A stretch of 64,000 bases of DNA from Hymenobacter jeollabukensis (GTDB lineage Bacteria; Bacteroidota; Bacteroidia; Cytophagales; Hymenobacteraceae): contig NZ_VAJM01000005.1 in the NCBI RefSeq assembly GCF_005771675.1, positions 1-64,000 on the forward strand, in the 5' to 3' direction. This document shows positions 1 to 64,000 of the stretch, one piece after another. The notes under the pieces are model-generated. The model was not told where the DNA came from, searched no databases, and saw nothing but the letters and a program-made list of their open reading frames with translations. Position numbers and translations under genes: made by a program. Every line of letters begins with the position of its first letter. The stretch's first letter is position 1.

Positions 1-96
1 GCTCCCGCACTTGCCGCAGCTCATCGTGGTCTGAATCATACCGCTTGTACGTAAAAACCACGCATTAGACCACCGCCCGGGAGTTTTGAGCCCGCA

Positions 97-185
97 GAAG
101 GCGCAGAGGGCGCTGAGTTGTTCTGACATTGCATTACCAGAACGTCCTCTGCGCCTTCCGCGAAAACTTCTGCGCCTTCCGCGGG
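97..185. repeat. inverted and direct GC-rich repeat upstream of the mannosidase gene
   Basis: A 13-nt arm (gaaggcgcagagg, 97-109) is perfectly complementary to cctctgcgccttc at 146-158, giving a stem with a 36-nt loop. A second copy of the right arm plus its flank (ctgcgccttccgcggg) follows at 170-185. There is no T-run, so this is not an evident terminator. It looks like a member of a dispersed intergenic repeat family; that is an inference from form only. Confidence 0.6.
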
Positions 186-222
186 CCAAAAGACGCCTGC
201 TTTTAAATCAGGAGCGGACAAC

Positions 223-230
223 TACTTTCG
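223..230 (+). promoter_or_regulatory. possible -7 box for the GH92 gene
   Basis: tactttcg matches the Bacteroidota -7 consensus TAnnTTTG at all but one position and lies only 7 nt before the ATG at 238. No convincing -33 TTG was found. A transcript from here would have almost no leader. Confidence 0.3.
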
Positions 231-237
231 GCTCGCT

Positions 238-2514
238 ATGCCGAAACCCCTGCTGCTCCTCTGCCTGCTGCTGGCCACCCTGGCCGCCCCCGCCCAAACC
301 CTGCCCGAGCCCGTCGACCTGGTCAGCCCGCTGATGGGCACTGACTCCAAGCCGGAGTTGTCGAACGGCAATACCTACCCGGCCATTGCCCTGCCCTGGG
401 GCATGAACTGCTGGATGCCGCAGACCGGTAAGATGGGCAGCGGCTGGGCCTACCAGTACGCGGCCGACAAAATCCGGGGCTTCAAGCAGACCCACCAACC
501 CTCGCCGTGGATGAACGACTACGGGCAGTTTGCCCTCATGCCCATCACCGGGCAGCGGCGCTTCGGGGAGGACGAGCGGGCCAGCTGGTTTTCGCACAAG
601 TCGGAGGAAGCCCGCCCGTATTACTACCGCGTGTACCTGGCCGACCACGACATCACCACCGAAATAGCCCCCACCGAGCGGGCGGCCCGGTTCCGCTTCA
701 CCTTCCCCCGCACCGACAGCGCCTACGTGGTGCTCGACGCGCTGGACCGCGGCTCCAGCGTGCAGGTGCTGCCGGGGCAGCGGCGCATCACGGGCTACAC
801 CACCCGCAACAGCAAGGGCGTGCCGGCCAACTTCAAGAACTACTTCGTCATCGAGTTCGACCACGATTTCACCAGCACGGCCATCTTCCAGGATAAAGTA
901 CTGGATGCCGTCAGGCTGGCGGCCGAAGCCAATCATACCGGCGCGGTGGTGGGCTTCAAGACGCGCAAGGGCGAGCAGGTGCAGGCCCGGGTGGCCTCGT
1001 CGTTTATCAGCCCGGAGCAGGCCCTGCGCAACCTGGAGGAGGTCGGGCCGGATGACTTCGAGACGGTGAAGCGCAAGGCGCGGGCGGCCTGGGCGACGCA
1101 GCTCGGGCGCATTCAGATTGAGGGCGGGACCGAGGCCCAGCAGCGCACGTTTTACTCCTGCCTGTACCGCTCGTTGCTCTTCCCGCGCAAGTTCTACGAG
1201 CTGGACGCCCAGGGCCAGCCCGTGCATTACTCGCCCTACAACGGGCAGGTGCTGCCCGGCTACCTCTACACCGATACCGGCTTCTGGGACACCTTCCGCT
1301 GCCTGTTTCCATTCCTGAATTTGATGTACCCGAGCGTGAACAGCCAGATTCAGGCGGGCCTCGCCAATGCCTATAAGGAAGGCGGCTGGCTGCCGGAGTG
1401 GGGCAGCCCCGGCTACCGCAACATCATGATCGGCAACAACTCGGCCTCCGTGGTGGCCGATGCCTACCTGAAGGGCGGGCGCGGCTACGACATCAACACG
1501 CTCTACGAAGCCCTGCTGCACGGGGCCAACAACGCCAGCCCCATGACGGCAGTGGGCCGCGCTGGCGTGGAGTACTACAACAAGCTCGGCTACGTGCCCT
1601 ACGACGTGAAAATCAACGAAAGCGCGGCCCGGACGCTGGAATACGCCTACGACGACTTCGCCATCAGCCAGCTCGGCAAGGCCCTGGGCCGGCCCAAAAA
1701 GGAGTGGAGCCTCTACGCCCGGCGCAGCCAGAACTACCGCCATCTGTTCGACAAGCAAACCGGCCTGATGCGCGGCAAAAACCAGAACGGCACCTGGCAG
1801 GCTCCCTTCAACCCATTCAAGTGGGGCGACGCCTTCACCGAGGGCAACAGCTGGCACTACACCTGGTCGGTCTTCCACGACATCCACGGGCTGATGACGC
1901 TCATGGGCGGCCCCAAGCCCTTCGTGGCCACCTTGGACACGGTCTTTACCCTGGCGCCGGTGTTCGATGCCTCGTACTACGGCGAGGTTATCCACGAAAT
2001 CCGCGAGATGCAGATTGCCGGCATGGGCAACTACGCCCACGGCAACCAGCCCATCCAGCACATGACCTACCTCTACAACTACGCCGGCCAGCCCTGGAAA
2101 ACGCAGTATTGGGTGCGCGAGACGATGAACCGCCTCTACCTGCCCACCCCCGACGGTTACTGCGGCGACGAGGACAACGGCCAGACCTCGGCCTGGTACG
2201 TCTTCTCCGCCCTGGGCTTCTACCCCGTCTGCCCCGCCACCGACGAGTACGTGCTCGGTGCCCCGCTCTTCCCCCGGGCCACCCTGCGCCTGGAAAACGG
2301 CAAAACCATCGTGCTCAACGCCCCCGGCAACCGCGAAGCCGCCAACCGCTACATCGGCGGCCTGCGGCTGAATGGGCAGGACTACCCGCGCAACTTCCTG
2401 CGCCACGCCGAGCTGCTGCAGGGCGCCACGCTGGACTTCGACATGACCAGCCAGCCCAACCGGCAGCGCGGCACCCAGCCCCAGGACGCGCCGTACTCGT
2501 TCAGCCGGCAGTAG
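238..2514 (+). CDS. GH92 family alpha-1,2-mannosidase, exported
   Basis: The 758-residue protein belongs to glycoside hydrolase family 92, calcium-dependent exo-acting alpha-mannosidases that trim alpha-linked mannose from N-glycans or mannans. A signal peptide covers residues 1-20 (hydrophobic run LLLLCLLLATLAAPAQ), so the enzyme works in the periplasm or at the surface. Family hallmarks are visible: QTHQPSPWMNDYGQF near residue 80, GFWDTFRCLFPF near 345, EGNSWHYTW with E535 at the position of the general acid, and GDEDNGQTSAWYVFSALGFYP with D644/D646 at the position of the catalytic base pair known from BT3990. Length fits the family. The ATG start is set by the signal peptide. It stands alone, with no SusC/SusD pair nearby, so it is not in a typical utilisation locus. 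Confidence 0.95.
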   Translation: MPKPLLLLCLLLATLAAPAQTLPEPVDLVSPLMGTDSKPELSNGNTYPAIALPWGMNCWMPQTGKMGSGWAYQYAADKIRGFKQTHQPSPWMNDYGQFALMPITGQRRFGEDERASWFSHKSEEARPYYYRVYLADHDITTEIAPTERAARFRFTFPRTDSAYVVLDALDRGSSVQVLPGQRRITGYTTRNSKGVPANFKNYFVIEFDHDFTSTAIFQDKVLDAVRLAAEANHTGAVVGFKTRKGEQVQARVASSFISPEQALRNLEEVGPDDFETVKRKARAAWATQLGRIQIEGGTEAQQRTFYSCLYRSLLFPRKFYELDAQGQPVHYSPYNGQVLPGYLYTDTGFWDTFRCLFPFLNLMYPSVNSQIQAGLANAYKEGGWLPEWGSPGYRNIMIGNNSASVVADAYLKGGRGYDINTLYEALLHGANNASPMTAVGRAGVEYYNKLGYVPYDVKINESAARTLEYAYDDFAISQLGKALGRPKKEWSLYARRSQNYRHLFDKQTGLMRGKNQNGTWQAPFNPFKWGDAFTEGNSWHYTWSVFHDIHGLMTLMGGPKPFVATLDTVFTLAPVFDASYYGEVIHEIREMQIAGMGNYAHGNQPIQHMTYLYNYAGQPWKTQYWVRETMNRLYLPTPDGYCGDEDNGQTSAWYVFSALGFYPVCPATDEYVLGAPLFPRATLRLENGKTIVLNAPGNREAANRYIGGLRLNGQDYPRNFLRHAELLQGATLDFDMTSQPNRQRGTQPQDAPYSFSRQ

Positions 2515-2524
2515 GAGGGGGGGA

Positions 2525-2724
2525 GGTGCGGCCCTACAGCCGCGGAGCGGCGCCATATTAGTAGCATTACCAACCCAGTAGAACGACCGAGCTGCAGCGC
2601 AGCGGCATGGCATTGAACGGGACGTGTAAACGTCAGCAATGCTGTGCCGCTGCGCTGCAGCTCGGTTTTCGGCCATCCGTTAGACTACTAATATGGCGCC
2701 GCTCCGCGGCTGTAGGCCCGCACC
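2525..2724. repeat. 200-bp nested palindrome
   Basis: The outer arms, 2525-2564 and 2685-2724, are 40 nt each and complementary at 39 of 40 positions. Inside them, 2587-2607 and 2645-2665 form a second, perfect 21-bp inverted repeat. The element begins 10 nt after the GH92 stop codon and could fold into one long hairpin in RNA or single-stranded DNA. It has no T-run and no reading frame of note. It resembles a MITE or a large REP-like element; identity unknown. Confidence 0.85.
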
Positions 2725-2746
2725 CATCCAGAATCGTTGAACGCAC

Positions 2747-2770
2747 CCCCTCTCCACTTTCGGAGAGGGG
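2747..2770. repeat. short GC hairpin
   Basis: cccctctcc (2747-2755) pairs perfectly with ggagagggg (2762-2770) around a 6-nt loop. It is followed by a G-run rather than a T-run, so an intrinsic terminator is unlikely. Confidence 0.5.
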
Positions 2771-2825
2771 GCCGGGGGGGGAGGCGCCCCGCCCGCGCGG
2801 CCTCACTGTCCCTTCGGAATCATCC

Positions 2826-3119
2826 TTCACCGGTGAAAAACGGTTCCGAAGGGCTCAGCAGTCATCCTTCACCGGTGAAGAGGGCCTCCAAAGCCCTCAT
2901 GAAGCAATCTTCACCGGTGAAGGACGTATCCGAAGGGCTCATGGGTCATCCTTCACCGGTGCAGGGTGCCTCCGAAGGCCTCATGAGTCATCCTGCACCG
3001 GTGAAGGGTGCTTCCGAAGGCCTCATGAGTCATCCTGCACCGATGCAGATGGCATCCGAAGGCCTCATGGGGCGTCCTGCACCGGTGCAGGCATTATCCG
3101 ACGGGCGGTCTGCCTTGGC
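2826..3119. repeat. seven 42-bp tandem repeats with palindromic cores
   Basis: Seven units begin at 2826, 2868, 2910, 2952, 2994, 3036 and 3078, exactly 42 bp apart. Each opens with a 12-nt palindrome of the form TtCACCGGTGaA (cores ttcaccggtgaa, tgcaccggtgca and mixed forms) and most carry tccgaaggcctcat about 20 nt later. Because 42 is divisible by three, stop-free frames run through the array, but they lack any start context or domain. It fills the space in front of the dehydrogenase gene at 3206. It is not a CRISPR array: there are no unique spacers. Confidence 0.9.
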
Positions 3120-3205
3120 TTCAGGCCATAACCCCGGCCCCGCGCCGCCCGTTAGCCTATTCTGTTGCCCGCTACGCCATCTATTTCACAACCAACCCCC
3201 ATTCC

Positions 3206-4369
3206 ATGAAAGCCTTAGTCTTCCACGGCATCAAGGACGTGCGCGTCGACACGGTCGATGACCCGGAAATCGTCGATTCGCGCGACGCCATTATCCGCGT
3301 GACGAGCACGGCCATCTGCGGCTCCGATCTGCACATCTACAACGGCGGCATTCCCCAGCCCCGGCCCATGGTGCTCGGCCACGAGTTCATGGGCATCGTG
3401 GAAGAAGTGGGCAAGGGCGTGGGCGGCAAGCTCAAGGTGGGCGACCGGGTGGTGGTGCCCTTCCCGGTGGCCTGCGGCTGCTGCTTTTTCTGCAACCACG
3501 ACCTGCCCGGCCACTGCGAGCATTCCAACCCCGACCACTACGGCCCCGAGGGCGGCGTGCTCACCCAGAAAGGCGGCGCCCTCTTCGGCTACACCGACCT
3601 CTACGGCGGCTACAACGGCGGCCAGGCCGAGTATGTGCGCGTGCCCTACGCCGACTACGGCCCCCGCGTCATTCCCGACTCGCTCACCGACGAACAGGCC
3701 CTGTTCCTGACCGATATCTTCCCCACCGGCTACAGCGGCATCGACTGGGGCGAGGTGAAGGGCGGCGAGTTCGTGGCCATTTTCGGGGCCGGGCCGGTGG
3801 GCATCATGGCTGCCAAGTCGGCCTGGCTGCGCGGCGCCGCCCGCGTGGTCATCGTCGACGTGCTGCAGTATCGCCTCGACAAAGCCAAAACCGCCGCCAA
3901 CTGCGACACCATCCTGTGGGAGGACCGCCAGCAGGTCATCGAGGAAATCCGCAGCATGAGCCAGGGCCGCGGCGCCGACGTGTGCGTGGAGGCCGTGGGC
4001 TTTGAGCCGGAGCGCGACCTGCTGGACCGCGCCAAGGCCGTCATCAACTTCGAAAAAGGCTCGCCCAAGGTCCTCGAGGCCTGCATGAGCGCGGTGCGCC
4101 GCGGCGGCATCGTGTCGGTGCTGGGCGTGTACGGGGCCTACTTCGACAACTTCCCCCTGGGCCAGTTCTTCGACAAGGGCATCACCCTGCGCGGCGGGCA
4201 GGCCCCAGCCCACAAGCACATCGACCAGCTGCTGCAGTACGTGGTGGAGGGCAAGGTGAAGCTCGACGACGTCATCTCGCACCTCCTGCCGCTGAGCGAA
4301 GCCGCCCACGGCTACGACATCTTCCGCAACAAGAAGGACAACTGCACCAAAGTGGTGCTCAAGCCCTAG
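3206..4369 (+). CDS. zinc-dependent alcohol / glutathione-independent formaldehyde dehydrogenase
   Basis: A 387-residue medium-chain dehydrogenase of the FdhA-like branch, which oxidises aldehydes or alcohols with NAD. The catalytic zinc site is visible as ICGSDLH (C38) and GHEFMG (H63/E64). The structural zinc loop is complete (CGCCFFCNHDLPGHCE). A Rossmann motif GAGPVG lies near residue 195. The insertion around residues 115-135 (GGALFGYTDLYGGYNGGQAEY) is typical of the glutathione-independent formaldehyde dehydrogenase group. No signal peptide, so it is cytoplasmic. Substrate cannot be fixed from sequence. It is a single-gene unit between the 42-bp repeat array and the hairpin terminator at 4508. 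Confidence 0.9.
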   Translation: MKALVFHGIKDVRVDTVDDPEIVDSRDAIIRVTSTAICGSDLHIYNGGIPQPRPMVLGHEFMGIVEEVGKGVGGKLKVGDRVVVPFPVACGCCFFCNHDLPGHCEHSNPDHYGPEGGVLTQKGGALFGYTDLYGGYNGGQAEYVRVPYADYGPRVIPDSLTDEQALFLTDIFPTGYSGIDWGEVKGGEFVAIFGAGPVGIMAAKSAWLRGAARVVIVDVLQYRLDKAKTAANCDTILWEDRQQVIEEIRSMSQGRGADVCVEAVGFEPERDLLDRAKAVINFEKGSPKVLEACMSAVRRGGIVSVLGVYGAYFDNFPLGQFFDKGITLRGGQAPAHKHIDQLLQYVVEGKVKLDDVISHLLPLSEAAHGYDIFRNKKDNCTKVVLKP

Positions 4370-4396
4370 CCCCCACCGGGCAGCCGGCCCATGCCG

Positions 4397-4456
4397 GCCG
4401 CCCGATCCGGTACCACGCCGCCCGACCTGATACCGCGCTGCCCGGTCCGGTTCCGC
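4397..4456. repeat. three 20-bp tandem repeats
   Basis: Three head-to-tail 20-nt units start at 4397, 4417 and 4437, each of the pattern gcYgcccgRYcYgRtWccRc. They lie between the dehydrogenase stop codon and its terminator. The rest of the 4370-4684 gap holds only the terminator at 4508. Confidence 0.6.
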
Positions 4457-4507
4457 GCCGGGCGCACGTGCCGGCATATTCCGACCCACGACCGCGCCAA
4501 TGCTAAA

Positions 4508-4536
4508 GGACCTGCCAGCCGGCAGGTTCTTTTTTT
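4508..4536 (+). terminator. intrinsic terminator after the dehydrogenase gene
   Basis: cctgcc agcc ggcagg forms a tight 6-bp GC stem, extended by A-T and G-C pairs, followed by cttttttt (4529-4536). Classic rho-independent form. Confidence 0.85.
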
Positions 4537-4684
4537 GCATTTGTCGCCCCGAAGGCACCCGGAAACCAAGCCGCAACTGCAGCCGCTTTAGTATCTTTCA
4601 TCGACTGCCCCCGACCCGCCCGGCTGCCCCGGCAAGGCCGCGCAGACTTGCCGCTATCCGCCTCCTCCCAACCAGAACACCGTC

Positions 4685-7336
4685 CTGAAAACTACTTTTC
4701 TACGTGCCGTCCCCGCGCTGCTGCTGGCGGTGCTGCTGCCCCTGTCGGCCGCCCAGGCGCAGGCACCCGCCGACCGCGCGGCCCCGCTCAGCAAGCTGGC
4801 CCCGCCGCTACAACTAGCTTCGCCGGCCACGGCCCGCTCCTCCGCCGCTTACCGCGTGCAGGTGACCGACGCCGCCGCCTTCCGCCGCTGGGCCCGGCAG
4901 TACCTGCCCGCCGCCCGGCTGCAAGCCGTGCCCGGCCAGCCCCAGCTGCTCACCGTCAACGGCCCGGCTACGCCCGCCGCGCTGGCCGCCTGCCCCTACG
5001 TGCGCTTCGTGGAGGCCGCCGACCGGCAGGCCCGCCCGGAGCGTCAGCTCAACGGCGCCGACCTCACCGCCAACACCATCACCGCCGTGCACGCCCGCTA
5101 CCCCCAGCTGACGGGCCAGGGCCTGACGGTGTCGGTGAAGGAAGACCCAATTGACATCACCGATATCGACTTCAAGGGCCGCCTCGTCAACCCCGACCCG
5201 CAGGCGCAGCTTCTCAACGCGCACTCCACGATAATGACCACGCTCATTGCCGGGGGCGGCAACTCCTCGCCCAACGGCAAAGGCGCGGCCTGGCAGGCGC
5301 GCATCGCGCAGTCCAGCTCCGGCAACCTGCTGCCCGACGACGGACCGGGGCTGGCGGCGCAGGGCGTGTCGGTGCAGAACCACTCGTACGGGGTGAGTGT
5401 GGGCGTGGAGAACTTCTACGGGCTCGAAGCCCGCGCCTACGACGCGCAGGCCCGGCAATACCCGGCCCTGGTGCACGTATTTTCGGCCGGCAACGTCGGC
5501 AGCCAGCCCGGGCCTGCCGCTACCGCCTATGCCGGGCTGGCCAGCACCGCCAACCTGACCGGGGAGTTCAAAAACGCCAAGAACAGCCTGAGCGTGGGCA
5601 ACACCGATGCCCTGGGGCAGGTGGTGGCGCTCAGCTCCCGCGGCCCCGCCGCCGACGGCCGCGTCAAGCCCGAGCTGGTGGCCTACGGCAGCGGCGGCTC
5701 CTCCGACGCGGCGGCGCTGGTGTCGGGCATCAGCCTGCTCGCCCAGCACGCCTACCGGGAGCGGCGCGGCACCCTGCCCCCGGCGGCGCTGGTGCGGGCC
5801 GCCCTGCTGAACACCGCCGACGACGCCGGGCGGCCCAACGTGGATTTCGTGGCGGGCTACGGCCAGGCCGACGCGCTGGGGGCGGTGCAAACCATGCTCG
5901 ACGGCCGCTTCGTGGAGGGCAGCGTGGCGCAGGGCCAGGAGCAGGTATTCCCGATTACGGTGCCGGCCGGCACTCACCGCCTCAAGATTACCCTGGCCTG
6001 GACCGACCCCGAAGCCGCCGCCAACGCCGCCAGCACCCTCGTCAACGACCTGGACCTGGCCCTCGTGCGGCCCGCCGATGGACAGCGCTGGCTGCCCTGG
6101 ACGCTCAGCGCCTACCCCCACCTCGATTCGCTGGCCCGCCCGGCCCGCCGCCGCCCCAACCACCGCGACAACGCCGAACAGGTGACGCTGGATCTGCCCG
6201 CCGCCGGCACCTACGAGCTGCGCGTGCGGGGCTACCAGCTGGGCCAGGGGCCACAGACCTTCAGCGTGGCCTACGAGCTGGAAAACGGCCTGACCTGGAT
6301 TCATCCTTCGAAAGCGCGCAACCTGCGGGCCGGGGAAGAGGCGCTGCTGCGCTGGCAGTGGGCCGGCCCGGCTACGACTGCCCGGCTGGAATACCAGCCC
6401 TTGGGCCAAACCGCCTGGACCACCGTCAGCTCTTCCCTGGATTTAACCCAGCAAACCTGCCGTTGGATGGCCCCGGCTACCCCGGCCGCCGCCCGCCTGC
6501 GCCTGTTCACCGGCACCGGGGCCGTCGTATCCGACACGTTTTTCGTGGCCCGGCCGCTGACGCTGGACGTGGCCTATACCTGCACCGATGAAACCCTGCT
6601 GACCTGGCCCCGGGTGCCCGGCGCCACCCAGTACCAGGTGTACCGCCTGGGCGCCTCTCAATTGGAGCCCTACCGCCTGCTGCCCGATACGGCCCTGCGC
6701 CTCACCGCCGCCGAAGCCGCCGCCCGCTACTACGCCGTGGCCCCGGTTCTGCAGGGCCGGGCAGCAGAGCGGGGCAGCTCCATCGACGTGACGGATAGCC
6801 GGTACGGCTGCTACGTGCGCTCCTTCCTGCCCCGGCAGCTGGTGATGGATACCATCCAGTTCAACCTCACGCTGGGCACCACTTACCGCCTCCAGGCCAT
6901 TGCCCTGGAACGCCGGAATGCCGACGGTAGCTTTTTCGCCGTGCAAACCCTGACTTCCAACTTGCAGCTGGCCACCCGGCTCACCGATCCGCAGCCACGG
7001 CTGGGCCGGGCCGAGTACCGGGCCCGCCTGCAGCTCAGCACCGGCCAAACCTTGTACAGCCAGGTAGAGGCCGTGAATTATGTGCCCGCCGTGGCCGATG
7101 TGCTGGTGTACCCGGTGCCGGTAGCTGCCGGGGAGCCCCTAAGCGTAGTAGGCCCCCCCGACCAAATACTACGCGTGCGGCTGTTCGACGTAGTCGGCCG
7201 TGTGCAGCGCGACGAAACGACCGACACCAGCGTCATCAAAGAGCTGGATACGCATGGTCTGCAGCCCGGTACTTACCTGCTGCGCGTAAGCATACCCGGC
7301 GGCCGCGAAGTCACCCGGCGCATCCTGGTGCTGTAA
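4685..7336 (+). CDS. S8 family serine peptidase with T9SS C-terminal sorting domain
   Basis: Subtilisin-like protease, about 883 residues, exported and then secreted or surface-anchored by the type IX system. The catalytic Asp lies in DITDID near 155-160, His in AHSTIMTTLIAGG, the oxyanion Asn in FSAGN and Ser in the degenerate GSSDAAALVSG (usual family motif GTSMAAP). A beta-rich P/PPC-like domain follows (WTDPEAAANA...NDLDL), then a C-terminal domain of about 80 residues beginning VLVYPVPV and ending GLQPGTYLLRVS, the T9SS signature. Start is unusual. The first standard start in frame is GTG 4730, which falls inside the signal peptide; a good signal peptide (KTTFLRAVPALLLAVLLPLS, cleavage after AQA) needs initiation near CTG 4685. 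No ATG is in frame upstream. Confidence 0.85.
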   Translation: MKTTFLRAVPALLLAVLLPLSAAQAQAPADRAAPLSKLAPPLQLASPATARSSAAYRVQVTDAAAFRRWARQYLPAARLQAVPGQPQLLTVNGPATPAALAACPYVRFVEAADRQARPERQLNGADLTANTITAVHARYPQLTGQGLTVSVKEDPIDITDIDFKGRLVNPDPQAQLLNAHSTIMTTLIAGGGNSSPNGKGAAWQARIAQSSSGNLLPDDGPGLAAQGVSVQNHSYGVSVGVENFYGLEARAYDAQARQYPALVHVFSAGNVGSQPGPAATAYAGLASTANLTGEFKNAKNSLSVGNTDALGQVVALSSRGPAADGRVKPELVAYGSGGSSDAAALVSGISLLAQHAYRERRGTLPPAALVRAALLNTADDAGRPNVDFVAGYGQADALGAVQTMLDGRFVEGSVAQGQEQVFPITVPAGTHRLKITLAWTDPEAAANAASTLVNDLDLALVRPADGQRWLPWTLSAYPHLDSLARPARRRPNHRDNAEQVTLDLPAAGTYELRVRGYQLGQGPQTFSVAYELENGLTWIHPSKARNLRAGEEALLRWQWAGPATTARLEYQPLGQTAWTTVSSSLDLTQQTCRWMAPATPAAARLRLFTGTGAVVSDTFFVARPLTLDVAYTCTDETLLTWPRVPGATQYQVYRLGASQLEPYRLLPDTALRLTAAEAAARYYAVAPVLQGRAAERGSSIDVTDSRYGCYVRSFLPRQLVMDTIQFNLTLGTTYRLQAIALERRNADGSFFAVQTLTSNLQLATRLTDPQPRLGRAEYRARLQLSTGQTLYSQVEAVNYVPAVADVLVYPVPVAAGEPLSVVGPPDQILRVRLFDVVGRVQRDETTDTSVIKELDTHGLQPGTYLLRVSIPGGREVTRRILVL

Positions 7337-7360
7337 AAACGCGTGACTGCCGAAGCCGCC

Positions 7361-7422
7361 ATTCCCAAGCCGTGCCAGCTCGATAAGTAGGAGTGCTGGT
7401 TGAGCTGGCGCGGCCTGGGAAT
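7361..7422. repeat. long stem-loop downstream of the S8 peptidase
   Basis: Arms 7361-7381 and 7402-7422 are complementary at 19 of 21 positions around a 20-nt loop. There is no T-run, so it may be a 3' stabilising or factor-dependent termination structure for the peptidase mRNA. Apart from this and the terminator at 7676, the gap 7337-7739 shows nothing recognisable. Confidence 0.6.
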
Positions 7423-7675
7423 AGGGGAAACGTGTAGAGGCCGAGGCATACCTGGCTTCCAGGCCAGCCGAGGAAGCGCCCTTGGCAGGGGGTGAATATG
7501 CGGCTACCCGCTTTGTAGCCCAAGGGGCAGGCAGAGTCGAGCGGTGCGCGGGGCAGCGCTTGGGTAAAGGAGGTCAATTACGGTGCAAAGCCAGCTGAGC
7601 AAGATTCATTGGTCGTAACCGGTACGCGCCCTTCACTACCGCAGGCCGGCTGGGCAAGCAGCACGGTAACCGGAC

Positions 7676-7716
7676 AATAAAAACGTCCCCTGGCTCAGCT
7701 GAGCCAGGGGACGTTT
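7676..7716 (-). terminator. intrinsic terminator of the metalloprotease gene
   Basis: A perfect 36-nt palindrome (7681-7716, arms aaacgtcccctggctcag) is followed on the minus strand by TTTTATTG, 24 nt beyond the stop codon of the minus-strand gene ending at 7740. Confidence 0.85.
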
Positions 7717-7739
7717 GCGGTTCTGCTAAGCGGTGAGGC

Positions 7740-8549
7740 TTAGTAGAGGTAGTTGAGGGCAATTTTGTCGTTGGCGTTGAAGTAGCGGTTAACGCCGTTG
7801 CCAACGCAGGCCAGCATCCACGAGTTGGGGTCGGCGCCCGAGGGCGTGCCGGGGATGAGGATAGCGCCTACCGAGCTGGCACCTTCGTTCGAGGCCGAGC
7901 CCCCGCAGCTATACGCGCGGTTGAAGTAGTCGGTGTGGCGCAGGCCGATGCAGTGGCCCATTTCGTGCGCCATGATGGTGGCAATGTAGTTGACGTTGGT
8001 GCTGTTGATTACGGTCGGCGAGAGTTTGAAGCCGGGAGCCGGGTTGCCGTTGGAGGGGAAACCACCCGATTGGCCCAGGATACCAGCGCCCAGGTACGCC
8101 GACGTGATGGGCAGGTCGGCCGTAGCAGTGCTGGTGATGCGCGTAAAGTGCAGTTGCAGATTTTCCGCGTTGTAGCGGCGAATGGCCTCATCGACGGCCG
8201 ATACGTAGGCCGAGGGGAAGCTGCCGATCAGCTTAACCGTCAGCGTGCGGGGCAGGCGCTGCACCAGGTTGGTGGTGCGGTACTGCTCGTCCTGGCCAAC
8301 GCGCAGCAGGCTCTGATCCGGAGCACTGGCCAGCATTTCGTTGGTCAGCAGGATGTCGCCTTCCACAACAACGCCGCCGTCCACTTTCTGGGCGCCAGTA
8401 GTAGTAAAGCCTAGCGCCTTAATTTGGTTGATAGTGGCGTCGGCAATGGGGCCCTTGGCTTGGACATTTTCCTTTTTGGAGCAGCTGGTCATAGACAGCG
8501 CCGCGAAGGCGCAAACAGCAGCGGTCGACAGTACTTTGTTAAACTTCAT
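7740..8549 (-). CDS. lipoprotein metzincin metalloprotease (M57-like, dual-action HEIGH type)
   Basis: A 269-residue protein. Residues 1-23 are a lipoprotein signal peptide with lipobox ending SMTSC (C23), so it should be anchored in a membrane, probably the outer membrane. The zinc site HEMGHCIGLRHTD (residues near 193-205) fits HExxHxxGxxH of metzincins, and the whole resembles the Bacteroidota M57 dual-action HEIGH group. Two downstream Cys (in YSCGG and MLACVG) might form a disulfide. Substrate unknown. It is monocistronic: promoter-like boxes at 8585-8617 and a strong terminator at 7676. Confidence 0.85.
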   Translation of the reverse strand: MKFNKVLSTAAVCAFAALSMTSCSKKENVQAKGPIADATINQIKALGFTTTGAQKVDGGVVVEGDILLTNEMLASAPDQSLLRVGQDEQYRTTNLVQRLPRTLTVKLIGSFPSAYVSAVDEAIRRYNAENLQLHFTRITSTATADLPITSAYLGAGILGQSGGFPSNGNPAPGFKLSPTVINSTNVNYIATIMAHEMGHCIGLRHTDYFNRAYSCGGSASNEGASSVGAILIPGTPSGADPNSWMLACVGNGVNRYFNANDKIALNYLY

Positions 8550-8584
8550 TGGTGGTTTGGTTGGGGAGTTGGTTGAACAATGCG

Positions 8585-8617
8585 CAAAAGGTAGAAGGAT
8601 TTTTTAAAAACATCAAA
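8585..8617 (-). promoter_or_regulatory. promoter-like -33/-7 pair for the metalloprotease gene
   Basis: On the minus strand TTTG (8617-8614) is followed after 20 nt by TACCTTTTG (8593-8585), close to the Bacteroidota pattern TTTG-N19-TAnnTTTG with one extra T. The start codon is 36 nt further on. Confidence 0.4.
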
Positions 8618-8990
8618 TAAAATTCATCTAAACCTCATTATTTATTCATCGTATCGCGCGTTCATGCAGGCGCCTGTTCCTTATAGTAGCCGGGAAGACC
8701 AGGCAGAAGATTGAGTGTGGGCTATCTTTTAACGGATTTTAGGGTAGCCATCAGACCGGGCGCGAGAATAAGTTGCGTTGTTTATTTTGGTAATATTCTA
8801 ATAAACGCGTTTGGCTAAAGAATGGCCGAGCGGACGATTATTAGGCGCGCCTAATGAATCGGGCTGATATTGCTAAAGTCCAGTATTGGGAATAGTCCGG
8901 CGTGCCGTGGTAAACCAAGGATAAGAAGGGGGAATTGGCCGCCCAAAGTGGGAATAAGAAAGGTCGGTCGGCGTGCTTCTCAGGCCACTT
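8618..8990. other. AT-rich divergent intergenic region with a 16-bp palindrome
   Basis: This stretch between the metalloprotease and ricT holds no gene I can support. It is clearly poorer in GC than its surroundings. A perfect palindrome, attaggcgcgcctaat, lies at 8840-8855 and could be a protein-binding site; no partner is identifiable. Confidence 0.5.
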
Positions 8991-9001
8991 GCCGAATTAC
9001 G

Positions 9002-9009
9002 TATCTTTG
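9002..9009 (+). promoter_or_regulatory. -7 box for ricT-gldH
   Basis: tatctttg matches TAnnTTTG exactly, 64 nt before the GTG start of ricT. No clear -33 element at the normal spacing. Confidence 0.5.
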
Positions 9010-9073
9010 TTTGAAACCGAATTGTTCTTCGCGGGCCCCACTCCGGTGGCCTGCTTGTTAATAGATCTTCATT

Positions 9074-10624
9074 GTGGCTTGCACTTCATGTTCCAGTGGG
9101 GGCGGATGCTCTACCGGTGGTTGTGGCTCGAAAGGGGGCTGCTCGTCAGGTGGCTGCACGCGCCTGAATGTATTCGACTGGTTGCAGGACATTGACCTGC
9201 CCGCTGGTTTTCAAGAATTTGACCTCGTCGAAATCCGCTTCAAGGGCGGCCGCAAAGAGTTTTACCGCAACGATAAGCGCATCCATCTCACCACCGGCGA
9301 CGCCGTGGTGGTGGAGGCCGGCGGCAACGGCTGGCACCTGGGCTACGTCTCGCTCAAGGGCGAGCTGGTGCGCCTGCAGATGAAAAAGAAGAAGGTGCCG
9401 CAGGACTCCAAGGACATCCGCGGCATCCTGCGCGTGGCTACGGAGCAGGACGTGGAGCGCTACGAAGCCGCCCGCGAGCTGGAGCTGAACACCATGTTCC
9501 GGGCCCGCTCGGTGGTGGATGAGCTGCGGCTCAAAATGAAGCTCTCCGACGTGGAGTACCAGGCCGACCGCACCCGCGCCACGTTCTTCTACTCGGCCGA
9601 GGACCGCGTCGACTTCCGGGACCTGATCAAGCGCCTGGCCGAGGAATTCCGGGTGCGCGTGGAGATGCGGCAGATTTCGCTGCGCCACGAGGCCGGCCGC
9701 CTCGGCGGCATCGGGGCCTGCGGGCGCGAGCTGTGCTGCTCCACCTGGCTGACGGAATTCAAGAGCGTGAGCACCACCGCCGCGCGCTACCAGAACCTGA
9801 GCCTGAACCCGGCCAAGCTCTCGGGCCAGTGCGGCCGCCTGAAGTGCTGCCTGAACTACGAGCTGGAAACCTACCTCGACGCGCTGAAGGACATTCCGCA
9901 GGTGTCGCGGCCGTTGCAAACGCAGCTGGGTGAAGCTTTTCTGCAGAAGACCGACATCTTCAAGAAGCGCATGTGGTTTGCCCTCCGCGGCGACAACAAC
10001 TGGGTGATGCTGCCCACCGAGCGGGTAAAGGAAATCCTGGCCCTGAACAAAGCCGGCGAGAAGCCCGACACCCTGCTGGCCCCCGTGACGGAACCGGTGG
10101 TGGAAGTGAGCGTGCAGGAGCACGTGGAAGGCTCGCTCGACCGCCTCGACGACAAGATCAAGGCCGGTAAACGCACCAAGCGCAAAAAGAAAAAGGAGAA
10201 GGAAAAAGGCCCGCTGACGCCGGCAGCCGGTGTGCAGCCCAAGCCCACGGCGGCCGTGCCCAAAGACGCCCCGCGCCCGCGCCCCGAGCCCAAGCCCAAA
10301 CCGCCCGTGGAAGCGGCCCCGGCGGCAGCCGAAGGCGGCGAGGCCCGCGGTGGCAAAGCCGGCAGCCGCAGCGGCAGCAACCGCCGCGGCCGCGCCAACG
10401 TGAGCACCGACGCTCCGCGCACCGACCGCCCGGCCCCGCGCTTCGACCCGCGCTTCCGCAACAACGCCGGCGGCGACAACAGCGGCCCGGACGCGGGAGC
10501 CGCCCGCCCGCCACGCGAAGAAGGCCGGGGCGAGCGAAGCGGCCGCTCGCGCCGTGGTGGACGACGCGGTGGGGGGGAAAGCGGCCCCGGCGCGCCCGGC
10601 AATTCAGCTCCCTCCGCTTCCTGA
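9074..10624 (+). CDS. ricT: RicT / PSP1 domain protein with Cys-rich N-terminus
   Basis: A 516-residue PSP1 C-terminal-domain protein of the RicT (YaaT) family. In Bacillus subtilis, RicT acts with RicA and RicF in an iron-sulfur complex that affects RNase Y-dependent RNA processing; the role in Bacteroidota is not settled. The conserved core runs from about 25 to 330, with cysteines in GACGRELCCSTWL and CGRLKCCLNYE as in the family. The N-terminus is strikingly Cys/Gly/Ser-rich (six Cys in the first 28 residues), and residues from about 365 on are a disordered Lys/Arg/Pro/Ala tail with RRGRR motifs. The start is GTG at 9074 since an in-frame stop (TAG 9062) lies just upstream. gldH follows 12 nt after the stop, so the two are probably co-transcribed. 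Confidence 0.85.
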   Translation: MACTSCSSGGGCSTGGCGSKGGCSSGGCTRLNVFDWLQDIDLPAGFQEFDLVEIRFKGGRKEFYRNDKRIHLTTGDAVVVEAGGNGWHLGYVSLKGELVRLQMKKKKVPQDSKDIRGILRVATEQDVERYEAARELELNTMFRARSVVDELRLKMKLSDVEYQADRTRATFFYSAEDRVDFRDLIKRLAEEFRVRVEMRQISLRHEAGRLGGIGACGRELCCSTWLTEFKSVSTTAARYQNLSLNPAKLSGQCGRLKCCLNYELETYLDALKDIPQVSRPLQTQLGEAFLQKTDIFKKRMWFALRGDNNWVMLPTERVKEILALNKAGEKPDTLLAPVTEPVVEVSVQEHVEGSLDRLDDKIKAGKRTKRKKKKEKEKGPLTPAAGVQPKPTAAVPKDAPRPRPEPKPKPPVEAAPAAAEGGEARGGKAGSRSGSNRRGRANVSTDAPRTDRPAPRFDPRFRNNAGGDNSGPDAGAARPPREEGRGERSGRSRRGGRRGGGESGPGAPGNSAPSAS

Positions 10625-10636
10625 TTTTTACCTGCG

Positions 10637-11161
10637 ATGATGCACCGAATGCTGAACAACTGGCGCCGGGCCGCGCTGCTGCTGCTGCTGGCCCCGGCCC
10701 TGGCGGCCTGCGACCCGAACAGGGTGTACGAGGACAACGCCGACCTGAAAGCCAACGGCCAGCCCTACCTGTGGTCGGTACAGGACAAGCCCGCGTTTGA
10801 GTTCGAGATTACCGATCCGGCGCAGCTCTACAACGTGTACTTCAACGTGCGCAATGCCATGGGCTACGGCTACTACAACCTCTACATGAAAGCCACGCTG
10901 ACGGGGCCCGACGGCAAGCCGGTGGGCGCCCCCAGGCTGCACCAGATGATTCTGATGGACCCGAAGACCGGGGAGCCGCGCGGCAACGGCACCGGCGACA
11001 TCTACGACCACCAGTTTCTGGCCATGCCACGGCAGCGTTTTGCGCAGGCCGGCAAGTACCGCGTGGTGCTGGAGCAGTACATGCGCCAGGACGTGCTGCC
11101 CGGCATCATGTCGGTGGGTGTGCGGGTGGAGAAAGTAGCGGCTGAGGGCGCTGCAAAGTAG
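10637..11161 (+). CDS. gldH: gliding motility lipoprotein GldH
   Basis: A 174-residue lipoprotein with signal peptide and lipobox (LAPALAAC, Cys near 25). Features match GldH: Cys-Asp-Pro-Asn after the lipobox, then FNVRNAMGYGYYNLYM and a beta-rich C-terminal part (GDIYDHQFLAMP...AGKYRVVLEQYMR). In Flavobacterium johnsoniae GldH is needed for gliding. It follows ricT closely. Two ATGs (10637 and 10640) are equally possible; a terminator lies at 11188. Confidence 0.88.
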   Translation: MMHRMLNNWRRAALLLLLAPALAACDPNRVYEDNADLKANGQPYLWSVQDKPAFEFEITDPAQLYNVYFNVRNAMGYGYYNLYMKATLTGPDGKPVGAPRLHQMILMDPKTGEPRGNGTGDIYDHQFLAMPRQRFAQAGKYRVVLEQYMRQDVLPGIMSVGVRVEKVAAEGAAK

Positions 11162-11187
11162 AAGCCAATCAGCTATTTGAACAGGTG

Positions 11188-11217
11188 AAAGCCGCTCCGA
11201 AACCGGGGCGGCTTTTG
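11188..11217 (+). terminator. terminator after gldH
   Basis: gccgctcc and ggggcggc (11191-11212) form a GC-rich stem followed by tttt. The remainder up to 11310 shows nothing clear. Confidence 0.65.
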
Positions 11218-11310
11218 CGTTTCGGGCTACGCCGATATCGGTGCGAAACCGGGGCCAAGCAGGACGGGAAATGTATTCGTTTGGACAACTCCGTCGGAAA
11301 AGGCGGCGTA

Positions 11311-11318
11311 TAGTTTTG
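11311..11318 (+). promoter_or_regulatory. -7 box for the low-complexity protein gene
   Basis: tagttttg is an exact TAnnTTTG match 44 nt before the ATG at 11363. A TTTG at 11280-11283 lies 27 nt upstream, longer than the usual 17-23 nt spacing. Confidence 0.5.
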
Positions 11319-11362
11319 ACTGCTTTCCTACTTCTCACCCTAATCAACCAACACCTTTCACA

Positions 11363-13066
11363 ATGGCTGACAACACCAAAAATCCGAACAGCGCCCAGAA
11401 CCCGAACTTGGGTTCGACCCAGGGCACCACGGGCTCGACGGGCATGAACGCCAATGCCGGCGGTATGCAGGGCAACACCAGCAACCAAGCCGGTTCTTCT
11501 ACTTCCACTCCCTCGGGCCTGACCAGCGGCAACAGCAACCGCCCGTCAGGCTCAACTACTTCCAGCCAGTCGCTGGCCAACTCGGAAACGAGCATGGGCC
11601 AGGGCGGCCTCACCGGCTCGACCTCGGGCAGCAAAACGGGCAGCACCGCCAGCAAGTCGGGCAGCGCCAGCAGCAGCAAGAGCAGCGGCGCCAAATCGGC
11701 CACCGGGGCCGCTTCGGCTTCGTCGTCGGCCAGGAAAACGGGCAGCAGCGCCACGAAAGCCTCGTCGGGCAAGAGCGGCTCGTCGGCCGGCAAAAGCCAG
11801 GATCAGGACAGCCAGCAGGGCAACTACGGCGGCAACTTCGGCAACTCCATGGAAGCCAGCCACCGCGACCATGACCGCGACGAAAACATGTATAGCGGCG
11901 CCGGGCGCGGCGAATTTGGCTCGCAAGGACGCGGCAGCACCCAGGGTGGCTACGGCAACCAGGACCGCGACTACGACACCCGCTCGCGCGGCGGTGAGTA
12001 CGGCGACGACGGCTATAACCGCGGCCGCCAGGGCAACTCCTACGGCCAGTATGGCGGCCAGGACGACTACCGCGGCAACCAGGGCGGCTACAGCGGCAGC
12101 TACGGCCAGCAGGACCGCATGAGCAACAGCAACCGCGGCGGCATGCAGGGCAACTACGGCCAGCAGGGCGGCCACAACTACGGTGAGCAGCGCCAAGGCC
12201 ACATGGACAGCCACTACGGCCAGCGCGACTCGTACGGCTACCAGGAGCGCGGCTACGGCCAGCAGGGCGGTACCAGCATGGGCGGCGGCTACCAAGACCG
12301 CGCCGGCTCGCAGGGCGGCGACTACAGCGGCCGCAACTACGGCGGCCAGCCGAGCAACCAGGGCAACATGGGTGGCCGTGGCTACGGCAACTACGAGCGC
12401 GAAGACTACCGCAGCTCCAACGACAACGGCTCACGCTACGGCCAGGGCCAGGGCTACAGCCAGGACTACGGCCGCTCGTCGATGGGTGACCAGGGCCGCA
12501 ACATGCAGGGCGGCCGCGGTGGCCGCGAGCAGGACGACTACGGCCAGTACAGCACCCGCAACCAGCGCGAAGACCAGGACCGCTCGTCCTCGCGCGGGGG
12601 CTACGACAACCAGGGCTCGGGCCGGCGCGACTGGGACAACCAGAACAACCGCAGCCAGGGCAACTACGGCCGCAGCAACATGGGCGGCGGCCAGATGGGC
12701 AGCGGCTACGGCGGCGGCTACAACGATGACCGCTACAGCTCCGGCCGCTCCGGCTCGTCTTACGGCTCGCAGAACAGCAACTACGACTCGCGCAGCGGCT
12801 ACAACGAAGGGCGCGGCGGCTACATGGGCAACTCCGACCAGGGCTTCGGCTCGCGCGGCGGCTCCTACAACGACGAGTACGATTCGTCGAACCGCAACTC
12901 GCGCCAGGGCTCGGCCTCGCGCGGCGACATGCGCAACGAAGACCGCAGCCAGAACTACGGCCAGCAGAACCGCGGCAACTACCGCAACCAGGACGACGAC
13001 TCGGACTACGGTTCCGGCTCGGCCGGCCGCCGCAACCGCGGCCGCGACGATGACGACCGGTACTAG
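11363..13066 (+). CDS. Gly/Gln/Tyr/Arg-rich low-complexity protein of unknown function
   Basis: The 567-residue product has no signal peptide or recognisable folded domain. Residues 1-150 are Ser/Thr/Gly/Asn/Lys-rich and resemble a flexible basic tail. From about 150 to the end the protein is built of imperfect YGGQ, NYGQQGG, RGG, SRGG and DRDY motifs, ending in a mixed-charge tail RRNRGRDDDDRY. Aromatic Tyr regularly spaced among Gly, Gln, Ser and Arg is the composition known from RGG/prion-like RNA-binding proteins of eukaryotes. Coding status is supported by a 1.7-kb frame starting at an ATG behind a perfect -7 box and ending 15 nt before a strong terminator. Function not known; a cytosolic desiccation/stress or condensate-forming role is conceivable. 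Confidence 0.75.
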   Translation: MADNTKNPNSAQNPNLGSTQGTTGSTGMNANAGGMQGNTSNQAGSSTSTPSGLTSGNSNRPSGSTTSSQSLANSETSMGQGGLTGSTSGSKTGSTASKSGSASSSKSSGAKSATGAASASSSARKTGSSATKASSGKSGSSAGKSQDQDSQQGNYGGNFGNSMEASHRDHDRDENMYSGAGRGEFGSQGRGSTQGGYGNQDRDYDTRSRGGEYGDDGYNRGRQGNSYGQYGGQDDYRGNQGGYSGSYGQQDRMSNSNRGGMQGNYGQQGGHNYGEQRQGHMDSHYGQRDSYGYQERGYGQQGGTSMGGGYQDRAGSQGGDYSGRNYGGQPSNQGNMGGRGYGNYEREDYRSSNDNGSRYGQGQGYSQDYGRSSMGDQGRNMQGGRGGREQDDYGQYSTRNQREDQDRSSSRGGYDNQGSGRRDWDNQNNRSQGNYGRSNMGGGQMGSGYGGGYNDDRYSSGRSGSSYGSQNSNYDSRSGYNEGRGGYMGNSDQGFGSRGGSYNDEYDSSNRNSRQGSASRGDMRNEDRSQNYGQQNRGNYRNQDDDSDYGSGSAGRRNRGRDDDDRY

Positions 13067-13081
13067 GTTCGGATAACCCGT

Positions 13082-13117
13082 AAAAAAAGCCCCTCAGCAA
13101 TTGCTGAGGGGCTTTTT
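13082..13117. terminator. bidirectional terminator
   Basis: aaaaaaagcccctcagc and gctgaggggctttttt form a perfect stem with T-runs on both strands, between the low-complexity gene and the convergent NmrA-type gene. Confidence 0.92.
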
Positions 13118-13179
13118 TGTTGGAATAACGAAGTAGGGGCTGGGCCAGCTGCTGGTGAACCTAACCGCGTACCAGGGTG

Positions 13180-14058
13180 CTACGCCGGCAGAAATTCGGC
13201 CCGGTGCACCCGCACAAACTCCTGCATGGTGCGGGGCGGGCGGCCGGTGAGCTGCTGCACGTCGGTCGTTATGGTGGCAGTGTAGCCGGCGCGGATGAGG
13301 GCGTTCAACTCCATGATTGCGTCGATCATCCACTGCGGGGCACCCTGCATCCCTTGGCGGGCGGCTTCCTCCGGCACGTCGATGTACTGCACCGGGTGGT
13401 TGGTAGTCTGGCTGATAATGGTAGCCACCTCGTTGTTGCTCAGCGCTTCAGGGCCGGTAAGCGGATAGGCGCGGCCGTGGTGCCGGGCCACGTCGGCGGT
13501 GAGAATGGCGGCGGCTACTTCGGCAATGTCGAACGCATCGATGTAGCTGGCGCGCCCCTCGCCCTGGGGCTGGTAGATGCGGCCCTGCCCGCGGATGCTG
13601 GCGCCCTGGTAGGTAAGAAAGTTCTGCATGAAGCTGTTCGGCCGCAGAATGACGTAAGGCAGCCCGCTCTGCGCCAGGTACTGCTCGGCCTCGCGGTGCC
13701 AGCGCCCCAGCTGAATGCCCGGCTCCGCCTCGGCGCCCATCACCGACAGCTTCACCACCTGCTTCACCCCGGCGGCTTTAGCCGCGTCGATAAACCGTTT
13801 GCTGTCCTCCACCTGCGTTTCGGCCAAGGGCACGAGCAGAAAGACGCGGTCGACGCCGGTGAGGGCCACACCCAGCGTTTCGGGGCGCTGAAAATCCAGC
13901 TCCACCAGCTGCACCTCCGGGTTGAACTGGCGCAGCCGGTCGCCTTTGATGACAGAATGCACGCCGGCGCGCACGTGCACGCCGCGGTTGCTGAGGGCGC
14001 GCACCAGCTCGGCGCCGACGGTGCCGGTAGCGCCGGTAACCAGGATTGTGTCAGGCAT
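13180..14058 (-). CDS. NmrA-family NAD(P)-binding protein (atypical SDR)
   Basis: 292 residues beginning MPDTILVTGATGTVGAEL, the GxxGxxG Rossmann nucleotide-binding motif at the very N-terminus. The downstream SVMGAEAEPG, NSFMQNFL and YIDAFDIAEVAAAIL stretches are typical of NmrA/HSCARG-like atypical short-chain dehydrogenases, which bind NADP(H) and act as redox sensors or reductases. ATG 14058 was chosen because the nucleotide fold starts immediately; the frame extends further upstream but without sensible sequence. Substrate unknown. It shares the terminator at 13082. Confidence 0.87.
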   Translation of the reverse strand: MPDTILVTGATGTVGAELVRALSNRGVHVRAGVHSVIKGDRLRQFNPEVQLVELDFQRPETLGVALTGVDRVFLLVPLAETQVEDSKRFIDAAKAAGVKQVVKLSVMGAEAEPGIQLGRWHREAEQYLAQSGLPYVILRPNSFMQNFLTYQGASIRGQGRIYQPQGEGRASYIDAFDIAEVAAAILTADVARHHGRAYPLTGPEALSNNEVATIISQTTNHPVQYIDVPEEAARQGMQGAPQWMIDAIMELNALIRAGYTATITTDVQQLTGRPPRTMQEFVRVHRAEFLPA

Positions 14059-14206
14059 GGAGGTAGTGGTTCGGTTGGGGGATGATTGTGAGTCCAGTAC
14101 CACCGAGCTGCCCGCTTTGTTCGTGCGGCGCCCGTATGGCCGAAGATGCCGTCGGGGCCGGCTCTCCGGTAGCGCCCGGCACCCGTGTAGTGCGTACCGA
14201 GAGGCG

Positions 14207-15091
14207 TCAGCGGGTGGCGGTGCTGCCGCGGAAGCTGGCCCGAAACAGCTTGCCCTTCTCATTGCTGAGCACGAAGTCGTGGTCGTTGATGAAGGTCAGC
14301 GCCTCGGCCTGCCCGCTGCCGGGCAGAGGCAGGCAGCTCTTGGCCCCTTCGAACAGGGGCCGGCCGGGCTGCACGTCGAGCAGGTACACGTGGCCGTAGC
14401 CGAGCAGGGCCACGCGGCGGCCGTCGGGGCTGATGTCGGCGGCGGTAATCCAGGTATTGATGCGGATGCTGTCGGCGAGGTGGGCCACGTAGTTGCCGGG
14501 TCGGGCGGGCAGGTGGTATTCCTTCACCCAGTTGCCTTCGCCGCGGTTCTTGGTGAAGAGGTAGAGGCTGTCGTTGTGGTAGAAAAACGCTTCGCAGTCG
14601 AAGTTGCGGGCCTTTTTCTTGGGCGGAAACAGCTTCTGGTCGGGGTAGTGGAAGCGGATGGTATCGACCTGCTTCAGGTCGGGGCCGGAGAGGCGGTAGA
14701 CGCGCAGGTCGCGGCGCTTGTTGGCGTTGTTGCCGAAGTCGCCGATGAACAGCTGCCCGCGCTGCCGGTCCTGGGCCAGGTCTTCCCAGTCCACGTTGCT
14801 GGCGCCGCGCACCGGGTGCGTCCGAATCAGGTCGCCCTGCGGGTTGACGAGGTACAGCCAGGTGGTGTTGCCGCCGTCGCCGTGGGTCCAGAGGTTGCCG
14901 TCGGCGTCGGCCAGGGCCAGGCCCGAGCTTTCCACCACCTCCTGCTTGTGCAGGCGGCCCACCGTCTGCACGCGGTAGTCCTTGCTCACGCGGGCAAAGT
15001 CGCCGCGGTCATCCTTCTTGGTGCAGCCGCAGAGCACGGAATGCGCAAAAATCAGCAGGGGAATCAGCTTATCGCGGAGTACAAACAGCAT
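14207..15091 (-). CDS. predicted lipoprotein, propeller-like
   Basis: 294 residues. The N-terminus is a lipoprotein signal peptide with a Cys pair (SVLCGC) about 20 residues in, so it is probably anchored in the envelope. The rest consists of beta-strand-rich segments such as DADGNLWTHGDGGNTTWLY, LFIGDFGNNANKRRDLRVY and ITAADISPDGRRVALLGYGHVYLLD, the look of a beta-propeller. No catalytic motif is recognised. The ATG at 15091 is preferred over an upstream possibility because of the signal peptide. Same strand as its neighbours but 119 nt from the HhH gene, so it may or may not be in that transcript. Confidence 0.72.
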   Translation of the reverse strand: MLFVLRDKLIPLLIFAHSVLCGCTKKDDRGDFARVSKDYRVQTVGRLHKQEVVESSGLALADADGNLWTHGDGGNTTWLYLVNPQGDLIRTHPVRGASNVDWEDLAQDRQRGQLFIGDFGNNANKRRDLRVYRLSGPDLKQVDTIRFHYPDQKLFPPKKKARNFDCEAFFYHNDSLYLFTKNRGEGNWVKEYHLPARPGNYVAHLADSIRINTWITAADISPDGRRVALLGYGHVYLLDVQPGRPLFEGAKSCLPLPGSGQAEALTFINDHDFVLSNEKGKLFRASFRGSTATR

Positions 15092-15210
15092 GGCAGAGGC
15101 AGAAAAACGCAGCTTCGGGTGCCGAAACCGGGAGGGATTCTGCGCTGCCTTACGCAAAGCGCGGTGGATTGGCTGCAATTCGGCCGCGCCGGCCGCGGCT
15201 TACCCCGGCA

Positions 15211-16212
15211 TCAGAAGCGCAGGTAGGGGAGCAGCTTCTGGTAAGTGGCGTCGTCGAGCACGCGAATCTGGCGCAGGTCGGTGGGCTGGCGGAAGCGGCC
15301 GTGCTGCTGGCGGTAGGCCACTACCACGCGGGCCAGGCGCTTGCCCAGGTAGGGGTGCTGGCAGATTTCCTCGAACTCACCCTCGTTCACGTTGAGCGGC
15401 TGGGGCTGGTAGCCGGCCGGCACGAAGGTGTACTTGCGCAGGCTGTCGACCAGGTCGGGCGCGTCGCGCAGGCTGTAGATTTCGGCGGCCTGATCCACGC
15501 TGATGAAGCCGCCCAGCCGTTCGCGGTACTCCACCACCCGCGCCGACAGCCGCCGCCCGATACCGCGGATCTGCATGAGCTGGGTGGTGTCGGCCGCGTT
15601 CAGGTCGAAGGGCTGCAGGTTGCGCGGCTTGCGCGGAAACTTGCCCGGCGTACCGGCCGCGTCGCCGGCCTGGGCGAAGGGCTGCTGCTGGCGGTTGGGG
15701 TAGCGGCTGGCGTAGGCTTTTTGCTCGCGGGGCGGCAGCTGCTCGGGCAGCAGCAGGTAGGGCGCCAGGCGCTGGTAGGTGGTATCGTCGAGGCCGTAGG
15801 CTTTGCGCAGCTGCTCCTTGGCTTTGAAGCCGCCGATGACGTCGCGGTACTTCACCAGCCGCTTGGCCAGAAAGCGCGGCAGCCCGCGGGCCTGCCAGCC
15901 AGTTTCGTCCACCGCGTTGGGGTCGAAGGGCCGGAGCGGAATGCGGGCCACGCGCACGTAAGCGGGGCGCCGGGCCGGGTAGCGGCGGCGGGTGGCTTCG
16001 GCGGGGCGGGCGGCGGTCAGCTCGGTGGCTACCTGCTCCAGCTGCCGGCGGTCGGCGGCGGGGTTGTAACGAGGCAAGGCCGGGCGCAGCAGGGCCGGAG
16101 TGGCCAGCAAGGCCAGCAGCAGAATCAGCAGGAAAGCAAAACCATTGGTTTCGGTTCGGGAGAAGCCGAAATGCCGCCGCACAAAACGGCGCAGGGAATC
16201 AGCCACGGACAT
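15211..16212 (-). CDS. helix-hairpin-helix protein with N-terminal membrane anchor
   Basis: 333 residues. A transmembrane segment near 27-47 (GFAFLLILLLALLATPALL) is followed by three helix-hairpin-helix modules: GWQARGLPRFLAKRLVKYRD near 105-135, LMQIRGIGRRLSARVVEYRE near 212-240, and HPYLGKRLARVVVAYRQQHG near 285-315. This resembles ComEA-type proteins with non-specific DNA binding, but single-HhH ComEA is much shorter and the role in Bacteroidota is unproven. ATG at 16212; the frame could begin at TTG 16218. It lies about 97 nt after the propeller protein gene and on the same strand. Confidence 0.82.
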   Translation of the reverse strand: MSVADSLRRFVRRHFGFSRTETNGFAFLLILLLALLATPALLRPALPRYNPAADRRQLEQVATELTAARPAEATRRRYPARRPAYVRVARIPLRPFDPNAVDETGWQARGLPRFLAKRLVKYRDVIGGFKAKEQLRKAYGLDDTTYQRLAPYLLLPEQLPPREQKAYASRYPNRQQQPFAQAGDAAGTPGKFPRKPRNLQPFDLNAADTTQLMQIRGIGRRLSARVVEYRERLGGFISVDQAAEIYSLRDAPDLVDSLRKYTFVPAGYQPQPLNVNEGEFEEICQHPYLGKRLARVVVAYRQQHGRFRQPTDLRQIRVLDDATYQKLLPYLRF

Positions 16213-16308
16213 AATCAAGAATGCAACAGAACACTAGAATCGGCGGAAAATCTACTGATTAATAGTGTTTGTTGGATGCTTGCGGAGTAGAAAATATTGA
16301 CTGACTTT

Positions 16309-17259
16309 TCAGCGCGGCAGCTGGTAGACGCTGAAGCCTGTCGGCGTGAGAATGTAGAGGTAATGCTCGCCCACCAGCACCTGCGTGGCGTCGGGTGCGG
16401 GCAGCAGTACGGTGCGCTCCTGAAAGCTGTAGAGGTGGTAGAAGTGCAGCAGGCCGTCCCGCAGGTAGTACAGCTCGTCGCCGCGGAAGCCGGCCCAGCT
16501 CAGGCCGCTGATGGGCAGGCGCTTGCGGAAGTTGCCCAGGTTGTCGAACACCCACACGCCGCTGGTGCGGTCGACGAGGTAGAGGTTGTTCTGGTACTCG
16601 CGCAGAAAGCGGAAGTCGGGCTTGGTGCGGCCCAGCAGCACATCCAGGGGCGTGGCTACCGTCACGCGCTGCTGGGCCGAGCTGTACTGCAGCAGCGTCA
16701 GGTTGCTTTCGTTGAGCAGCCAGAGGTTGTCGTCGGGCGCGATGGTGGCCAGGCGAATCAGCCCGTTGTCGATGATTTCGGAAAAGCGCGTGCCGCCGAT
16801 GGGCGCCAGAAACCGGTCGAGCACCAGCAGCTCCTGCCGGTCGTCGTAGTACACCAGGATTTTGGCCGCGTTCCAGGCTTCCACCGAGCCGGTGTGGCCC
16901 ACCAGCGGCGGCGAGTAAGTGGCCAGCGGCTGCCCGTCGGGCCCGAACTGCCGCAGGCTGTTCCGGGCGTCGGTTACGTAGAGGTTGCCGCGCCGATCCA
17001 GCGAAGCCGGGCCGGGCTGGACCAGCGGCACGGTGCGCACCAGCGTCAGGTTGGCGGCCGGCGCGGCGGTGGTAGCCGGCAGCTGGGCCGCGGGGCGGGC
17101 TTCGGCCGGGGCGGTGGGCTGGGGCGTGGTCGTCTGGGCCAGGGCGGGCGCCCCGCCGAGCAGTGTCAGGCCAAGCGCGGCGGCAGCCGACTTGCCGAGC
17201 CGGGCATTCAGCCAGCGGGGCCTAGCCTTCAAAACGCTCCAGGGACAGGTTGTTGCCAT
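16309..17259 (-). CDS. exported beta-propeller-like protein of unknown function
   Basis: About 316 residues with a signal peptide (GKSAAAALGLTLLGG, cleavage after ALA). A Pro/Ala/Thr-rich linker (about 43-70) precedes a repetitive beta domain with GNLYVTDARN, DDNLWLLNESN, QNNLYLVDRTSG and GEHYLYILT blades, suggesting an NHL/SMP-30-like propeller. No enzyme motif is clear. The ATG at 17259 lies inside the 3' end of lpxH (38-nt overlap); a TTG at 17232 would also give a good signal peptide. Translational coupling to lpxH is likely. Confidence 0.7.
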   Translation of the reverse strand: MATTCPWSVLKARPRWLNARLGKSAAAALGLTLLGGAPALAQTTTPQPTAPAEARPAAQLPATTAAPAANLTLVRTVPLVQPGPASLDRRGNLYVTDARNSLRQFGPDGQPLATYSPPLVGHTGSVEAWNAAKILVYYDDRQELLVLDRFLAPIGGTRFSEIIDNGLIRLATIAPDDNLWLLNESNLTLLQYSSAQQRVTVATPLDVLLGRTKPDFRFLREYQNNLYLVDRTSGVWVFDNLGNFRKRLPISGLSWAGFRGDELYYLRDGLLHFYHLYSFQERTVLLPAPDATQVLVGEHYLYILTPTGFSVYQLPR

Positions 17260-18007
17260 CGTAGACGCCGTAGGTGCAATAATTGACCCACTCGCCGAGG
17301 TTGACGTAGCGGCTATGCGCGCCCACGGGCACGTCGAGGGGAAGGTGACGGTGGCCGAACACGTAGTAGTCGTGGTGGAAACGCTTTTCCAGCTCCCGGC
17401 AGTACACCAGCAGCCACTCGTCGTCGCCGAGGTAGATGTCGTCCTTGGCCGTGTTGCTCAGGCGGCTGCGCTGGCTCCAGGCGTTGGCAATGCCGATGCC
17501 CACGTTGGGGTGAATGCGCGCAAACAGCCACTGGGCCACCGGCGAGGCAAAAATGCGCTTCAGCACCTTGTAGGTGTAGTCTTTGGGCCCCAGCCCGTCG
17601 CCGTGGCCGAGGTGGAAGCGCTGCTCCCCGATAGTGAGGCTGACCGGGTGGCGCAGCACCGGAATGCCCAGCTCCTGGGTGAAATAGCCGAACATCCACA
17701 TGTCGTGGTTGCCGGTGAAGAAGGTCACGGGTATCCCGCCGTCGACCAGCTCGGCCAGCTTGCCCTGCAGGCGGATAAAGCCCCGGGGAATGGCGTGGCG
17801 GTACTCAAACCAGAAGTCGAAAATGTCGCCGACGAGGTATATGGCGGCCGCATCCTGGGCCGCCATGTCCAGCCAGCGCACGATGCGCCGCTCCCGCTCC
17901 CGCGAGCTGGCCGGGTTGGGCGCGCCGAGGTGAAAATCAGAAGCGAAGTACACCTTGCGGCCCGGCGCCAGCACGATGGGGGGCAGCTCAGGCAGTGGCG
18001 AGGTCAT
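17222..18007 (-). CDS. lpxH: UDP-2,3-diacylglucosamine hydrolase (LpxH-like)
   Basis: 261-residue calcineurin-like phosphoesterase. All metal-binding motifs of LpxH are present: ASDFHLG, GDIFDFW, GNHDMW, LGHGDG and FGHRHLP. LpxH removes UMP from UDP-2,3-diacylglucosamine to give lipid X in lipid A synthesis, at the inner face of the cytoplasmic membrane. The ATG at 18007 overlaps the end of the lutC-like gene by 20 nt. The middle segment includes an insertion of about 25 residues (FARIHPNVGIGIANAWSQRS) usual for Bacteroidota members. Confidence 0.87.
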   Translation of the reverse strand: MTSPLPELPPIVLAPGRKVYFASDFHLGAPNPASSRERERRIVRWLDMAAQDAAAIYLVGDIFDFWFEYRHAIPRGFIRLQGKLAELVDGGIPVTFFTGNHDMWMFGYFTQELGIPVLRHPVSLTIGEQRFHLGHGDGLGPKDYTYKVLKRIFASPVAQWLFARIHPNVGIGIANAWSQRSRLSNTAKDDIYLGDDEWLLVYCRELEKRFHHDYYVFGHRHLPLDVPVGAHSRYVNLGEWVNYCTYGVYDGNNLSLERFEG

Positions 18008-18644
18008 CCAGCAGGAACAAGGTGATGCTGCGCGGCCCGTGGGCGCCGAGCACGAGGGTTTTCTCGATGTCGGCGGTGCGGCTGGGGCCGGTGGCCAGGG
18101 AAAGCATGGACGGCAGCTTGTCCAGCCCGCCGAACTTGTCCTGGGCCAGCAGCAGGGCGTCGCTGATGTCGGCCACCACCTGCGAGGCGCGGGCAAAGAC
18201 CAGCTGCTGATCGGGGTAGATGCTCAGGCGCCGGCCGCTGGCCGTGGTCGAGCTGAGCAGCACCGAGCCGGTGCGGGCTACCAGGGCTTCGCAGGTGGTC
18301 AGGCCCGCGTCGGCGTGGGCAATAAAGTCGGTTTCGTCGCCGGTGTGCACGATGCCGGCCGCGTGCAGCAGCTTCTTCAGCTCCGGCTCCCACACGAACA
18401 GGTGCTCGATGTTGCGCTCCTTTTTGTGGTTGTAGAGCAGGTCGTAGAAGTGCTCCACGGTGGCGCAGTAGTAGAACGTGCCGCCGGCCCGCACGAAGCT
18501 CTCGGCGAAGCTGATGGTCAGGTCGTCGGCCGGGGCCGGAAAGAGCGGCGCGGTGAAGTTGGGCACGGCCGGCTGCTGCGGACTGGGCTGCTGCAGGGCC
18601 GTGCGGATGCGCTTCAGGATGATGTCACGGGACGTTTCGGCCAT
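17988..18644 (-). CDS. LUD domain protein, LutC/YkgG-like
   Basis: 218 residues with the LUD fold: DIILKRIRTAL at the start, TYYC-like VEHFYDLL, a central DAGLTTCEALVARTGSVLLSS and a C-terminal GPSRTADIEKTLVLGAHGPR, the conserved LutC end. LutC works with LutA and LutB in lactate oxidation in Bacillus; neither partner is in this window, so the physiological role here is uncertain. ATG 18644 is chosen over a TTG two codons upstream. It heads an overlapping cluster with lpxH and the propeller protein. A -7 box ends only 3 nt before the ATG. Confidence 0.85.
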   Translation of the reverse strand: MAETSRDIILKRIRTALQQPSPQQPAVPNFTAPLFPAPADDLTISFAESFVRAGGTFYYCATVEHFYDLLYNHKKERNIEHLFVWEPELKKLLHAAGIVHTGDETDFIAHADAGLTTCEALVARTGSVLLSSTTASGRRLSIYPDQQLVFARASQVVADISDALLLAQDKFGGLDKLPSMLSLATGPSRTADIEKTLVLGAHGPRSITLFLLDDLATA

Positions 18645-18647
18645 GTA

Positions 18648-18655
18648 CAAAGCTA
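18648..18655 (-). promoter_or_regulatory. -7 box immediately before lutC-like gene
   Basis: Minus strand TAGCTTTG matches TAnnTTTG exactly and is separated from the ATG by 3 nt (tac). Transcription would start at or next to the A of the ATG, implying a leaderless mRNA. Confidence 0.45.
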
Positions 18656-18659
18656 ATCA

Positions 18660-18696
18660 CGGATTCTTGCGGATTCTCCGGATTTCGCGGATTTTG
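18660..18696. repeat. four short cggatt-type tandem units
   Basis: cggattcttg, cggattctc, cggatttcg and cggattttg follow one another at 18660, 18670, 18679 and 18688, a 9-10-nt period, in the divergent gap upstream of the lutC-like gene. Confidence 0.5.
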
Positions 18697-18752
18697 TGGA
18701 CGATTCGTGGCCAGGAACATCCTGGCTGGCTGATCAATCAACCGCTTGAAGT

Positions 18753-19070
18753 ATGCAGCCTGCCAATATTTTGCGAATCGATACGCTTGATGAAAGCTGG
18801 TCGGATAAGGACAACGTAATGCTGCACGCCTGCTTTCAGCTGCTCACCGACTGCATCGAAAAGGAGGGCCTGCTTACGCATTGGGATTGGACGGCCGACC
18901 AGCGGGGGGACGTTAAAATAGAGCTGGAAACGCTCTATAGCTGGTGGAAACAGCGGGTGCAACGCGACCAGGCCGATGGTATCGACTGGATATGGACGCC
19001 GGGGCAACACGAAGAAGACAACATGATGCTGACTCGCTTAGTGAAGCTACGAGGCTATCTGTGGACGTAA
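18753..19070 (+). CDS. hypothetical protein with WWK/LWT motif, phage-like
   Basis: 105 residues, soluble, acidic. The C-terminal half holds LETLYSWWKQR and EEDNMMLTRLVKLRGYLWT. From memory, small proteins of T4-like phages carry the same layout (an LYxWWK segment, then an acidic stretch, then MLxRLxKxRxxLWT); this was not checked by search. Function unknown. Codon use is more AT-rich than its neighbours, in keeping with transfer. The next gene starts 10 nt after its stop, so they are probably co-transcribed. Confidence 0.65.
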   Translation: MQPANILRIDTLDESWSDKDNVMLHACFQLLTDCIEKEGLLTHWDWTADQRGDVKIELETLYSWWKQRVQRDQADGIDWIWTPGQHEEDNMMLTRLVKLRGYLWT

Positions 19071-19080
19071 TTGCCGCCAT

Positions 19081-19536
19081 ATGGGTCACCACATCTTCGC
19101 CCTTGTCACCGCCGGCCCCGTCGACCAAGCGCAAGCCGCCGCCTACGAGCTGCCCTGTTTCCTGGAAAACGGCTACACCATCATCGGCCTGAACGCCTAC
19201 CACAGCGACTATTGGGCCGACAAGCTAGACATCCCGCACCGCAACTATTCCGATATCATCCTCGACAACGACGTCACCCGTTTCCTGGCCCGGGCGCTGG
19301 GCCTCGGCCGCTACGCCCTCATCAGCACCGATTACTTCGGCGGCAGCGGCGAGCAGCACGCGGCGGTGTACGATGCCGGCCAAGTGCTGATGCCCGCCAC
19401 CGCCGGCGGCATCAACGCGGCGCTGCGGCTGCTGGGCGTGAGGCGTGGCCCGCTGACGGATGAGTTTGACGCCATCAGCCTGGGCAAGTACCGGAGCTTC
19501 GAGGACCATTTCGAGCGGTACTACGACCTCGACTAA
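19081..19536 (+). CDS. hypothetical protein
   Basis: 151 residues, no signal peptide or membrane segment. It has aromatic and acidic stretches such as GLNAYHSDYWADKLDIP and GRYALISTDYFGGSGEQHAAVYD, which hint at an alpha/beta domain, but no family is recognised. Likely start is ATG 19081, 10 nt after the preceding small gene. High GC3 and its position between two ordinary genes support coding. Confidence 0.68.
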   Translation: MGHHIFALVTAGPVDQAQAAAYELPCFLENGYTIIGLNAYHSDYWADKLDIPHRNYSDIILDNDVTRFLARALGLGRYALISTDYFGGSGEQHAAVYDAGQVLMPATAGGINAALRLLGVRRGPLTDEFDAISLGKYRSFEDHFERYYDLD

Positions 19537-19541
19537 AGGCC

Positions 19542-19578
19542 ACGGCCCGGCTCAACCAATGAGGTCGAACCGGGCCGT
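19542..19578. terminator. hairpin between convergent genes
   Basis: acggcccggctc and gaaccgggccgt pair over 12 nt (one G-T) around a 13-nt loop. The flank is only weakly T-rich, so termination is likely but not certain. Confidence 0.5.
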
Positions 19579-19599
19579 AGTCTTGGGTGCGTGTCAGTT

Positions 19600-21654
19600 T
19601 TACTTACCAATCACCTTGAACTCGGTGCGTCGGTTCAGCTGCCGGCCTTCCTTGGTGGTGTTGGGCGCCACCGGCTGCGTGTCGCCGTAGCCGGCGGAGC
19701 TGAGGCGGGCGGCGGCCACGCCATGGGCGGTCAGGTAGTCCACCACGGCCTTGGCGCGGCGCAACGAGAGGTCCTTGTTGTACTCGGCCTTGCCCACGTT
19801 ATCCGTGTGGCCCGACATTTCAATGCGCAAAGCCGGGTATTCCACCGTCATCAGCTGCACCAGGCGCTCCAACTCGGCGGTGCTTTCCTTGCGCAGGGTG
19901 GCTTTGTCGAAGTCAAAGAAGATGTTGTTCAGCACCACCTTGGCGCCCACGTCCAGCTTCTTGAGCGGAATGTCCTTCACCACTTCCGAGTAGGCCGCGC
20001 CCTGGGGCAGGTCGAAGTTTTCGGAGTGGAACAGGTAGCCTTCCTTGCGCACCACGATGCCGTAGTTCACGCCCGAGGGCAGCGACACCAGGTAGCGCCC
20101 CGACTGCGAGTTCGAGCGGAACGAGGCAATAACCTGGTTGAGCGTGTTGTCGACCAGGTCGATGGTGGCCTCGATGGGCTGCTTGCTGTCGGCATCCGTC
20201 ACGGTGCCTTTCAGGATGGTTACCTGGGCGGTGGCAATGGGCACGGCCGGGGCCAGCAGCGTCTGCCGCACCGGGGCGGCGCGGGAGGCCAGCAGCGGCT
20301 CCTCGGAGGAAATAACCGGCGGCTTCTCCGGGCCCAGGAAGGTAATCATGTAGATGTCGCGGCTGCCCTGCGTGTCGTCGCGGGAGGAGGCGAAGTAGCC
20401 GTGGCGCCCCGAGGCCGACAGCACGAAGAACACGTCGTCGTCGGGGGTGTTGATGGGCCAGCCCAGGTTTTCGGGCTTGGTCCACTGCCCGTTTTTCCAC
20501 TCCGAGCGGAAGATGTCGTAGCCGCCCATCGAGTTGTGGCCCTGCGAGGAGAAGTAGATGGTCTTCCCGTCGGGGTGCACGAAGATGCCGTCCTCGTCGT
20601 AGGGCGTGTTGATGACCGAGCCCAGGTTTTCGGCCTTGCCCTTGCCCTCGATGTCGAGCCGCCAGATGTCGTGGCCGCCGCGCGAGCTTTCCTCCGAGCC
20701 GTTGCTGACGAAGTACAGCATCCGCCCGTTCGGGGCGTAGGCCGCCGAGGACTCGTGCGACTGGCCACCGTTGACGCGCCGGCCCAACGAGCCGGGCTTG
20801 CTCCAGGCCGAGCCTTTCAGGTTGGCCTCGTGCAGGTCGCCGGCGCCATCTTCCACGTAGGTCACCAGCTTCTGCCCGTCGGGCGAAATGGCTACCACCG
20901 CGTCGTGGCCCTTGGTATTCACCGTCGGCCCCAGGTTCTTGGCCTGCTGCCACTGCCCGTCTTTCCCCTTCACCGACTGCCAGATGTCCTCGAAATAGCC
21001 GCCGATAAACGGGTCTTTCTCGTCGCCCACGCCCCCGTCGCGGCGGGAGGTAAACAGCATCACCGACTCGTCGGCCGTGATGACCGGGCCGTACTCCGGG
21101 TAGGGCGTGTTGATGGCCGGCCCCACGTTGTCGATGAAGGCGCGGGTGGGCGTTTTCATCAAGGCCAGCCCCGCTTCACACTCCTGAATCTTCTTGCGAA
21201 TGTCGTTCTGCTGGGCGGTGGCGTTCTTGCCGCCGGGGGCCGGCTGGGCGGCTTTGTATTCGGCAATGGCCTCTTCCCAGCGGGCATTCAGGTGCAGGCC
21301 GCGGCCCAGCATGTAGCGGATACGCGCGTCCACCTGCGGGTCGAGCTGGTAGGCCTTCTGCAGGTAGGGCAGGGCCTTGGATTTGTAGGTCGAGTTCAGG
21401 TAGCAGTGCCCGATGCGGAAGTTGAGCTGGGCGTTGTTGGGGTTCACCTGCTGGGCGGCCAGAAAGTGCGGCAACGCCTGCTCGTAGCGCGGCGGGTCGG
21501 TTTCGTACCAGCCGTTGGCCTCCTTCAGCTCCTTTTGGGCGTTCTTGAGGCTTTCCTTGTCGCCCTTGAACTCGTCTTTGGTGAAGTCCACGTTCTGCGC
21601 CTGCGCCGTCAGCGTCAGCAACAAAAAGGAAGCGGCGTATAAATATCTAAGCAT
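19600..21654 (-). CDS. PorE-like OmpA-family protein (TPR, beta-propeller, CRD, OmpA)
   Basis: 684 residues with signal peptide (cleavage AQAQ, residues 1-20). Domain order: TPR-like repeats at about 25-165; a PD40/WD40-like six-blade region at about 170-430 with repeated SPDGQKLV, APNGRMLYFVSN, HPDGKTIYFSSQG and SASGRHGYFASS; a carboxypeptidase-regulatory-like fold at about 470-545; and an OmpA C-terminal peptidoglycan-binding domain from about 565 (FFDFDKATL, MSGHTDNVG, LSLRRAKAVVDYL). This is the architecture of PorE, which links the type IX secretion core to the cell wall. Many Bacteroidota have several such paralogues, so PorE itself is a good but not certain call. Confidence 0.85.
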   Translation of the reverse strand: MLRYLYAASFLLLTLTAQAQNVDFTKDEFKGDKESLKNAQKELKEANGWYETDPPRYEQALPHFLAAQQVNPNNAQLNFRIGHCYLNSTYKSKALPYLQKAYQLDPQVDARIRYMLGRGLHLNARWEEAIAEYKAAQPAPGGKNATAQQNDIRKKIQECEAGLALMKTPTRAFIDNVGPAINTPYPEYGPVITADESVMLFTSRRDGGVGDEKDPFIGGYFEDIWQSVKGKDGQWQQAKNLGPTVNTKGHDAVVAISPDGQKLVTYVEDGAGDLHEANLKGSAWSKPGSLGRRVNGGQSHESSAAYAPNGRMLYFVSNGSEESSRGGHDIWRLDIEGKGKAENLGSVINTPYDEDGIFVHPDGKTIYFSSQGHNSMGGYDIFRSEWKNGQWTKPENLGWPINTPDDDVFFVLSASGRHGYFASSRDDTQGSRDIYMITFLGPEKPPVISSEEPLLASRAAPVRQTLLAPAVPIATAQVTILKGTVTDADSKQPIEATIDLVDNTLNQVIASFRSNSQSGRYLVSLPSGVNYGIVVRKEGYLFHSENFDLPQGAAYSEVVKDIPLKKLDVGAKVVLNNIFFDFDKATLRKESTAELERLVQLMTVEYPALRIEMSGHTDNVGKAEYNKDLSLRRAKAVVDYLTAHGVAAARLSSAGYGDTQPVAPNTTKEGRQLNRRTEFKVIGK

Positions 21655-21756
21655 GTTTTCTGAAAGATGATGGATGACTGGATGAGTAAATGAGTAGATG
21701 GAGGTTACAAAGCAGGCATCTGCTCAGCCACTCATCTAGTCATCTGCTCATCCCAC

Positions 21757-22812
21757 CTATTCGCAGCCCGAGTTGGCGGCGTAGGCGGTGCCGGCCGTTA
21801 TGCCCAGCTCGGCGGCTTTGCGCCAGTCGGCGCAGGCGCCGGGCACGTTGCGCAGCATCTCGCGGGCGTGGCCGCGGTTCAGGTAGGCCTCGGCGTACTG
21901 CGGGTTCTGACCGATGGCAGCCGTGGCGTCGGCTTCGGCGGCCTTGTAGTTCTTGAGCTGCTGGTAGGCGGCGGCGCGGTTGTTCAAAGCCAGCGCGTAG
22001 TCGGGCTTGAGCTTCAGGGCCTGCGTCAGGTCGTCGACGGCGGCCTGGTACTCGCCGGCTTCGTAGCGGGCCCCGGCGCGGCCGAGGTAGCCCACCGGGT
22101 CGTCCTGGCGGCGGCGCAGGTAGTCGGAGTAGTCTTCCTGGGCGCCCTTGTAGTCCTTCTGCCGGCGCTTGGCGGCGGCGCGGTTCAGCAGGGCCACGTG
22201 CAGGTCGGGGTTGAGGCGCAGGGCCTCGGTGTAGTCGCGCACGGCGGCCTCGGGCTGGCCCAGCTGCCGCTCGGCGCTGGCCCGGTCGTGCCAAGCATAG
22301 GCGTACTTCGGATCGACTTTGGTGGCCTGGGTGAAGTCCTGCAGGGCGGCCTGGTAGTCGCCCTTCTCGAAGCGCAGGGCGCCGCGGTCGTACCAGGCGG
22401 CGGCGTAGTCGGGCTTCAGCTCGGTGACTTTGCTGTAGTCCTGCTCGGCTTCGGCGGGCAGGTTCTGGGCCTGCTTGGCCTGGGCGCGGCCGTACCAGGC
22501 GGTGAAGGTGCTCGGATCCAGGCGGATGGCCTCGTTGTAGTCCTGCACGGCCGGGGCGTATTGCTTCAGCTCGTAGCGGGTGGCGGCGCGGTTGTAGTAG
22601 GCCTTGGCAAAATCAGGCTTGGCCGCCAGCGCCCGGTCAAAGTCCTGAATGGCGGCGTTGTAGCTTTTTTCGTTGAACTTCGCGACGCCGCTATTGTAAT
22701 ATTTCTCGGCAAGCTGCGCGGGCGGTAGGGTGGAAGCTCGCACTGTGTCGGTCTGCGCCTGGGCCGCAAAGGCCGTTAGGGTGCATCCAAAAAGGAATAA
22801 GTATTGTTTCAT
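21757..22812 (-). CDS. exported tetratricopeptide-repeat protein
   Basis: 351 residues with a signal peptide (FLFGCTLTAFAAQAQ). From residue 30 the protein is about eight 34-residue TPR units, with blocks such as YNRAATRYELKQY, WYGRAQAKQAQNLP, WYDRGALRFEKGDY and LNNRAAAYQQLKNYKAA, and it ends in a Cys-containing cap (GACADWRKAAELG...NSGCE), a common end for Bacteroidota periplasmic TPR proteins. Probably an envelope scaffold. Same strand as the PorE-like gene, 102 nt upstream of it; the gap holds degenerate gatga/tcatc inverted repeats. Confidence 0.82.
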   Translation of the reverse strand: MKQYLFLFGCTLTAFAAQAQTDTVRASTLPPAQLAEKYYNSGVAKFNEKSYNAAIQDFDRALAAKPDFAKAYYNRAATRYELKQYAPAVQDYNEAIRLDPSTFTAWYGRAQAKQAQNLPAEAEQDYSKVTELKPDYAAAWYDRGALRFEKGDYQAALQDFTQATKVDPKYAYAWHDRASAERQLGQPEAAVRDYTEALRLNPDLHVALLNRAAAKRRQKDYKGAQEDYSDYLRRRQDDPVGYLGRAGARYEAGEYQAAVDDLTQALKLKPDYALALNNRAAAYQQLKNYKAAEADATAAIGQNPQYAEAYLNRGHAREMLRNVPGACADWRKAAELGITAGTAYAANSGCE

Positions 22813-22910
22813 AGAAGCGCCGCGGCGTGGAAGAGGGGTCGGTGACTTGTCGAAATATATTGCATTTTTCCGGACATCTGGAAGATGATGGATGAAAGAT
22901 GAGCGGAAAG

Positions 22911-23028
22911 GAACGTCATGTCGAGCGCAGCCGAGACATCTCGCGTGCTGATGCCAGATAGTAGAATCACGTTCAACGAGGGAGTTACTATCAAGCGAGA
23001 TGTCTCGGCTGCGCTCGACATGACGTTC
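22911..23028. repeat. 118-bp palindromic element, 34-bp perfect arms
   Basis: The arms 22911-22944 and 22995-23028 are perfectly complementary over 34 nt (core cgagcgcagccgagacatct). The loop of 50 nt contains a smaller inverted pair (gatagta / tactatc). No T-run. A diverged relative lies at 60861-60932. This looks like a dispersed intergenic palindrome family. Confidence 0.85.
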
Positions 23029-23036
23029 TTATTGAC

Positions 23037-23333
23037 TCATCCGCCCTCAAGCACCGCCAGTACCAGCGCCTGCCATTCCTCGACCTCCGAGCCGGCGAAG
23101 CGTGCCCTACCAGCGCGGCGGTACCAGTAGCCGGCGTTGGCCAGGTCGCCTTCGCGGCGGTGCAGGTAGGCGTGCAGCCAGCAGGCCAGCGGGTTGGTTT
23201 CGTCCTGCTGGGCCAGGTCGTGGGCGGCGTCCCAGCGGCCGTGGTGCTCCAGCCACAGGGCGCGCAGTAGGGGTGAGAGCGTAGCGGGTGGAGCCGGCGC
23301 GGTGAGGGTGGCGGTGAATTCGGCGTAGGTCAT
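23037..23333 (-). CDS. small hypothetical helical protein
   Basis: 98 residues beginning MTYAEFTATL. It has a TPR-like helical core, LLRALWLEHHGRWDAAHDLAQ and ACWLHAYLHRREGDLANAGYWYRRAGR, and no signal peptide. I cannot name a family; it may serve as a small protein-binding adaptor. ATG 23333 is preferred, as the extension further upstream runs into the promoter region of the bacilliredoxin gene. Confidence 0.65.
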   Translation of the reverse strand: MTYAEFTATLTAPAPPATLSPLLRALWLEHHGRWDAAHDLAQQDETNPLACWLHAYLHRREGDLANAGYWYRRAGRARFAGSEVEEWQALVLAVLEGG

Positions 23334-23415
23334 CAGGCGAAAAATATATAGCACCGGCAAACTTCTGCCCCCCGACTGGTGGTTATACACGCGGTCCGCC
23401 CAAGCGGAGTTTGCG

Positions 23416-23423
23416 TAGTTTTG
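23416..23423 (+). promoter_or_regulatory. -7 box for the bacilliredoxin gene
   Basis: tagttttg matches TAnnTTTG exactly, 61 nt before the ATG at 23485. No good -33 box was found. Confidence 0.45.
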
Positions 23424-23484
23424 CAAGCCGCGGCTTCGGCCGTGCGTTCCTTCGACATTTTCCTACCCCAAGCGTTTGTCAATC

Positions 23485-23910
23485 ATGGCAATGTACCCCG
23501 AATACATGGTGGCCCCCATCCGCCAGGACCTCACCGAAGCCGGCTTCGAGCAGCTCTACTCGCCCGAAGAAGTGGAATCGGCCCTCAACCTCCAGGAAGG
23601 CACCGTGCTGGTGGCCGTCAACTCGGTGTGCGGCTGCGCCGCCGCCAAGGCCCGCCCGGCCCTGAAAATGGCTTTGTCCTCGTCGGACAAGAAGCCCGCC
23701 AAGCTGGTGACGGTGTTTGCCGGCATGGAAACCGAAGCCGTGGCCAAAGCCCGCGAGTTCATGCTGCCCTACCCGCCCTCTTCGCCGAGCATTGCCCTCT
23801 TCAAAGACGGCGAGCTGGTGCACATGATCGAGCGCTACCACATCGAAGGCAACGATTTAATGCGCATTGTGGACAACCTTCAGGGCGCTTTTGCCGAATA
23901 CTGCGACTAG
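23485..23910 (+). CDS. BrxA/BrxB family bacilliredoxin
   Basis: 141 residues of the YphP/YqiW (DUF1094) family. The active-site motif CGC (in NSVCGCAAAKARP, near residue 50) is intact. These thioredoxin-fold proteins remove bacillithiol from S-bacillithiolated proteins in Firmicutes; whether this organism makes bacillithiol cannot be told from the window. The start at ATG 23485 (MAMYPEYMVAPIRQDL) is the usual N-terminus of the family; a TTG lies three codons upstream. A terminator follows at 23931. Confidence 0.88.
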   Translation: MAMYPEYMVAPIRQDLTEAGFEQLYSPEEVESALNLQEGTVLVAVNSVCGCAAAKARPALKMALSSSDKKPAKLVTVFAGMETEAVAKAREFMLPYPPSSPSIALFKDGELVHMIERYHIEGNDLMRIVDNLQGAFAEYCD

Positions 23911-23930
23911 TAAAAGTTTTTCATGCACCG

Positions 23931-23965
23931 AAAAAGGCCCGCGGCACTTGCCGAGGGCCTTTTTG
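23931..23965. terminator. terminator after the bacilliredoxin gene
   Basis: aaaaaggcccgcggc and gccgagggccttttt form a stem with one small bulge, with T- and A-runs on both sides, so it can serve the converging DHFR-like gene as well. Confidence 0.85.
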
Positions 23966-24028
23966 CTTTGTTGTCAGTGCCAAAACGGAACGGCCTTCCG
24001 CCCGTAACCGGGGAGGCGCGCTCAGGAA

Positions 24029-24553
24029 TTACCGTTTCAGCGCGTATTCCAGCATCAGCACCCCATCCGGGTAGCGCGTGAGGTCTTCCAGCACGAGTTG
24101 TTGCGGCGGCGGCTGGTTGAGCAGCTTGATGCCGCGACCCAGAAATACGGGCATCACCGCCAGCATCAGCCGATCGACGAGGCCGAGGGCGTTGAACGAG
24201 TCGATGAGCTGCGCGCCGCCCATCAGCCAGGTGCGGCCGTCGGGCAGCTGCCGCACCAGCTCCTCCACCGGATCAGGCCAGAGCCAGACGTCCGGATCGA
24301 CCGTGGTGGGCAGCTCCCGCCGGGTGCATACGTACACCGGCAGGCCTTTGTAGGGCCACTCGGGCCAGCCAAACCCGAGAATTTGTTCGTAGGTCTTCGC
24401 GCCCATGACCACGGCGCTGAGTGACTTCTGAAACGCCTGGTAGCCGTAATCGATACCGGCTTCTTCGAAAGGCTGCAGGAACTTCACGCCGCCATCCTCC
24501 TCGGCGATGTAGCCGTCCAGCGAGGCGGCGATGTAGAGCACAATTTCAGGCAT
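24029..24553 (-). CDS. dihydrofolate reductase family protein (RibD C-terminal-like)
   Basis: 174 residues. MPEIVLYIAASLDGYIA opens the fold as in the YyaP/YwjB type; VVMGAKTYEQILGFGWPEW and TWLMGGAQLIDSF are the NADPH-side motifs of this superfamily. It lacks the full set of active-site residues of true folate reductases, so a flavin- or deaminase-like reductase role is possible. ATG 24553 chosen because the fold begins there. Confidence 0.87.
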   Translation of the reverse strand: MPEIVLYIAASLDGYIAEEDGGVKFLQPFEEAGIDYGYQAFQKSLSAVVMGAKTYEQILGFGWPEWPYKGLPVYVCTRRELPTTVDPDVWLWPDPVEELVRQLPDGRTWLMGGAQLIDSFNALGLVDRLMLAVMPVFLGRGIKLLNQPPPQQLVLEDLTRYPDGVLMLEYALKR

Positions 24554-24601
24554 GGCGGAAGGTACGCATTCGGCTTGTCGAGCGTAATGGGGAAGAGCAA
24601 C

Positions 24602-24634
24602 GAAAACGCCCGTGGTCATATTGACCACGGGCGT
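24602..24634 (-). terminator. terminator of recQ
   Basis: acgcccgtggtca and tgaccacgggcgt form a perfect 13-bp stem with TTTT next to it on the minus strand, 26 nt after the recQ stop codon. Confidence 0.85.
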
Positions 24635-24660
24635 CCGCAAAATCCGTAGGATTTCGTGAT

Positions 24661-26892
<2,232 letters not shown>

Positions 26893-26962
26893 CGTACTTC
26901 CTCGCTGAGCAAAAGGGTAAACCAGACGAAATTCACGCTCGGGGTTTACTGCTCAATCTAGA

Positions 26963-26995
26963 CAAATTTAGATTGAAACCGTTGACGGACGTCAA
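26963..26995 (-). promoter_or_regulatory. promoter of recQ
   Basis: On the minus strand TTG (26995-26993), 22-nt spacer, then TAAATTTG (26970-26963), an exact -7 match with good spacing, 70 nt before the recQ ATG. It overlaps the start region of the divergent sugar isomerase gene. Confidence 0.6.
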
Positions 26996-27953
26996 TTCCA
27001 TTGGAAAAAATGTGCTTCTGCAAGAAGCAGAGGCCATTCGGGGGGTAGCCGAAGCTATAAGCCAAACCGGAGATTTTCAAGAGTGCGTGCGTGCCATTTT
27101 GGGACTACGCGGGCGCGTGGTCGTCACCGGCATCGGCAAGAGCGCCCACATTGCCGGCAAGATGGTGGCCACCTTCAACTCTACCGGCACGCCCGCCCTC
27201 TTTATGCACGCCGCCGACGCCATTCACGGCGACCTGGGCATGATTCAGGAGGGCGACTTCGTCATCTGCATCAGCAAGTCGGGCGACACGCCCGAAATCA
27301 AGGTGCTGGTGCCGCTGCTGCGCCGCAAGCAGGTGCCCATGGCCGCGCTGGTTTCGAATCGGGATTCGTACCTAGCCAAGCAGGCCGACTACGTGCTGCA
27401 CGCCCCGGTAGAGCGCGAGGCCTGCCCCCACAACCTGGCGCCCACCACCAGCACCACCGCCGCCCTGGCCCTGGGCGACGCCCTGGCCGTGGCTTTGCTG
27501 GAGTCGCGCGGCTTCACGTCCCGCGACTTTGCCACCCTGCACCCGGGCGGCACGCTGGGCAAGAAGCTCTATTTAAAGGTGGGCGACCTGAGCCGGCAAA
27601 ACCAGGTCCCGCAAGTGCTTGATAACGCCGGGCTGCGCGAAATAATTCTGGAAATCAGCGGCAAGCGCCTCGGCGCCACCGCCGTGCTCGATCCGGAAGG
27701 CCAGCTGCAGGGCATCATCACCGACGGCGACCTGCGCCGCATGCTCACCAACTTCGAGCCCGAGCGCCTCGGCGAAGTGCGGGCCCGGGCTATTATGACG
27801 CCCAGCCCGGTCACCATCGAGGTGGAAGAGTTTGCGGCCGAGGCGCTGGCGCGGATGCAGGCGCGCAACATCACCCAGCTGGTGGTGACGGAAGCGGGCC
27901 GTTTTCAGGGCTTTATCCACCTGCACGATTTGCTGCGCGAAGGGCTGGTCTGA
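26973..27953 (+). CDS. KpsF/GutQ family sugar-phosphate isomerase (arabinose-5-phosphate isomerase-like)
   Basis: 326 residues. A SIS domain (GRVVVTGIGKSAHIAGKMVA, ISKSGDTPEI, HPGGTLGKKL) is followed by two CBS domains (about 190-326). D-arabinose-5-phosphate isomerases interconvert ribulose-5-P and arabinose-5-P, the first step of Kdo synthesis for lipopolysaccharide. No ATG exists at the right place; TTG 26973 (reading MKPLTDVNSIGKN) is the most sensible start, with TTG 26982 as alternative. A longer reading frame upstream would overlap recQ and is doubtful. manC follows in the same direction, but a -7 box between them suggests its own promoter. Confidence 0.88.
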   Translation: MKPLTDVNSIGKNVLLQEAEAIRGVAEAISQTGDFQECVRAILGLRGRVVVTGIGKSAHIAGKMVATFNSTGTPALFMHAADAIHGDLGMIQEGDFVICISKSGDTPEIKVLVPLLRRKQVPMAALVSNRDSYLAKQADYVLHAPVEREACPHNLAPTTSTTAALALGDALAVALLESRGFTSRDFATLHPGGTLGKKLYLKVGDLSRQNQVPQVLDNAGLREIILEISGKRLGATAVLDPEGQLQGIITDGDLRRMLTNFEPERLGEVRARAIMTPSPVTIEVEEFAAEALARMQARNITQLVVTEAGRFQGFIHLHDLLREGLV

Positions 27954-27963
27954 GCGAATCCCT

Positions 27964-27971
27964 TACCTTTG
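27964..27971 (+). promoter_or_regulatory. -7 box for manC
   Basis: taccttTG is an exact TAnnTTTG match between the isomerase stop and the manC ATG (70 nt downstream). Confidence 0.45.
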
Positions 27972-28040
27972 CCGGTCCCCAACGGCGCGGACTTTTCCCT
28001 CACTGCAGTGCCGCGCCGGGCTTTTGTTACTCCCTTCCTG

Positions 28041-29126
28041 ATGAATCAGAATACGTACCTCGTGGTCATGGCCGGCGGCATCGGTAGCCGTTTCTGGCCT
28101 TTTAGCCGCACCAACAACCCCAAGCAGTTCCACGACGTGCTGGGCGTTGGCAAGTCCATGCTGCGGCTCACGGTGGACCGTTTCGCCGGCATCTGCCCGC
28201 CCGAAAACGTGTTCGTAGTAACCAACCGCGACTACACCGAACTGGTGCAGCAGCACCTGCCCGAGCTACAGCCCGACCAGATCCTGGGGGAACCCATCGG
28301 CCGCAACACGGCCCCGTGCATCGCCTACGCCAGCTACCGCATCGCGCAGCGCGACCCGCAGGCCACCATCATCGTCACGCCCGCCGACCACGCGGTGCTC
28401 AAGGAGGACGTGTTTCAGGACATCATCCGCCAGGCCGTCAGTGCCGCGCAGCAGAACGACGTGCTCATCACGCTCGGCATTCAGCCCTCGCGCCCCGACA
28501 CCGGCTACGGCTACATTCAGTTTATCGACGAGCAGAAGCTCGGCGACACCAACCTGCGCAAGGTGAAGACCTTCACCGAGAAGCCCAATCTGGAGCTGGC
28601 GCAGATGTTTATCGATAGCGGCGACTTCCTCTGGAACTCCGGCCTGTTCGTGTGGCGCGCCGACGTCATCGTGCGGGCTTTCCACCACTACCTCAGCGAC
28701 ATTGCGGAGGTATTCGACGAAGGCGCCGGGCAGCTGGGCACCCCGCAGGAAGCCGCGTTCATCGACGAAGCCTACTCGCGCAGCCGCAACATCAGCATCG
28801 ACTACGGCATCATGGAGAAGGCCGACAACGTGTACGTGCTGCCCGCCGACTTCGGCTGGAGCGACCTGGGCACCTGGGACTCGCTGCACCGCATGGGCCG
28901 CCGCGACGAGCACAACAACGTCATCGACGGCGACGCCATGCTCTACGACACCAAGGAGTGCGTCATCAAAACGCCTTCGGAGCGCCTCGTGGTAGTGCAG
29001 GGCCTGGAAGGCTACATCGTGGCCGAATACGACAACGTGCTGCTGATCTGCAAGCGCACCGAGGAGCAGCGCGTGAAGGAGTTCGTGGCCGACGTGAAGT
29101 CGAAAAAGGGCGCGGGGTATAATTGA
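28041..29126 (+). CDS. manC: mannose-1-phosphate guanylyltransferase
   Basis: 361 residues. The nucleotidyltransferase signature VMAGGIGSRFWPFSR is at 9-23 and DEPIGRNTAP-like GEPIGRNTAPC near 83; TPADHAV, FTEKPNLELAQ and WNSGLFVWR follow, as in GDP-mannose pyrophosphorylases. It makes GDP-mannose from mannose-1-P and GTP for glycans. It lacks the C-terminal isomerase domain of bifunctional enzymes. ATG 28041 gives the normal N-terminus. With the GH92 mannosidase and the GT117-type membrane enzyme nearby, the window shows mannose metabolism, though not in one operon. Confidence 0.93.
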   Translation: MNQNTYLVVMAGGIGSRFWPFSRTNNPKQFHDVLGVGKSMLRLTVDRFAGICPPENVFVVTNRDYTELVQQHLPELQPDQILGEPIGRNTAPCIAYASYRIAQRDPQATIIVTPADHAVLKEDVFQDIIRQAVSAAQQNDVLITLGIQPSRPDTGYGYIQFIDEQKLGDTNLRKVKTFTEKPNLELAQMFIDSGDFLWNSGLFVWRADVIVRAFHHYLSDIAEVFDEGAGQLGTPQEAAFIDEAYSRSRNISIDYGIMEKADNVYVLPADFGWSDLGTWDSLHRMGRRDEHNNVIDGDAMLYDTKECVIKTPSERLVVVQGLEGYIVAEYDNVLLICKRTEEQRVKEFVADVKSKKGAGYN

Positions 29127-29129
29127 ATT

Positions 29130-29284
29130 GGGTGACAAGTAACAGGTGACACGTGACAGGTTTATGTCCTGTGTCAGCTCTGCACCAGGATAAAAAAGGC
29201 CGGCCGCTCATCAGAGCGGCCGGCCTTTCGTTTTGGACAGTGGATTACTGTGACTTGTTACGTGTCACCTGTTACTTGTCACCC
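29130..29284. repeat. 29-bp inverted repeat flanking the manC/rlmB terminator
   Basis: Arms 29130-29158 and 29256-29284 match at 28 of 29 positions (core gtgacaagtaacaggtgaca). The right arm reaches 13 nt into rlmB and supplies its last codons and TAA. The terminator at 29195 sits in the loop. Looks like a dispersed intergenic repeat placed across a gene end. Confidence 0.85.
29195..29228. terminator. bidirectional terminator between manC and rlmB
   Basis: aaaggccggccgctc, a 4-nt loop and gagcggccggccttt give a perfect stem with A/T runs at both ends, between two convergent genes. Confidence 0.92.
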
Positions 29285-30120
29285 GTCACCAGGCGCTGGC
29301 GCAGCACCTCGTAGAGCAGGATACCGCTGGCCACCGACACGTTCAGGGAGCCGATCTGGCCAATCATCGGGATGCGCAGGCGGGCGTCGGACAGGTCGAG
29401 TAGCTCGGGGCTGATGCCGTCTTCCTCGCTGCCCATCACCACCACCAGCGGGCCGGTCATGTCGATGCCGGCTTTTTCCAGGCTTTCATCGCCCTTCTCG
29501 GTGCAGGCTACAATCTGCAGGCCCGAGTCTTTGAGGCGGCGCAGGGTGGCGTGCAGGTTCGACTCGCGGCAGACGGGCACCCGGGTGAGGGCGCCGGCGG
29601 AAGTTTTCAGCGCGTCGCCGTTCATCTGGGCCGCGCCGTGGGTGGGCACCACGATGGCATCGACGCCGAGGCACTCCGCCGAGCGGGCAATGGCGCCGAA
29701 GTTGCGCACGTCGGTAATGCGGTCGAGCACCAGGATGAGCGGCGTCTTACCCTGCTCGAACAGCGTCGGCAGCAGGTTGTCGAGCGGGGCGTAGTCGATG
29801 GGGGAGAGGAAGGCAACGGCACCCTGGTGGTTTTTGCGGGTGAGGTTGTCGAGCTTCTCGTTGGGCACCAGCGAAATGGGCGTTCCGGCGGCGCGGGCCA
29901 GGGCGCTAATGTCGCTGACGATGGTGTTCTTGGCACCCTTCAGTAGGTAGATCTTCTCCAGCGTCTTGCCGGCCTGCAGCGCCTCCATGATGGGGCGCAG
30001 GCCGAACACCATTTCGATGCTGCGGTCCTGGGCCTGGCGCGGCGGGTATTTCTTGTAGTCGGGGCGGCGCTCATTCAGCGGCCGGCCCGCGGGGCGGGGG
30101 CGTTCTTGCCAGTTCTCCAT
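29272..30120 (-). CDS. rlmB: 23S rRNA 2'-O-ribose methyltransferase, RlmB/TrmH-type SpoU family
   Basis: 282 residues. A basic N-terminal tail (residues 1-40) precedes the substrate-binding domain (VFGLRPIMEALQAGKTLEKI) and the SpoU knot with LDRITDVRNFGAIARSAE, VMGSEEDGIS and IGSLNVSVASGILLYE, the three SAM/knot motifs. It probably methylates G2251 (E. coli numbering) of 23S rRNA; the exact target is not shown by sequence. The ATG at 30120 lies 46 nt inside the 3' end of the GWxTD gene, implying coupling. Confidence 0.9.
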   Translation of the reverse strand: MENWQERPRPAGRPLNERRPDYKKYPPRQAQDRSIEMVFGLRPIMEALQAGKTLEKIYLLKGAKNTIVSDISALARAAGTPISLVPNEKLDNLTRKNHQGAVAFLSPIDYAPLDNLLPTLFEQGKTPLILVLDRITDVRNFGAIARSAECLGVDAIVVPTHGAAQMNGDALKTSAGALTRVPVCRESNLHATLRRLKDSGLQIVACTEKGDESLEKAGIDMTGPLVVVMGSEEDGISPELLDLSDARLRIPMIGQIGSLNVSVASGILLYEVLRQRLVTGDK

Positions 30121-31301
30121 TGTTGCACGGCGCGCATCCAAAGCCATTCGTACTCAGGCCGACGCACCAGTTCGTAGTAGTCAGGGGCAAAGGTACTCGG
30201 TTTGGGCCGGAACGTGTAAGTGCCGGCGCGCTCGGTGCCCAGGTACTCCCAGCGCTCCGCCAGGGCCGTGCGCTCCACGCGGTCGGGCGGGCCCAGCACC
30301 ACGTAGAGCAGGCCGCGGTCGGTCATCCAGCCGGGCTTGTGGGCGGTGAAGAGGCGGTTGGCTTCGGCCACGCGGCCGTAAAAGTCGCGGATGAGCACCC
30401 GGGCCACGCTCTGCTCATTGCCGCCCGCCCGCAGCCAGAACTCGTCGACGGCGCGCTTGGGCGCTTCGGACCGCTCCAGCTGCTCGCGCTCCACGGAGGT
30501 GGTCAGGTAGCGCAGCGGGTCGATCAGCTCGGGCGCGGTGGCGACTTCGGGGAAGCGGCCGGGCTGCACCAGCACGCCCAGCGGCGGCGTGTCGCCGAGC
30601 TGCAGGGTGTAAAGGCCGGGCTCGGCGAAGCGGATGGGCTGATCGGCCACTAGCGTTTGGACCGACAGGGCCGTGAGGGTGCGCGAGGTGGTCTGCTGCC
30701 GGGCCGGGTCGGTGTGCGGGGGCAGGGCGGGGCTGAAGTCGTGCGGGTAGCGGCGCAGCGTGAGCACGGCGCTGGCGCCGGCGTCCAGGTCGAGACGTAC
30801 GGTTTCGCCGGTGCGCAGGTAGCGGCGCAGCAGCGGGCGGCCGGCCGAATCGGTCAGCACGAAGGGGCGGCGGCGCAGCTCGGCGGTGAGCGGCAGCCAG
30901 GCCGTGACTTCGGGGGCGTCGGCAATGGCTTCGACGGAGCCCACAGCCAGCACCGAGGCGGCGGCCAGCGGGGCCAGCGGCACACAGAAGCTCACCGTCA
31001 CGTCGTTGCCGCGGCTGGTCTGGCCGAAGGCGCCGAGGTCGTCCTGCCAGCCCGGGCGCCGCGCCTCGTAGCTGCTCCAGGTCATCACGCGCAGGTGCTG
31101 GTCGGCCCGGGGGGCGGTGCCGGCCGGAAACCGCACGAACAGGCGCAGGCTGTCCACGCCCTCGCGCCGGGCGTCGATGCTAGGGCGGCCCGGCTGGTAG
31201 AGGCCGGCAAAGTCGATGCGCCAGGGCACAGGCTGCTTCTGGGCCGATACTGAGCCGGCAATTCCGAGGTAGCACAGAAGGAGCAGCAACGGACGCATCA
31301 T
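30075..31301 (-). CDS. GWxTD domain protein, exported
   Basis: 408 residues. A signal peptide (LLLLLCYLGIAGSVSAQ) is followed by a beta-rich region and a C-terminal GWxTD domain with the hallmark KPGWMTDRGLLYVVLGPPD (near 320-340). These domains occur in Bacteroidota and Acidobacteriota envelope proteins; their function is unknown. Two consecutive ATGs open the gene; the first is used. Its stop lies within rlmB. Confidence 0.85.
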   Translation of the reverse strand: MMRPLLLLLCYLGIAGSVSAQKQPVPWRIDFAGLYQPGRPSIDARREGVDSLRLFVRFPAGTAPRADQHLRVMTWSSYEARRPGWQDDLGAFGQTSRGNDVTVSFCVPLAPLAAASVLAVGSVEAIADAPEVTAWLPLTAELRRRPFVLTDSAGRPLLRRYLRTGETVRLDLDAGASAVLTLRRYPHDFSPALPPHTDPARQQTTSRTLTALSVQTLVADQPIRFAEPGLYTLQLGDTPPLGVLVQPGRFPEVATAPELIDPLRYLTTSVEREQLERSEAPKRAVDEFWLRAGGNEQSVARVLIRDFYGRVAEANRLFTAHKPGWMTDRGLLYVVLGPPDRVERTALAERWEYLGTERAGTYTFRPKPSTFAPDYYELVRRPEYEWLWMRAVQQWRTGKNAPAPRAGR

Positions 31302-31387
31302 ATCCCAATAACGGCGGTGGGGCAGAAAAAGCTATACCGATGGCAAATCAGAGCAGACAGGGCGGCTGTAACCTAGTATATGCAGGT

Positions 31388-31466
31388 GTTATATATTTTC
31401 GTCGGCGGGGCAAAAATTATAACGAGTCATGTTATAGTTTTTGCCCCGCCGACGAAAATATATAAC
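31388..31466. repeat. 79-bp near-perfect palindrome
   Basis: Arms 31388-31423 and 31431-31466 are complementary at 35 of 36 positions around the 7-nt loop gagtcat. The AT-rich outer part (gttatatattttcg) and GC-rich inner part (tcggcggggc) are symmetrical. No gene overlaps. It lies upstream of the GWxTD gene and just beyond the DUF2723 terminator. Confidence 0.85.
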
Positions 31467-31502
31467 GCGCACTAGAAGAGCTTTGGCCTTTGATATCAGA
31501 TA

Positions 31503-31537
31503 AAACGCCCCGCCGATGCAGTATCGGCGGGGCGTTT
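31503..31537 (-). terminator. terminator of the DUF2723 gene
   Basis: A perfect 15-bp stem (aaacgccccgccgat) with a 5-nt loop and TTTTA following on the minus strand, 24 nt after the stop codon. Confidence 0.88.
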
Positions 31538-31560
31538 CAGCGTTAATCCAGCAGGCGGGC

Positions 31561-34500
31561 TTAGCCGCCCTGCTGCGGGTAATACTGCTGCAGCAGGTTC
31601 AGCGCCTTGGTAGCGCGGCCCCGGTCGCCCACTTGCTCGGCGGCGCGGTACACGCTCTGCAGGGTGAGCAGGTTCAGCTGCACTTCCAGGTCGAACAGGC
31701 CGCCGTCGGGTGCCGTGTTGTAGTAGGCCAGGGCCTGCTGAGCGCGGTTGGTCATGGTGTCCATGATTTCGTTGGCGCGCTGCGTTTCGCCCACTTTCAC
31801 CAGCGGCACCACGAACTGCGGCACGTAGTAATCGTAGGGAATGGCCTTGTCGGGCATCACCTTGAAGCAGTAGTTCATCACCTCCTTGGCCTTGGCGTTG
31901 TCGCCGGCGTCCACGTAGCTCTGGGCCAGGCGGTAGAACTTGTCGCGGTAGTTGGCGGGGAAGCGCAGGTTGTTCTCGTCGTAGAAGATGTCGGCGCGGT
32001 CGAGGTTGCGGTAGGCAAAGCGCTTCATCATGATGTCGTACATCAGGTCCTTCGCCACGTAGCCTTCCTGGTTGCTCTGCGGGTTGAAGTTCGGGTCCTT
32101 CACCGGCAGCACGCGGTAGGCCATGCCTTCGAGCTGGAAGTAGGGCTGCAGGTTCATGAAGTCCTGCGTGTTCACCGTCGAGGAGAAGTAAATCGGGCGC
32201 TGCCAGTTGTTGGTGGCCAGCATGTCCAGAATCACCAGGTTTTTCTTCTCAATAGCGCCGCGGCCCATGTCCCACTCCATGCGCGACACCACCTGGTTGC
32301 GCCGCTCGGGCAGCACCAGGCCCATTTTCTCCACCGCCACGGTATCGATGGGCAGATAGAACTTACGCGTCGGGAACGAGAGCAGCGGACGGCCGCTCTG
32401 CGTCTGCACCTGCAGCAGCGGCGAGTTTTGCTCCACCAGCTGCATAAACTGCTTCAGGTCGACCTCCTTCACGGCCGGGTTTTCGGCGTAGGGCAGGTAG
32501 TCGTTGGTGCCCTGCTGGTACACCGAGTGGTCCATCGAAATCGGCAGCGGCTGCGACTTGTAGCTGCGGCGCTTCATCTGGTCGATGTACCAGTCGGTAT
32601 TCAGGTAGCTGAGCACGGCCACGCGCACGTCGGTACGTATGCCCTCCACTTCCTGGGCGTACCAGAGCGGGAAGGTGTCGTTGTCGCCGTTGGTAAACAG
32701 AATGGCGTTGGGCTGCAGCGAGTTGAGCAGGTTCTTGGCCGAGTCCACCGAGTTGTAGCGGTCCGACCGGTCGTGGTCGTTCCAGCCCTGGGAAGCCATC
32801 AGCGCGGGGGCTACCAGGCCGATAGCCACGGCAATACCGCCGCGGGCCGAATCAGACTTGAGCACCGAGCGCAGCAGCGCCGCAAGGCCCAGCACCCCAA
32901 GCCCAATCCAGATGGCAAAGGCGTAGGTGGCGCCGGCGAAGGTGTAGTCCCGCTCGCGCGGCTCGATGGGCGGCTGGTTCAGGTAAATGACGATGGCCAG
33001 GCCCGTGAAAAGGAACAGGAAGCCCACCATCAGGGCGTTGTTGCCGTCGCGGCGGGCGTGGAAGAACAAACCCACGATGCCCAGCAGCAGCGGAATGGCG
33101 AAGAAGTTGTTGCGGGCCTTGCTGTCGGCAATGCGCTCGGGCAGGCCGCTCTTGCTGCCCTCGTTGGGCCACATCACGCCGGCCTGCTGCACGTCGGAGT
33201 CGCGGCCCACGAAGTTCCACATGAAGTAGCGCCAGAACATATGGCCCATCTGGTAGCGGAACAGAAAGCCCAGGTTTTCGCCCATGGTGGGCTTGGCGTA
33301 GGCCGTCTGGCCCGTCTCTGGGTCTTGGGTCTGGCGCACGTTCACGCCCCACTTCTGGTACTGCTGAATGTGGCCGGGGTCGGGCGAGTAGAGGCGCGGC
33401 AGCAGCACTTTGTCTTCGTCGCGGTACAGCGTTTCGAGGCGGTGCTCGGCAATTTCGTACTTATCCTTGCCGCGCACGTAGCGGGGGGCGCCCTCCTTCT
33501 GGTCGTAGGGCTGGGCGCTGAACTGCGGCCCGTAGAGCAGGGGCCGGTCACCGTACTGCTCGCGCTTCAGGTAGCTCACGAACGACAGCACGTCGTTGGG
33601 CGTGTTCTCGTTGATGGTCGGCAGGAACGACGAGCGGATCGGGATAATCAGATACGAGGAGTAGCCGATCAGGATGAACACTAGGCTGAGCAGGGCCGTG
33701 TTGAGCAGGCGGCTGCTGCGCTGCTTGGAGTAGCGGAAGCCAAACCAGAGCAGCCCGAAGAAGATAATCAGGAAGAAAATCAGGCCCGAGCTGAACGGCA
33801 ACCCGAACGAGTTGACGAACAGCACCTCAAACCAGCCGGCAATCGACGGGAGGCCGGGAATGATGCCCGCCAGAATCACCCCCACGATAATGCTGCTGAC
33901 CACCAGGGTGATGAAGCCGCCGGTCCAGGTCGGCGTGGCAGTGCGCCGGAAGTAGTAGATCAGGCCCAGGGCCGGAATGGCGAGCAGGTTCAGCAAGTGC
34001 ACCCCGATGCTCAGGCCCATCACGTAGGCAATCAGAATCAGCCACTTATCCGAGTCGTACTCGTCGGCGCGGTTTTCCCACTTCAGCATCAGCCACACCA
34101 CCGCGGCGGTGCAGAGCGAGGACATGGCGTACACCTCGGCCTCCACGGCGTTGAACCAGAAGGAGTCGGAGAAGGCCAGCGCCAAGGCGCCAACGGCCCC
34201 GCTGCCCAGGATGAGCAGGGTTTGCCCGCTGGTCGGTTCCAGCGGCCGGTCGTCGTGCATGCCGGGGCGGCCCAGCACCAGCTTCTTGGCCAGCATGGTG
34301 ATGGTCCAGAACAGGAACAGCACCGTGAACGAGGAGCTCAGCCCCGACAGGGCATTCACCAGCACCGACACCTTCGTCACGTCGCCGAAGGAGAGCAGGG
34401 AAAACAGGCGGCCCAGCAGCAGGAAGGTGGGCGCGCCGGGCGGGTGGGGCACCAGCAGCTTGTAGGAGCAGGCAATGAACTCGCCGCAGTCCCAGAAACT

Positions 34501-34593
34501 AGCCGTGGGTTCCAGCGTGAGCAGATAGGTAATGGTGGCCACGGCAAATACCAGCCAGCCCACCAGGTTATTCAGTCGCGAGTAACGCTGCAT
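31561..34593 (-). CDS. DUF2723 (GT117/TMEM260-like) membrane glycosyltransferase
   Basis: 1010 residues. The N-terminal half is a multi-pass membrane domain (about ten hydrophobic segments) with the DUF2723 signature at the start: TITYLLTLEPTASFWDCGEF, then PHPPGAPTFLLLGRLFSLLS. The C-terminal half is soluble with TPR-like helices near 900-1000 and a conserved block LFTNGDNDTFPLWYAQEV. DUF2723 is glycosyltransferase family 117; the human relative TMEM260 O-mannosylates proteins. Polyprenyl-phosphate sugar as donor and an extracytoplasmic protein target are inferred, and fit Bacteroidota general O-glycosylation. ATG 34593 puts a transmembrane segment early, as usual. Confidence 0.88.
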   Translation of the reverse strand: MQRYSRLNNLVGWLVFAVATITYLLTLEPTASFWDCGEFIACSYKLLVPHPPGAPTFLLLGRLFSLLSFGDVTKVSVLVNALSGLSSSFTVLFLFWTITMLAKKLVLGRPGMHDDRPLEPTSGQTLLILGSGAVGALALAFSDSFWFNAVEAEVYAMSSLCTAAVVWLMLKWENRADEYDSDKWLILIAYVMGLSIGVHLLNLLAIPALGLIYYFRRTATPTWTGGFITLVVSSIIVGVILAGIIPGLPSIAGWFEVLFVNSFGLPFSSGLIFFLIIFFGLLWFGFRYSKQRSSRLLNTALLSLVFILIGYSSYLIIPIRSSFLPTINENTPNDVLSFVSYLKREQYGDRPLLYGPQFSAQPYDQKEGAPRYVRGKDKYEIAEHRLETLYRDEDKVLLPRLYSPDPGHIQQYQKWGVNVRQTQDPETGQTAYAKPTMGENLGFLFRYQMGHMFWRYFMWNFVGRDSDVQQAGVMWPNEGSKSGLPERIADSKARNNFFAIPLLLGIVGLFFHARRDGNNALMVGFLFLFTGLAIVIYLNQPPIEPRERDYTFAGATYAFAIWIGLGVLGLAALLRSVLKSDSARGGIAVAIGLVAPALMASQGWNDHDRSDRYNSVDSAKNLLNSLQPNAILFTNGDNDTFPLWYAQEVEGIRTDVRVAVLSYLNTDWYIDQMKRRSYKSQPLPISMDHSVYQQGTNDYLPYAENPAVKEVDLKQFMQLVEQNSPLLQVQTQSGRPLLSFPTRKFYLPIDTVAVEKMGLVLPERRNQVVSRMEWDMGRGAIEKKNLVILDMLATNNWQRPIYFSSTVNTQDFMNLQPYFQLEGMAYRVLPVKDPNFNPQSNQEGYVAKDLMYDIMMKRFAYRNLDRADIFYDENNLRFPANYRDKFYRLAQSYVDAGDNAKAKEVMNYCFKVMPDKAIPYDYYVPQFVVPLVKVGETQRANEIMDTMTNRAQQALAYYNTAPDGGLFDLEVQLNLLTLQSVYRAAEQVGDRGRATKALNLLQQYYPQQGG

Positions 34594-34613
34594 ACAGGGA
34601 TTTTCAGGAATCC

Positions 34614-34621
34614 CAAAAGTA
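34614..34621 (-). promoter_or_regulatory. -7 box for the DUF2723 gene
   Basis: Minus strand TACTTTTG, an exact TAnnTTTG match, ends 20 nt before the ATG, implying a short leader of about 15 nt. Confidence 0.45.
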
Positions 34622-34682
34622 GGGATAAATGCGGCAAGGGCCGCGCCTTGGCGGCCGGGGCATATTTTGGGCGGAAAAGGCA

Positions 34683-34714
34683 CAAAAAAACATCCACCCC
34701 CGAAGGAGCGGATG
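34683..34714 (-). terminator. terminator of the cupredoxin-like gene
   Basis: Minus strand catccgctcc ttc ggggg tggatg followed by seven T (34689-34683). Confidence 0.75.
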
Positions 34715-34744
34715 CTACGAAGTCAGCGGCTAAAAGGCAGACGA

Positions 34745-35380
34745 TTAGTTCTGCACCGTCACGCGCTTGGTGGCCAGTACCTTATCATTGCTGAGCACCG
34801 AGCAGATGTAGAGCCCGGCCGGCAGCGCCGAGAAATTGATGAGCTGGCCGTTAGTCACGGTTTCGGGCCGCAACACCACGCTCTGCACCTCGCGGCCGAT
34901 GATGTTGGTAATGCGCAAGCGGTAAGCTTGGCCGACCTTTAGCTCGCTCATGGTCAGCGTAGCCTCGCCGCCGCGCACGGGGTTAGGGTACACGTTGAGC
35001 AGGGCGGCGGCTTGCTTGGCGGCTTCCTGCACCGGCGTGGCGCTGTTCACCCTTATGCTGCCCCACATGCCGATGCGGCCGGCCGCACCGTGGGCTGTGC
35101 AGTGGTAATCGTAGGTGCCCAGCGCGCTGATTCGCACGTCGGTGGTGGGCACCGATGCGCTGGGGGTGAAGGCACCAAAAGCGGCCGGAGAACTGTCCGA
35201 AACAGTCGGATGGGTGCCTTCAATCCACTGAAAGCGCACCACGTCGCCCGGAGCGACGTCGACTACTTGCGGGGAATAGTCGTTGTTGCGAACCTGAACG
35301 ACAAACGTGGCAGCCCACGCCGATGCCTGCTGAAGCAATAGTAGGCCGGTGGCAGCAAAAAGGCGAGTAAAAATCTTCAT
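34745..35380 (-). CDS. cupredoxin-like protein with T9SS C-terminal domain
   Basis: 211 residues. Signal peptide 1-24 (GLLLLQQASAWA). Residues 25-115 form a plastocyanin/azurin-like domain with copper ligands in place: His in EGTHPTVSD, and Cys, His and Met in YDYHCTAHGAAGRIGMWG. Residues from about 130 (LLNVYPNPVRGG) to the end (LPAGLYICSV) are a T9SS type A sorting domain. The mature protein should be a secreted or surface-attached type 1 copper protein, for instance an electron carrier or copper binder. Confidence 0.88.
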   Translation of the reverse strand: MKIFTRLFAATGLLLLQQASAWAATFVVQVRNNDYSPQVVDVAPGDVVRFQWIEGTHPTVSDSSPAAFGAFTPSASVPTTDVRISALGTYDYHCTAHGAAGRIGMWGSIRVNSATPVQEAAKQAAALLNVYPNPVRGGEATLTMSELKVGQAYRLRITNIIGREVQSVVLRPETVTNGQLINFSALPAGLYICSVLSNDKVLATKRVTVQN

Positions 35381-35647
35381 GGGAAATGGGCGTTGAGAGC
35401 AGGCCCCGATGAGGTTTAATCAAGGCCTAAGATAGGAAATTTCCGAGGAAAACCGGAAGAGTCAGTTGGTTAGGTGCAAGCCCCGTGCCGGAACTCTTAT
35501 GGGCAGCAAGCAGCTGTTAGAGTCCTGCCCGGCAGGCGGGTTTAACTAGCTAGGGTTCGGGCATGGTAGCAGGAGCGAAGAAGGTGCATTCCTACACTCG
35601 CATGCTACGCCTCGAATGGTTGCCCGCCAAACCGGAAATGCTGGCTT

Positions 35648-36421
35648 TCAGTCGTTCAGCACGTGCCGGATTTCCTGCAGCCCGAAGCTGCGACGCTGCC
35701 CGCTGGCCTGCTCCAGCACCAGCTGCCCGGCGTCCGTCACGTCCACGATGCGTCCCGGCACGCGCTTGCCCTCTACTTCAAAGGTGTGCCACTCGTCGTA
35801 GCGGTAGAGCACCTGCCGGTATGCCTGCTGCAGCGCCGCCACGTGCCCGGCGCGCAGCTGCAGGTAGCGGCGCTCCAAGCTTTCGAGCAGGCGGGCGGCC
35901 AGCGGCGGCAGGGCATAGGCGCGGCCCGTCAGGCGGCTGAGCGAGGTGGCCGTGGGCACGTCGAACCGCGCCTGGTTGACATTTATTCCAATGCCCACCA
36001 CGCTGTAGTGAATTTGTGCGCCGCTAAGTGTGTTTTCAATCAGGATGCCGCCCAGCTTCTGGTCCTGGTAAAACAGGTCGTTCGGCCACTTCAGGCGCAG
36101 GGCGGGGTCGGGGCCGAGCAGGGCGCTGGCCCAGTCGTGCACCCCGAGGGCCACGGCCAGGTTTAGGTGAAACGAGGCGGCCGCCGGCACAAACGCCGGG
36201 CGCCACACCACCGACAGGGTCAGGTTTTCGCCCGGAGCGGCTTCCCACTGGTTGCCGCGTTGCCCACGTCCGGCGGTCTGCTTGTCCGTTATGACGGTGC
36301 AGCCATCGGTGGCGCGGTTTTGGCCTATCAGCTCCCGGGCTTCCGTGTTCGTGGAGCCACATTCTGGCAACCAGATGAGCTGTTGGCCCGTGAAGAGCGT
36401 TTGGGGACTGATTGGCTCCAC
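35648..36421 (-). CDS. birA: biotin--[acetyl-CoA-carboxylase] ligase
   Basis: 257 residues. Conserved ECGSTNTEARELI, the ATP/biotin loop GRGQRGNQW, LKWPNDLFYQDQKLGGIL and VVGIGINVNQARFD identify BirA; it biotinylates the acetyl-CoA carboxylase carrier protein. There is no N-terminal HTH, so it is a monofunctional (group I) enzyme. No ATG is available; GTG 36421 (reading MEPISPQTLFTGQQ) is chosen because a perfect -7 box lies at 36446-36453. TTG 36448 sits inside that box and longer readings would run through rsfS. Confidence 0.85.
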   Translation of the reverse strand: MEPISPQTLFTGQQLIWLPECGSTNTEARELIGQNRATDGCTVITDKQTAGRGQRGNQWEAAPGENLTLSVVWRPAFVPAAASFHLNLAVALGVHDWASALLGPDPALRLKWPNDLFYQDQKLGGILIENTLSGAQIHYSVVGIGINVNQARFDVPTATSLSRLTGRAYALPPLAARLLESLERRYLQLRAGHVAALQQAYRQVLYRYDEWHTFEVEGKRVPGRIVDVTDAGQLVLEQASGQRRSFGLQEIRHVLND

Positions 36422-36445
36422 TTGTTTTTCGCTACTTTGTATTGA

Positions 36446-36453
36446 CAAACCTA
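36446..36453 (-). promoter_or_regulatory. -7 box for birA
   Basis: Minus strand TAGGTTTG, exact TAnnTTTG match, ends 24 nt before GTG 36421. On the plus strand gctactttg at 36432 may serve the divergent rsfS gene, but it has one base too few between TA and TTTG. Confidence 0.5.
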
Positions 36454-36463
36454 CTTTCTTCAC

Positions 36464-36850
36464 ATGAAAATTACCCCGGTTCGGCAGGATTCGGACAACT
36501 TGGCAGACCTCGTCGTACGTGGGATGCAGGACAAAAAGGCTTCTGACATCGTCGTACTCAATCTTAAACACCTCAAAAACGCCGTTGCCGATTACTTCGT
36601 CATCTGCTCGGCTTCCTCCGATACCCAGCTCGACGCCATTGCCCGCTCGGTAGAGGATGAAGTGGAGAAATCCACCGGCCAGAGCCCGTGGCAGAGCGAA
36701 GGCCGCCAAAACCGCGAGTGGGTGCTGCTCGATTACGTCGACGTGGTCGTCCACGTATTCCTGCGCGACCGTCGCTCATTCTACGCGCTCGAAGAGCTGT
36801 GGGGCGACGCCGAAATTTCCTTTATCGAGGAAGAAACGGCGGTGAAGTAA
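36464..36850 (+). CDS. rsfS: ribosomal silencing factor RsfS
   Basis: 128 residues. KKASDIVVLNLKHLKNAVADYF, CSASSDTQLDAIARSVEDEV and REWVLLDYVDVVVHVFLRDRR are diagnostic of RsfS (formerly Iojap/YbeB). It binds L14 of the 50S subunit and prevents 30S joining in stationary phase. ftsH follows 181 nt downstream on the same strand, a gene order common in Bacteroidota. Divergent from birA, with only 42 nt between start codons. Confidence 0.93.
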   Translation: MKITPVRQDSDNLADLVVRGMQDKKASDIVVLNLKHLKNAVADYFVICSASSDTQLDAIARSVEDEVEKSTGQSPWQSEGRQNREWVLLDYVDVVVHVFLRDRRSFYALEELWGDAEISFIEEETAVK

Positions 36851-37031
36851 CCGGCTGTTCTTTCTGCTTGCTGCTGATTTTAGGCGGCCGGTAAAGTAAT
36901 TGCCGGGCCGCTGCGTCAGCCCTGGCAACCAGGCCGCGCCGACGGTAAAGTCGCCGGCGCGGCCGAACAAACCGCTTTGGCGGCGTGTTCAGGTCTGCAG
37001 TGTCTCTCGTTGTTGAAGACCAATCTTATTC

Positions 37032-39161
37032 ATGCCAGATAACACCCCTTCTCCGAAAAAGAAAAAACCCATGCTGCCATCGTCCGGGGCTCCCAAGCCC
37101 GGCGTGCAGCTGTGGGTGCTGCTCGGGTTGACGATTCTCGTGTTTGGGTTCTACTACCTGAACCGCGGCAACTCGGCCATCGAGATTACCCAGCAGGAGT
37201 TTGAGCAGATGTACCAGGCCGGCGACGTGCGCGACGTCACGCTCATCAACGACCGGCTGGTGGAAGTCACGCTCAAGAAAGACGCCCTGCAGACCAACAA
37301 GTACGGTCCGCAACTGCGCAACCGTGGCCCGTTGATGACCGACCAGACGGCGCAGTTCAACTTCCGCGTCATCGACGGCAAGACGTTTAAAGAAGATTTC
37401 GACAAGCTCCAGGCCAACATTCCGCCACCCCAGCGCGTGGGCCTGAAAGTGGACAGCCGTCAGGGCGTCACCGATCTGTTTGCCAGCTGGGGCTTTATGC
37501 TGCTGCTGCTCGTAGGCTTCTGGTTCCTGATGCGCCGCATGAGCGGCGCCGGCGGCCCCGGCGGCCAGATCTTCAACATCGGCAAGTCGCGCGCTGCTCT
37601 CTTTGAGGGCGGCGACAAGGTGAAAATCACCTTCAAGGACGTAGCCGGCCTGGAAGAAGCCAAGGAAGAGGTGCAGGAAATCGTGGAGTTCCTCAAGAAC
37701 CCCTCGAAGTTCACCATCCTCGGCGGCAAGATTCCGAAAGGCGCCCTGCTCGTGGGTCCTCCCGGCACGGGCAAAACCCTGCTGGCCAAGGCCGTAGCTG
37801 GCGAAGCCGATGTTCCCTTCTTCTCGCTGTCGGGCTCCGACTTCGTGGAAATGTTCGTCGGCGTGGGCGCGGCCCGCGTGCGCGACCTGTTCAAGCAGGC
37901 CAAGGCGAAGGCGCCCTGCATCATCTTCATTGACGAAATCGACGCCATCGGCCGCAGCCGCAGCCGGGGCAACGTGCCCGGCGGCAACGACGAGCGGGAA
38001 AATACCCTGAACTCGCTGCTGGTGGAAATGGACGGCTTCGGCACCGACTCCGGCGTTATCATCCTAGCCGCCACCAACCGCCCCGACACCCTCGACTCGG
38101 CCCTGCTCCGCCCCGGCCGCTTCGACCGGCAAATCAGCGTCGATCCGCCGGATCTGAATGGCCGTACCGCCATCTTCCAGGTGCACCTGAAGCCGCTCAC
38201 GCTGGCTCCCGACGTGGACGCCAAGCGCCTGTCGGCCCAGACGCCGGGCTTTGCCGGGGCTGAAATTGCCAACGTCTGCAACGAAGCCGCCCTTATTGCC
38301 GCCCGCCGCGACAAGAAGATGGTGACCATGCAGGACTTTCACGACGCCATCGACCGTGTCATCGGCGGCCTGGAGAAGAAGAACAAAATCATCAGCCCCG
38401 AGGAAAAGAAAATCGTAGCCTACCACGAGGCTGGGCACGCCGTGGCCGGCTGGTTCCTGGAGCACGCCGAGCCGCTGGTGAAGGTGAGCATCGTGCCCCG
38501 CGGCTACGCGGCCCTGGGCTACGCGCAGTACCTGCCGCGCGAGCAGTTCCTCTATACCACCGACCAGCTGCTCGACCAGATGTGCGTGACGCTGGGCGGC
38601 CGGGCCGCCGAGGACCTGGTGTTCAGCAAGATTTCGACCGGCGCCCTGTCCGACCTCGAAAGCATCACCAAGCGCGCCTACGGCATGGTGTCGGTGTACG
38701 GCATGAACGACAAGATTGGCAACGTGTCGTTCTACGACTCGCAGGGCCGCAACGAGTACGGCTTCTCCAAGCCCTATTCGGAAGCCACTGCCCAGACCAT
38801 CGACGAGGAAGTGCGCAAGATGATTGACGAGCAGTACCAGCGCACCAAGCAACTGTTGATTGAGCGCCGCACCGAGCTGGAAGCCGTGGCGCAGGAGCTG
38901 CTGCGCAAGGAAGTGCTGCTGCAGGACGACCTGGAGCGCCTTGTGGGCAAGCGTCCGTTCTCGGTGCCCACGGCCTACCAGGCTCACATGGAAGGTACTG
39001 ACCGCAGCGAAACGCTGTCGGAGTGGCGCGAAGGGCACCCCAGTGGGGCCTCGCCCACGCACCACGACGCGCCCGAGCCGCCGCTGCCCGGTATCGATAC
39101 GCCGCCGTTGGCCCCGCCAGCGCCGGAGCCCAGCATACCGAGCGGTACCACCGTTTCGTAA
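37032..39161 (+). CDS. ftsH: ATP-dependent zinc metalloprotease FtsH
   Basis: 709 residues. A short basic N-terminus, two transmembrane segments (about 27-43 and 152-167) bracketing a periplasmic domain, the AAA module (Walker A GPPGTGKT at 242-249, [10 protein letters not shown] near 300, second region of homology [18 protein letters not shown]), and the zinc protease site HEAGH at 465-469. It degrades membrane and regulatory proteins at the inner membrane. The C-terminal 60 residues are Pro/Ser/Thr-rich and disordered. A terminator lies 12 nt after the stop codon. Confidence 0.97.
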
Positions 39162-39173
39162 GGGTTTAAGATG

Positions 39174-39210
39174 AAAAAACCGCTGCTTCGTGAGAGGCAG
39201 CGGTTTTTTT
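39174..39210 (+). terminator. terminator of ftsH
   Basis: aaaaaaccgctgc and ggcagcggttttttt enclose a short loop and end in a run of T. Confidence 0.92.
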
Positions 39211-39238
39211 GTGCCTGTTGTGATACGGGGTAAACGCA

Positions 39239-39268
39239 AAAAAACCGCCGGCACAGCCTGCGGTTTTT
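39239..39268 (-). terminator. second hairpin, minus-strand terminator
   Basis: aaaaaccgccgg and cctgcggttttt pair, with A-run on the left; oriented for minus-strand genes such as the small frame ending at 39335. Confidence 0.6.
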
Positions 39269-39280
39269 CGACACACCTAT

Positions 39281-39546
39281 TGCAACAACCTACTAGAGAA
39301 GGGCCTAAATGACCAGTCTCCGGATAGATAGTATCTAAGCGGGCCCGTCCAAGGTGGGGAACAGGCCAACTATTATATCTCCAATGCGCACGGCGGCTCC
39401 GCGGCGCAGGGCTTCTTCCACTTTCGACACGTCGGCGACCAGTAGGCCGTCCGTTGTGCTGACGGCATCCGCACCTAATTCCAGGCTGGACGGCGTCGGT
39501 AGGCTGATGGCTTGCATTGTGATGGTGGCGTGAATGCAACAACCTA
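39281..39546. repeat. 12-bp direct repeats bracketing a 254-bp unit
   Basis: tgcaacaaccta occurs at 39281-39292 and again at 39535-39546. The DNA in between carries the small frame at 39335-39517. The spacing would fit an inserted mini-cassette or short element, though no terminal inverted repeats are seen. Confidence 0.5.
39335..39517 (-). CDS. possible small protein (60 residues)
   Basis: ATG-initiated frame encoding MQAISLPTPSSLELGADAVS and ending VGLFPTLDGPA. There is no signal peptide, and no family is recognised. Support for coding is indirect: an ATG start, a stop placed before the minus-oriented hairpin at 39239, and location inside a unit with 12-bp flanking repeats. It could equally be spurious. 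Confidence 0.4.
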   Translation of the reverse strand: MQAISLPTPSSLELGADAVSTTDGLLVADVSKVEEALRRGAAVRIGDIIVGLFPTLDGPA

Positions 39547-39801
39547 GTCCGAAAAAGCCAGCGTCAACATGACTGATTCGCCTTGATTTGGCGGCTTTTT
39601 TCGAACTCTACACTACAAAAGAAGCGTACAGCCTGTTCCTAATAAAGGAAGATTATGGTGCCAATGTGACGCTTATACATTGGTCAAAAAATGGATATTA
39701 GTAACTGAAATATCTCATTTTAACAGAGGTGTTTTATGTTATTAGTTTGACTTTCATGTTCTTAATCGATTGTAGTAATTGGTGGTTAATGTAATAACAT
39801 A
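39547..39801. other. AT-rich boundary of the accessory island
   Basis: This gap is much richer in A and T than the 60-70% GC seen around it. A weak inverted pair (cgaaaaagcc at 39551 and ggcttttttcg near 39592) may terminate transcription arriving from either side. No gene is supported in it. Confidence 0.55.
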
Positions 39802-40821
39802 TTAGTATTTGTGACGTAAGGTAGGCGGCGAAGTTAGCCTCGACGATACAGTTAATTTGGTTAGTGAGGGGGGCAACAGTAGATACAAGGCCACTACTGT
39901 AAGCGTAAGCGCTAATAGTGCGCTTACCACCAGCCACCACGCGCTGGGTTCTAGCCGAGCATTGGCCAAAGTGGCTCCCCAGTCTGCCTGATCCGGCGCC
40001 AATCCTATTCCCAGAAACGCTAATGTGGTTTGCAGGGCAAGGCAGGTATTTAGGTTAAGGGGCAGCGAAGTGCGTAGGCTCGGCCACGCATTCGGTAGAA
40101 TGTGATGCCATAGTAGCCGGGCCGAGGACAAGCCCGCTGTTCTCCCCGCTTCTACATAAGGCCGATGACATAGTTGCTGCACTAATGTTCGGGTGAGCCG
40201 AGCCGTGTTAGTCCAGCAGAGCAGCGCCAGCATACCCGTCAACCACCAATCAGTGGGGGCGTGCAACGCCGTCAGGGCCAACACCAACACGAGGCGGGGT
40301 ACGGCGCCCAGCCAGGCCATGGTGCTTTGCACCAGCCAGTCCAGAGGTACTGCGACGGTGGCCGCGAAGCAATTCAGGGAATAAATAACCACCGTAGCAA
40401 GGGCTGCAGTCAGCAGCCACCAGCCAACCGCCGTGGGCTCGGAAACCAGCAATCCGGTAAAGCAGGTGAGCAAGGCAATGACGGCAGCCTGTCGTAGCCG
40501 CAAGCCGGTGTCGCCCCAATAGCCCGCGGCGGTACCAAGCAGCACACCTACAATTGAAGCTAGCAGCGCCGCGGGGACACTGACCAGCAACAACCGGCGG
40601 GCGCCCATGGCCAAATCGGCCAGAACGTCGCGGCCATAGGCGTCGGTACCTAGTAGGTGCCGGGCAGAAGGGACTTGGCTGAATCGTTCTGCGTCCAGGG
40701 GAAGAGGGTGACCCGCTGCCGAACCAAATTGGGCCCAGGCAGCGGCTGCCAGCAGCAGCAACAACCAGAGCCAGGCCCACCAGCGGCCGGCCACGCGTAG
40801 ACGCGAACGGAGCGAATTCAC
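39802..40821 (-). CDS. oligopeptide/dipeptide ABC transporter permease, OppC/DppC type
   Basis: 339 residues with about six membrane segments. The N-terminal part carries HLLGTDAYGRDVLADLAMGAR, the OppC-type signature of the second permease. The EAA loop that contacts the ATPase is present as YVEAGRTAGLSSARLLWHHILPN. The start is GTG 40821 and overlaps the stop of the first permease by four bases (GTGA). It is the last gene of the Opp-like operon. No ATP-binding subunit follows. Confidence 0.87.
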   Translation of the reverse strand: MNSLRSRLRVAGRWWAWLWLLLLLAAAAWAQFGSAAGHPLPLDAERFSQVPSARHLLGTDAYGRDVLADLAMGARRLLLVSVPAALLASIVGVLLGTAAGYWGDTGLRLRQAAVIALLTCFTGLLVSEPTAVGWWLLTAALATVVIYSLNCFAATVAVPLDWLVQSTMAWLGAVPRLVLVLALTALHAPTDWWLTGMLALLCWTNTARLTRTLVQQLCHRPYVEAGRTAGLSSARLLWHHILPNAWPSLRTSLPLNLNTCLALQTTLAFLGIGLAPDQADWGATLANARLEPSAWWLVVSALLALTLTVVALYLLLPPSLTKLTVSSRLTSPPTLRHKY

Positions 40822-41822
40822 AGCAAACGAGGGTCGACCAAGGCACTGGTGAAATCAGCCAGCAGCCAAGCCAGCAAGCGTACGCAGGCTACCAGCAGTA
40901 CGCCACCTACGAGGATGGGGACGTCGCGGGCGGCAACGGCTTCCGCCAGCAACCGGCCCATGCCTGGCAGCGCAAAAACGACCTCAACGACCAATGCCCC
41001 GGCCACTACCCCCGGTACCAAATCGGCGAGACGGGTGAGGAACACGGGCATGACGTTGGGCAACAAGTGGTGCCAACTTATCCGATGACGCGAGGCTCCT
41101 TTGGCCCGAGCTGCGGTTACATAAAGCTGGGGCGCCTGCTCACGCAATGCCGCCGCTAAGGGGAGGAACAAAGCGGGCACACTGGTGAGAGTGAGAGCTG
41201 CAACCGGGAGAACCAAATAAGGCACCATCTCCCAGGATAAGGTACCCGCAGGCGAGGCAGCGGCTGGTAAGCCGTAGGCCGGGAATAGCGGCCAGAAGTC
41301 AGGATTGGCCAGCACCAGCAGCAAGGTCATACCTACCACAAACAAGGGCAAGCTGTCTAAGAAATAGCCTGCCACCAGCAGCCAATGGTACCAGCGAGGG
41401 CGGTGTACTGCCCATTGGGCCAATAACAGCGCTGCTCCTGCACTCAATAGCAAGGCGCTGACGGTGAGCGGCAGCGTCAGGCGTAATGCTTGGCGTAGGT
41501 GCGTCGTCACGGCCATGTCATCCCGAAACGACGTACCCAAATTGCCCTGAGCCAGCTCAGTAAGCCAGGAGTGGTATTGGTTGGGCGTGCCGTGCCAGCG
41601 CCACGGCAGCAGGCGGAAGTAAAACGGGGGTGTTTGCAGGCCCAGACGTTGCTGATAACGCGCTTCGGTTGTGGCCTGCTGGCCGAATGGACTAGCCTGC
41701 TCATCGGTAAGCAACCGCGGGCCGCTGCCCGGCAGACTGCGGCTTAGCAGGAAGATAGCAGAGGCAATCAACCATGCCGTGCTCAATGCCCGCGCTGTGC
41801 GCACCAGTAATGCTCGGACCAT
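40818..41822 (-). CDS. oligopeptide/dipeptide ABC transporter permease, OppB/DppB type
   Basis: 334 residues, about six membrane segments. An N-terminal RTARALSTAWLIASAIFLLSR and the LGLQTPPFYFR / LAQGNLGTSFRDDM region are typical of OppB proteins. The EAA loop reads YVTAARAKGASRHRISWHHLLPN. It starts 4 nt after the binding-protein stop and overlaps the next gene by 4 nt, so the three genes form one operon. Confidence 0.87.
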   Translation of the reverse strand: MVRALLVRTARALSTAWLIASAIFLLSRSLPGSGPRLLTDEQASPFGQQATTEARYQQRLGLQTPPFYFRLLPWRWHGTPNQYHSWLTELAQGNLGTSFRDDMAVTTHLRQALRLTLPLTVSALLLSAGAALLLAQWAVHRPRWYHWLLVAGYFLDSLPLFVVGMTLLLVLANPDFWPLFPAYGLPAAASPAGTLSWEMVPYLVLPVAALTLTSVPALFLPLAAALREQAPQLYVTAARAKGASRHRISWHHLLPNVMPVFLTRLADLVPGVVAGALVVEVVFALPGMGRLLAEAVAARDVPILVGGVLLVACVRLLAWLLADFTSALVDPRLL

Positions 41823-41826
41823 TGGG

Positions 41827-43575
41827 TCAGGGCTGCGCCGGAGCTAGGCTGAACGCCGGCAAATCGTAACCGGGCTCCAGACCACTGGGCCGCACCTGAT
41901 CGAAGCGTCGCGACACGGCCAAGCGGTTGGGCTCGAAAAACAACGGGGTAAATGGCACCTGCTGGTACAGTAGGGTTTGCAGCCGCTGCAGCAGCCTTTT
42001 TTTGGTCACGGAGTCCTCGGTGGTGTAGAGCGTTTCGAGCAGGTGGTCCGAAGCCGCGTTGCCGAATCGGCTGCGGTTGGCCCCGCCGCGGCCAATGCTG
42101 CTGGTGTGTAGCAGCGGCCGCAGGTCGTAGGCAAAAGGGTTGCCGTAGAGCGTGCGCAGGTTCAGGTCAAATTCCCCATTGCGGCGTATCTCCGATAACT
42201 GGCCCGATTCGGTAGGGTGCAGCGTGACGGATAGCCCTACTGCGCGGGCGCTTTGCTGGAAAAGCAGGGCTATGGTTTCGAAGGTTCGGTCGCCGGCGCT
42301 GTAAAACAGCCGTAAGGACAGCGGCGTAGCCTGCTCGGGCCGGCGCCAGCCGGCCGGCGTCTGTTGCCAACCTGCTTGCCGCAGCAAGGCCGTTGCGCGC
42401 GGCGGAGAATACGCCCGCAGCGGCAAGCTGTCGTGGTAGGCCCACTTCTCGCGCGGGCTGATCAAACCGGTACTGCGCTGGCCCTGGCCGTACTGGGTGG
42501 CGCGTAGCAGCTGCTTATAATCAACCAGCAGGGCCACCGCTTGGCGGGTGCGAACATCGCGCAGCGCAGGGTGCTGCACGTTCATTTCCAGCACCGTCAC
42601 GCGGTAAGACGCGGGCGAGTAAAAACGAAACTTGGTGCTGTCGTTGGCCCGAAGACGCGCAAAGTCCGGTCCCGGCATGTGCGGGTACACATCCAGTTCA
42701 CCCCGGCGCAGCGCGAGCAATGCCGTGGCAGGATTGGGCACTACGTGAAATTCAATGCGCGCTGGATTTGCTGCCAACGCAGGCTTCCGCGGCAGAACGC
42801 TGTCGGCCCACCAGCGGGGCTTGCGCTCCAGCGTAAGTTGCTGGCCGGATTGCCAGCTGGCGAGTTGATATGGCCCGCTACCGCGCAGCGTACGCGGGTC
42901 GCGCCAACGCGAGGCTTGGTTGAATTCCTCTTGAAAAGCTCGGATGGGCGCCAGCCGCGACACCAAGCTGTCATCCTGCCGCAGCAATTGCAGCGGCACC
43001 GGGCGCAGCCGCGCCTGCGGATCGATGAGGTACTCGGGCAGGATGGGAAATTCGCCGCTGTTGTCGCGGTATTCGGGGGCGTAGCCGCGGCAAACCAGCG
43101 TAAACCGGCGCGGATCAGCGGGGTCTACTTGCACCGCCCGGATGAAACTCACCAAGCTGCGCAATCCTTCGTTAGGCAAGCCCGGACAATTCAGGACTTT
43201 AAGCGTAAACACCACGTCCTGTGCCTGAATGGGCTGGCCGTTGTCCCAGGCAGCCTGCGGATGCAAGCGGTAATGCAGGTACGTAAGCGAATCGCGCCGC
43301 TCGACAACGGGCAGTACGGCGGCTAGCCAAGGCACGTGGCGCCGGGTTGGGCCATCCACCGTCAGCAGGCTCTGGTAGAGCAGGTTGTTCGCCTGCACGG
43401 CGTACGCATTGGGCAGTGTTACCGGGTTCAGCGACTCCGGGTCGCGGGGCCAGCATACCCGCACGGTGGGGCCGCTGGCCGATTGAGGGGGAGCAGACGG
43501 TGAGCAGGCGGTGAAGCCGAGAATACCGCCGAGCAGGCCCCCGATAACGGCAGATCGGAACATGGACGGGTGCAT
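41827..43575 (-). CDS. extracellular solute-binding lipoprotein family 5 (OppA-like)
   Basis: 582 residues. Signal peptide and lipobox (GILGFTAC; Cys near 24) indicate a lipoprotein. RVCWPRDPESLNPVTLPNAYAVQANNLLY is split over the N-terminus of the family-5 fold, with the later SGPYQLASWQSGQQLTLERK and LRRGELDVYP blocks that are standard for peptide-binding proteins. It should deliver oligopeptides to the two permeases just downstream. The peptide-like gene ends 51 nt upstream on the same strand. ATG 43575 is used; ATG 43563 is possible. Confidence 0.87.
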   Translation of the reverse strand: MHPSMFRSAVIGGLLGGILGFTACSPSAPPQSASGPTVRVCWPRDPESLNPVTLPNAYAVQANNLLYQSLLTVDGPTRRHVPWLAAVLPVVERRDSLTYLHYRLHPQAAWDNGQPIQAQDVVFTLKVLNCPGLPNEGLRSLVSFIRAVQVDPADPRRFTLVCRGYAPEYRDNSGEFPILPEYLIDPQARLRPVPLQLLRQDDSLVSRLAPIRAFQEEFNQASRWRDPRTLRGSGPYQLASWQSGQQLTLERKPRWWADSVLPRKPALAANPARIEFHVVPNPATALLALRRGELDVYPHMPGPDFARLRANDSTKFRFYSPASYRVTVLEMNVQHPALRDVRTRQAVALLVDYKQLLRATQYGQGQRSTGLISPREKWAYHDSLPLRAYSPPRATALLRQAGWQQTPAGWRRPEQATPLSLRLFYSAGDRTFETIALLFQQSARAVGLSVTLHPTESGQLSEIRRNGEFDLNLRTLYGNPFAYDLRPLLHTSSIGRGGANRSRFGNAASDHLLETLYTTEDSVTKKRLLQRLQTLLYQQVPFTPLFFEPNRLAVSRRFDQVRPSGLEPGYDLPAFSLAPAQP

Positions 43576-43626
43576 TACCGCTGAGGTAAGGCTGCCCAAG
43601 ATACCTAAGTGCCGCCGAATGCGGGC

Positions 43627-43896
43627 TTATTGACCCTCGCCCCAGCCGGTGCCACCGGTCTCTATCGAAGGAGTGGTCGTCGTGGTCGTAGCCTGACCCT
43701 CTCCCCAGCCAGTGCCGCCGGTATCTGCCGAGTTGGTCGTGGTGGTAGTGGCTTGGCCTTCGCCCCAGCCGGTGCCACCGGTTTCAGTTGCAGCAGCATC
43801 AACACCTACGAAAATGGAGCTGAATTGGAAAAGGGCGGCGAGTAGGAGTTCCATCATGACCGTTGGTTTTTTGAGTGTCAAATGTTTGATTGACAC
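43627..43896 (-). CDS. small exported protein with three TGGTGWGEGQ repeats (candidate signal-peptide precursor)
   Basis: Up to 89 residues. An N-terminal basic stretch (KHLTLKK) and a hydrophobic core (MMELLLAALFQFSSIFVGV) form a signal peptide ending about VDAAA. The rest is three copies of TGGTGWGEGQ separated by linkers ATTTTTNSAD and ATTTTTTPSIE; the third copy is the C-terminus of the protein. No Cys. Start: GTG 43896 gives the charged n-region; ATG 43857 is an alternative and would leave no charges. The gene is first in line with the binding protein and permeases, 51 nt ahead. Such tandem copies separated by Thr-rich linkers are the layout of multi-copy peptide pheromone precursors (compare yeast alpha-factor); a surface-adhesive role is the alternative. 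The opposite-strand frame here is a shadow. Confidence 0.7.
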   Translation of the reverse strand: MSIKHLTLKKPTVMMELLLAALFQFSSIFVGVDAAATETGGTGWGEGQATTTTTNSADTGGTGWGEGQATTTTTTPSIETGGTGWGEGQ

Positions 43897-44216
43897 AAAT
43901 TTGGGTCATTGCCCTACCGCAGGTAAAGGAAGAAGCTTCTGCCGTTGTGACTATAACTCTTGCTTCATGCCGTGTGATGAACGCGGAAGAATACGACAAG
44001 GAAGTTCTGCTTAGCGTTACAGCCCCCGTAGATTTGCCGCTGAACGGGCACCGTCTGTGACAATCAGGTACCCAAAAGGGCGGATTTTCTACGATGCAAA
44101 GCTGCCACCAAGGAGTTGTTGCGTTCAAGGAAGGATAGAAGAGCGTTGTGACTTGTCCTTTTAGGGCAAAAAGGCAGTACAGAAAGCCCATTTAAGCGAA
44201 ACCACATAGCTAAGCC
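43897..44216. other. divergent control region of the peptide operon and the helical regulator
   Basis: Intergenic stretch between two divergent start codons. On the minus strand CAAATTTG overlaps GTG 43896 and matches TAnnTTTG at all but one position. No exact -7 box is seen for the plus-strand gene. No terminator, no gene. If the system regulates itself, its binding site should be here. Confidence 0.5.
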
Positions 44217-45755
44217 ATGAACGAGCTGGTGAATTTGGCCAAGGTTGTGACGAATCGGCGGTTGACAACGGTCCCGTTGGTTGAATTCGCCGGCCGGGGC
44301 GATGCACGCACCCGCGAGGAGGAGTTGCTGAATATTCTGCTGGCCGATGCCAATGTCAGCAACTTGCAAGTAGCCAAGCGCATGTACAACAGCGGCTCGG
44401 CCAAAAGCCAGGCCGCTGTGCGCAAGCTCAAGCAGCGCCTGCAGCATAAGCTGCTCAATCATTTGTTCTTCCTGGACCACACCGACCCGCTGCATCCGGC
44501 TTTCCGGCGCTACGAACAGCAATGCTTGGAAATGATTTACCAAGCGACGATGCTACTGCGGGAAGGCGAGCGAGTATTACTGCCGCAACTACTACGCAAG
44601 GCCGCACGGCTGGCGGCCGAGGGAGAATTCACGCCGCAGGCCATCAGCGCTTGGGACATGATGCGCGCCATCAGCATCGAAACCAACGACTATTCGCAGT
44701 ACCGCAAAAGCGTCAAACAGCTCGAGAAACTCGATAAAACCCTGTTGGTGGAACAACAGGCCCAGCACCTGTTTCGAGAAGCAAAGATGAACTTGGCCCG
44801 TTCGGTGTCGTCGCGGCGGCGGTTGCTGCAGCAGCTACCAATTATCATCGGCAAGCTGGAGGCGCTGTATAAGCAAGTGCCAACCTATAACGTGTACGAC
44901 CCGCTGCTGAAGCTGCAGCTGATTCTGCAGGAGCTGGTCGGCAACTTTGAGGAAATCATCCGCATCACCCAGGAGGCCGAAGACTTATTCGCACGGGGCA
45001 AGCTGAACCCGCGACGCTTCGATGGGCGCTTCACTAAGTTTTATAACGTATACGGGCACCTGCGGGCCCGGCGCCTGAAAGAAGGGCTGGCGGTGGCCGA
45101 GGGCTACCTGTCGGCGTTTCACCGCTCCAGCAACAACTGGTTTGTGTTTCTGGAAAACTACTACCTGCTGGCCATGCACGACGGGGACTACGCGCTGGCC
45201 GGCGACCTGCTGCGGCGGATGCAGAACAACCCGTTTGTGACCAAAATCTCGCAGCCGGCCCGGCAGCGCTGGGACTTGTTCCGGGCCTACTTGTACTTTG
45301 TGCGGCCCGAGGAAGCGGGGCTGCGGCCGCTGCACTTTGCGCAGCTGGTGCAGCGCATTCCCGACCACAGCCGCGACAAGCAGGGCTATAACGTGGCCAT
45401 TCTGATTCTGCAGTTTCTGCACTACCTGCGCGAGGGCAACATCGAGGCGCTGCTGGCGCGCCTGGAAAGCCTGCGCAAGTACGAAAGCGCCCACTTGCGC
45501 GATGCCGCCACCTTGCGCAGCCGGCTGATGTTCCGCTTGCTGCAACTGACGGTAAAAGAGAATTTCGACCCCAAGGCCTGCGAGAAAAAGGGGCAGGCAT
45601 TGTTGGGCCGGCTCATTGAAACCCCGCCGCCGGGCGAGGCTTTCGCGGAAATCGAAATCATTCCCTACGAAAGCCTCTGGCAACAGACGCTGCTGATGCT
45701 GCAGCACATGGCTGAAAAGCAGCAACAGCAGGAGCGGCTGAGGCGCGCCGGTTAG
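44217..45755 (+). CDS. large all-helical protein, candidate peptide-sensing regulator
   Basis: 512 residues, no signal peptide or membrane segments. Residues 30-95 (EEELLNILLADANVSN, then VAKRMYNSGSAKSQAAVRKL and KQRLQHKLLNHLFFLD) look like a helix-turn-helix type segment leading into a long helix. The remainder is continuous alpha-helix with about 35-40-residue periodicity (for example FYNVYGHLRARRLKEGLAVA, LLAMHDGDYALAGDLLRRMQ, LHYLREGNIEALLARLESLR), as in TPR-like solenoids. Helical solenoids with an N-terminal DNA-binding part are the layout of RRNPP peptide receptors, but I recognise no named family. It is divergent from the peptide/Opp operon, 320 nt away, and its stop codon overlaps that of the convergent next gene. 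Confidence 0.8.
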   Translation: MNELVNLAKVVTNRRLTTVPLVEFAGRGDARTREEELLNILLADANVSNLQVAKRMYNSGSAKSQAAVRKLKQRLQHKLLNHLFFLDHTDPLHPAFRRYEQQCLEMIYQATMLLREGERVLLPQLLRKAARLAAEGEFTPQAISAWDMMRAISIETNDYSQYRKSVKQLEKLDKTLLVEQQAQHLFREAKMNLARSVSSRRRLLQQLPIIIGKLEALYKQVPTYNVYDPLLKLQLILQELVGNFEEIIRITQEAEDLFARGKLNPRRFDGRFTKFYNVYGHLRARRLKEGLAVAEGYLSAFHRSSNNWFVFLENYYLLAMHDGDYALAGDLLRRMQNNPFVTKISQPARQRWDLFRAYLYFVRPEEAGLRPLHFAQLVQRIPDHSRDKQGYNVAILILQFLHYLREGNIEALLARLESLRKYESAHLRDAATLRSRLMFRLLQLTVKENFDPKACEKKGQALLGRLIETPPPGEAFAEIEIIPYESLWQQTLLMLQHMAEKQQQQERLRRAG

Positions 45756-46108
45756 GGTTTCGCGGCGGTAGCGTTGGCCGGAGCCGTAGCGGCCCACTGC
45801 TCGAAGCGCTGGTACTGCGCGGCCGTGAGCAGGGTTTTCAGGTTCGTGCGGTATTCCTCGGCCACGGCTTGCAGCTTGGGCTGGCGCACGGCTTCGTCGC
45901 CCACGTACATGCGGTCAATTTCCTGTTCCTTCTCCATGCGGCTGATGGTCAGGCGCTTTACCTGCAGCTGGCGGGCGTCATCCAGGCCTAGGCGGGGGGC
46001 CAGCGTGCGGGTGTAGTCGGCAGCGCGCTGCGAGATGGAAGGCGTGCCCTGGGCGAATGCGCCAACCAGCAGCAGCGAAAGGCAGGTGGTGGTCAGAAGC
46101 TTTTTCAT
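45752..46108 (-). CDS. small exported protein, Spy/DUF-like
   Basis: 118 residues. Signal peptide MKKLLTTTCLSLLLVGAFAQ, then a helical region rich in Arg and Gln with LGLDDARQLQVKRLTISRME and RTNLKTLLTAAQYQRFEQW, resembling small periplasmic helical (Spy-like) proteins of Bacteroidota; family uncertain. It ends tail to tail with the helical regulator, stops overlapping. ATG 46108 is fixed by the signal peptide. Confidence 0.72.
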   Translation of the reverse strand: MKKLLTTTCLSLLLVGAFAQGTPSISQRAADYTRTLAPRLGLDDARQLQVKRLTISRMEKEQEIDRMYVGDEAVRQPKLQAVAEEYRTNLKTLLTAAQYQRFEQWAATAPANATAAKP

Positions 46109-46274
46109 GGCGGAGTATGGTTGGATTACGTTGAGAAGATGTTGGATCGGCAGGACAAAGAAACGGAATGAACAGGAATTATTGTGAACTTTTGAAATAT
46201 TTTTTTGCACAGTATTTCGAAGAGTAGTTAAGTGCCTCATGTAACAGTGCAAGCGGCTGGCGCGAGTACAACAC

Positions 46275-46303
46275 AAAAAAGCCCGACCATATTGATCGGG
46301 CTT
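46275..46303 (-). terminator. terminator of the PKD/LytTR/kinase operon
   Basis: aagcccga and tcgggctt pair around the loop and are followed on the minus strand by TTTTTTG, 35 nt beyond the PKD gene. Confidence 0.85.
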
Positions 46304-46338
46304 AGAGGAATGCATTTTGCCGGCAGGCTTGGAATGGA

Positions 46339-46983
46339 CTAAGGCAGCACGATTACCGGGCGGCTCACGCAGTGGCTATCGGGGCAGGAATCGGGGCCGT
46401 TGGCCCGCAGGCTCATGCGCACCTCGAAGCGGCCGGGCTTGCGGAAGGTATGCGTCAGGCGGCGGCCGTTGCTGATGGTCCCGTCGCGAAAATCCCAGAG
46501 CACGACGGTATTCGTGCAGGGCGGAATCTGGGCCTGGAAGGCATCGAAGGTGACAACTTGGCCCACGCGCACGGTGTCGGTGGAGAGGGTGAAGTCGACG
46601 AGGGGCTCCAGGGTAAAATCGACCGGGTAGGTTTGCTCGGCGGTGCGCAGGCGGCCGGTGCGCTCGTCCAGCACATCGAGCTGAATGAGGTAGCGGCGGC
46701 GCTCGGCGTAGCAATGCGAAATGACCGCGCCGGTGAGCGTGGTGCCGTCGCCCATCTGCCAGCGGTAGGTGAGGGGGCCGGCGGCGGGGTCGACGGAGCG
46801 GCGGGCGTCGAGGTCGACGCAGGGCGGCGGGACGCTGGGCCGAGGGCAGCTGACACTGAGCGTGTCGCCGGCCTGCTGCGCCAGCGCCGCCGGGCCGGTA
46901 AGCAGGAAACCGAGCATAAGCGGCCACCCCAAACGCGGGGCGGAGCCGATAACGCGGGAGCGGGAAAGAGCAGACAGCGGCAT
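46339..46983 (-). CDS. exported PKD domain protein
   Basis: 214 residues with a signal peptide (cleavage after ALA, about 36). Two PKD-type beta sandwiches can be seen: the first around YRWQMGDGTTLTG and the second around VLWDFRDGTISNGRRLTHTF and KPGRFEVRMSL. Several Cys (SCPRPSVPPPC, IPPCTN, SCPDSHC) may pair. Probable envelope or surface binding protein. Its start lies 18 nt after the LytTR gene, so it may be part of that signalling operon. Confidence 0.78.
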   Translation of the reverse strand: MPLSALSRSRVIGSAPRLGWPLMLGFLLTGPAALAQQAGDTLSVSCPRPSVPPPCVDLDARRSVDPAAGPLTYRWQMGDGTTLTGAVISHCYAERRRYLIQLDVLDERTGRLRTAEQTYPVDFTLEPLVDFTLSTDTVRVGQVVTFDAFQAQIPPCTNTVVLWDFRDGTISNGRRLTHTFRKPGRFEVRMSLRANGPDSCPDSHCVSRPVIVLP

Positions 46984-47001
46984 GGGAGCGAAAATAACGC
47001 C

Positions 47002-47727
47002 CTAGAACTTGTTGAGGCGCTGCAGTACGTCGCGCATATAGGTTTGCCCGATGGGCAGGTGCTTGCCGTCGATGACCACGGCATTGTCGTCAATGGCCTG
47101 CACGTAGCGCAGATTGACGATGGTGGAGCGGTGAATGCGCACGAACTGCTGCGCGGGAAACTTCTCTTCCACGGCCCGCATGGTGCTGTACACGATGAGC
47201 TTCTGCTGCCCGAGCACGATGTGCACGTAGTCACCCAGGGCCTCCACGTAGTGCACGTCGTCGAACCCCACGCGCACCAGCTTGCTGTCGACTTTGACGA
47301 AGGTGTGGTCGGTGGAAGCCGGCGCGGCGGCCGCGGGCGTCGGGGCGGCCTGCGCGGTTTCGAGGGCTTTCTGGGCGGCTTTGAGGAAGCGCGCGTAGGC
47401 CACGGGCTTCACCAGGTAATCGACCACGCGGTGCTCGAAGGCGGCCACGGCGTAGTCGCGGCTGCTGGTGACGAGCACGACCATGGGCGGCTCGGTGAGG
47501 GTGTCGAGCAGGTCGAGGCCGGTCATTTCGGGCATGTCCACGTCGAGGAACAGCAGGTCGACGGGGGTGGTACGCAGGGTGGCCGCCGCCTCGATGGCAC
47601 TACTACAGGACCCGGCCGATTCGAGAAAATCGGTGTGGATAATGCAACTCTGAATAACCTGGATAGCTAGCGGGTCATCGTCGACGACGAGACAGCGCAA
47701 CGTGGTGGGAACGGCGGAGTTGGGCAT
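47002..47727 (-). CDS. LytTR-family response regulator
   Basis: 241 residues. Receiver domain 8-125 with acidic pocket VVDDD and phospho-acceptor D62 in LFLDVDMPEMTG. A linker rich in Ala/Pro leads to a LytTR DNA-binding domain from about 145 (TFVKVDSKLVRVGFDDVHYVE, QQFVRIHRSTIVNLRYVQAI). It is 36 nt downstream of the hybrid kinase gene on the same strand and is the obvious output of its phosphorelay. The -7 box at 47733-47740 lies 5 nt before the ATG. Confidence 0.93.
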   Translation of the reverse strand: MPNSAVPTTLRCLVVDDDPLAIQVIQSCIIHTDFLESAGSCSSAIEAAATLRTTPVDLLFLDVDMPEMTGLDLLDTLTEPPMVVLVTSSRDYAVAAFEHRVVDYLVKPVAYARFLKAAQKALETAQAAPTPAAAAPASTDHTFVKVDSKLVRVGFDDVHYVEALGDYVHIVLGQQKLIVYSTMRAVEEKFPAQQFVRIHRSTIVNLRYVQAIDDNAVVIDGKHLPIGQTYMRDVLQRLNKF

Positions 47728-47732
47728 AACGC

Positions 47733-47740
47733 CAAAGGTA
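47733..47740 (-). promoter_or_regulatory. -7 box immediately before the LytTR gene
   Basis: Minus strand TACCTTTG, an exact match to TAnnTTTG, is 5 nt from the ATG at 47727. It would give a transcript that starts at or within a few bases of the start codon and allows the regulator to be made without the kinase. Confidence 0.45.
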
Positions 47741-47763
47741 GCCGCCGGCTTGGAAAAAGCCAG

Positions 47764-50700
47764 TTACCCGGCGGCCGCGTCGCGGCGGCGCTGCAGCAGC
47801 GGGTACAGCTGCTGCAACTGCGCATCGGCAGTGGTAGCCTGGGCCGCCGCTTTGGGTGGCAACTGGCCCTGTTTGGCCTGTTGCTCAAGCGCATCAAGCA
47901 GCTCGTGCAGCCGGGGCAGGCCGAAATAGGCCAGCTGGCCTTTGATGCGGTGCGCGAGGCTGGCGGCCAGCGCGGCGTCGGCTGCGGCCACGGCCGCCTG
48001 CAGCTGCTCGGCCAACGGGGGCACGTCGCGCAGGAAGGTGTCGATGATCTGGGCAATGAAGGCTTCGCTGCCGAAGGCTAGTTCTTCGAGCAGGGACCAG
48101 TCCGGTGCTTCGACGTTGGCGGCTGGCGGCACCGGCACTGCTGGCGTAGCATCGGTGGCCGGCACTGACGGTAGGTTCTCGGAGGGCGGGGCGGCGGCAC
48201 GCGGCGTGGTGGCGCGGCCGGTGAAGCGGGCCAGCGTGGCGTAGAGCACGGCCGGGTCGAAGGGCTTGGGCAGGGTGTCGTTCATGCCGGCGGCCAGGGC
48301 CAGGGCGCGGTCTTCGGGCAGGGCCGAGGCGGTGAGGCCGATAATGGGCAGCGCGGCGGTATCGGGGAAGTGCAGGCGCAGCTGGCGGCTGGCCTCGTAG
48401 CCGTCCATTTCGGGCATCTGCACGTCCATCAGCACGGCGTCGAAGGCGGTGGCGGCGGCGGTTTCCACGGCCAGGCGGCCGTTGGCGGCCATGACGACCT
48501 GCACGTTCCAGGCTTCCAGGGTTTTGCGGGCCACCAGCTGATTCAGCTCGTTGTCTTCGGCCACCAGCACGCGCAAGGGCGGCGCGAAGGGCGTCAGCTC
48601 GACGGGCGCGTCGGAGGGCAGCTCGGCCGCGTCGGCCTCGGGGTAGGGCAGCTCGAAGAGGAAAGTGGAGCCCACGCCGACCTCGCTTTCCACCCAGAGG
48701 CGGCCGCCGTGCAGCTCCACCAGGTTGCGGGCAATGCTCAGACCCAGGCCGGTGCCGCCAAACTGCCGGGTGGTGCTGGTGTTGGCCTGCGAGAAGTCCT
48801 CGAAAATGGCGTCGAGCTTATCGGCCGGGATGCCGATGCCGGTGTCCTGCACCGCAAAGCGCACCCGCCATTGGTCCGCCTCCGGCCGGGCCGTCACGCG
48901 CACCGTCACGCTGCCCTGGGTGGTGAACTTGATGGCGTTGCCGATCAGGTTGACGAGCACCTGATTCAGGCGCACCGGGTCGCCCAGCACGGCCAGGGGC
49001 ACCTCGGGCGCCAGCTCCAGGCGCAGCTGCAGGCCCTTGCTGGCGGTGGCAAACTCGAACATGCGCGCCACCCGCTGCAGCAGCCCGCGCAGGCCGAACG
49101 GGGTGCTTTCCAGTGTCAGCTTGCCGGCCTCGATTTTGGAGGAGTCGAGGATGTCGTTGATGATGGTGAGCAGGTTCTGCGAGGAGCCCTGAATGGCCGC
49201 CAGGTACTCCGTCTGCTCTGTATTGGTGGGCGTGCGCTGCAGCAGGTGCGTCAGGCCGATGACGGCATTCATCGGCGTGCGGATTTCGTGGCTCATGTTG
49301 GCCAAAAACTGCGCCTTGGCCCGGCGCGAGGCCTCGGCCGCGTCGCGGGCCACCACCAGGTCGGTGTTGATCTGCTCGATGTGGGCCTTCTGCTGACGCA
49401 GTTCCTGGGTCCGCTCGCGCACCGTCAGCTCCAGCTGCAGCTTCTGGCGGCGCAGCGTGGCCTCGCGGGTGCGGATGAAGGCCCATACGGCGGCGGCGGC
49501 AGCCAGCAGCAGCAGTGCGGCAAACCACCAGGTGCGCCAGAACGGGGTGGCAATGCCGAACGACAGCCGCGTCACGGCGCTCCAAGGCGCGGCGGGGTGC
49601 AGCCGGGCCCGCACTTCCAGCACGTAGCGGCCCGCGTCGAGGCGGGGAAACTGCGCTTCGGCCAGGCGGCTGGGGCGGCTCCAGGCGTCGTGGTAGCCGC
49701 GCAAGCGGTACTGGTACTGAACTTCCGTGGCACTGGTCAGGCTGATGCCACGGAAGTCGAAGGCCACGCGGTGTAGGCCAGCCGCCAGCGTACCAATGGC
49801 TTCGGGGCGGCGGGCTTCGCCGTCGACCTCGGCCCGCGCCACGGTGAGGCCGGCCAGCGTCGGGCGCGGGAAAAGGGCCGAATCGGCGGTGCTGAGGCAG
49901 AGCAGGCCGGCGCGGGTGGCCGTCCACACGGCCAGATTATGAGCATCTAAAGCAGCCAGGGGGAGCAGGTCGCGCACCAACAGGTTGGCGGGCGAAGTCA
50001 CCGGCACGAAGCGCTTGGTCGCCGGATGAAAGGCGCTCAGACCATTACGATGCACGACCAGTAGCTGGTCGGGGTAGAAACGATTAGGAGCGTAGCGCGG
50101 GTCGTAGGTGCCGTGCGGGGCCTGGCCGTACCGGAAACGCGCCAGGGCGTAACAGTACATTGATGGCAAACCCTGGGCGCCGGTGTACTGGCGTAATTTG
50201 CCCCGTTCATAGCAAAACAGGCCCGCGCCCTCGGTCCCAATCCAGACGCGGCCGGCGCTGTCCTGGTCCAGGGCGCTGACGTCGAGGGCGCCGCTGGGGA
50301 AGCGGTGGTAGGCAAACCGCCCGCGCTGCCATACCGCCAACCCGGTGTCGTGGGTGCCGAACCACACGCGGCCTTCCCGGTCGCAGAGCAGGCTGTAAAT
50401 GGTGTTGTGCAGCAGGCCGTTGGCGGTGGTATAATGCTGGGCGGGCTGGCGGGCGTCGGCGGGCAGGTAATAAGCGCCGTCGAGAGCGGTACCCACCCAC
50501 AGGCTGCCGTCGGGCATGGCGGCCAAGGCAGTGGCGCGCAGGTTAGCGGGCAGACGCGGGAGGCGTTGCCAGTCGCCGCCGGGGCGCGTCAGCTCCCACA
50601 CGCCCGCGCCGTCGGTGGCTACGCGGTAGCGCCCGGCCGGCCGCAGCGCGTCTTCGATGGCGGTAACCGGCGCCTGGGCAGGCAGCGGCGCCTCGGCAAC

Positions 50701-51396
50701 CGATGGGCCGGACAATGGGTGAGCTACCGCGTCGGGCCGCAGCAAGCGCAACTGGCCGGCGGCCGTACCCGCGTAGGCGCTCCAGCCCGCGGTGCCGAGC
50801 ACGGTGGGGGCGGAAAAGCTGGGCGGCTGGTAGGGATAGAGCGTAATGTGCCGGTCGGAGTGCCGCCACAGACCCTGCCCGGCCGTGCCCAGCCAGGCGT
50901 TGCCTTCCCGGTCTTCGAGCATGCACGTAATGTCCGGGACTTCCGTCAGGCGAAAACGGCGCTGATAATGATTGATGGCAGCCGTGTCAGCCGCCGGCAG
51001 GCCCGTGCGCGTCCGGAACCCGGCCGGTAACCCCGCGCCCTTGCGGACCGTCATAAACCGCTGCCCGTCCCAGCGCGACACGCCGCCCTGGTAGTGATTC
51101 ACCCACAGCGTGTGCGTGGTTGAATCTTCAAAGAGCCGCGTGGCAAAGTCCTCGGCCAGGCCCTGCCGGGTGGTGAAGGTGACGAATTCGGTGCCGTCGT
51201 AGCGCACCAGGCCCTCGGCGGTGGCCACCCAGAGGGAGCCCTGCCGGTCCTGGTGCAGGGCGTAGACGAAGCTGGGCGCGAAGCCCTCGGCCGGGCCGAA
51301 CTGCTTTAGCCAGTGCCGCTGCTGGGCGCGGGCCGGCATTAGCACGGCCCAAAGCAGCCCAATCAACAGCCCAAACCGCGCGCAGAAACGAATCAT
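47764..51396 (-). CDS. hybrid two-component sensor kinase with propeller sensor, receiver and Hpt domains
   Basis: 1210 residues. Signal/anchor 1-24. Periplasmic sensor about 30-620: two-component regulator propeller repeats (YALHQDRQGSLWVATAEGLV, MLEDREGNAWLGTAGQGLW, LLCDREGRVWFGTHDTGLAV, ALDQDSAGRVWIGTEGAGLF) and a Y_Y_Y domain (YQYRLRGYHDAWS). A transmembrane segment (about 635-655) leads to HisKA (H703 in MSHEIRTPMNAV), HATPase_c (GNAIKF, DTGIGIP, GTGLGLSIARNL), a receiver (D991 in VLMDVQMPEMDG) and a C-terminal Hpt domain (H1149 in AHRIKGQLAYFG). It thus lacks the AraC-type HTH of classical HTCS proteins and should pass phosphate through Hpt to the LytTR regulator next door. The ligand is unknown. 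Confidence 0.93.
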   Translation of the reverse strand: MIRFCARFGLLIGLLWAVLMPARAQQRHWLKQFGPAEGFAPSFVYALHQDRQGSLWVATAEGLVRYDGTEFVTFTTRQGLAEDFATRLFEDSTTHTLWVNHYQGGVSRWDGQRFMTVRKGAGLPAGFRTRTGLPAADTAAINHYQRRFRLTEVPDITCMLEDREGNAWLGTAGQGLWRHSDRHITLYPYQPPSFSAPTVLGTAGWSAYAGTAAGQLRLLRPDAVAHPLSGPSVAEAPLPAQAPVTAIEDALRPAGRYRVATDGAGVWELTRPGGDWQRLPRLPANLRATALAAMPDGSLWVGTALDGAYYLPADARQPAQHYTTANGLLHNTIYSLLCDREGRVWFGTHDTGLAVWQRGRFAYHRFPSGALDVSALDQDSAGRVWIGTEGAGLFCYERGKLRQYTGAQGLPSMYCYALARFRYGQAPHGTYDPRYAPNRFYPDQLLVVHRNGLSAFHPATKRFVPVTSPANLLVRDLLPLAALDAHNLAVWTATRAGLLCLSTADSALFPRPTLAGLTVARAEVDGEARRPEAIGTLAAGLHRVAFDFRGISLTSATEVQYQYRLRGYHDAWSRPSRLAEAQFPRLDAGRYVLEVRARLHPAAPWSAVTRLSFGIATPFWRTWWFAALLLLAAAAAVWAFIRTREATLRRQKLQLELTVRERTQELRQQKAHIEQINTDLVVARDAAEASRRAKAQFLANMSHEIRTPMNAVIGLTHLLQRTPTNTEQTEYLAAIQGSSQNLLTIINDILDSSKIEAGKLTLESTPFGLRGLLQRVARMFEFATASKGLQLRLELAPEVPLAVLGDPVRLNQVLVNLIGNAIKFTTQGSVTVRVTARPEADQWRVRFAVQDTGIGIPADKLDAIFEDFSQANTSTTRQFGGTGLGLSIARNLVELHGGRLWVESEVGVGSTFLFELPYPEADAAELPSDAPVELTPFAPPLRVLVAEDNELNQLVARKTLEAWNVQVVMAANGRLAVETAAATAFDAVLMDVQMPEMDGYEASRQLRLHFPDTAALPIIGLTASALPEDRALALAAGMNDTLPKPFDPAVLYATLARFTGRATTPRAAAPPSENLPSVPATDATPAVPVPPAANVEAPDWSLLEELAFGSEAFIAQIIDTFLRDVPPLAEQLQAAVAAADAALAASLAHRIKGQLAYFGLPRLHELLDALEQQAKQGQLPPKAAAQATTADAQLQQLYPLLQRRRDAAAG

Positions 51397-51400
51397 CGGG

Positions 51401-51408
51401 GCAAGATA
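51401..51408 (-). promoter_or_regulatory. possible -7 box for the hybrid kinase
   Basis: Minus strand TATCTTGC, one mismatch to TAnnTTTG, four nt before the ATG at 51396. The same octamer occurs at 52474-52481 at the same distance from a start codon. Confidence 0.35.
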
Positions 51409-51496
51409 CGGCCGGGGCCGGGCGGCAGGCTGCGTTGGCGTTGAACCAGCGGCTGGGCTCGGTCAACGCCGCTGCCGCCTCGCCGACGCTGCCGGC

Positions 51497-52468
51497 TTAG
51501 CGGCGGATTTTCACGTCCACGTCGTAGCGGTACTTGGGCGGGCCGCCCAGCGGAATGGCGAAGAAGGGCAGGGCCGTGTCGTACTGGTCAGTCACGTAGA
51601 ACACCAGGTCGTTGGCGGCGCGCGAGCGGCTGGTCAGCTGCATATCGATGGAGAGGCCGTGCTCCTTGGCGCTGACGGGGTGGGTGCTGCTGGCCCACTT
51701 GGTGTCGCCCGACACGGTGGCGTCGTGCCCGTTCTTGGCCACCGAGTACAGCTTGATGCCCAAATCGTCGTCGGCGTCAAAGTTGCTTTGCTTGATGCTG
51801 ACCACGTGCTCGTTGATGAACGGGTAGAGGTGGGTCACGGCGTTGCGCTCGGGCGTGAGGCGAATGGCGTACTCGTAGGTGAAGGCGTTGCCGCCCTCCA
51901 CGGCCACGTTCTGGCTGGGGCTGCTGCTCAGGAAAAAGCGGTAGAGGTTGCCGTCGTCGCCCTTTTTGCCCTGCACCACCACCTTGAACACGTAGCCCTG
52001 AAACTCGGGCACTAGCTCGCCCTCCAGCGGGTTGAGCGGGCCGAAGGTGTACCACTGGTTGTCCAGCTTGGCATCCTGGCCGAAGGTTACCGACTTCAGC
52101 GGCGTGCCGCTGCGCAGGCCAGCTTTGGGCTCGGGCGAGCGGGCGTCGGCGTTGGAGTGGGCGCCGGGGCCGCCGTAGAGGCTGAACTCGGTCTGGGTGT
52201 TCCAGCCGAACTTGGCCTCGTCGTGCTTGCCGCCGCAGTCGGGGTCGAACACGCGGATGTAGACGGGCTGGCGGCGCTCCTTGGGCACCAGGAAAAAGTA
52301 CGTCGAGGTGAAATCGTCGTCGCCCCAGCTTTTATCGGCCTGCGCCCCGAAGGTGACGAGGTAGGCAATGTTTTCGCCGGGATTGGGCACGGCCTGGGCC
52401 CGGGCGGCCACCGGGCCGAGCAGCAGAAGAGCCAGCAGCAGCCGGCGCAGCGGGGGATTCAGCAACAT
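51497..52468 (-). CDS. exported protein of unknown function
   Basis: 323 residues. Signal peptide (RRLLLALLLLGPVAARAQA). The mature part is beta-rich and has conserved-looking blocks: TFGAQADKSWGDDDFTSTYFF, YIRVFDPDCGGKHDE, YVFKVVVQGKKGDDGNLYRF and NAFTYEYAIRLTPE. It might be a surface beta-sandwich protein, yet no domain is recognised. ATG 52468 chosen; a TTG three codons upstream is possible. Confidence 0.7.
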   Translation of the reverse strand: MLLNPPLRRLLLALLLLGPVAARAQAVPNPGENIAYLVTFGAQADKSWGDDDFTSTYFFLVPKERRQPVYIRVFDPDCGGKHDEAKFGWNTQTEFSLYGGPGAHSNADARSPEPKAGLRSGTPLKSVTFGQDAKLDNQWYTFGPLNPLEGELVPEFQGYVFKVVVQGKKGDDGNLYRFFLSSSPSQNVAVEGGNAFTYEYAIRLTPERNAVTHLYPFINEHVVSIKQSNFDADDDLGIKLYSVAKNGHDATVSGDTKWASSTHPVSAKEHGLSIDMQLTSRSRAANDLVFYVTDQYDTALPFFAIPLGGPPKYRYDVDVKIRR

Positions 52469-52473
52469 AAGCG

Positions 52474-52481
52474 GCAAGATA
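52474..52481 (-). promoter_or_regulatory. possible -7 box for the exported protein gene
   Basis: Minus strand TATCTTGC (one mismatch to consensus) five nt before the ATG at 52468. Confidence 0.35.
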
Positions 52482-52677
52482 TGCCGGGGCGGGCATTTGC
52501 CCTATCCGGTGGGTAGCGCGCAGCTGCTGAACCCGTAGCGACCGGACCGGTACCGCCCGCCGCCGCGCCGGCCAACCCGGCGGGCCGTTTTCGCGTTGGC
52601 AAAGCCGCCGGCCCGCCGTACCTTGGGCGGGCCGAGTTGTTATCCTACCTGTCCGCTGCATTCGTTTCCGCCCGCCG

Positions 52678-53262
52678 ATGGCTGCGTCCGCCCCGCTTCG
52701 TACCACTGAGTTTCTCGATCAGCTAACCCAGGCCGTAGCCGATGTGCGGCGGGTGACGCAGGAACGGTTCCGGCCGCTCAGCGAAGACCAGCTGAACCGC
52801 GGGCCGGCGCCCGGCAAGTGGAGCGTGGGCCAGTGCCTGGAGCACCTCAACATCATCGGCGGCCTGTATTTGCCGGTGATGAACCAGCGCCTGCGCCGGG
52901 CCCAGGAGCGCGGCACCCAGCCCGCCGAATTCGTCAAGAATGGCTACTTCGGCAAGAAGCTGACCGTGGCCATGCAGACGCCGGCTCGCGAAAAGCCGCT
53001 CCGCACGCCCCAGCAGTACGCGCCCAGCGGCTCGCGCCTGCCGCGCACCGTGGTGGAGGTATTCCTGCGCCAGCTCGACGACCTGAGCCACCAGCTGCAG
53101 GTGGCGCGCACCGTCAACGCCAACGCCGTGCGCATTCCGAATGCCATTGTGCCCCTGCTGCGCCTGCGCCTCACCGATCAGTTTGCCTTCCTCATTGCCC
53201 ATTTGCAGCGCCACATCGCGCAGGCTGAGCGCGTGCTCGACAGCCGCTCGGTGAGCCGCTAG
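52678..53262 (+). CDS. DinB family protein
   Basis: 194 residues. A four-helix DinB/YfiT-type fold is indicated by GKWSVGQCLEHLNIIGGLYLP near 47 and AHLQRHIAQAERVL near the end, which place the three metal-binding His (HL, H, H) of this superfamily. Such proteins are metal-dependent thiol transferases or hydrolases of mostly unknown substrate. Ends by a 4-nt overlap with the convergent porin-like gene. Confidence 0.87.
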   Translation: MAASAPLRTTEFLDQLTQAVADVRRVTQERFRPLSEDQLNRGPAPGKWSVGQCLEHLNIIGGLYLPVMNQRLRRAQERGTQPAEFVKNGYFGKKLTVAMQTPAREKPLRTPQQYAPSGSRLPRTVVEVFLRQLDDLSHQLQVARTVNANAVRIPNAIVPLLRLRLTDQFAFLIAHLQRHIAQAERVLDSRSVSR

Positions 53263-53996
53263 GGTTTGGCGGGGGCCAGCAGCCAGTAAGTGAGCGTGAC
53301 GCTGGCGGCGCGGTGATATTGACGCAATTCGTCGGTTTTGGTGGCGGCGTAGAGGTTGCTGAGGCCCCAGCTGTACTGGGCCTGCGCCAGCCAGCGGCCG
53401 CGCTCATAGCCCAGGCCCGCGTTTAGGCCGTAGTCGAAGGTGCGGGGGCCGGAGGTCTGGAAGATGATGCCCGCGTAGCTCACCGGCGAGTCGTTGACCT
53501 GGGTGCCGAGGTAGTTGCCCTGCTCGTCGAACTGCTGGAACTCGGCGTGCTGGCGCCCGCCGACGCCGACGGAGCCGTAGGGCCCGGCAAATACCTGCAA
53601 GCCCCGGGCCGCGGCCGGGCTGTAGGCTAGGTGCAGCGGCACCTCCAGGTAGGTATAGCGCACCCGGGAGCTGCTGCTGGCCTCGACGGTGCGCTGGCCG
53701 GCCGTAAACGAGTACTTGCTGGAAGCCTGGCTGCCCCGGGTCGAGTACAGCAGCCCCGACTGCACGGCCACGCTGTGGTAGCGCAGCTGCGTCATCACGC
53801 CCAGCTGATACGCCGGCAGCGGCCTGACGCGGGCGCCGGCGGGCAGCGGCGCGGCCAGCTTCAGGGTGCTCAGCCCGGCGCCCACGCGCGGTCCGAAGGT
53901 GAATTGGGCCTGGGCCTGCGCCGCGGCGGGAAACAGCGCGGCGCTCAGCAGCACGGCGGCAATGGGGGAGAAGTGGGGCATTGGGAGCTTATGCAT
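53259..53996 (-). CDS. outer membrane beta-barrel (porin family) protein
   Basis: 245 residues. Signal peptide ends AQAQA (about 32). Alternating hydrophobic strands (FGPRVGAGLSTLKL, YQLGVMTQLRYHSVAVQSGL, YTYLEVPLHLAY, FDYGLNAGLGYERGRWLAQA) and a C-terminal strand SVTLTYWLL are those of a PorT/OMP_b-brl type eight-stranded barrel of Bacteroidota. ATG 53996 (MHKLPM) is used; ATG 53981 is an option. Confidence 0.82.
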   Translation of the reverse strand: MHKLPMPHFSPIAAVLLSAALFPAAAQAQAQFTFGPRVGAGLSTLKLAAPLPAGARVRPLPAYQLGVMTQLRYHSVAVQSGLLYSTRGSQASSKYSFTAGQRTVEASSSSRVRYTYLEVPLHLAYSPAAARGLQVFAGPYGSVGVGGRQHAEFQQFDEQGNYLGTQVNDSPVSYAGIIFQTSGPRTFDYGLNAGLGYERGRWLAQAQYSWGLSNLYAATKTDELRQYHRAASVTLTYWLLAPAKP

Positions 53997-54447
53997 GGCG
54001 ACAAGTGGAATACGCTGCCAAATAAGTGCGACGGTAGCAGAAGGCAAGCCCCGTTATCGGTAGCTGCATGACTTTTGAAAAGGGCTGGGTATAGTGGTTT
54101 TTGTTATTGTAGTTGGGGCTAACAATTTGATTGATAATTGATAATTGGTTGGGCGACAACAGCCGGGCGCTTATCGATCTGACGTCAGGATGAAGTAGAA
54201 AGGAGTTGTTTCAGGGAAAGGCGGGGTCGGCTGGCGGTTGGGCGAGTCTCCATTGGGCAAGCAAGCCGCCGGCGAAGAAGTCAGGCCCAACCGCCCAACG
54301 TCCCATTGCGCGCGGGCGTGAACGAGCAGGCCGGGGCGGTTATTTTATGGCCCGGTGCTTGAGTCAGGCCGTAATAAAAGCCGACGGGCCGCGTATGGAA
54401 ACCGTGCCTCGTTCGCACCTATTGGTTGTAAATACCTTGCTTTGCCC
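53997..54447. other. divergent gap, no gene
   Basis: 451 nt between the porin and macroglobulin genes. It has an AT-rich part (54105-54150) with repeated ttgataatt, and GC-rich DNA towards 54300. A box-like ttgctttg lies 3 nt before the ATG at 54448 but has TT in place of TA. No gene and no terminator is evident. Confidence 0.5.
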
Positions 54448-57400
54448 ATGCGTTTTTCCCTCCTGCTGATACCCTTCTGGCTTTTGCTGATGGTGCTGCC
54501 CTCCAACGCTTCCGCCCCGCCCGCCGGTGGCCCCTACGATGCCCAGTGGAAAAAAATCGATGCGCTGCTGGCCAAGGACCAGACCGAAGCGGCGCAGAAG
54601 CTGGTGCTCGACATTTACCAGAAAGCCCGAGCTGCCCGGCACACCGCCGACTACGTGCGCGCCCTGACCTACCGGCTGCACATCCTGGAGGAGCGCGAAG
54701 AAGACGCCGACGAGAAAGGCATCCAACTGCTCGAAGCCGACCTGCCCGCGGCCACGTTCCCGGCTCGCCCGCTGCTGCACTCCCTGCTGGCCGAGCACTA
54801 CCACCAGTACCTTCGCCAGAACCGCTACCGCCTCTACGACCGCACCGCCGTGGCCCAACCCGCGCCGGAGCCAGCTTCAGACCCGAGTAACGACCCCAAC
54901 CGCGCCGATATAGCCACCTGGGATGCCGCCCGCCTGGCCGCCCAGGTGGTGCGCCACTACCGCGCCTCGGTGGAAACCGACGCCGCCCGCCAGCAGCAGA
55001 CCACGCTGCGCGAGCTGGGCCGCCTCGCCACCCCTGCCGATGCCGCCGGCGCCGCGCTGCGCCCCACGCTCTATGATTTGCTGACCCACCGCGCCATCGA
55101 GGGGCTGAACGACGACGAGCTGTACCTGACCAAGCCCGCCCAGCAGTTCCGCTTCACCGACCCCAAGCTGCTCGGCCCCGACGCGGAGTTTCTGGCCCTG
55201 CCGCTCACCGCCCCGGCCGCCGACTCGCTCAACGGCCCCTGGCACGCCCTGCGCCTCTGGCAGCAGCTCACGCGCTTTCATCAGGGCGGCACCCCGGCCG
55301 CCCGCGCCGACGTGGAACGGCGGCGCCTCGCCTTCGTGTATCAGCACGCCGCTTTCCCCAACAAGCACACTGCCTACGACGCGGCCCTGCGCCGCGCCCA
55401 GGGGGCCTACGAAGCCCTGCCCGCCTGGGCTGATTTTCAGGCCGACCGGGCCGAGCTGGCCCAGCGCCGCAACCAGTTGACGCAAGCCGCCGAGCTGGCC
55501 AAGGCCGCCGGGCAGCGCTTCCCCAAATCGGTGGGGGCGGGGCGGGCCCAGCAGCTGCTGAACCAACTGGAGCGGCCCGAACTGAGCGTGCAGACCCAGG
55601 AAGTGCAGCTGCCCGGGCAGGCCATGCTGCTCAGCGTGCAGTACCGCAACCTCACCCGCGCCCACGGCTTTGCCTGGCGCATTCCGGCCGCGGCGGTGCT
55701 GCGCGAAGCCACCGGCCAGCGCGGCACCGAGCTGCCCAAAGCCTACGCCCGCCAGCTGGCCGCCAAGCCCGCCGCCGAGTGGGCCCTGGCCCTGCCCGGC
55801 CCCGCCGACTACAAAAGCCACCGCGCCGAGCTGGCCGGCCCCGTACTACCTGCCGGGCACTACCTGGTCGTCATCAGCACCGCCGACAGCCAGCCGACCA
55901 AAACCCGCGCGGGCGTGACGACCACCTACGCCTTCGTGTCGGTGAGCGAGCTGGCGGCGGTACACCGCGCCGCGCCGGCCGGCGGCACCGACCTCTGGAC
56001 CCTGAACCGCCGCACGGGCCAGCCCAACGGCGGCGTACAGGTGCAGCCCTGGTACCAACTCTACGACAACGGCAAGTGGCAGTACGCCGCCGGTCCGGCC
56101 CAGCCCACGGCCGCCGACGGCCACCTCACCGTGCCCGCCGACCAGGGCCAGCGCCGCTACATGCGCGCCGTGCTGCTCAGCCAGGGCCGCGACTCGCTGG
56201 TGCTGGCCGAGGGCTTCAACGGCTACCGCCCGCCCCTGGAAGCGGAGCCGCGCGTGCCGCGCCGGGCGTTCATTTATACCGACCGCGCCATCTACCGCCC
56301 CGGCCAGACCTTGTACTTCAAGGGCATTGTGGTGCAGCCGCAGAACGGGCGCAGCGCCGTGGTGAAAAGCCTGCCGGTGCGCCTGCGCCTGCTCGACGTG
56401 AACAGCCAGCAGGTGCTGGAGCTGCCCTTTACCACCTCCGATTACGGCTCCTTCCACGGCGAGCTGACCTTGCCCGGCGGCCTGCTCAACGGCGAAATGC
56501 GGCTGGTGGCGGTAACCCAAGACGGCGGCAACGACGAGCAGCTCGGCGACCAGGGCTTCGCGGTGGAAGACTACAAACGCCCGACCTTCTTCGTGACCCT
56601 CGACCCGGTGCTGGGCACGCCCAAGCTCGGCGACACGCTGTCGGTGCGCGGCACGGCCACGGCCTACGCCGGTCCGGCCGTGGATGGGGCCACGGTGCAG
56701 TACCGGGTGGTGCGCCGCACGGTGTGGCCGATGTTTGGCTGGCTGGCGCTGGACTTCGGCTTCGGAGGGGAGCGGGGCGGCGGTGGCCGGCCCTACCTGC
56801 CTGGCCGCGGCGGCGAGCAGCAGATTGCCAGCGGCACGACCGAAACCGACGCGCAGGGCCATTTCCGCATCAGCTTCACCGCTACTGCGCCCGACGAAAC
56901 GCTGAACGACGACCCCAACCCCGACGACGAGGGTTACTGGCCGCGCCCGGGCCGGCCGACCTACGTGTTCGACGTGACGGCCGACGTGACCGACCCCAAC
57001 GGCGAAACCCGCTCGGCCCAGCGCGGCGTGAGTTTGGGCGGCGCCCCGCTCAACCTCACGCTGAGCGGCCCCCGCGAAGTCAATCAGCAAGAGCCCGAGG
57101 GCTTCACCCTGCGCAGCCAGAACGCCACCGGTGAAACCGTGCCCGCCGCCGGCACCGTGCGCCTCTACCAGCTCACGCCGCCCGCCCGGGTGCTGCACCC
57201 GCGCTTCGGCCCGCGCCCCGACCAGCCCGGCCTGTCCCGCGAGGAGCACGCCCAACTGTTTCCGCACGAGCCCTGGCTGCGCGAAGCCGACGCCGATACC
57301 TGGCCCAAGCGCCTGGTGGGCGAGTGGCCCTTCGACACCAAGCAAACCGGCGCCCTGCCCGAGGTGGCCAAGGCCCTGGCCGCCCAGGCGCCCGGAGCCT

Positions 57401-60400
57401 ACCTGCTCGAAGCCGAAAGCCGCACCGGCGCCGACACCGCCCGGGCCCGCCTCGGCTTCACGCTCTATAACCCCACAGCCGCCCAGTTGCCGCTGCCCTT
57501 GCCCGCCTGGCTTACCGCCGTGCACGATTCGGTGGCGCCCGGGCAGGCCGCCCAGGTGCTGCTCGGCACCGGCTTCGACGAGGCCACGCCGGCCCGGCTG
57601 GAAGTGGAAAGCCGCGGCCAGCTGCTGCGCGCCGAATGGCTGACCCTGCGCCGGGAGCAGCGACTCTTCAGCCTGCCCACCTTGGCCGGCCAGACGGGCC
57701 CGCTGTACGTGCGCCTGATGCTGGTGCACGACGGCCGCTTCTACCAGCAAGAAGCCACCATCCAGGTGGCCGAGCCGCCCCGCCCGCTGGCTCTCGACAT
57801 CAGCACCTTCCGCGACAAGCTGCAGCCCGGCGAAAAGGAAACCTGGCGCGTGACCATCCGCAACAGCCAGGGCAAGCCCGCCGAGGCCGAGCTGCTGGCC
57901 ACGCTCTACGACCAGTCGCTGGACTACTTCCGCCCGCACGCCTTCCAGCGGCCCGAGCTGACGCCGCCCTACTTCGGGGAGCGGTTCGGCTGGAGCGGCC
58001 GCTTCGGCGCGGCGCAGTGGGAAACGCTGTTTGCGGAGTTTGCGGGTAAGCCCGTTGGCGCGGACTCTTATACCTACCCCGAGCTGCGGTTGGATTACTG
58101 GGAATGGCGGGAGTTGGAGAAAAACATCCGACGTCTGCCAACAAAAGTTGTAGCGGACGAAAAAGCAGTTGTAGGATACGGCCGTGCCAACACCGTTTTA
58201 CGAGGCCGCGCTGCCGGCGTCCAAATGGAAATGGCCGCTGCACCCGCACCAATGATGGCGAAGTCCATGTCCGCCAACCAGAAGGCCGCGGGGCTGATGG
58301 ATGTGACCAATGCTGCCCTGAACGAGGTCGTCACCGTCGGCTACGGCACGCCCAAGCCGGCGGCCGACCTCAGCGCCGTGCCCGTTCGCTCCGACTTCCG
58401 CGAAACGGCTTTCTGGCAGCCCGCCGTGCGCACCAATGCCCAGGGCGAAGTGGTGCTGGAATTCCAGATGCCCGAAGCCGTGACGCGCTGGCAGCTGCTG
58501 GCCCTGGCCCACACGCCCGACCTGCAAACCGGCCTGCTGGCCCGGCAGCTCGTCACCCAGAAGCAGCTGATGGTGACGCCCAACGCCCCGCGCTTCTTCC
58601 GCGAGGGTGACCAGCTGCGCCTGACCGCCAAAATCAGCAGCCTCGCCGCCCAGGCCCTCAGCGGCACCGCCCAGCTGCAGCTCCTCGACGCGCGCACCAA
58701 CCAGCCCCTCGATGCGCAGCTGCTGAAAAGCCCCGCGCAGGTAACCTTTAGCGTGGCCGCCAGCCAGAGCACCACCGTGGGCTGGGACGTGGCCATTCCG
58801 GCCGACCAGGCCGTGCCGCTCGAAGCCGTGACCTACCGCGTGGTGGCTTCGGCTCAGGTGCCGGTTGACGGTAAGGAGTTGTCAGGCAAGGAGAAAAAGG
58901 CCCGTCGCAAGGCTAAAAAGTCGACAACTGCCAACCGGCAACTGACAACTCTTTCCGACGGCGAGGAAAACACGCTGCCGGTGCTGCCCAACCGCCTGCT
59001 CGTCACCGAAGCCCTGCCGCTGACGGTGCGCGGGGCCGGCACCCGCACCTTTGAGCTGAAGAAGCTCACCAGCACGACCTCGGCCACCCGCCGCAACCAG
59101 AGCCTGACGCTGGAGCTGACCAGCAACCCCGCCTGGTACGCCGTGCAGGCCCTGCCCTACCTGATGGAGTACCCCTACGAGTGCTCGGAGCAGACCTTCT
59201 CGCGCCTCTACGCCAACCTGCTGGCCGCCCGCATCCTGCAGGCAAACCCGCTGATTCGCCCGGTGCTGGCGGAGTGGAAAAAGGCCGCCGCCTCGGGCGA
59301 CAAAACGGCCTTCCGCTCCAAGCTGGAGCAGAACCAGGAGCTGAAAAACCTGCTGCTGCAGGAAACGCCCTGGGTGCGCGACGGGCAAACCGATACCGAG
59401 CGCATGCGCCGCCTCGCCGACCTCTTCGACGACGCCCGCCTGCAGGCCGAAACCCAGCGCGCCGTGCAGAAGCTGCTGGAAATGCAAAGCCCCAGCGGCG
59501 CCTTCCCGTGGTTCAAGCAGATGCCCGACAACCGCTACATCACCCAGCTCATCGTGGCCGGCTTCGGCAAGCTGCGCCAGCTCGGCGCCTTCGATGCCAC
59601 GCAGGACGAGCGCACCCGCGACCTGCTGCAGCGCGCCACCGCCTACCTCGACCGGGAGCTGCAGCAGGACTACGACCGGCTGCGCAAAACCAAGGGCGTG
59701 AAGCTCACCGACGACCACCTCGGCGACGACGCGCTGCACGCCCTCTACGCCCGCACTTACTGGCTGAATGAGCTGCCGGTGGCCAAGGCGGCCCAAGCGG
59801 CCCACGCCTACTACCGCGGCCAGGCCGCGCAGTACTGGCCCAAGCGCAGCCGCTACCTGCAGGGCATGGCTGCCCTGACGCTGCACCGCTTCCAGGGCGG
59901 GCAGTCCGACAAAAACGTGCCCGCGCTCATCATCGAAGCCCTGCGCCAGAACGCGGTGCGCTCCGAGGAGCTGGGCCTGTACTGGAAGGACGTGCGCGCC
60001 GGCTACTACTGGCAACAGGCGCCCGTCGAAACCCAGAGCCTGCTCATCGAAGCCTTCCACGAAGTCGTGGGCGATGAGCAGTCGGTGGAGGAAATGAAGC
60101 TGTGGCTGCTGAGCCACAAGCGCACCCACAACTGGGAAAGCACCCGCGCCACCGCCGACGCCTGCTACGCCCTGCTGCTGCAAGGCTCCCGCAACTGGCT
60201 GGAACCGGCCAAGCCGCTGCAAGTCAGCCTGGGCTCGACGAAAATTAACACCACCGAGGGCGCCGAAGCCGGTTCGGGCTACGTGAAGCGCAGCTTCCCC
60301 GCCGCCGAGGTACGCGCCGACATGGGCCAGGTGACGGTGCAGAAAACCGACGCCGGCGTAGCCTGGGGCGGGCTGTACTGGCAGTACTTCGAGCAGCTCG

Positions 60401-60852
60401 ACAAGATTACCGCCGCCGACAACGCTCCGCTCACCCTCACCCGCCAGCTTTTCCGCGAAACGCCCGGCGCCAGCGGCCCCGTCCTCACGCCCCTCACGGC
60501 CGGCGCGCCGCTGCGGGTCGGGGAGGTGCTGGTGGTGCGCCTCACGCTCAAGACCGACCGGGAGCTGGAGTACGTGCACCTAAAGGATGCCCGCGCCGCC
60601 GGCCTGGAGCTCATCGGCCAGACCTCGGGCTACCGCTACCAGCAGGGCCTGGGCTACTACGAAAGCCCCCGCGACGCGGCCACCAACTTCTTCCTCGACC
60701 AACTGCCCCGCGGCAGCCACGTGTTCGAGTACCGCCTGCGCGCTTCCCTGGCCGGCGACTATAGCTCCGGCATCAGCCAGGTGCAGTGCATGTACGCCCC
60801 CGAATTCACTAGCCACTCCGCCGGGCAGCGCCTGCGCATCGGGGCGCAATAA
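54448..60852 (+). CDS. bacterial alpha-2-macroglobulin family protein with SusC-plug-like insert
   Basis: 2134 residues. Signal peptide 1-26. A helical region (30-400) is followed by MG domains (RAFIYTDRAIYRPGQTLYFK of MG2 near 610; ALDISTFRDKLQPGE near 1120), the A2M core (FRETAFWQPAVRTNAQGEV near 1315; YPYECSEQTFSRLY near 1575) and a helical complement-like domain to about 1950, then a receptor-like C-terminus. The thioester motif CxEQ is present (C1579), so it can probably trap proteases covalently in the periplasm. Residues about 1235-1300 carry VVGYGR, LRGRAAGVQM and NEVVTVGYGTPK, motifs of SusC/RagA plug domains. Basic linker KEKKARRKAKKSTTANRQLT near 1490 includes a copy of an intergenic repeat. 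No pbpC-type partner nearby. ATG 54448 fits the signal peptide. Confidence 0.92.
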   Translation: MRFSLLLIPFWLLLMVLPSNASAPPAGGPYDAQWKKIDALLAKDQTEAAQKLVLDIYQKARAARHTADYVRALTYRLHILEEREEDADEKGIQLLEADLPAATFPARPLLHSLLAEHYHQYLRQNRYRLYDRTAVAQPAPEPASDPSNDPNRADIATWDAARLAAQVVRHYRASVETDAARQQQTTLRELGRLATPADAAGAALRPTLYDLLTHRAIEGLNDDELYLTKPAQQFRFTDPKLLGPDAEFLALPLTAPAADSLNGPWHALRLWQQLTRFHQGGTPAARADVERRRLAFVYQHAAFPNKHTAYDAALRRAQGAYEALPAWADFQADRAELAQRRNQLTQAAELAKAAGQRFPKSVGAGRAQQLLNQLERPELSVQTQEVQLPGQAMLLSVQYRNLTRAHGFAWRIPAAAVLREATGQRGTELPKAYARQLAAKPAAEWALALPGPADYKSHRAELAGPVLPAGHYLVVISTADSQPTKTRAGVTTTYAFVSVSELAAVHRAAPAGGTDLWTLNRRTGQPNGGVQVQPWYQLYDNGKWQYAAGPAQPTAADGHLTVPADQGQRRYMRAVLLSQGRDSLVLAEGFNGYRPPLEAEPRVPRRAFIYTDRAIYRPGQTLYFKGIVVQPQNGRSAVVKSLPVRLRLLDVNSQQVLELPFTTSDYGSFHGELTLPGGLLNGEMRLVAVTQDGGNDEQLGDQGFAVEDYKRPTFFVTLDPVLGTPKLGDTLSVRGTATAYAGPAVDGATVQYRVVRRTVWPMFGWLALDFGFGGERGGGGRPYLPGRGGEQQIASGTTETDAQGHFRISFTATAPDETLNDDPNPDDEGYWPRPGRPTYVFDVTADVTDPNGETRSAQRGVSLGGAPLNLTLSGPREVNQQEPEGFTLRSQNATGETVPAAGTVRLYQLTPPARVLHPRFGPRPDQPGLSREEHAQLFPHEPWLREADADTWPKRLVGEWPFDTKQTGALPEVAKALAAQAPGAYLLEAESRTGADTARARLGFTLYNPTAAQLPLPLPAWLTAVHDSVAPGQAAQVLLGTGFDEATPARLEVESRGQLLRAEWLTLRREQRLFSLPTLAGQTGPLYVRLMLVHDGRFYQQEATIQVAEPPRPLALDISTFRDKLQPGEKETWRVTIRNSQGKPAEAELLATLYDQSLDYFRPHAFQRPELTPPYFGERFGWSGRFGAAQWETLFAEFAGKPVGADSYTYPELRLDYWEWRELEKNIRRLPTKVVADEKAVVGYGRANTVLRGRAAGVQMEMAAAPAPMMAKSMSANQKAAGLMDVTNAALNEVVTVGYGTPKPAADLSAVPVRSDFRETAFWQPAVRTNAQGEVVLEFQMPEAVTRWQLLALAHTPDLQTGLLARQLVTQKQLMVTPNAPRFFREGDQLRLTAKISSLAAQALSGTAQLQLLDARTNQPLDAQLLKSPAQVTFSVAASQSTTVGWDVAIPADQAVPLEAVTYRVVASAQVPVDGKELSGKEKKARRKAKKSTTANRQLTTLSDGEENTLPVLPNRLLVTEALPLTVRGAGTRTFELKKLTSTTSATRRNQSLTLELTSNPAWYAVQALPYLMEYPYECSEQTFSRLYANLLAARILQANPLIRPVLAEWKKAAASGDKTAFRSKLEQNQELKNLLLQETPWVRDGQTDTERMRRLADLFDDARLQAETQRAVQKLLEMQSPSGAFPWFKQMPDNRYITQLIVAGFGKLRQLGAFDATQDERTRDLLQRATAYLDRELQQDYDRLRKTKGVKLTDDHLGDDALHALYARTYWLNELPVAKAAQAAHAYYRGQAAQYWPKRSRYLQGMAALTLHRFQGGQSDKNVPALIIEALRQNAVRSEELGLYWKDVRAGYYWQQAPVETQSLLIEAFHEVVGDEQSVEEMKLWLLSHKRTHNWESTRATADACYALLLQGSRNWLEPAKPLQVSLGSTKINTTEGAEAGSGYVKRSFPAAEVRADMGQVTVQKTDAGVAWGGLYWQYFEQLDKITAADNAPLTLTRQLFRETPGASGPVLTPLTAGAPLRVGEVLVVRLTLKTDRELEYVHLKDARAAGLELIGQTSGYRYQQGLGYYESPRDAATNFFLDQLPRGSHVFEYRLRASLAGDYSSGISQVQCMYAPEFTSHSAGQRLRIGAQ
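58923..58951. repeat. copy of an intergenic repeat inside the macroglobulin gene
   Basis: These 29 nt match 62720-62748 between the ferredoxin and reductase genes at 26 of 29 positions (gacaactg, ccaac, gcaac, gacaactc blocks). In frame they encode about DNSTTANRQLTTL-like residues within a Lys/Arg-rich linker of the macroglobulin. Confidence 0.7.
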
Positions 60853-60860
60853 CCCAAACG

Positions 60861-60932
60861 GTCGTGGCGGGCGGAGCGAAACCTCGGGGCTGGTCCGTTG
60901 CTCCGGGTGTCTCGCTCCGCCCGACATGATAA
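60861..60932. repeat. imperfect palindrome after the macroglobulin gene
   Basis: The segment gtcgtggcgggcggagcga at 60861 pairs, with several mismatches, with tctcgctccgcccgacat at 60909-60926. The core (cgagcggagc... / catgtcg) resembles the arms of the element at 22911-23028. No T-run. Confidence 0.55.
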
Positions 60933-60960
60933 ACCGGGTGCCCATCCATCTTCGTTTTCC

Positions 60961-61437
60961 ATGACCATCCACTATCTGCACCAGATGGCCGCGCACCCGA
61001 AGCTGCGCCGCTGGACCAACGAGGGGCTGACGCTGCCCGCCATTGAGGCTCTGGAGGTCGAGTACAACCAGGGCCGGCCATTTCCGCAGGCTTACTGCGA
61101 GTTTCTGTACCTGGGCGGCGGCCACTGCAACCTCGAAGACCTTGACATAGGCCTGGGCTACGCGTGGCTGCAGACTAGGGCCCGGGCCCGCCTGCGGGAA
61201 TACGGGCAGCAAATCGAGCGGCCGTTCTGGGTGACGGACCAGCTGGACGGCTGCGAGCAGTTCGGCTTCATTTACCTCGACGAAGACCAGCCCGACCCGA
61301 CGCCTTACTACTGCATGCCCGCCTACGTGGCCGAGGGCGAGCCGCTGATTCAACCCTTGCCCCAGCAGCCCTTCAGCCGCTTCATCGACGAGTGCGTGGC
61401 GCGCTCCGTCATTACCGACGAGCACCTGCGCCGCTGA
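60961..61437 (+). CDS. SMI1/KNR4 (SUKH)-like protein
   Basis: 158 residues, cytosolic and acidic. LPAIEALEVEYNQGRPFPQAYCEFLYLGGG is the N-terminal signature of SUKH/SMI1-KNR4 proteins (helix, then the G-rich turn), followed by the FGFIYLDEDQPDPTPYYC region. Many SUKH proteins are immunity proteins to polymorphic toxins, but no toxin gene lies next to it, and orphan copies are frequent. ATG 60961 matches the normal N-terminus. Confidence 0.62.
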   Translation: MTIHYLHQMAAHPKLRRWTNEGLTLPAIEALEVEYNQGRPFPQAYCEFLYLGGGHCNLEDLDIGLGYAWLQTRARARLREYGQQIERPFWVTDQLDGCEQFGFIYLDEDQPDPTPYYCMPAYVAEGEPLIQPLPQQPFSRFIDECVARSVITDEHLRR

Positions 61438-61682
61438 ACGCGGCCGGGGAAGGCGCCGTTGGCCGGGCAAGGGCTTAGCCGGGTGAGGACCGCGTTTCGG
61501 TGACTCCTCGCGCCATGATGAAACTCCGCAAACAAAAAAACAGGAAGCGGCTGAGGGCTATTTAGTTGGCTGAGGCCCGCTGAACCCATGTTGGGACAGG
61601 TATTGCATGATTCCGGGGTTGAATTTCCCGGCCGGGGCTGGTACTTTCGCAGTTCGGTTGATTATTCCCTGGAGGATTGCTG

Positions 61683-62153
61683 ATGTTACGAACCGCTTTT
61701 TGCACGGCCGCGCTGGCCGTAATTGCGCTAACTGCCCAGGCTCAAAAGGGCCTTAAATCCACCGTTCAGGCCGGTAAGGCCGTGGACACTTCCGGTAAAG
61801 CCGTCATTCCGGTAGGCCCCGTGCTGGCCGGCGAAGAAAAGCTGAGCGCCCAGGAGCGCGCCGAGCGCACCTTCCTGATGCCGCCGCGCAAGAAAATGCC
61901 CTCAGTGCAGCCCGCCCCGCCGCACCCCGACCCCACGAGCGGCGCCGTCGCCATCGGCCCGCCCACGGTGGCGGAAATGGCCGCCGAAGAAGCCGCCAAA
62001 GCCGAGGCTGCCAAGCCGGCCACTACCACGCACCGCTCGTCGGCACGGCGCCACCGCTCCTCGGCCTCGCACCGCAGCAGCCGGAAGAAAACGGTGACCA
62101 AGAAAAAGACCTCCAGCTCGAAAAAGAAGTCTTCGGCGCGCCGCCGCCGCTAA
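61683..62153 (+). CDS. exported protein with highly basic C-terminal tail
   Basis: 156 residues. Signal peptide (MLRTAFCTAALAVIALTAQ, cleavage AQAQ). A Pro/Ala-rich middle is followed by an Ala/Glu helix (PTVAEMAAEEAAKAEAAKP) and a tail of about 45 residues made of His/Ser/Arg and Lys/Ser/Thr (RRHRSSASHRSSRKKT, then KKKTSSSKKKSSARRRR). Function is unknown; DNA, LPS or polyanion binding in the envelope is conceivable. ATG 61683 chosen from the signal peptide. Confidence 0.7.
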   Translation: MLRTAFCTAALAVIALTAQAQKGLKSTVQAGKAVDTSGKAVIPVGPVLAGEEKLSAQERAERTFLMPPRKKMPSVQPAPPHPDPTSGAVAIGPPTVAEMAAEEAAKAEAAKPATTTHRSSARRHRSSASHRSSRKKTVTKKKTSSSKKKSSARRRR

Positions 62154-62175
62154 GCTTCAGCGCCAGCTGCCATAT

Positions 62176-62212
62176 AAAAAAGCGACGTCCCGGCCCGGGG
62201 CGTCGCTTTTTT
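62176..62212. terminator. terminator after the basic-tail gene
   Basis: aaaaaagcgacg and cgtcgctttttt enclose a GC loop; runs of A and T on both sides. Confidence 0.9.
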
Positions 62213-62261
62213 ATAGTGGATACTGACAGGCGGCCCGCTCACTACTGCAGGGCCATGCCAT

Positions 62262-62292
62262 AAAAAAAGCGCAGCCCCGGAAGGAGCTGCGC
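62262..62292 (-). terminator. terminator of the ferredoxin gene
   Basis: Minus strand gcgcagctcc ttcc ggggctgcgc followed by TTTTTTT (62268-62262), 42 nt after the stop codon. Confidence 0.88.
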
Positions 62293-62334
62293 CGCAAAGC
62301 AACAGGAGTAAAGCCCAGGCCGGCAGGAAGCGCG

Positions 62335-62661
62335 CTACGCGTTCTGCGGCATCAGGCGCACCACCAGCCCGTCGAGGCGCTCGGTGATGCGGATCTGGCA
62401 GGAGAGACGGCTGCCCTGCGACATGATGGGCAGGGATTCCAGCATGGCCATTTCGTCGTCGGAGGGCTCGGGCAGCTCGGGGCCGGCCAGCACCTCCACG
62501 TGGCAGGTGCCGCACAGGGCCATGCCCCCGCAGGTGGCCTGGATGTCGTAGCCCGAGGCCTTCATCACTTCCATCAGGCTCAGGCCCATATCGGTGGGGG
62601 CGACCAGCTCGGTGCGCTGGCCCGGCGCGTCCTCCACGTACACGCGTACTTCGTCGGTCAT
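62335..62661 (-). CDS. 2Fe-2S ferredoxin (adrenodoxin-type)
   Basis: 108 residues. The cluster ligands are all present: CGGMALCGTC (C-x5-C-x2-C) and the fourth Cys in SCQIRIT. The length and motif fit the ISC/adrenodoxin-type ferredoxins rather than plant-type ones. It should carry electrons from the ferredoxin reductase encoded by the next gene upstream (62752-63768, same strand); 90 nt of repeat-bearing DNA separate the two. Confidence 0.92.
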   Translation of the reverse strand: MTDEVRVYVEDAPGQRTELVAPTDMGLSLMEVMKASGYDIQATCGGMALCGTCHVEVLAGPELPEPSDDEMAMLESLPIMSQGSRLSCQIRITERLDGLVVRLMPQNA

Positions 62662-62674
62662 AGTTGTTGAGTTG

Positions 62675-62748
62675 TCGGTTGTCCGTTGCGAGTTGTCAGG
62701 CTAGGCATCAGCACAAACGGACAACTGACAACCCGCAACGGACAACTC
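62675..62748. repeat. inverted repeat between reductase and ferredoxin genes
   Basis: Left copy gttgtccgttgcgagttgtc (62679-62698) and right copy gacaacccgcaacggacaac (62727-62746) are complementary at 19 of 20 positions. The right copy extends to 62720 and is the family member also found inside the macroglobulin gene at 58923. Confidence 0.75.
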
Positions 62749-62751
62749 AAA

Positions 62752-63768
62752 TTACAGCGTCGGTACTCCGTTGACGGTGGTGTACTTCAGCACGTATTTT
62801 TTGTCGGGGTAGATGTGCTTGTAGGCGCCCTGGGCCATCAGCGCAGCCTCGTGGAAGCCGCAGAGGATGAGCTTGAGCTTGCCCGGGTAGGTGTTGATGT
62901 CGCCGATGGCGTACACGCCGGGCACCGAGGTCGAGTAGTCCAGCGTATTCACCTTCACCGCGTCGTCTTCCAACTCCAGGCCCCACTCGCCGATGGGCCC
63001 CAGCTTGGGCGTGAGGCCGAACAGCGGAATGAACGACTCCACGGCCAGGGTGCGGGCGGTGCTGTCGTTGGCGGTGATGGTCACGGCTTCCAGCGCGTCG
63101 GGGCCGTGCACGTGGGTCACGTTCGAGCTGAGCACCAGGTTTACCTTGCCCGCGTCGTGCAGGGTTTTCACCTTCTCGGCCGAGTCGGCGGCGCCGCGGA
63201 AAGTGGTGCCGCGGTGCACCAGCGTCACCTCCTTGGCCACGTTGGCTAGGAAGATGGTCCAGTCCAGGGCCGAGTCGCCGCCGCCGGCAATGACGATGCG
63301 CTGGTCGCGGAAGGTTTCCGGGTCTCGCACCATGTAGTACACGCCCTTGCCGCCCTCGTAGTTTTCCAGGCTTTCGATGGCGGGCTTGCGCGGCTCAAAC
63401 GAGCCCAGGCCGCCGGCAATGCAAATGGCCTTGCAGTGAATCACGGTGCCGTCCACGGTGGTCAGGTGGAAGGTGCCGTCCTCCAGCTTCTCGAACTTCT
63501 CCACCCGCTCGCCCAGCGTGAAGGTGGGGTGGAAGGGCTCGATCTGGCGCATCAGGTTCTGAATCAGGTCGCCGGCCAGCACCTCGGGGTAGCCCGGAAT
63601 GTCGTAGATGGGCTTCTTCGGGTAGATTTCGGAGAGCTGGCCGCCCACCTGGGGCAGCGCGTCGACGACGTGGCAGCGGAGCTTGAGCAGGCCGGCTTCG
63701 AACACGGCAAACAGCCCCACGGGGCCGGCGCCGATGATGCAGATGTCAGTGGAAATGGTAGGGTGCAT
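62752..63768 (-). CDS. ferredoxin--NADP+ reductase (thioredoxin-reductase-like type)
   Basis: 338 residues. FAD-binding ICIIGAGPVGLFAVFEAGL at the N-terminus, the NADP-binding IVIAGGGDSALDWTIFLANV near 160, and the FAD-side GVYAIGDINTYPGKLKLILCG near 290. There is no CxxC redox motif, so it is a TrxR-like FNR (YumC type), not a thioredoxin reductase. A ferredoxin gene follows on the same strand. ATG 63768 is the usual N-terminus for the family; the reading frame extends upstream without sense. Confidence 0.92.
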   Translation of the reverse strand: MHPTISTDICIIGAGPVGLFAVFEAGLLKLRCHVVDALPQVGGQLSEIYPKKPIYDIPGYPEVLAGDLIQNLMRQIEPFHPTFTLGERVEKFEKLEDGTFHLTTVDGTVIHCKAICIAGGLGSFEPRKPAIESLENYEGGKGVYYMVRDPETFRDQRIVIAGGGDSALDWTIFLANVAKEVTLVHRGTTFRGAADSAEKVKTLHDAGKVNLVLSSNVTHVHGPDALEAVTITANDSTARTLAVESFIPLFGLTPKLGPIGEWGLELEDDAVKVNTLDYSTSVPGVYAIGDINTYPGKLKLILCGFHEAALMAQGAYKHIYPDKKYVLKYTTVNGVPTL

Positions 63769-63880
63769 TACGGGGGTAAAACGGTCAGCGGAGCGCGGCT
63801 GCGGGAAAGCGGCGCCGTCAGAATCAGGCTGATAACCACCGCCGGGGGCAAGAGGTTGCCGACAGCCTGCAAACGGTGGG

Positions 63881-63888
63881 CAAAGGTA
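63881..63888 (-). promoter_or_regulatory. -7 box for the reductase-ferredoxin pair
   Basis: Minus strand TACCTTTG, exact TAnnTTTG match, 112 nt before the ATG of the reductase. Leader of about 105 nt would be expected. Confidence 0.4.
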
Positions 63889-64000
63889 CGCCAGCCGGCC
63901 CAAACGCACACGAAGCGGCCTGCTGAAAGGCTAACGCTGGTTTCTGCAAGCAATCAGACTTTCTATATTGCGCCTCAGAAGAATACGAAAAGCAGATGAA

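Follow-up and report, generated by a model that had tools for sequence, protein, structure and literature searches.

Gene-encoded peptide pheromones that are re-imported by cells are described, in the portions of the literature available, as a Gram-positive trait. A locus of the Bacteroidota bacterium Hymenobacter jeollabukensis, in which a small repeat-peptide gene, an Opp-type importer and a helical protein lie side by side, raises the question of whether such signalling could also operate in this phylum. The window, that is, the whole stretch of DNA that was analysed, comprises 64,000 nucleotides (contig NZ_VAJM01000005.1, positions 1 to 64,000), and a sequence-only reading had proposed that the three components form an analogue of the RRNPP systems. 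The locus probably corresponds to a self-contained peptide-signalling circuit working like the RRNPPA-type export-import systems, to which it is likened by its way of working, membership of that family not being claimed.

Gene order and the importer

The open reading frames and their spacings agree with the layout first proposed (Table 1). The precursor gene heads the operon and its stop codon is separated by 51 nt from the gene of a family-5 binding lipoprotein, which is followed after 4 nt by the OppB-type gene; this overlaps the OppC-type gene by GTGA, and the 512-residue helical protein is encoded divergently.

Table 1. Features of the H. jeollabukensis locus, in window coordinates, with the evidence for each
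Feature	Coordinates	Strand	Evidence or remarks
OppC-type permease	39802..40821	-	GTG start; overlaps oppB; BPD_transp_1 E 1.2e-16; Opp2C 7.5e-38
OppB-type permease	40818..41822	-	BPD_transp_1 E 1.4e-25; Opp2B 3.3e-39
Family-5 peptide-binding lipoprotein, dedicated importer subunit	41827..43575	-	SBP_bac_5 E 3.8e-58; co-loss with receptor
Multi-copy peptide precursor: 3 units with Thr-rich linkers behind a hydrophobic leader	43627..43857	-	ORF, TRF, homologues, codon selection
Unit copy 1, TGGTGWGEGQ	43753..43782	-	direct reading
Unit copy 2, TGGTGWGEGQ	43693..43722	-	direct reading
Unit copy 3, TGGTGWGEGQ, precursor C-terminus	43630..43659	-	direct reading
Candidate operator: inverted repeat beside -7-like box	43875..43896	-	GTGTCA-N10-TGACAC
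Conserved precursor promoter region	43875..43951	-	alignment of 67 upstream regions
Helical protein of 512 aa, candidate peptide receptor/regulator in the cytosol	44217..45755	+	homologues and AlphaFold2 model

The identities assigned to the importer genes were borne out by the Pfam matches to SBP_bac_5 and BPD_transp_1, and the N-terminus of the binding protein carries a lipobox-like LGFTAC, read by eye. The best NCBIfam matches were nickel_nikA for the binding protein (4.9e-32, below cut-off), Opp2B for the OppB-type permease (below cut-off) and Opp2C for the OppC-type permease (far below the equivalog cut-off). A candidate Opp ATPase is encoded by an open frame of 700 aa that is not linked to the locus and matches oligo_HPY twice.

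The precursor and its repeat units

The H. jeollabukensis precursor has 76 residues and three TGGTGWGEGQ copies, and the corresponding 60-bp tandem array (43630-43782) was found independently by TRF. Its start codon is probably the ATG at 43857, giving 76 aa, and not the GTG at 43896 of the ORF list; the ATG is preferred because homologues begin M[LIF]EL. Precursors start with a hydrophobic stretch and continue, through a linker that varies, to a Gly-rich, Trp-centred unit present in 1-18 copies, an architecture that is shared partly by construction, candidates having been picked partly by their hydrophobic start and Trp. Loci at contig ends (e.g., L149, L158 and L166) yield truncated precursors. 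A single unit is present in 21 of the 79 precursors. Adhaeribacter soli has three tandem precursor genes, and locus L074 has an additional receptor accompanied by a different unit of its own; these are separate routes to more copies.

The precursor had been described as exported, a claim for which a known route is not evident. Lys or Arg occurs within the first 20 residues in only 4/79 precursors and, because of this, the leader is, by its composition, not a canonical Sec signal.

Units are near-identical inside one precursor and strongly variable between species, Gly and Trp being their constant part. When adjacent copies were compared, core codons showed 582 synonymous vs 17 non-synonymous differences, the alignment of the copies being anchored on Trp and filtered by the preceding residue, so that these two positions are conserved partly by construction. 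The flanks of the same copies had 348 synonymous vs 526 non-synonymous differences, and the frame-shifted controls gave synonymous to non-synonymous ratios of 13:597 and 71:544. Judging from these counts, the peptide frame is conserved under strong purifying selection, a point on which the sequence-only reading had staked its proposal.

The composition of the units also bears on the idea that the peptide scavenges metals or nutrients and is then taken back up, as a ligand, by the importer. NikA and the nickel-type Opp2B and Opp2C as best NCBIfam matches, all far below cut-offs, would fit such a role; however, what is constant in the unit is Gly and Trp, with His in some species only and Cys in only 15/79 precursors, and the gene set always includes a helical protein devoid of any enzymatic or transport domain, which makes this explanation highly improbable.

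Conservation of the gene set

A homologue of the helical protein was found in 193/200 genomes of the family. The proposed check, whether peptide and Opp genes recurrently accompany such homologues, gave a clear outcome: among 71 named loci whose upstream sequence extends for 6 kb or more, the precursor was present at 69 and the binding protein, OppB and OppC together at 67, with ftsH, taken as a gauge of ordinary neighbour conservation, at 6. In a second set of 68 loci, which shares species with the first, a precursor ORF stood at the expected place in 65 and the three importer genes in 62. The occurrence of this ORF beside the receptor is not due to chance, since the uniform detector that gave the 65 reported a precursor-like ORF in just 24 of the 861 stretches drawn at random from these second-set loci as control.

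Loss affects receptor and binding protein jointly: the seven genomes lacking the receptor all lack the dedicated binding protein as well, and five out of five receptor-bearing controls retain it beside the receptor. The named loci, taken from the best 80 of 456, belong to Hymenobacter, Solirubrum, Adhaeribacter, Rhodocytophaga and Botryobacter, all Bacteroidota. Duplicate receptors at L013, L060, L137 and L174 are without precursor, as are, in recognisable form, most receptor homologues outside the Hymenobacter family. A neighbouring LytTR regulator and a histidine kinase were considered as targets; they lie downstream at 47 and 48, respectively, of the 78 loci with >5 kb downstream, too irregularly to be counted in the set.

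Searches of Pfam, NCBIfam, PHROGs, PADLOC and PDB sequences retrieved no family for either the precursor or the helical protein. The precursor gave a trace match to a glue-protein Pfam model (E 0.0076; 16.4 bits vs a cut-off of 31), which was dismissed as a Thr-rich low-complexity match. Two further explanations meet these data. With its multi-copy cores and its Gly-rich units ahead of Asp/Glu, the precursor resembles some RiPP precursors, and the locus could accordingly make an antimicrobial or modified peptide, with the importer and the helical protein providing uptake, immunity or control. Yet the neighbour comparison, with only the window genes as queries, showed no recurrent modifying enzyme, precursor and helical protein are without PHROGs, PADLOC or NCBIfam match, and a presence as widespread as that seen in the family is unlike a bacteriocin locus; this origin is thus very unlikely. 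The other explanation holds that the repeat protein is small and has a surface or structural role, its place beside the other genes being a historical legacy. Gly/Thr-rich repeats are indeed common in surface proteins, and the sole Pfam trace, below cut-off, is to the glue-protein model, but the single-unit precursors, a linkage that outlasts the change of other neighbours such as ftsH, and the joint loss of receptor and binding protein leave it with hardly any probability.

The candidate receptor

The AlphaFold2 model of the 512-aa protein is an all-helical solenoid (pLDDT 89.2, pTM 0.84). Its best Foldseek matches are TPR/solenoid proteins, including MalT domain III, none at E <= 0.001, and Pfam gives weak TPR matches, in at most 11 of 66 family members for any single TPR model. 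The protein is confidently predicted to be a helical solenoid, probably of TPR-like kind, in agreement with the solenoid-like remainder suspected at the outset.

The possible N-terminal DNA-binding segment fared differently. The model places three helices there (33-43, 49-57 and 62-85), and a model of the first 120 residues (pLDDT 75.9, pTM 0.55) had no Foldseek match below E 2.0, so that no DNA-binding fold was recognised. Among the 25 Pfam families listed for family members, no HTH family passed E 0.001; Trans_reg_C and HTH_RNase_II each matched one member. Homology to RRNPP receptors, sought in Pfam, NCBIfam, PDB sequences and the Foldseek matches listed, was not found either: the best PDB sequence hit, with E 0.47, is a designed protein and no match, RRNPPA structures are absent from the best 50 of 1278 PDB Foldseek matches, and AimR is absent from the 50 viral ones listed of 336, none of which reaches E <= 0.001.

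Promoter region and inverted repeat

Upstream of the precursor, 69 regions were entered in an alignment and 67 aligned, L109 and L131 not being anchored. They share the order GTCAC..., CTTCCTTT, CAAATTTG -7-like box and inverted repeat, four TTTG positions being fixed by the anchoring itself. The inverted repeat is exact in only 19/67 loci; its symmetry averages 3.87 of 6 complementary pairs vs at most 2.63 when slid, with no compensatory changes among the 67 loci. The operator-like element occurs a single time in the H. jeollabukensis genome. It occurs once, and always at this locus, in 5/12 receptor-bearing genomes and in 0/7 receptor-less ones; in the other 7/12 receptor-bearing genomes there was no match within 3 mismatches.

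A proposed circuit

In the circuit envisaged, the leader would carry the precursor across the inner membrane and proteolysis would release units some 8-10 residues long. Powered by an ATPase encoded elsewhere, the binding protein and OppBC would return the peptide to the cytoplasm, where it would bind within the solenoid of the helical protein. The loaded or unloaded receptor may then regulate the precursor promoter, with the inverted repeat as its probable site, in positive or negative feedback, and may act on further targets; alternatively, its effect may pass through a partner protein, as is the case for Rap. Species-specific units would constitute private dialects. The evidence for an RRNPP analogue is genetic and evolutionary (linked precursor, importer and receptor, conserved frame, co-loss), the biochemical side of the analogy being putative.

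Besides the leader composition, the missing matches to DNA-binding folds and RRNPPA receptors, the imperfect inverted repeat and the precursor-less receptors, two points count against this circuit: cell-to-cell signalling requires two passages through the Gram-negative outer membrane, and the co-variation of receptor and unit beyond phylogeny is weak (best partial r 0.22 in partial Mantel analysis of 64 pairs, without significance test). The same components could work inside one cell, periplasmic cutting and re-import serving as a timer or a reporter of envelope proteolysis with no intercellular communication. The inner-membrane position of the binding protein and OppBC, a conserved neighbour set without outer-membrane transporter, and a hydrophobic leader whose lack of basic residues could keep the precursor in the membrane are all compatible with this. 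Nevertheless, units identical within a precursor yet variable among species are what would be expected of private intercellular signals, and peptides of about 8-10 residues could pass porins. A one-cell circuit is considered unlikely, signalling between cells being the more probable reading.

Relation to known systems

In the yeast alpha-factor precursor, as here, a leader precedes a tandem array in which spacers separate the copies of a single short pheromone; the yeast system differs in being eukaryotic, with a cell-surface GPCR as receptor and no importer. In the RRNPPA systems of Bacillota (Rap/Phr, NprR/NprX, PlcR/PapR, Rgg/SHP, PrgX/cCF10, AimR/AimP), a small precursor also adjoins a cytosolic-looking TPR-like receptor, the importer is of Opp type, the processed unit is often at the very C-terminus, and a helical N-terminal part precedes the solenoid. 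That part is, in the available portion of PMC9765709, an HTH DNA-binding domain, or a three-helix bundle in Rap/NprR. In contrast, the Hymenobacter system belongs to another phylum, with an outer membrane, neither sequence nor the Foldseek matches listed identify its receptor as a homologue, the binding protein and permeases lie in the precursor operon, and the leader is acidic or neutral instead of basic and followed by up to 18 near-identical units. The tandemly duplicated Phr propeptides, as far as the accessible text of PMC11343458 goes, likewise carry several copies per precursor, conserved within and variable between them, but these are two and often non-identical, and Rap/Phr proteins are unlike the Hymenobacter receptor in sequence. 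The N-acyl-cyclolysine signalling cited in the available part of PMC13419125 is also from Bacteroidota, with a small molecule as signal rather than a gene-encoded peptide. The literature search returned no description of the present system and found no peptide communication system described in this bacterial group.

The wider proposition is that of an independently evolved imported-peptide pheromone system in a Gram-negative phylum, with alpha-factor-like precursors (each with a species-specific GG-x-GW-type pheromone in 1-18 copies), a dedicated same-operon importer and a new family of solenoid receptors, present in almost all members of the Hymenobacter family and extending to other Cytophagales; its chances are evenly poised. 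If true, export-import signalling would also work behind an outer membrane, a new receptor family would be added, and about 80 natural peptide-receptor pairs would become available for studying the evolution of signal specificity. As the unit sequences can be read from genomes, the proposal could be tested at once with synthetic peptides.

Organisation and conservation of the locus

Hymenobacter jeollabukensis, whose assembly comprises 6.18 Mb in 27 contigs, is close to Hymenobacter edaphi, the candidate receptors of the two sharing 95% identity. The five-gene arrangement proposed in the sequence-only reading stands as claimed, with 51 nt between the minus-strand genes for the repeat-peptide precursor and the peptide-binding lipoprotein (SBP), 4 nt from the latter to the OppB-type permease gene, 4 nt shared by the two permease genes, and the gene for the 512-residue helical protein, the candidate receptor, divergent from them. 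Family searches assigned the SBP and both permeases, whereas neither the precursor nor the helical protein matched any family.

Features of the window and of a second locus in the same genome
Feature	Position	Strand
Imperfect 42-bp repeats	2820-3106	
SBP (family-5 peptide-binding lipoprotein)	41827-43575	-
OppB- and OppC-type permeases		-
Precursor (76 aa, three copies of TGGTGWGEGQ)	43627-43857	-
Receptor (512 aa)	44217-45755	+
LytTR-type response regulator and hybrid histidine kinase	47002-51396	
Second SBP-receptor pair (L013)	contig C8, around 55033	

A receptor homologue is present in all eight genomes of the genus and in 193 of 200 sampled family genomes, and a profile search found one in 82 of 291 sampled order genomes (family members included) and 27 of 115 genera. 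The seven other genomes of the genus share an identical order (ftsH, oppC, oppB, SBP, gap, receptor), and in the SBP-receptor gap of each sits a small ORF with a start and an end of the same kind. Over 68 loci (the seven genus loci, the own paralogue and 60 from the wider family), a uniform detector found a precursor in 65, against 24 of 861 random stretches from the same loci, and tblastn found SBP, OppB and OppC in 62; the precursor-less loci are the second copies L013 and L060, and L073, which is interrupted by a contig end. A second set, the best 80 of 456 receptor matches, shares species with the first, meaning that the counts are not additive, and contains a precursor in 78 loci. For the 71 of these 80 with at least 6 kb upstream, the precursor was found in 69, SBP, OppB and OppC in 67, and ftsH, the yardstick of ordinary-neighbour conservation, in 6. 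L137 and L174, lacking both precursor and importer, are second receptor copies in species that each have a complete other copy, and at L159 and L164 a precursor is present while the SBP is oppositely oriented and adjoins a second receptor.

The receptor-less family genomes (7/200) hold only a remote SBP paralogue, at about 25% identity and with E-values no better than 1e-9; in five of five receptor-bearing controls a dedicated SBP (43-48% identity) adjoins the receptor. No ATPase gene is linked to the locus; at one site in the own genome, two oligo_HPY matches fall within a single 700-aa open frame, which may encode a fused OppD-OppF. The same genome carries a second SBP-receptor pair (L013), divergent and about 59% identical, without a precursor or linked OppB/OppC, possibly an orphan or eavesdropping receptor. 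Elsewhere in the window, six to seven imperfect copies of a 42-bp repeat with TTCACCGGTGAA-type palindromes lie in open frames that overlap one another.

The precursor and its constrained unit

Precursors open with an M-[LIF]-[EN]-L-like sequence and a hydrophobic stretch (Q11 in 75 of the 79 compared, namely that of the window and 78 from the best 80 of 456 loci), followed by a variable linker rich in Thr/Ser/Pro and units of the G-x-x-G-W type, such as GGTGWGEGQ, GGNGWGETH, GGGSWGEGQ, HGTSGWGDGY, HGNGGWTGI and GGTGNWDTKD. Of these 79, 63 start with ATG and 16 with GTG; 58 contain between 2 and 18 Trp-centred copies and 21 a single one, and in 38 the frame ends 3 or 4 residues past the last Trp. 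Adhaeribacter soli (L147) has three single-unit precursor genes in tandem, replacing the repeats within a gene. In one genome (G181) an additional receptor (L074) is paired with a precursor of its own, whose unit, IGDSGWGHD, is unlike the main one; such a cell may run two separate channels.

Adjacent copies within one precursor were compared over a core of eight codons that starts five codons ahead of the Trp and ends two past it; the alignment itself fixes the Trp. Differences in the core were synonymous in 582 cases and non-synonymous in 17, as opposed to 348 and 526 in the flanking codons, and to 13 and 597 or 71 and 544 in the other two frames of the same DNA. At least one core difference occurs in 52 of the 58 multi-copy precursors, and any non-synonymous one in five (L124, L126, L133, L169, L177); the window precursor has 7 versus 0 in the core and 4 versus 6 in the flanks. 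This synonymous excess in the core, absent from the flanks and other frames, shows at the codon level that the unit is translated and that its peptide sequence is under functional constraint, uniform inside a precursor and changing between species.

Promoter and candidate operator

In the 67 of 69 precursor upstream regions that could be anchored, a -7-like box with an invariant A at -3 lies 30 to 59 nt upstream of the start codon, preceded by about 20 nt by a TTTCCTTT-like box (C, T and T invariant) and, farther upstream, by a GTCA box. Downstream of the -7-like box lies an inverted repeat, GTGTCA-N10-TGACAC, exact in 19 of 67 loci including the window; its symmetry exceeds that of slid controls, and no compensatory changes were found among the 67. 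The 25-nt element of this promoter region occurs once in the own genome with up to 3 mismatches allowed. Among 19 other genomes it was found once in 5 of 12 receptor-bearing ones, always about 325-350 nt upstream of the receptor gene, with no match at that threshold in the other 7 of the 12, and in none of 7 receptor-less ones. This occurrence at the locus suggests that the operon itself is under control.

The candidate receptor family

An alignment of 36 receptors has 29 invariant positions, including N307, W308, E313, W352, K388, N392, Q399, K421, Y422, R434 and, at the C-terminus, P483-Y484-E485 and W488. The AlphaFold2 model (66 sequences; pLDDT 89.2, pTM 0.84) predicts a low-confidence loop (16-27), three helices (33-85), a helix-pair solenoid and a C-terminal helix. 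Foldseek against the PDB gave no match at E <= 0.001, its top matches being solenoid proteins that include TPR proteins and MalT domain III; the N-terminal part alone gave a weaker model (pLDDT 75.9), for which a fold search returned no match. On this evidence the protein may or may not bind DNA. In several genomes, of another genus, a second receptor gene stands in tandem immediately after the first (L098, L100, L101, L102).

The LytTR-type regulator and hybrid histidine kinase downstream of the receptor recur there in 47 and 48, respectively, of the 78 loci from the best 80 of 456 that have more than 5 kb downstream, and would be possible partners if the receptor acts in a Rap-like manner.

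Twenty receptor loci from other families were inspected, and only L214 has a recognisable SBP and permeases. The precursor of L156 (Rhodocytophaga aerolata, taken as L214's species) ends CAIGWDDND, L213 has one ending NGGWVDKDVKK without an importer, and the small ORFs with hydrophobic starts at L221, L229 and L230 are only suggestive as precursors; none was recognised in the other 15. Since most of these loci have no recognised precursor or importer, the receptor family has further genomic contexts too.

Relation to known systems

Three papers describe the RRNPPA family in Bacillota/Firmicutes (PMC10075063; PMC9765709; PMC12700828), and the nearest parallel to the precursor repeats is the duplicated Phr pheromones (PMC11343458). 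For Bacteroidota, a 2026 review names N-acyl-cyclolysines (PMC13419125). No description of the locus was found among the literature matches listed, a coverage mostly outside subscription journals and preprints. On two points the locus falls outside the RRNPPA family: no homology to it was recognised in the sequence-family searches or among the fold matches listed, and the taxon is a different one. The possible DNA-binding part of the receptor speaks neither for nor against membership. The reading with the best support is a putative peptide-signalling circuit, which would work like an RRNPPA system.
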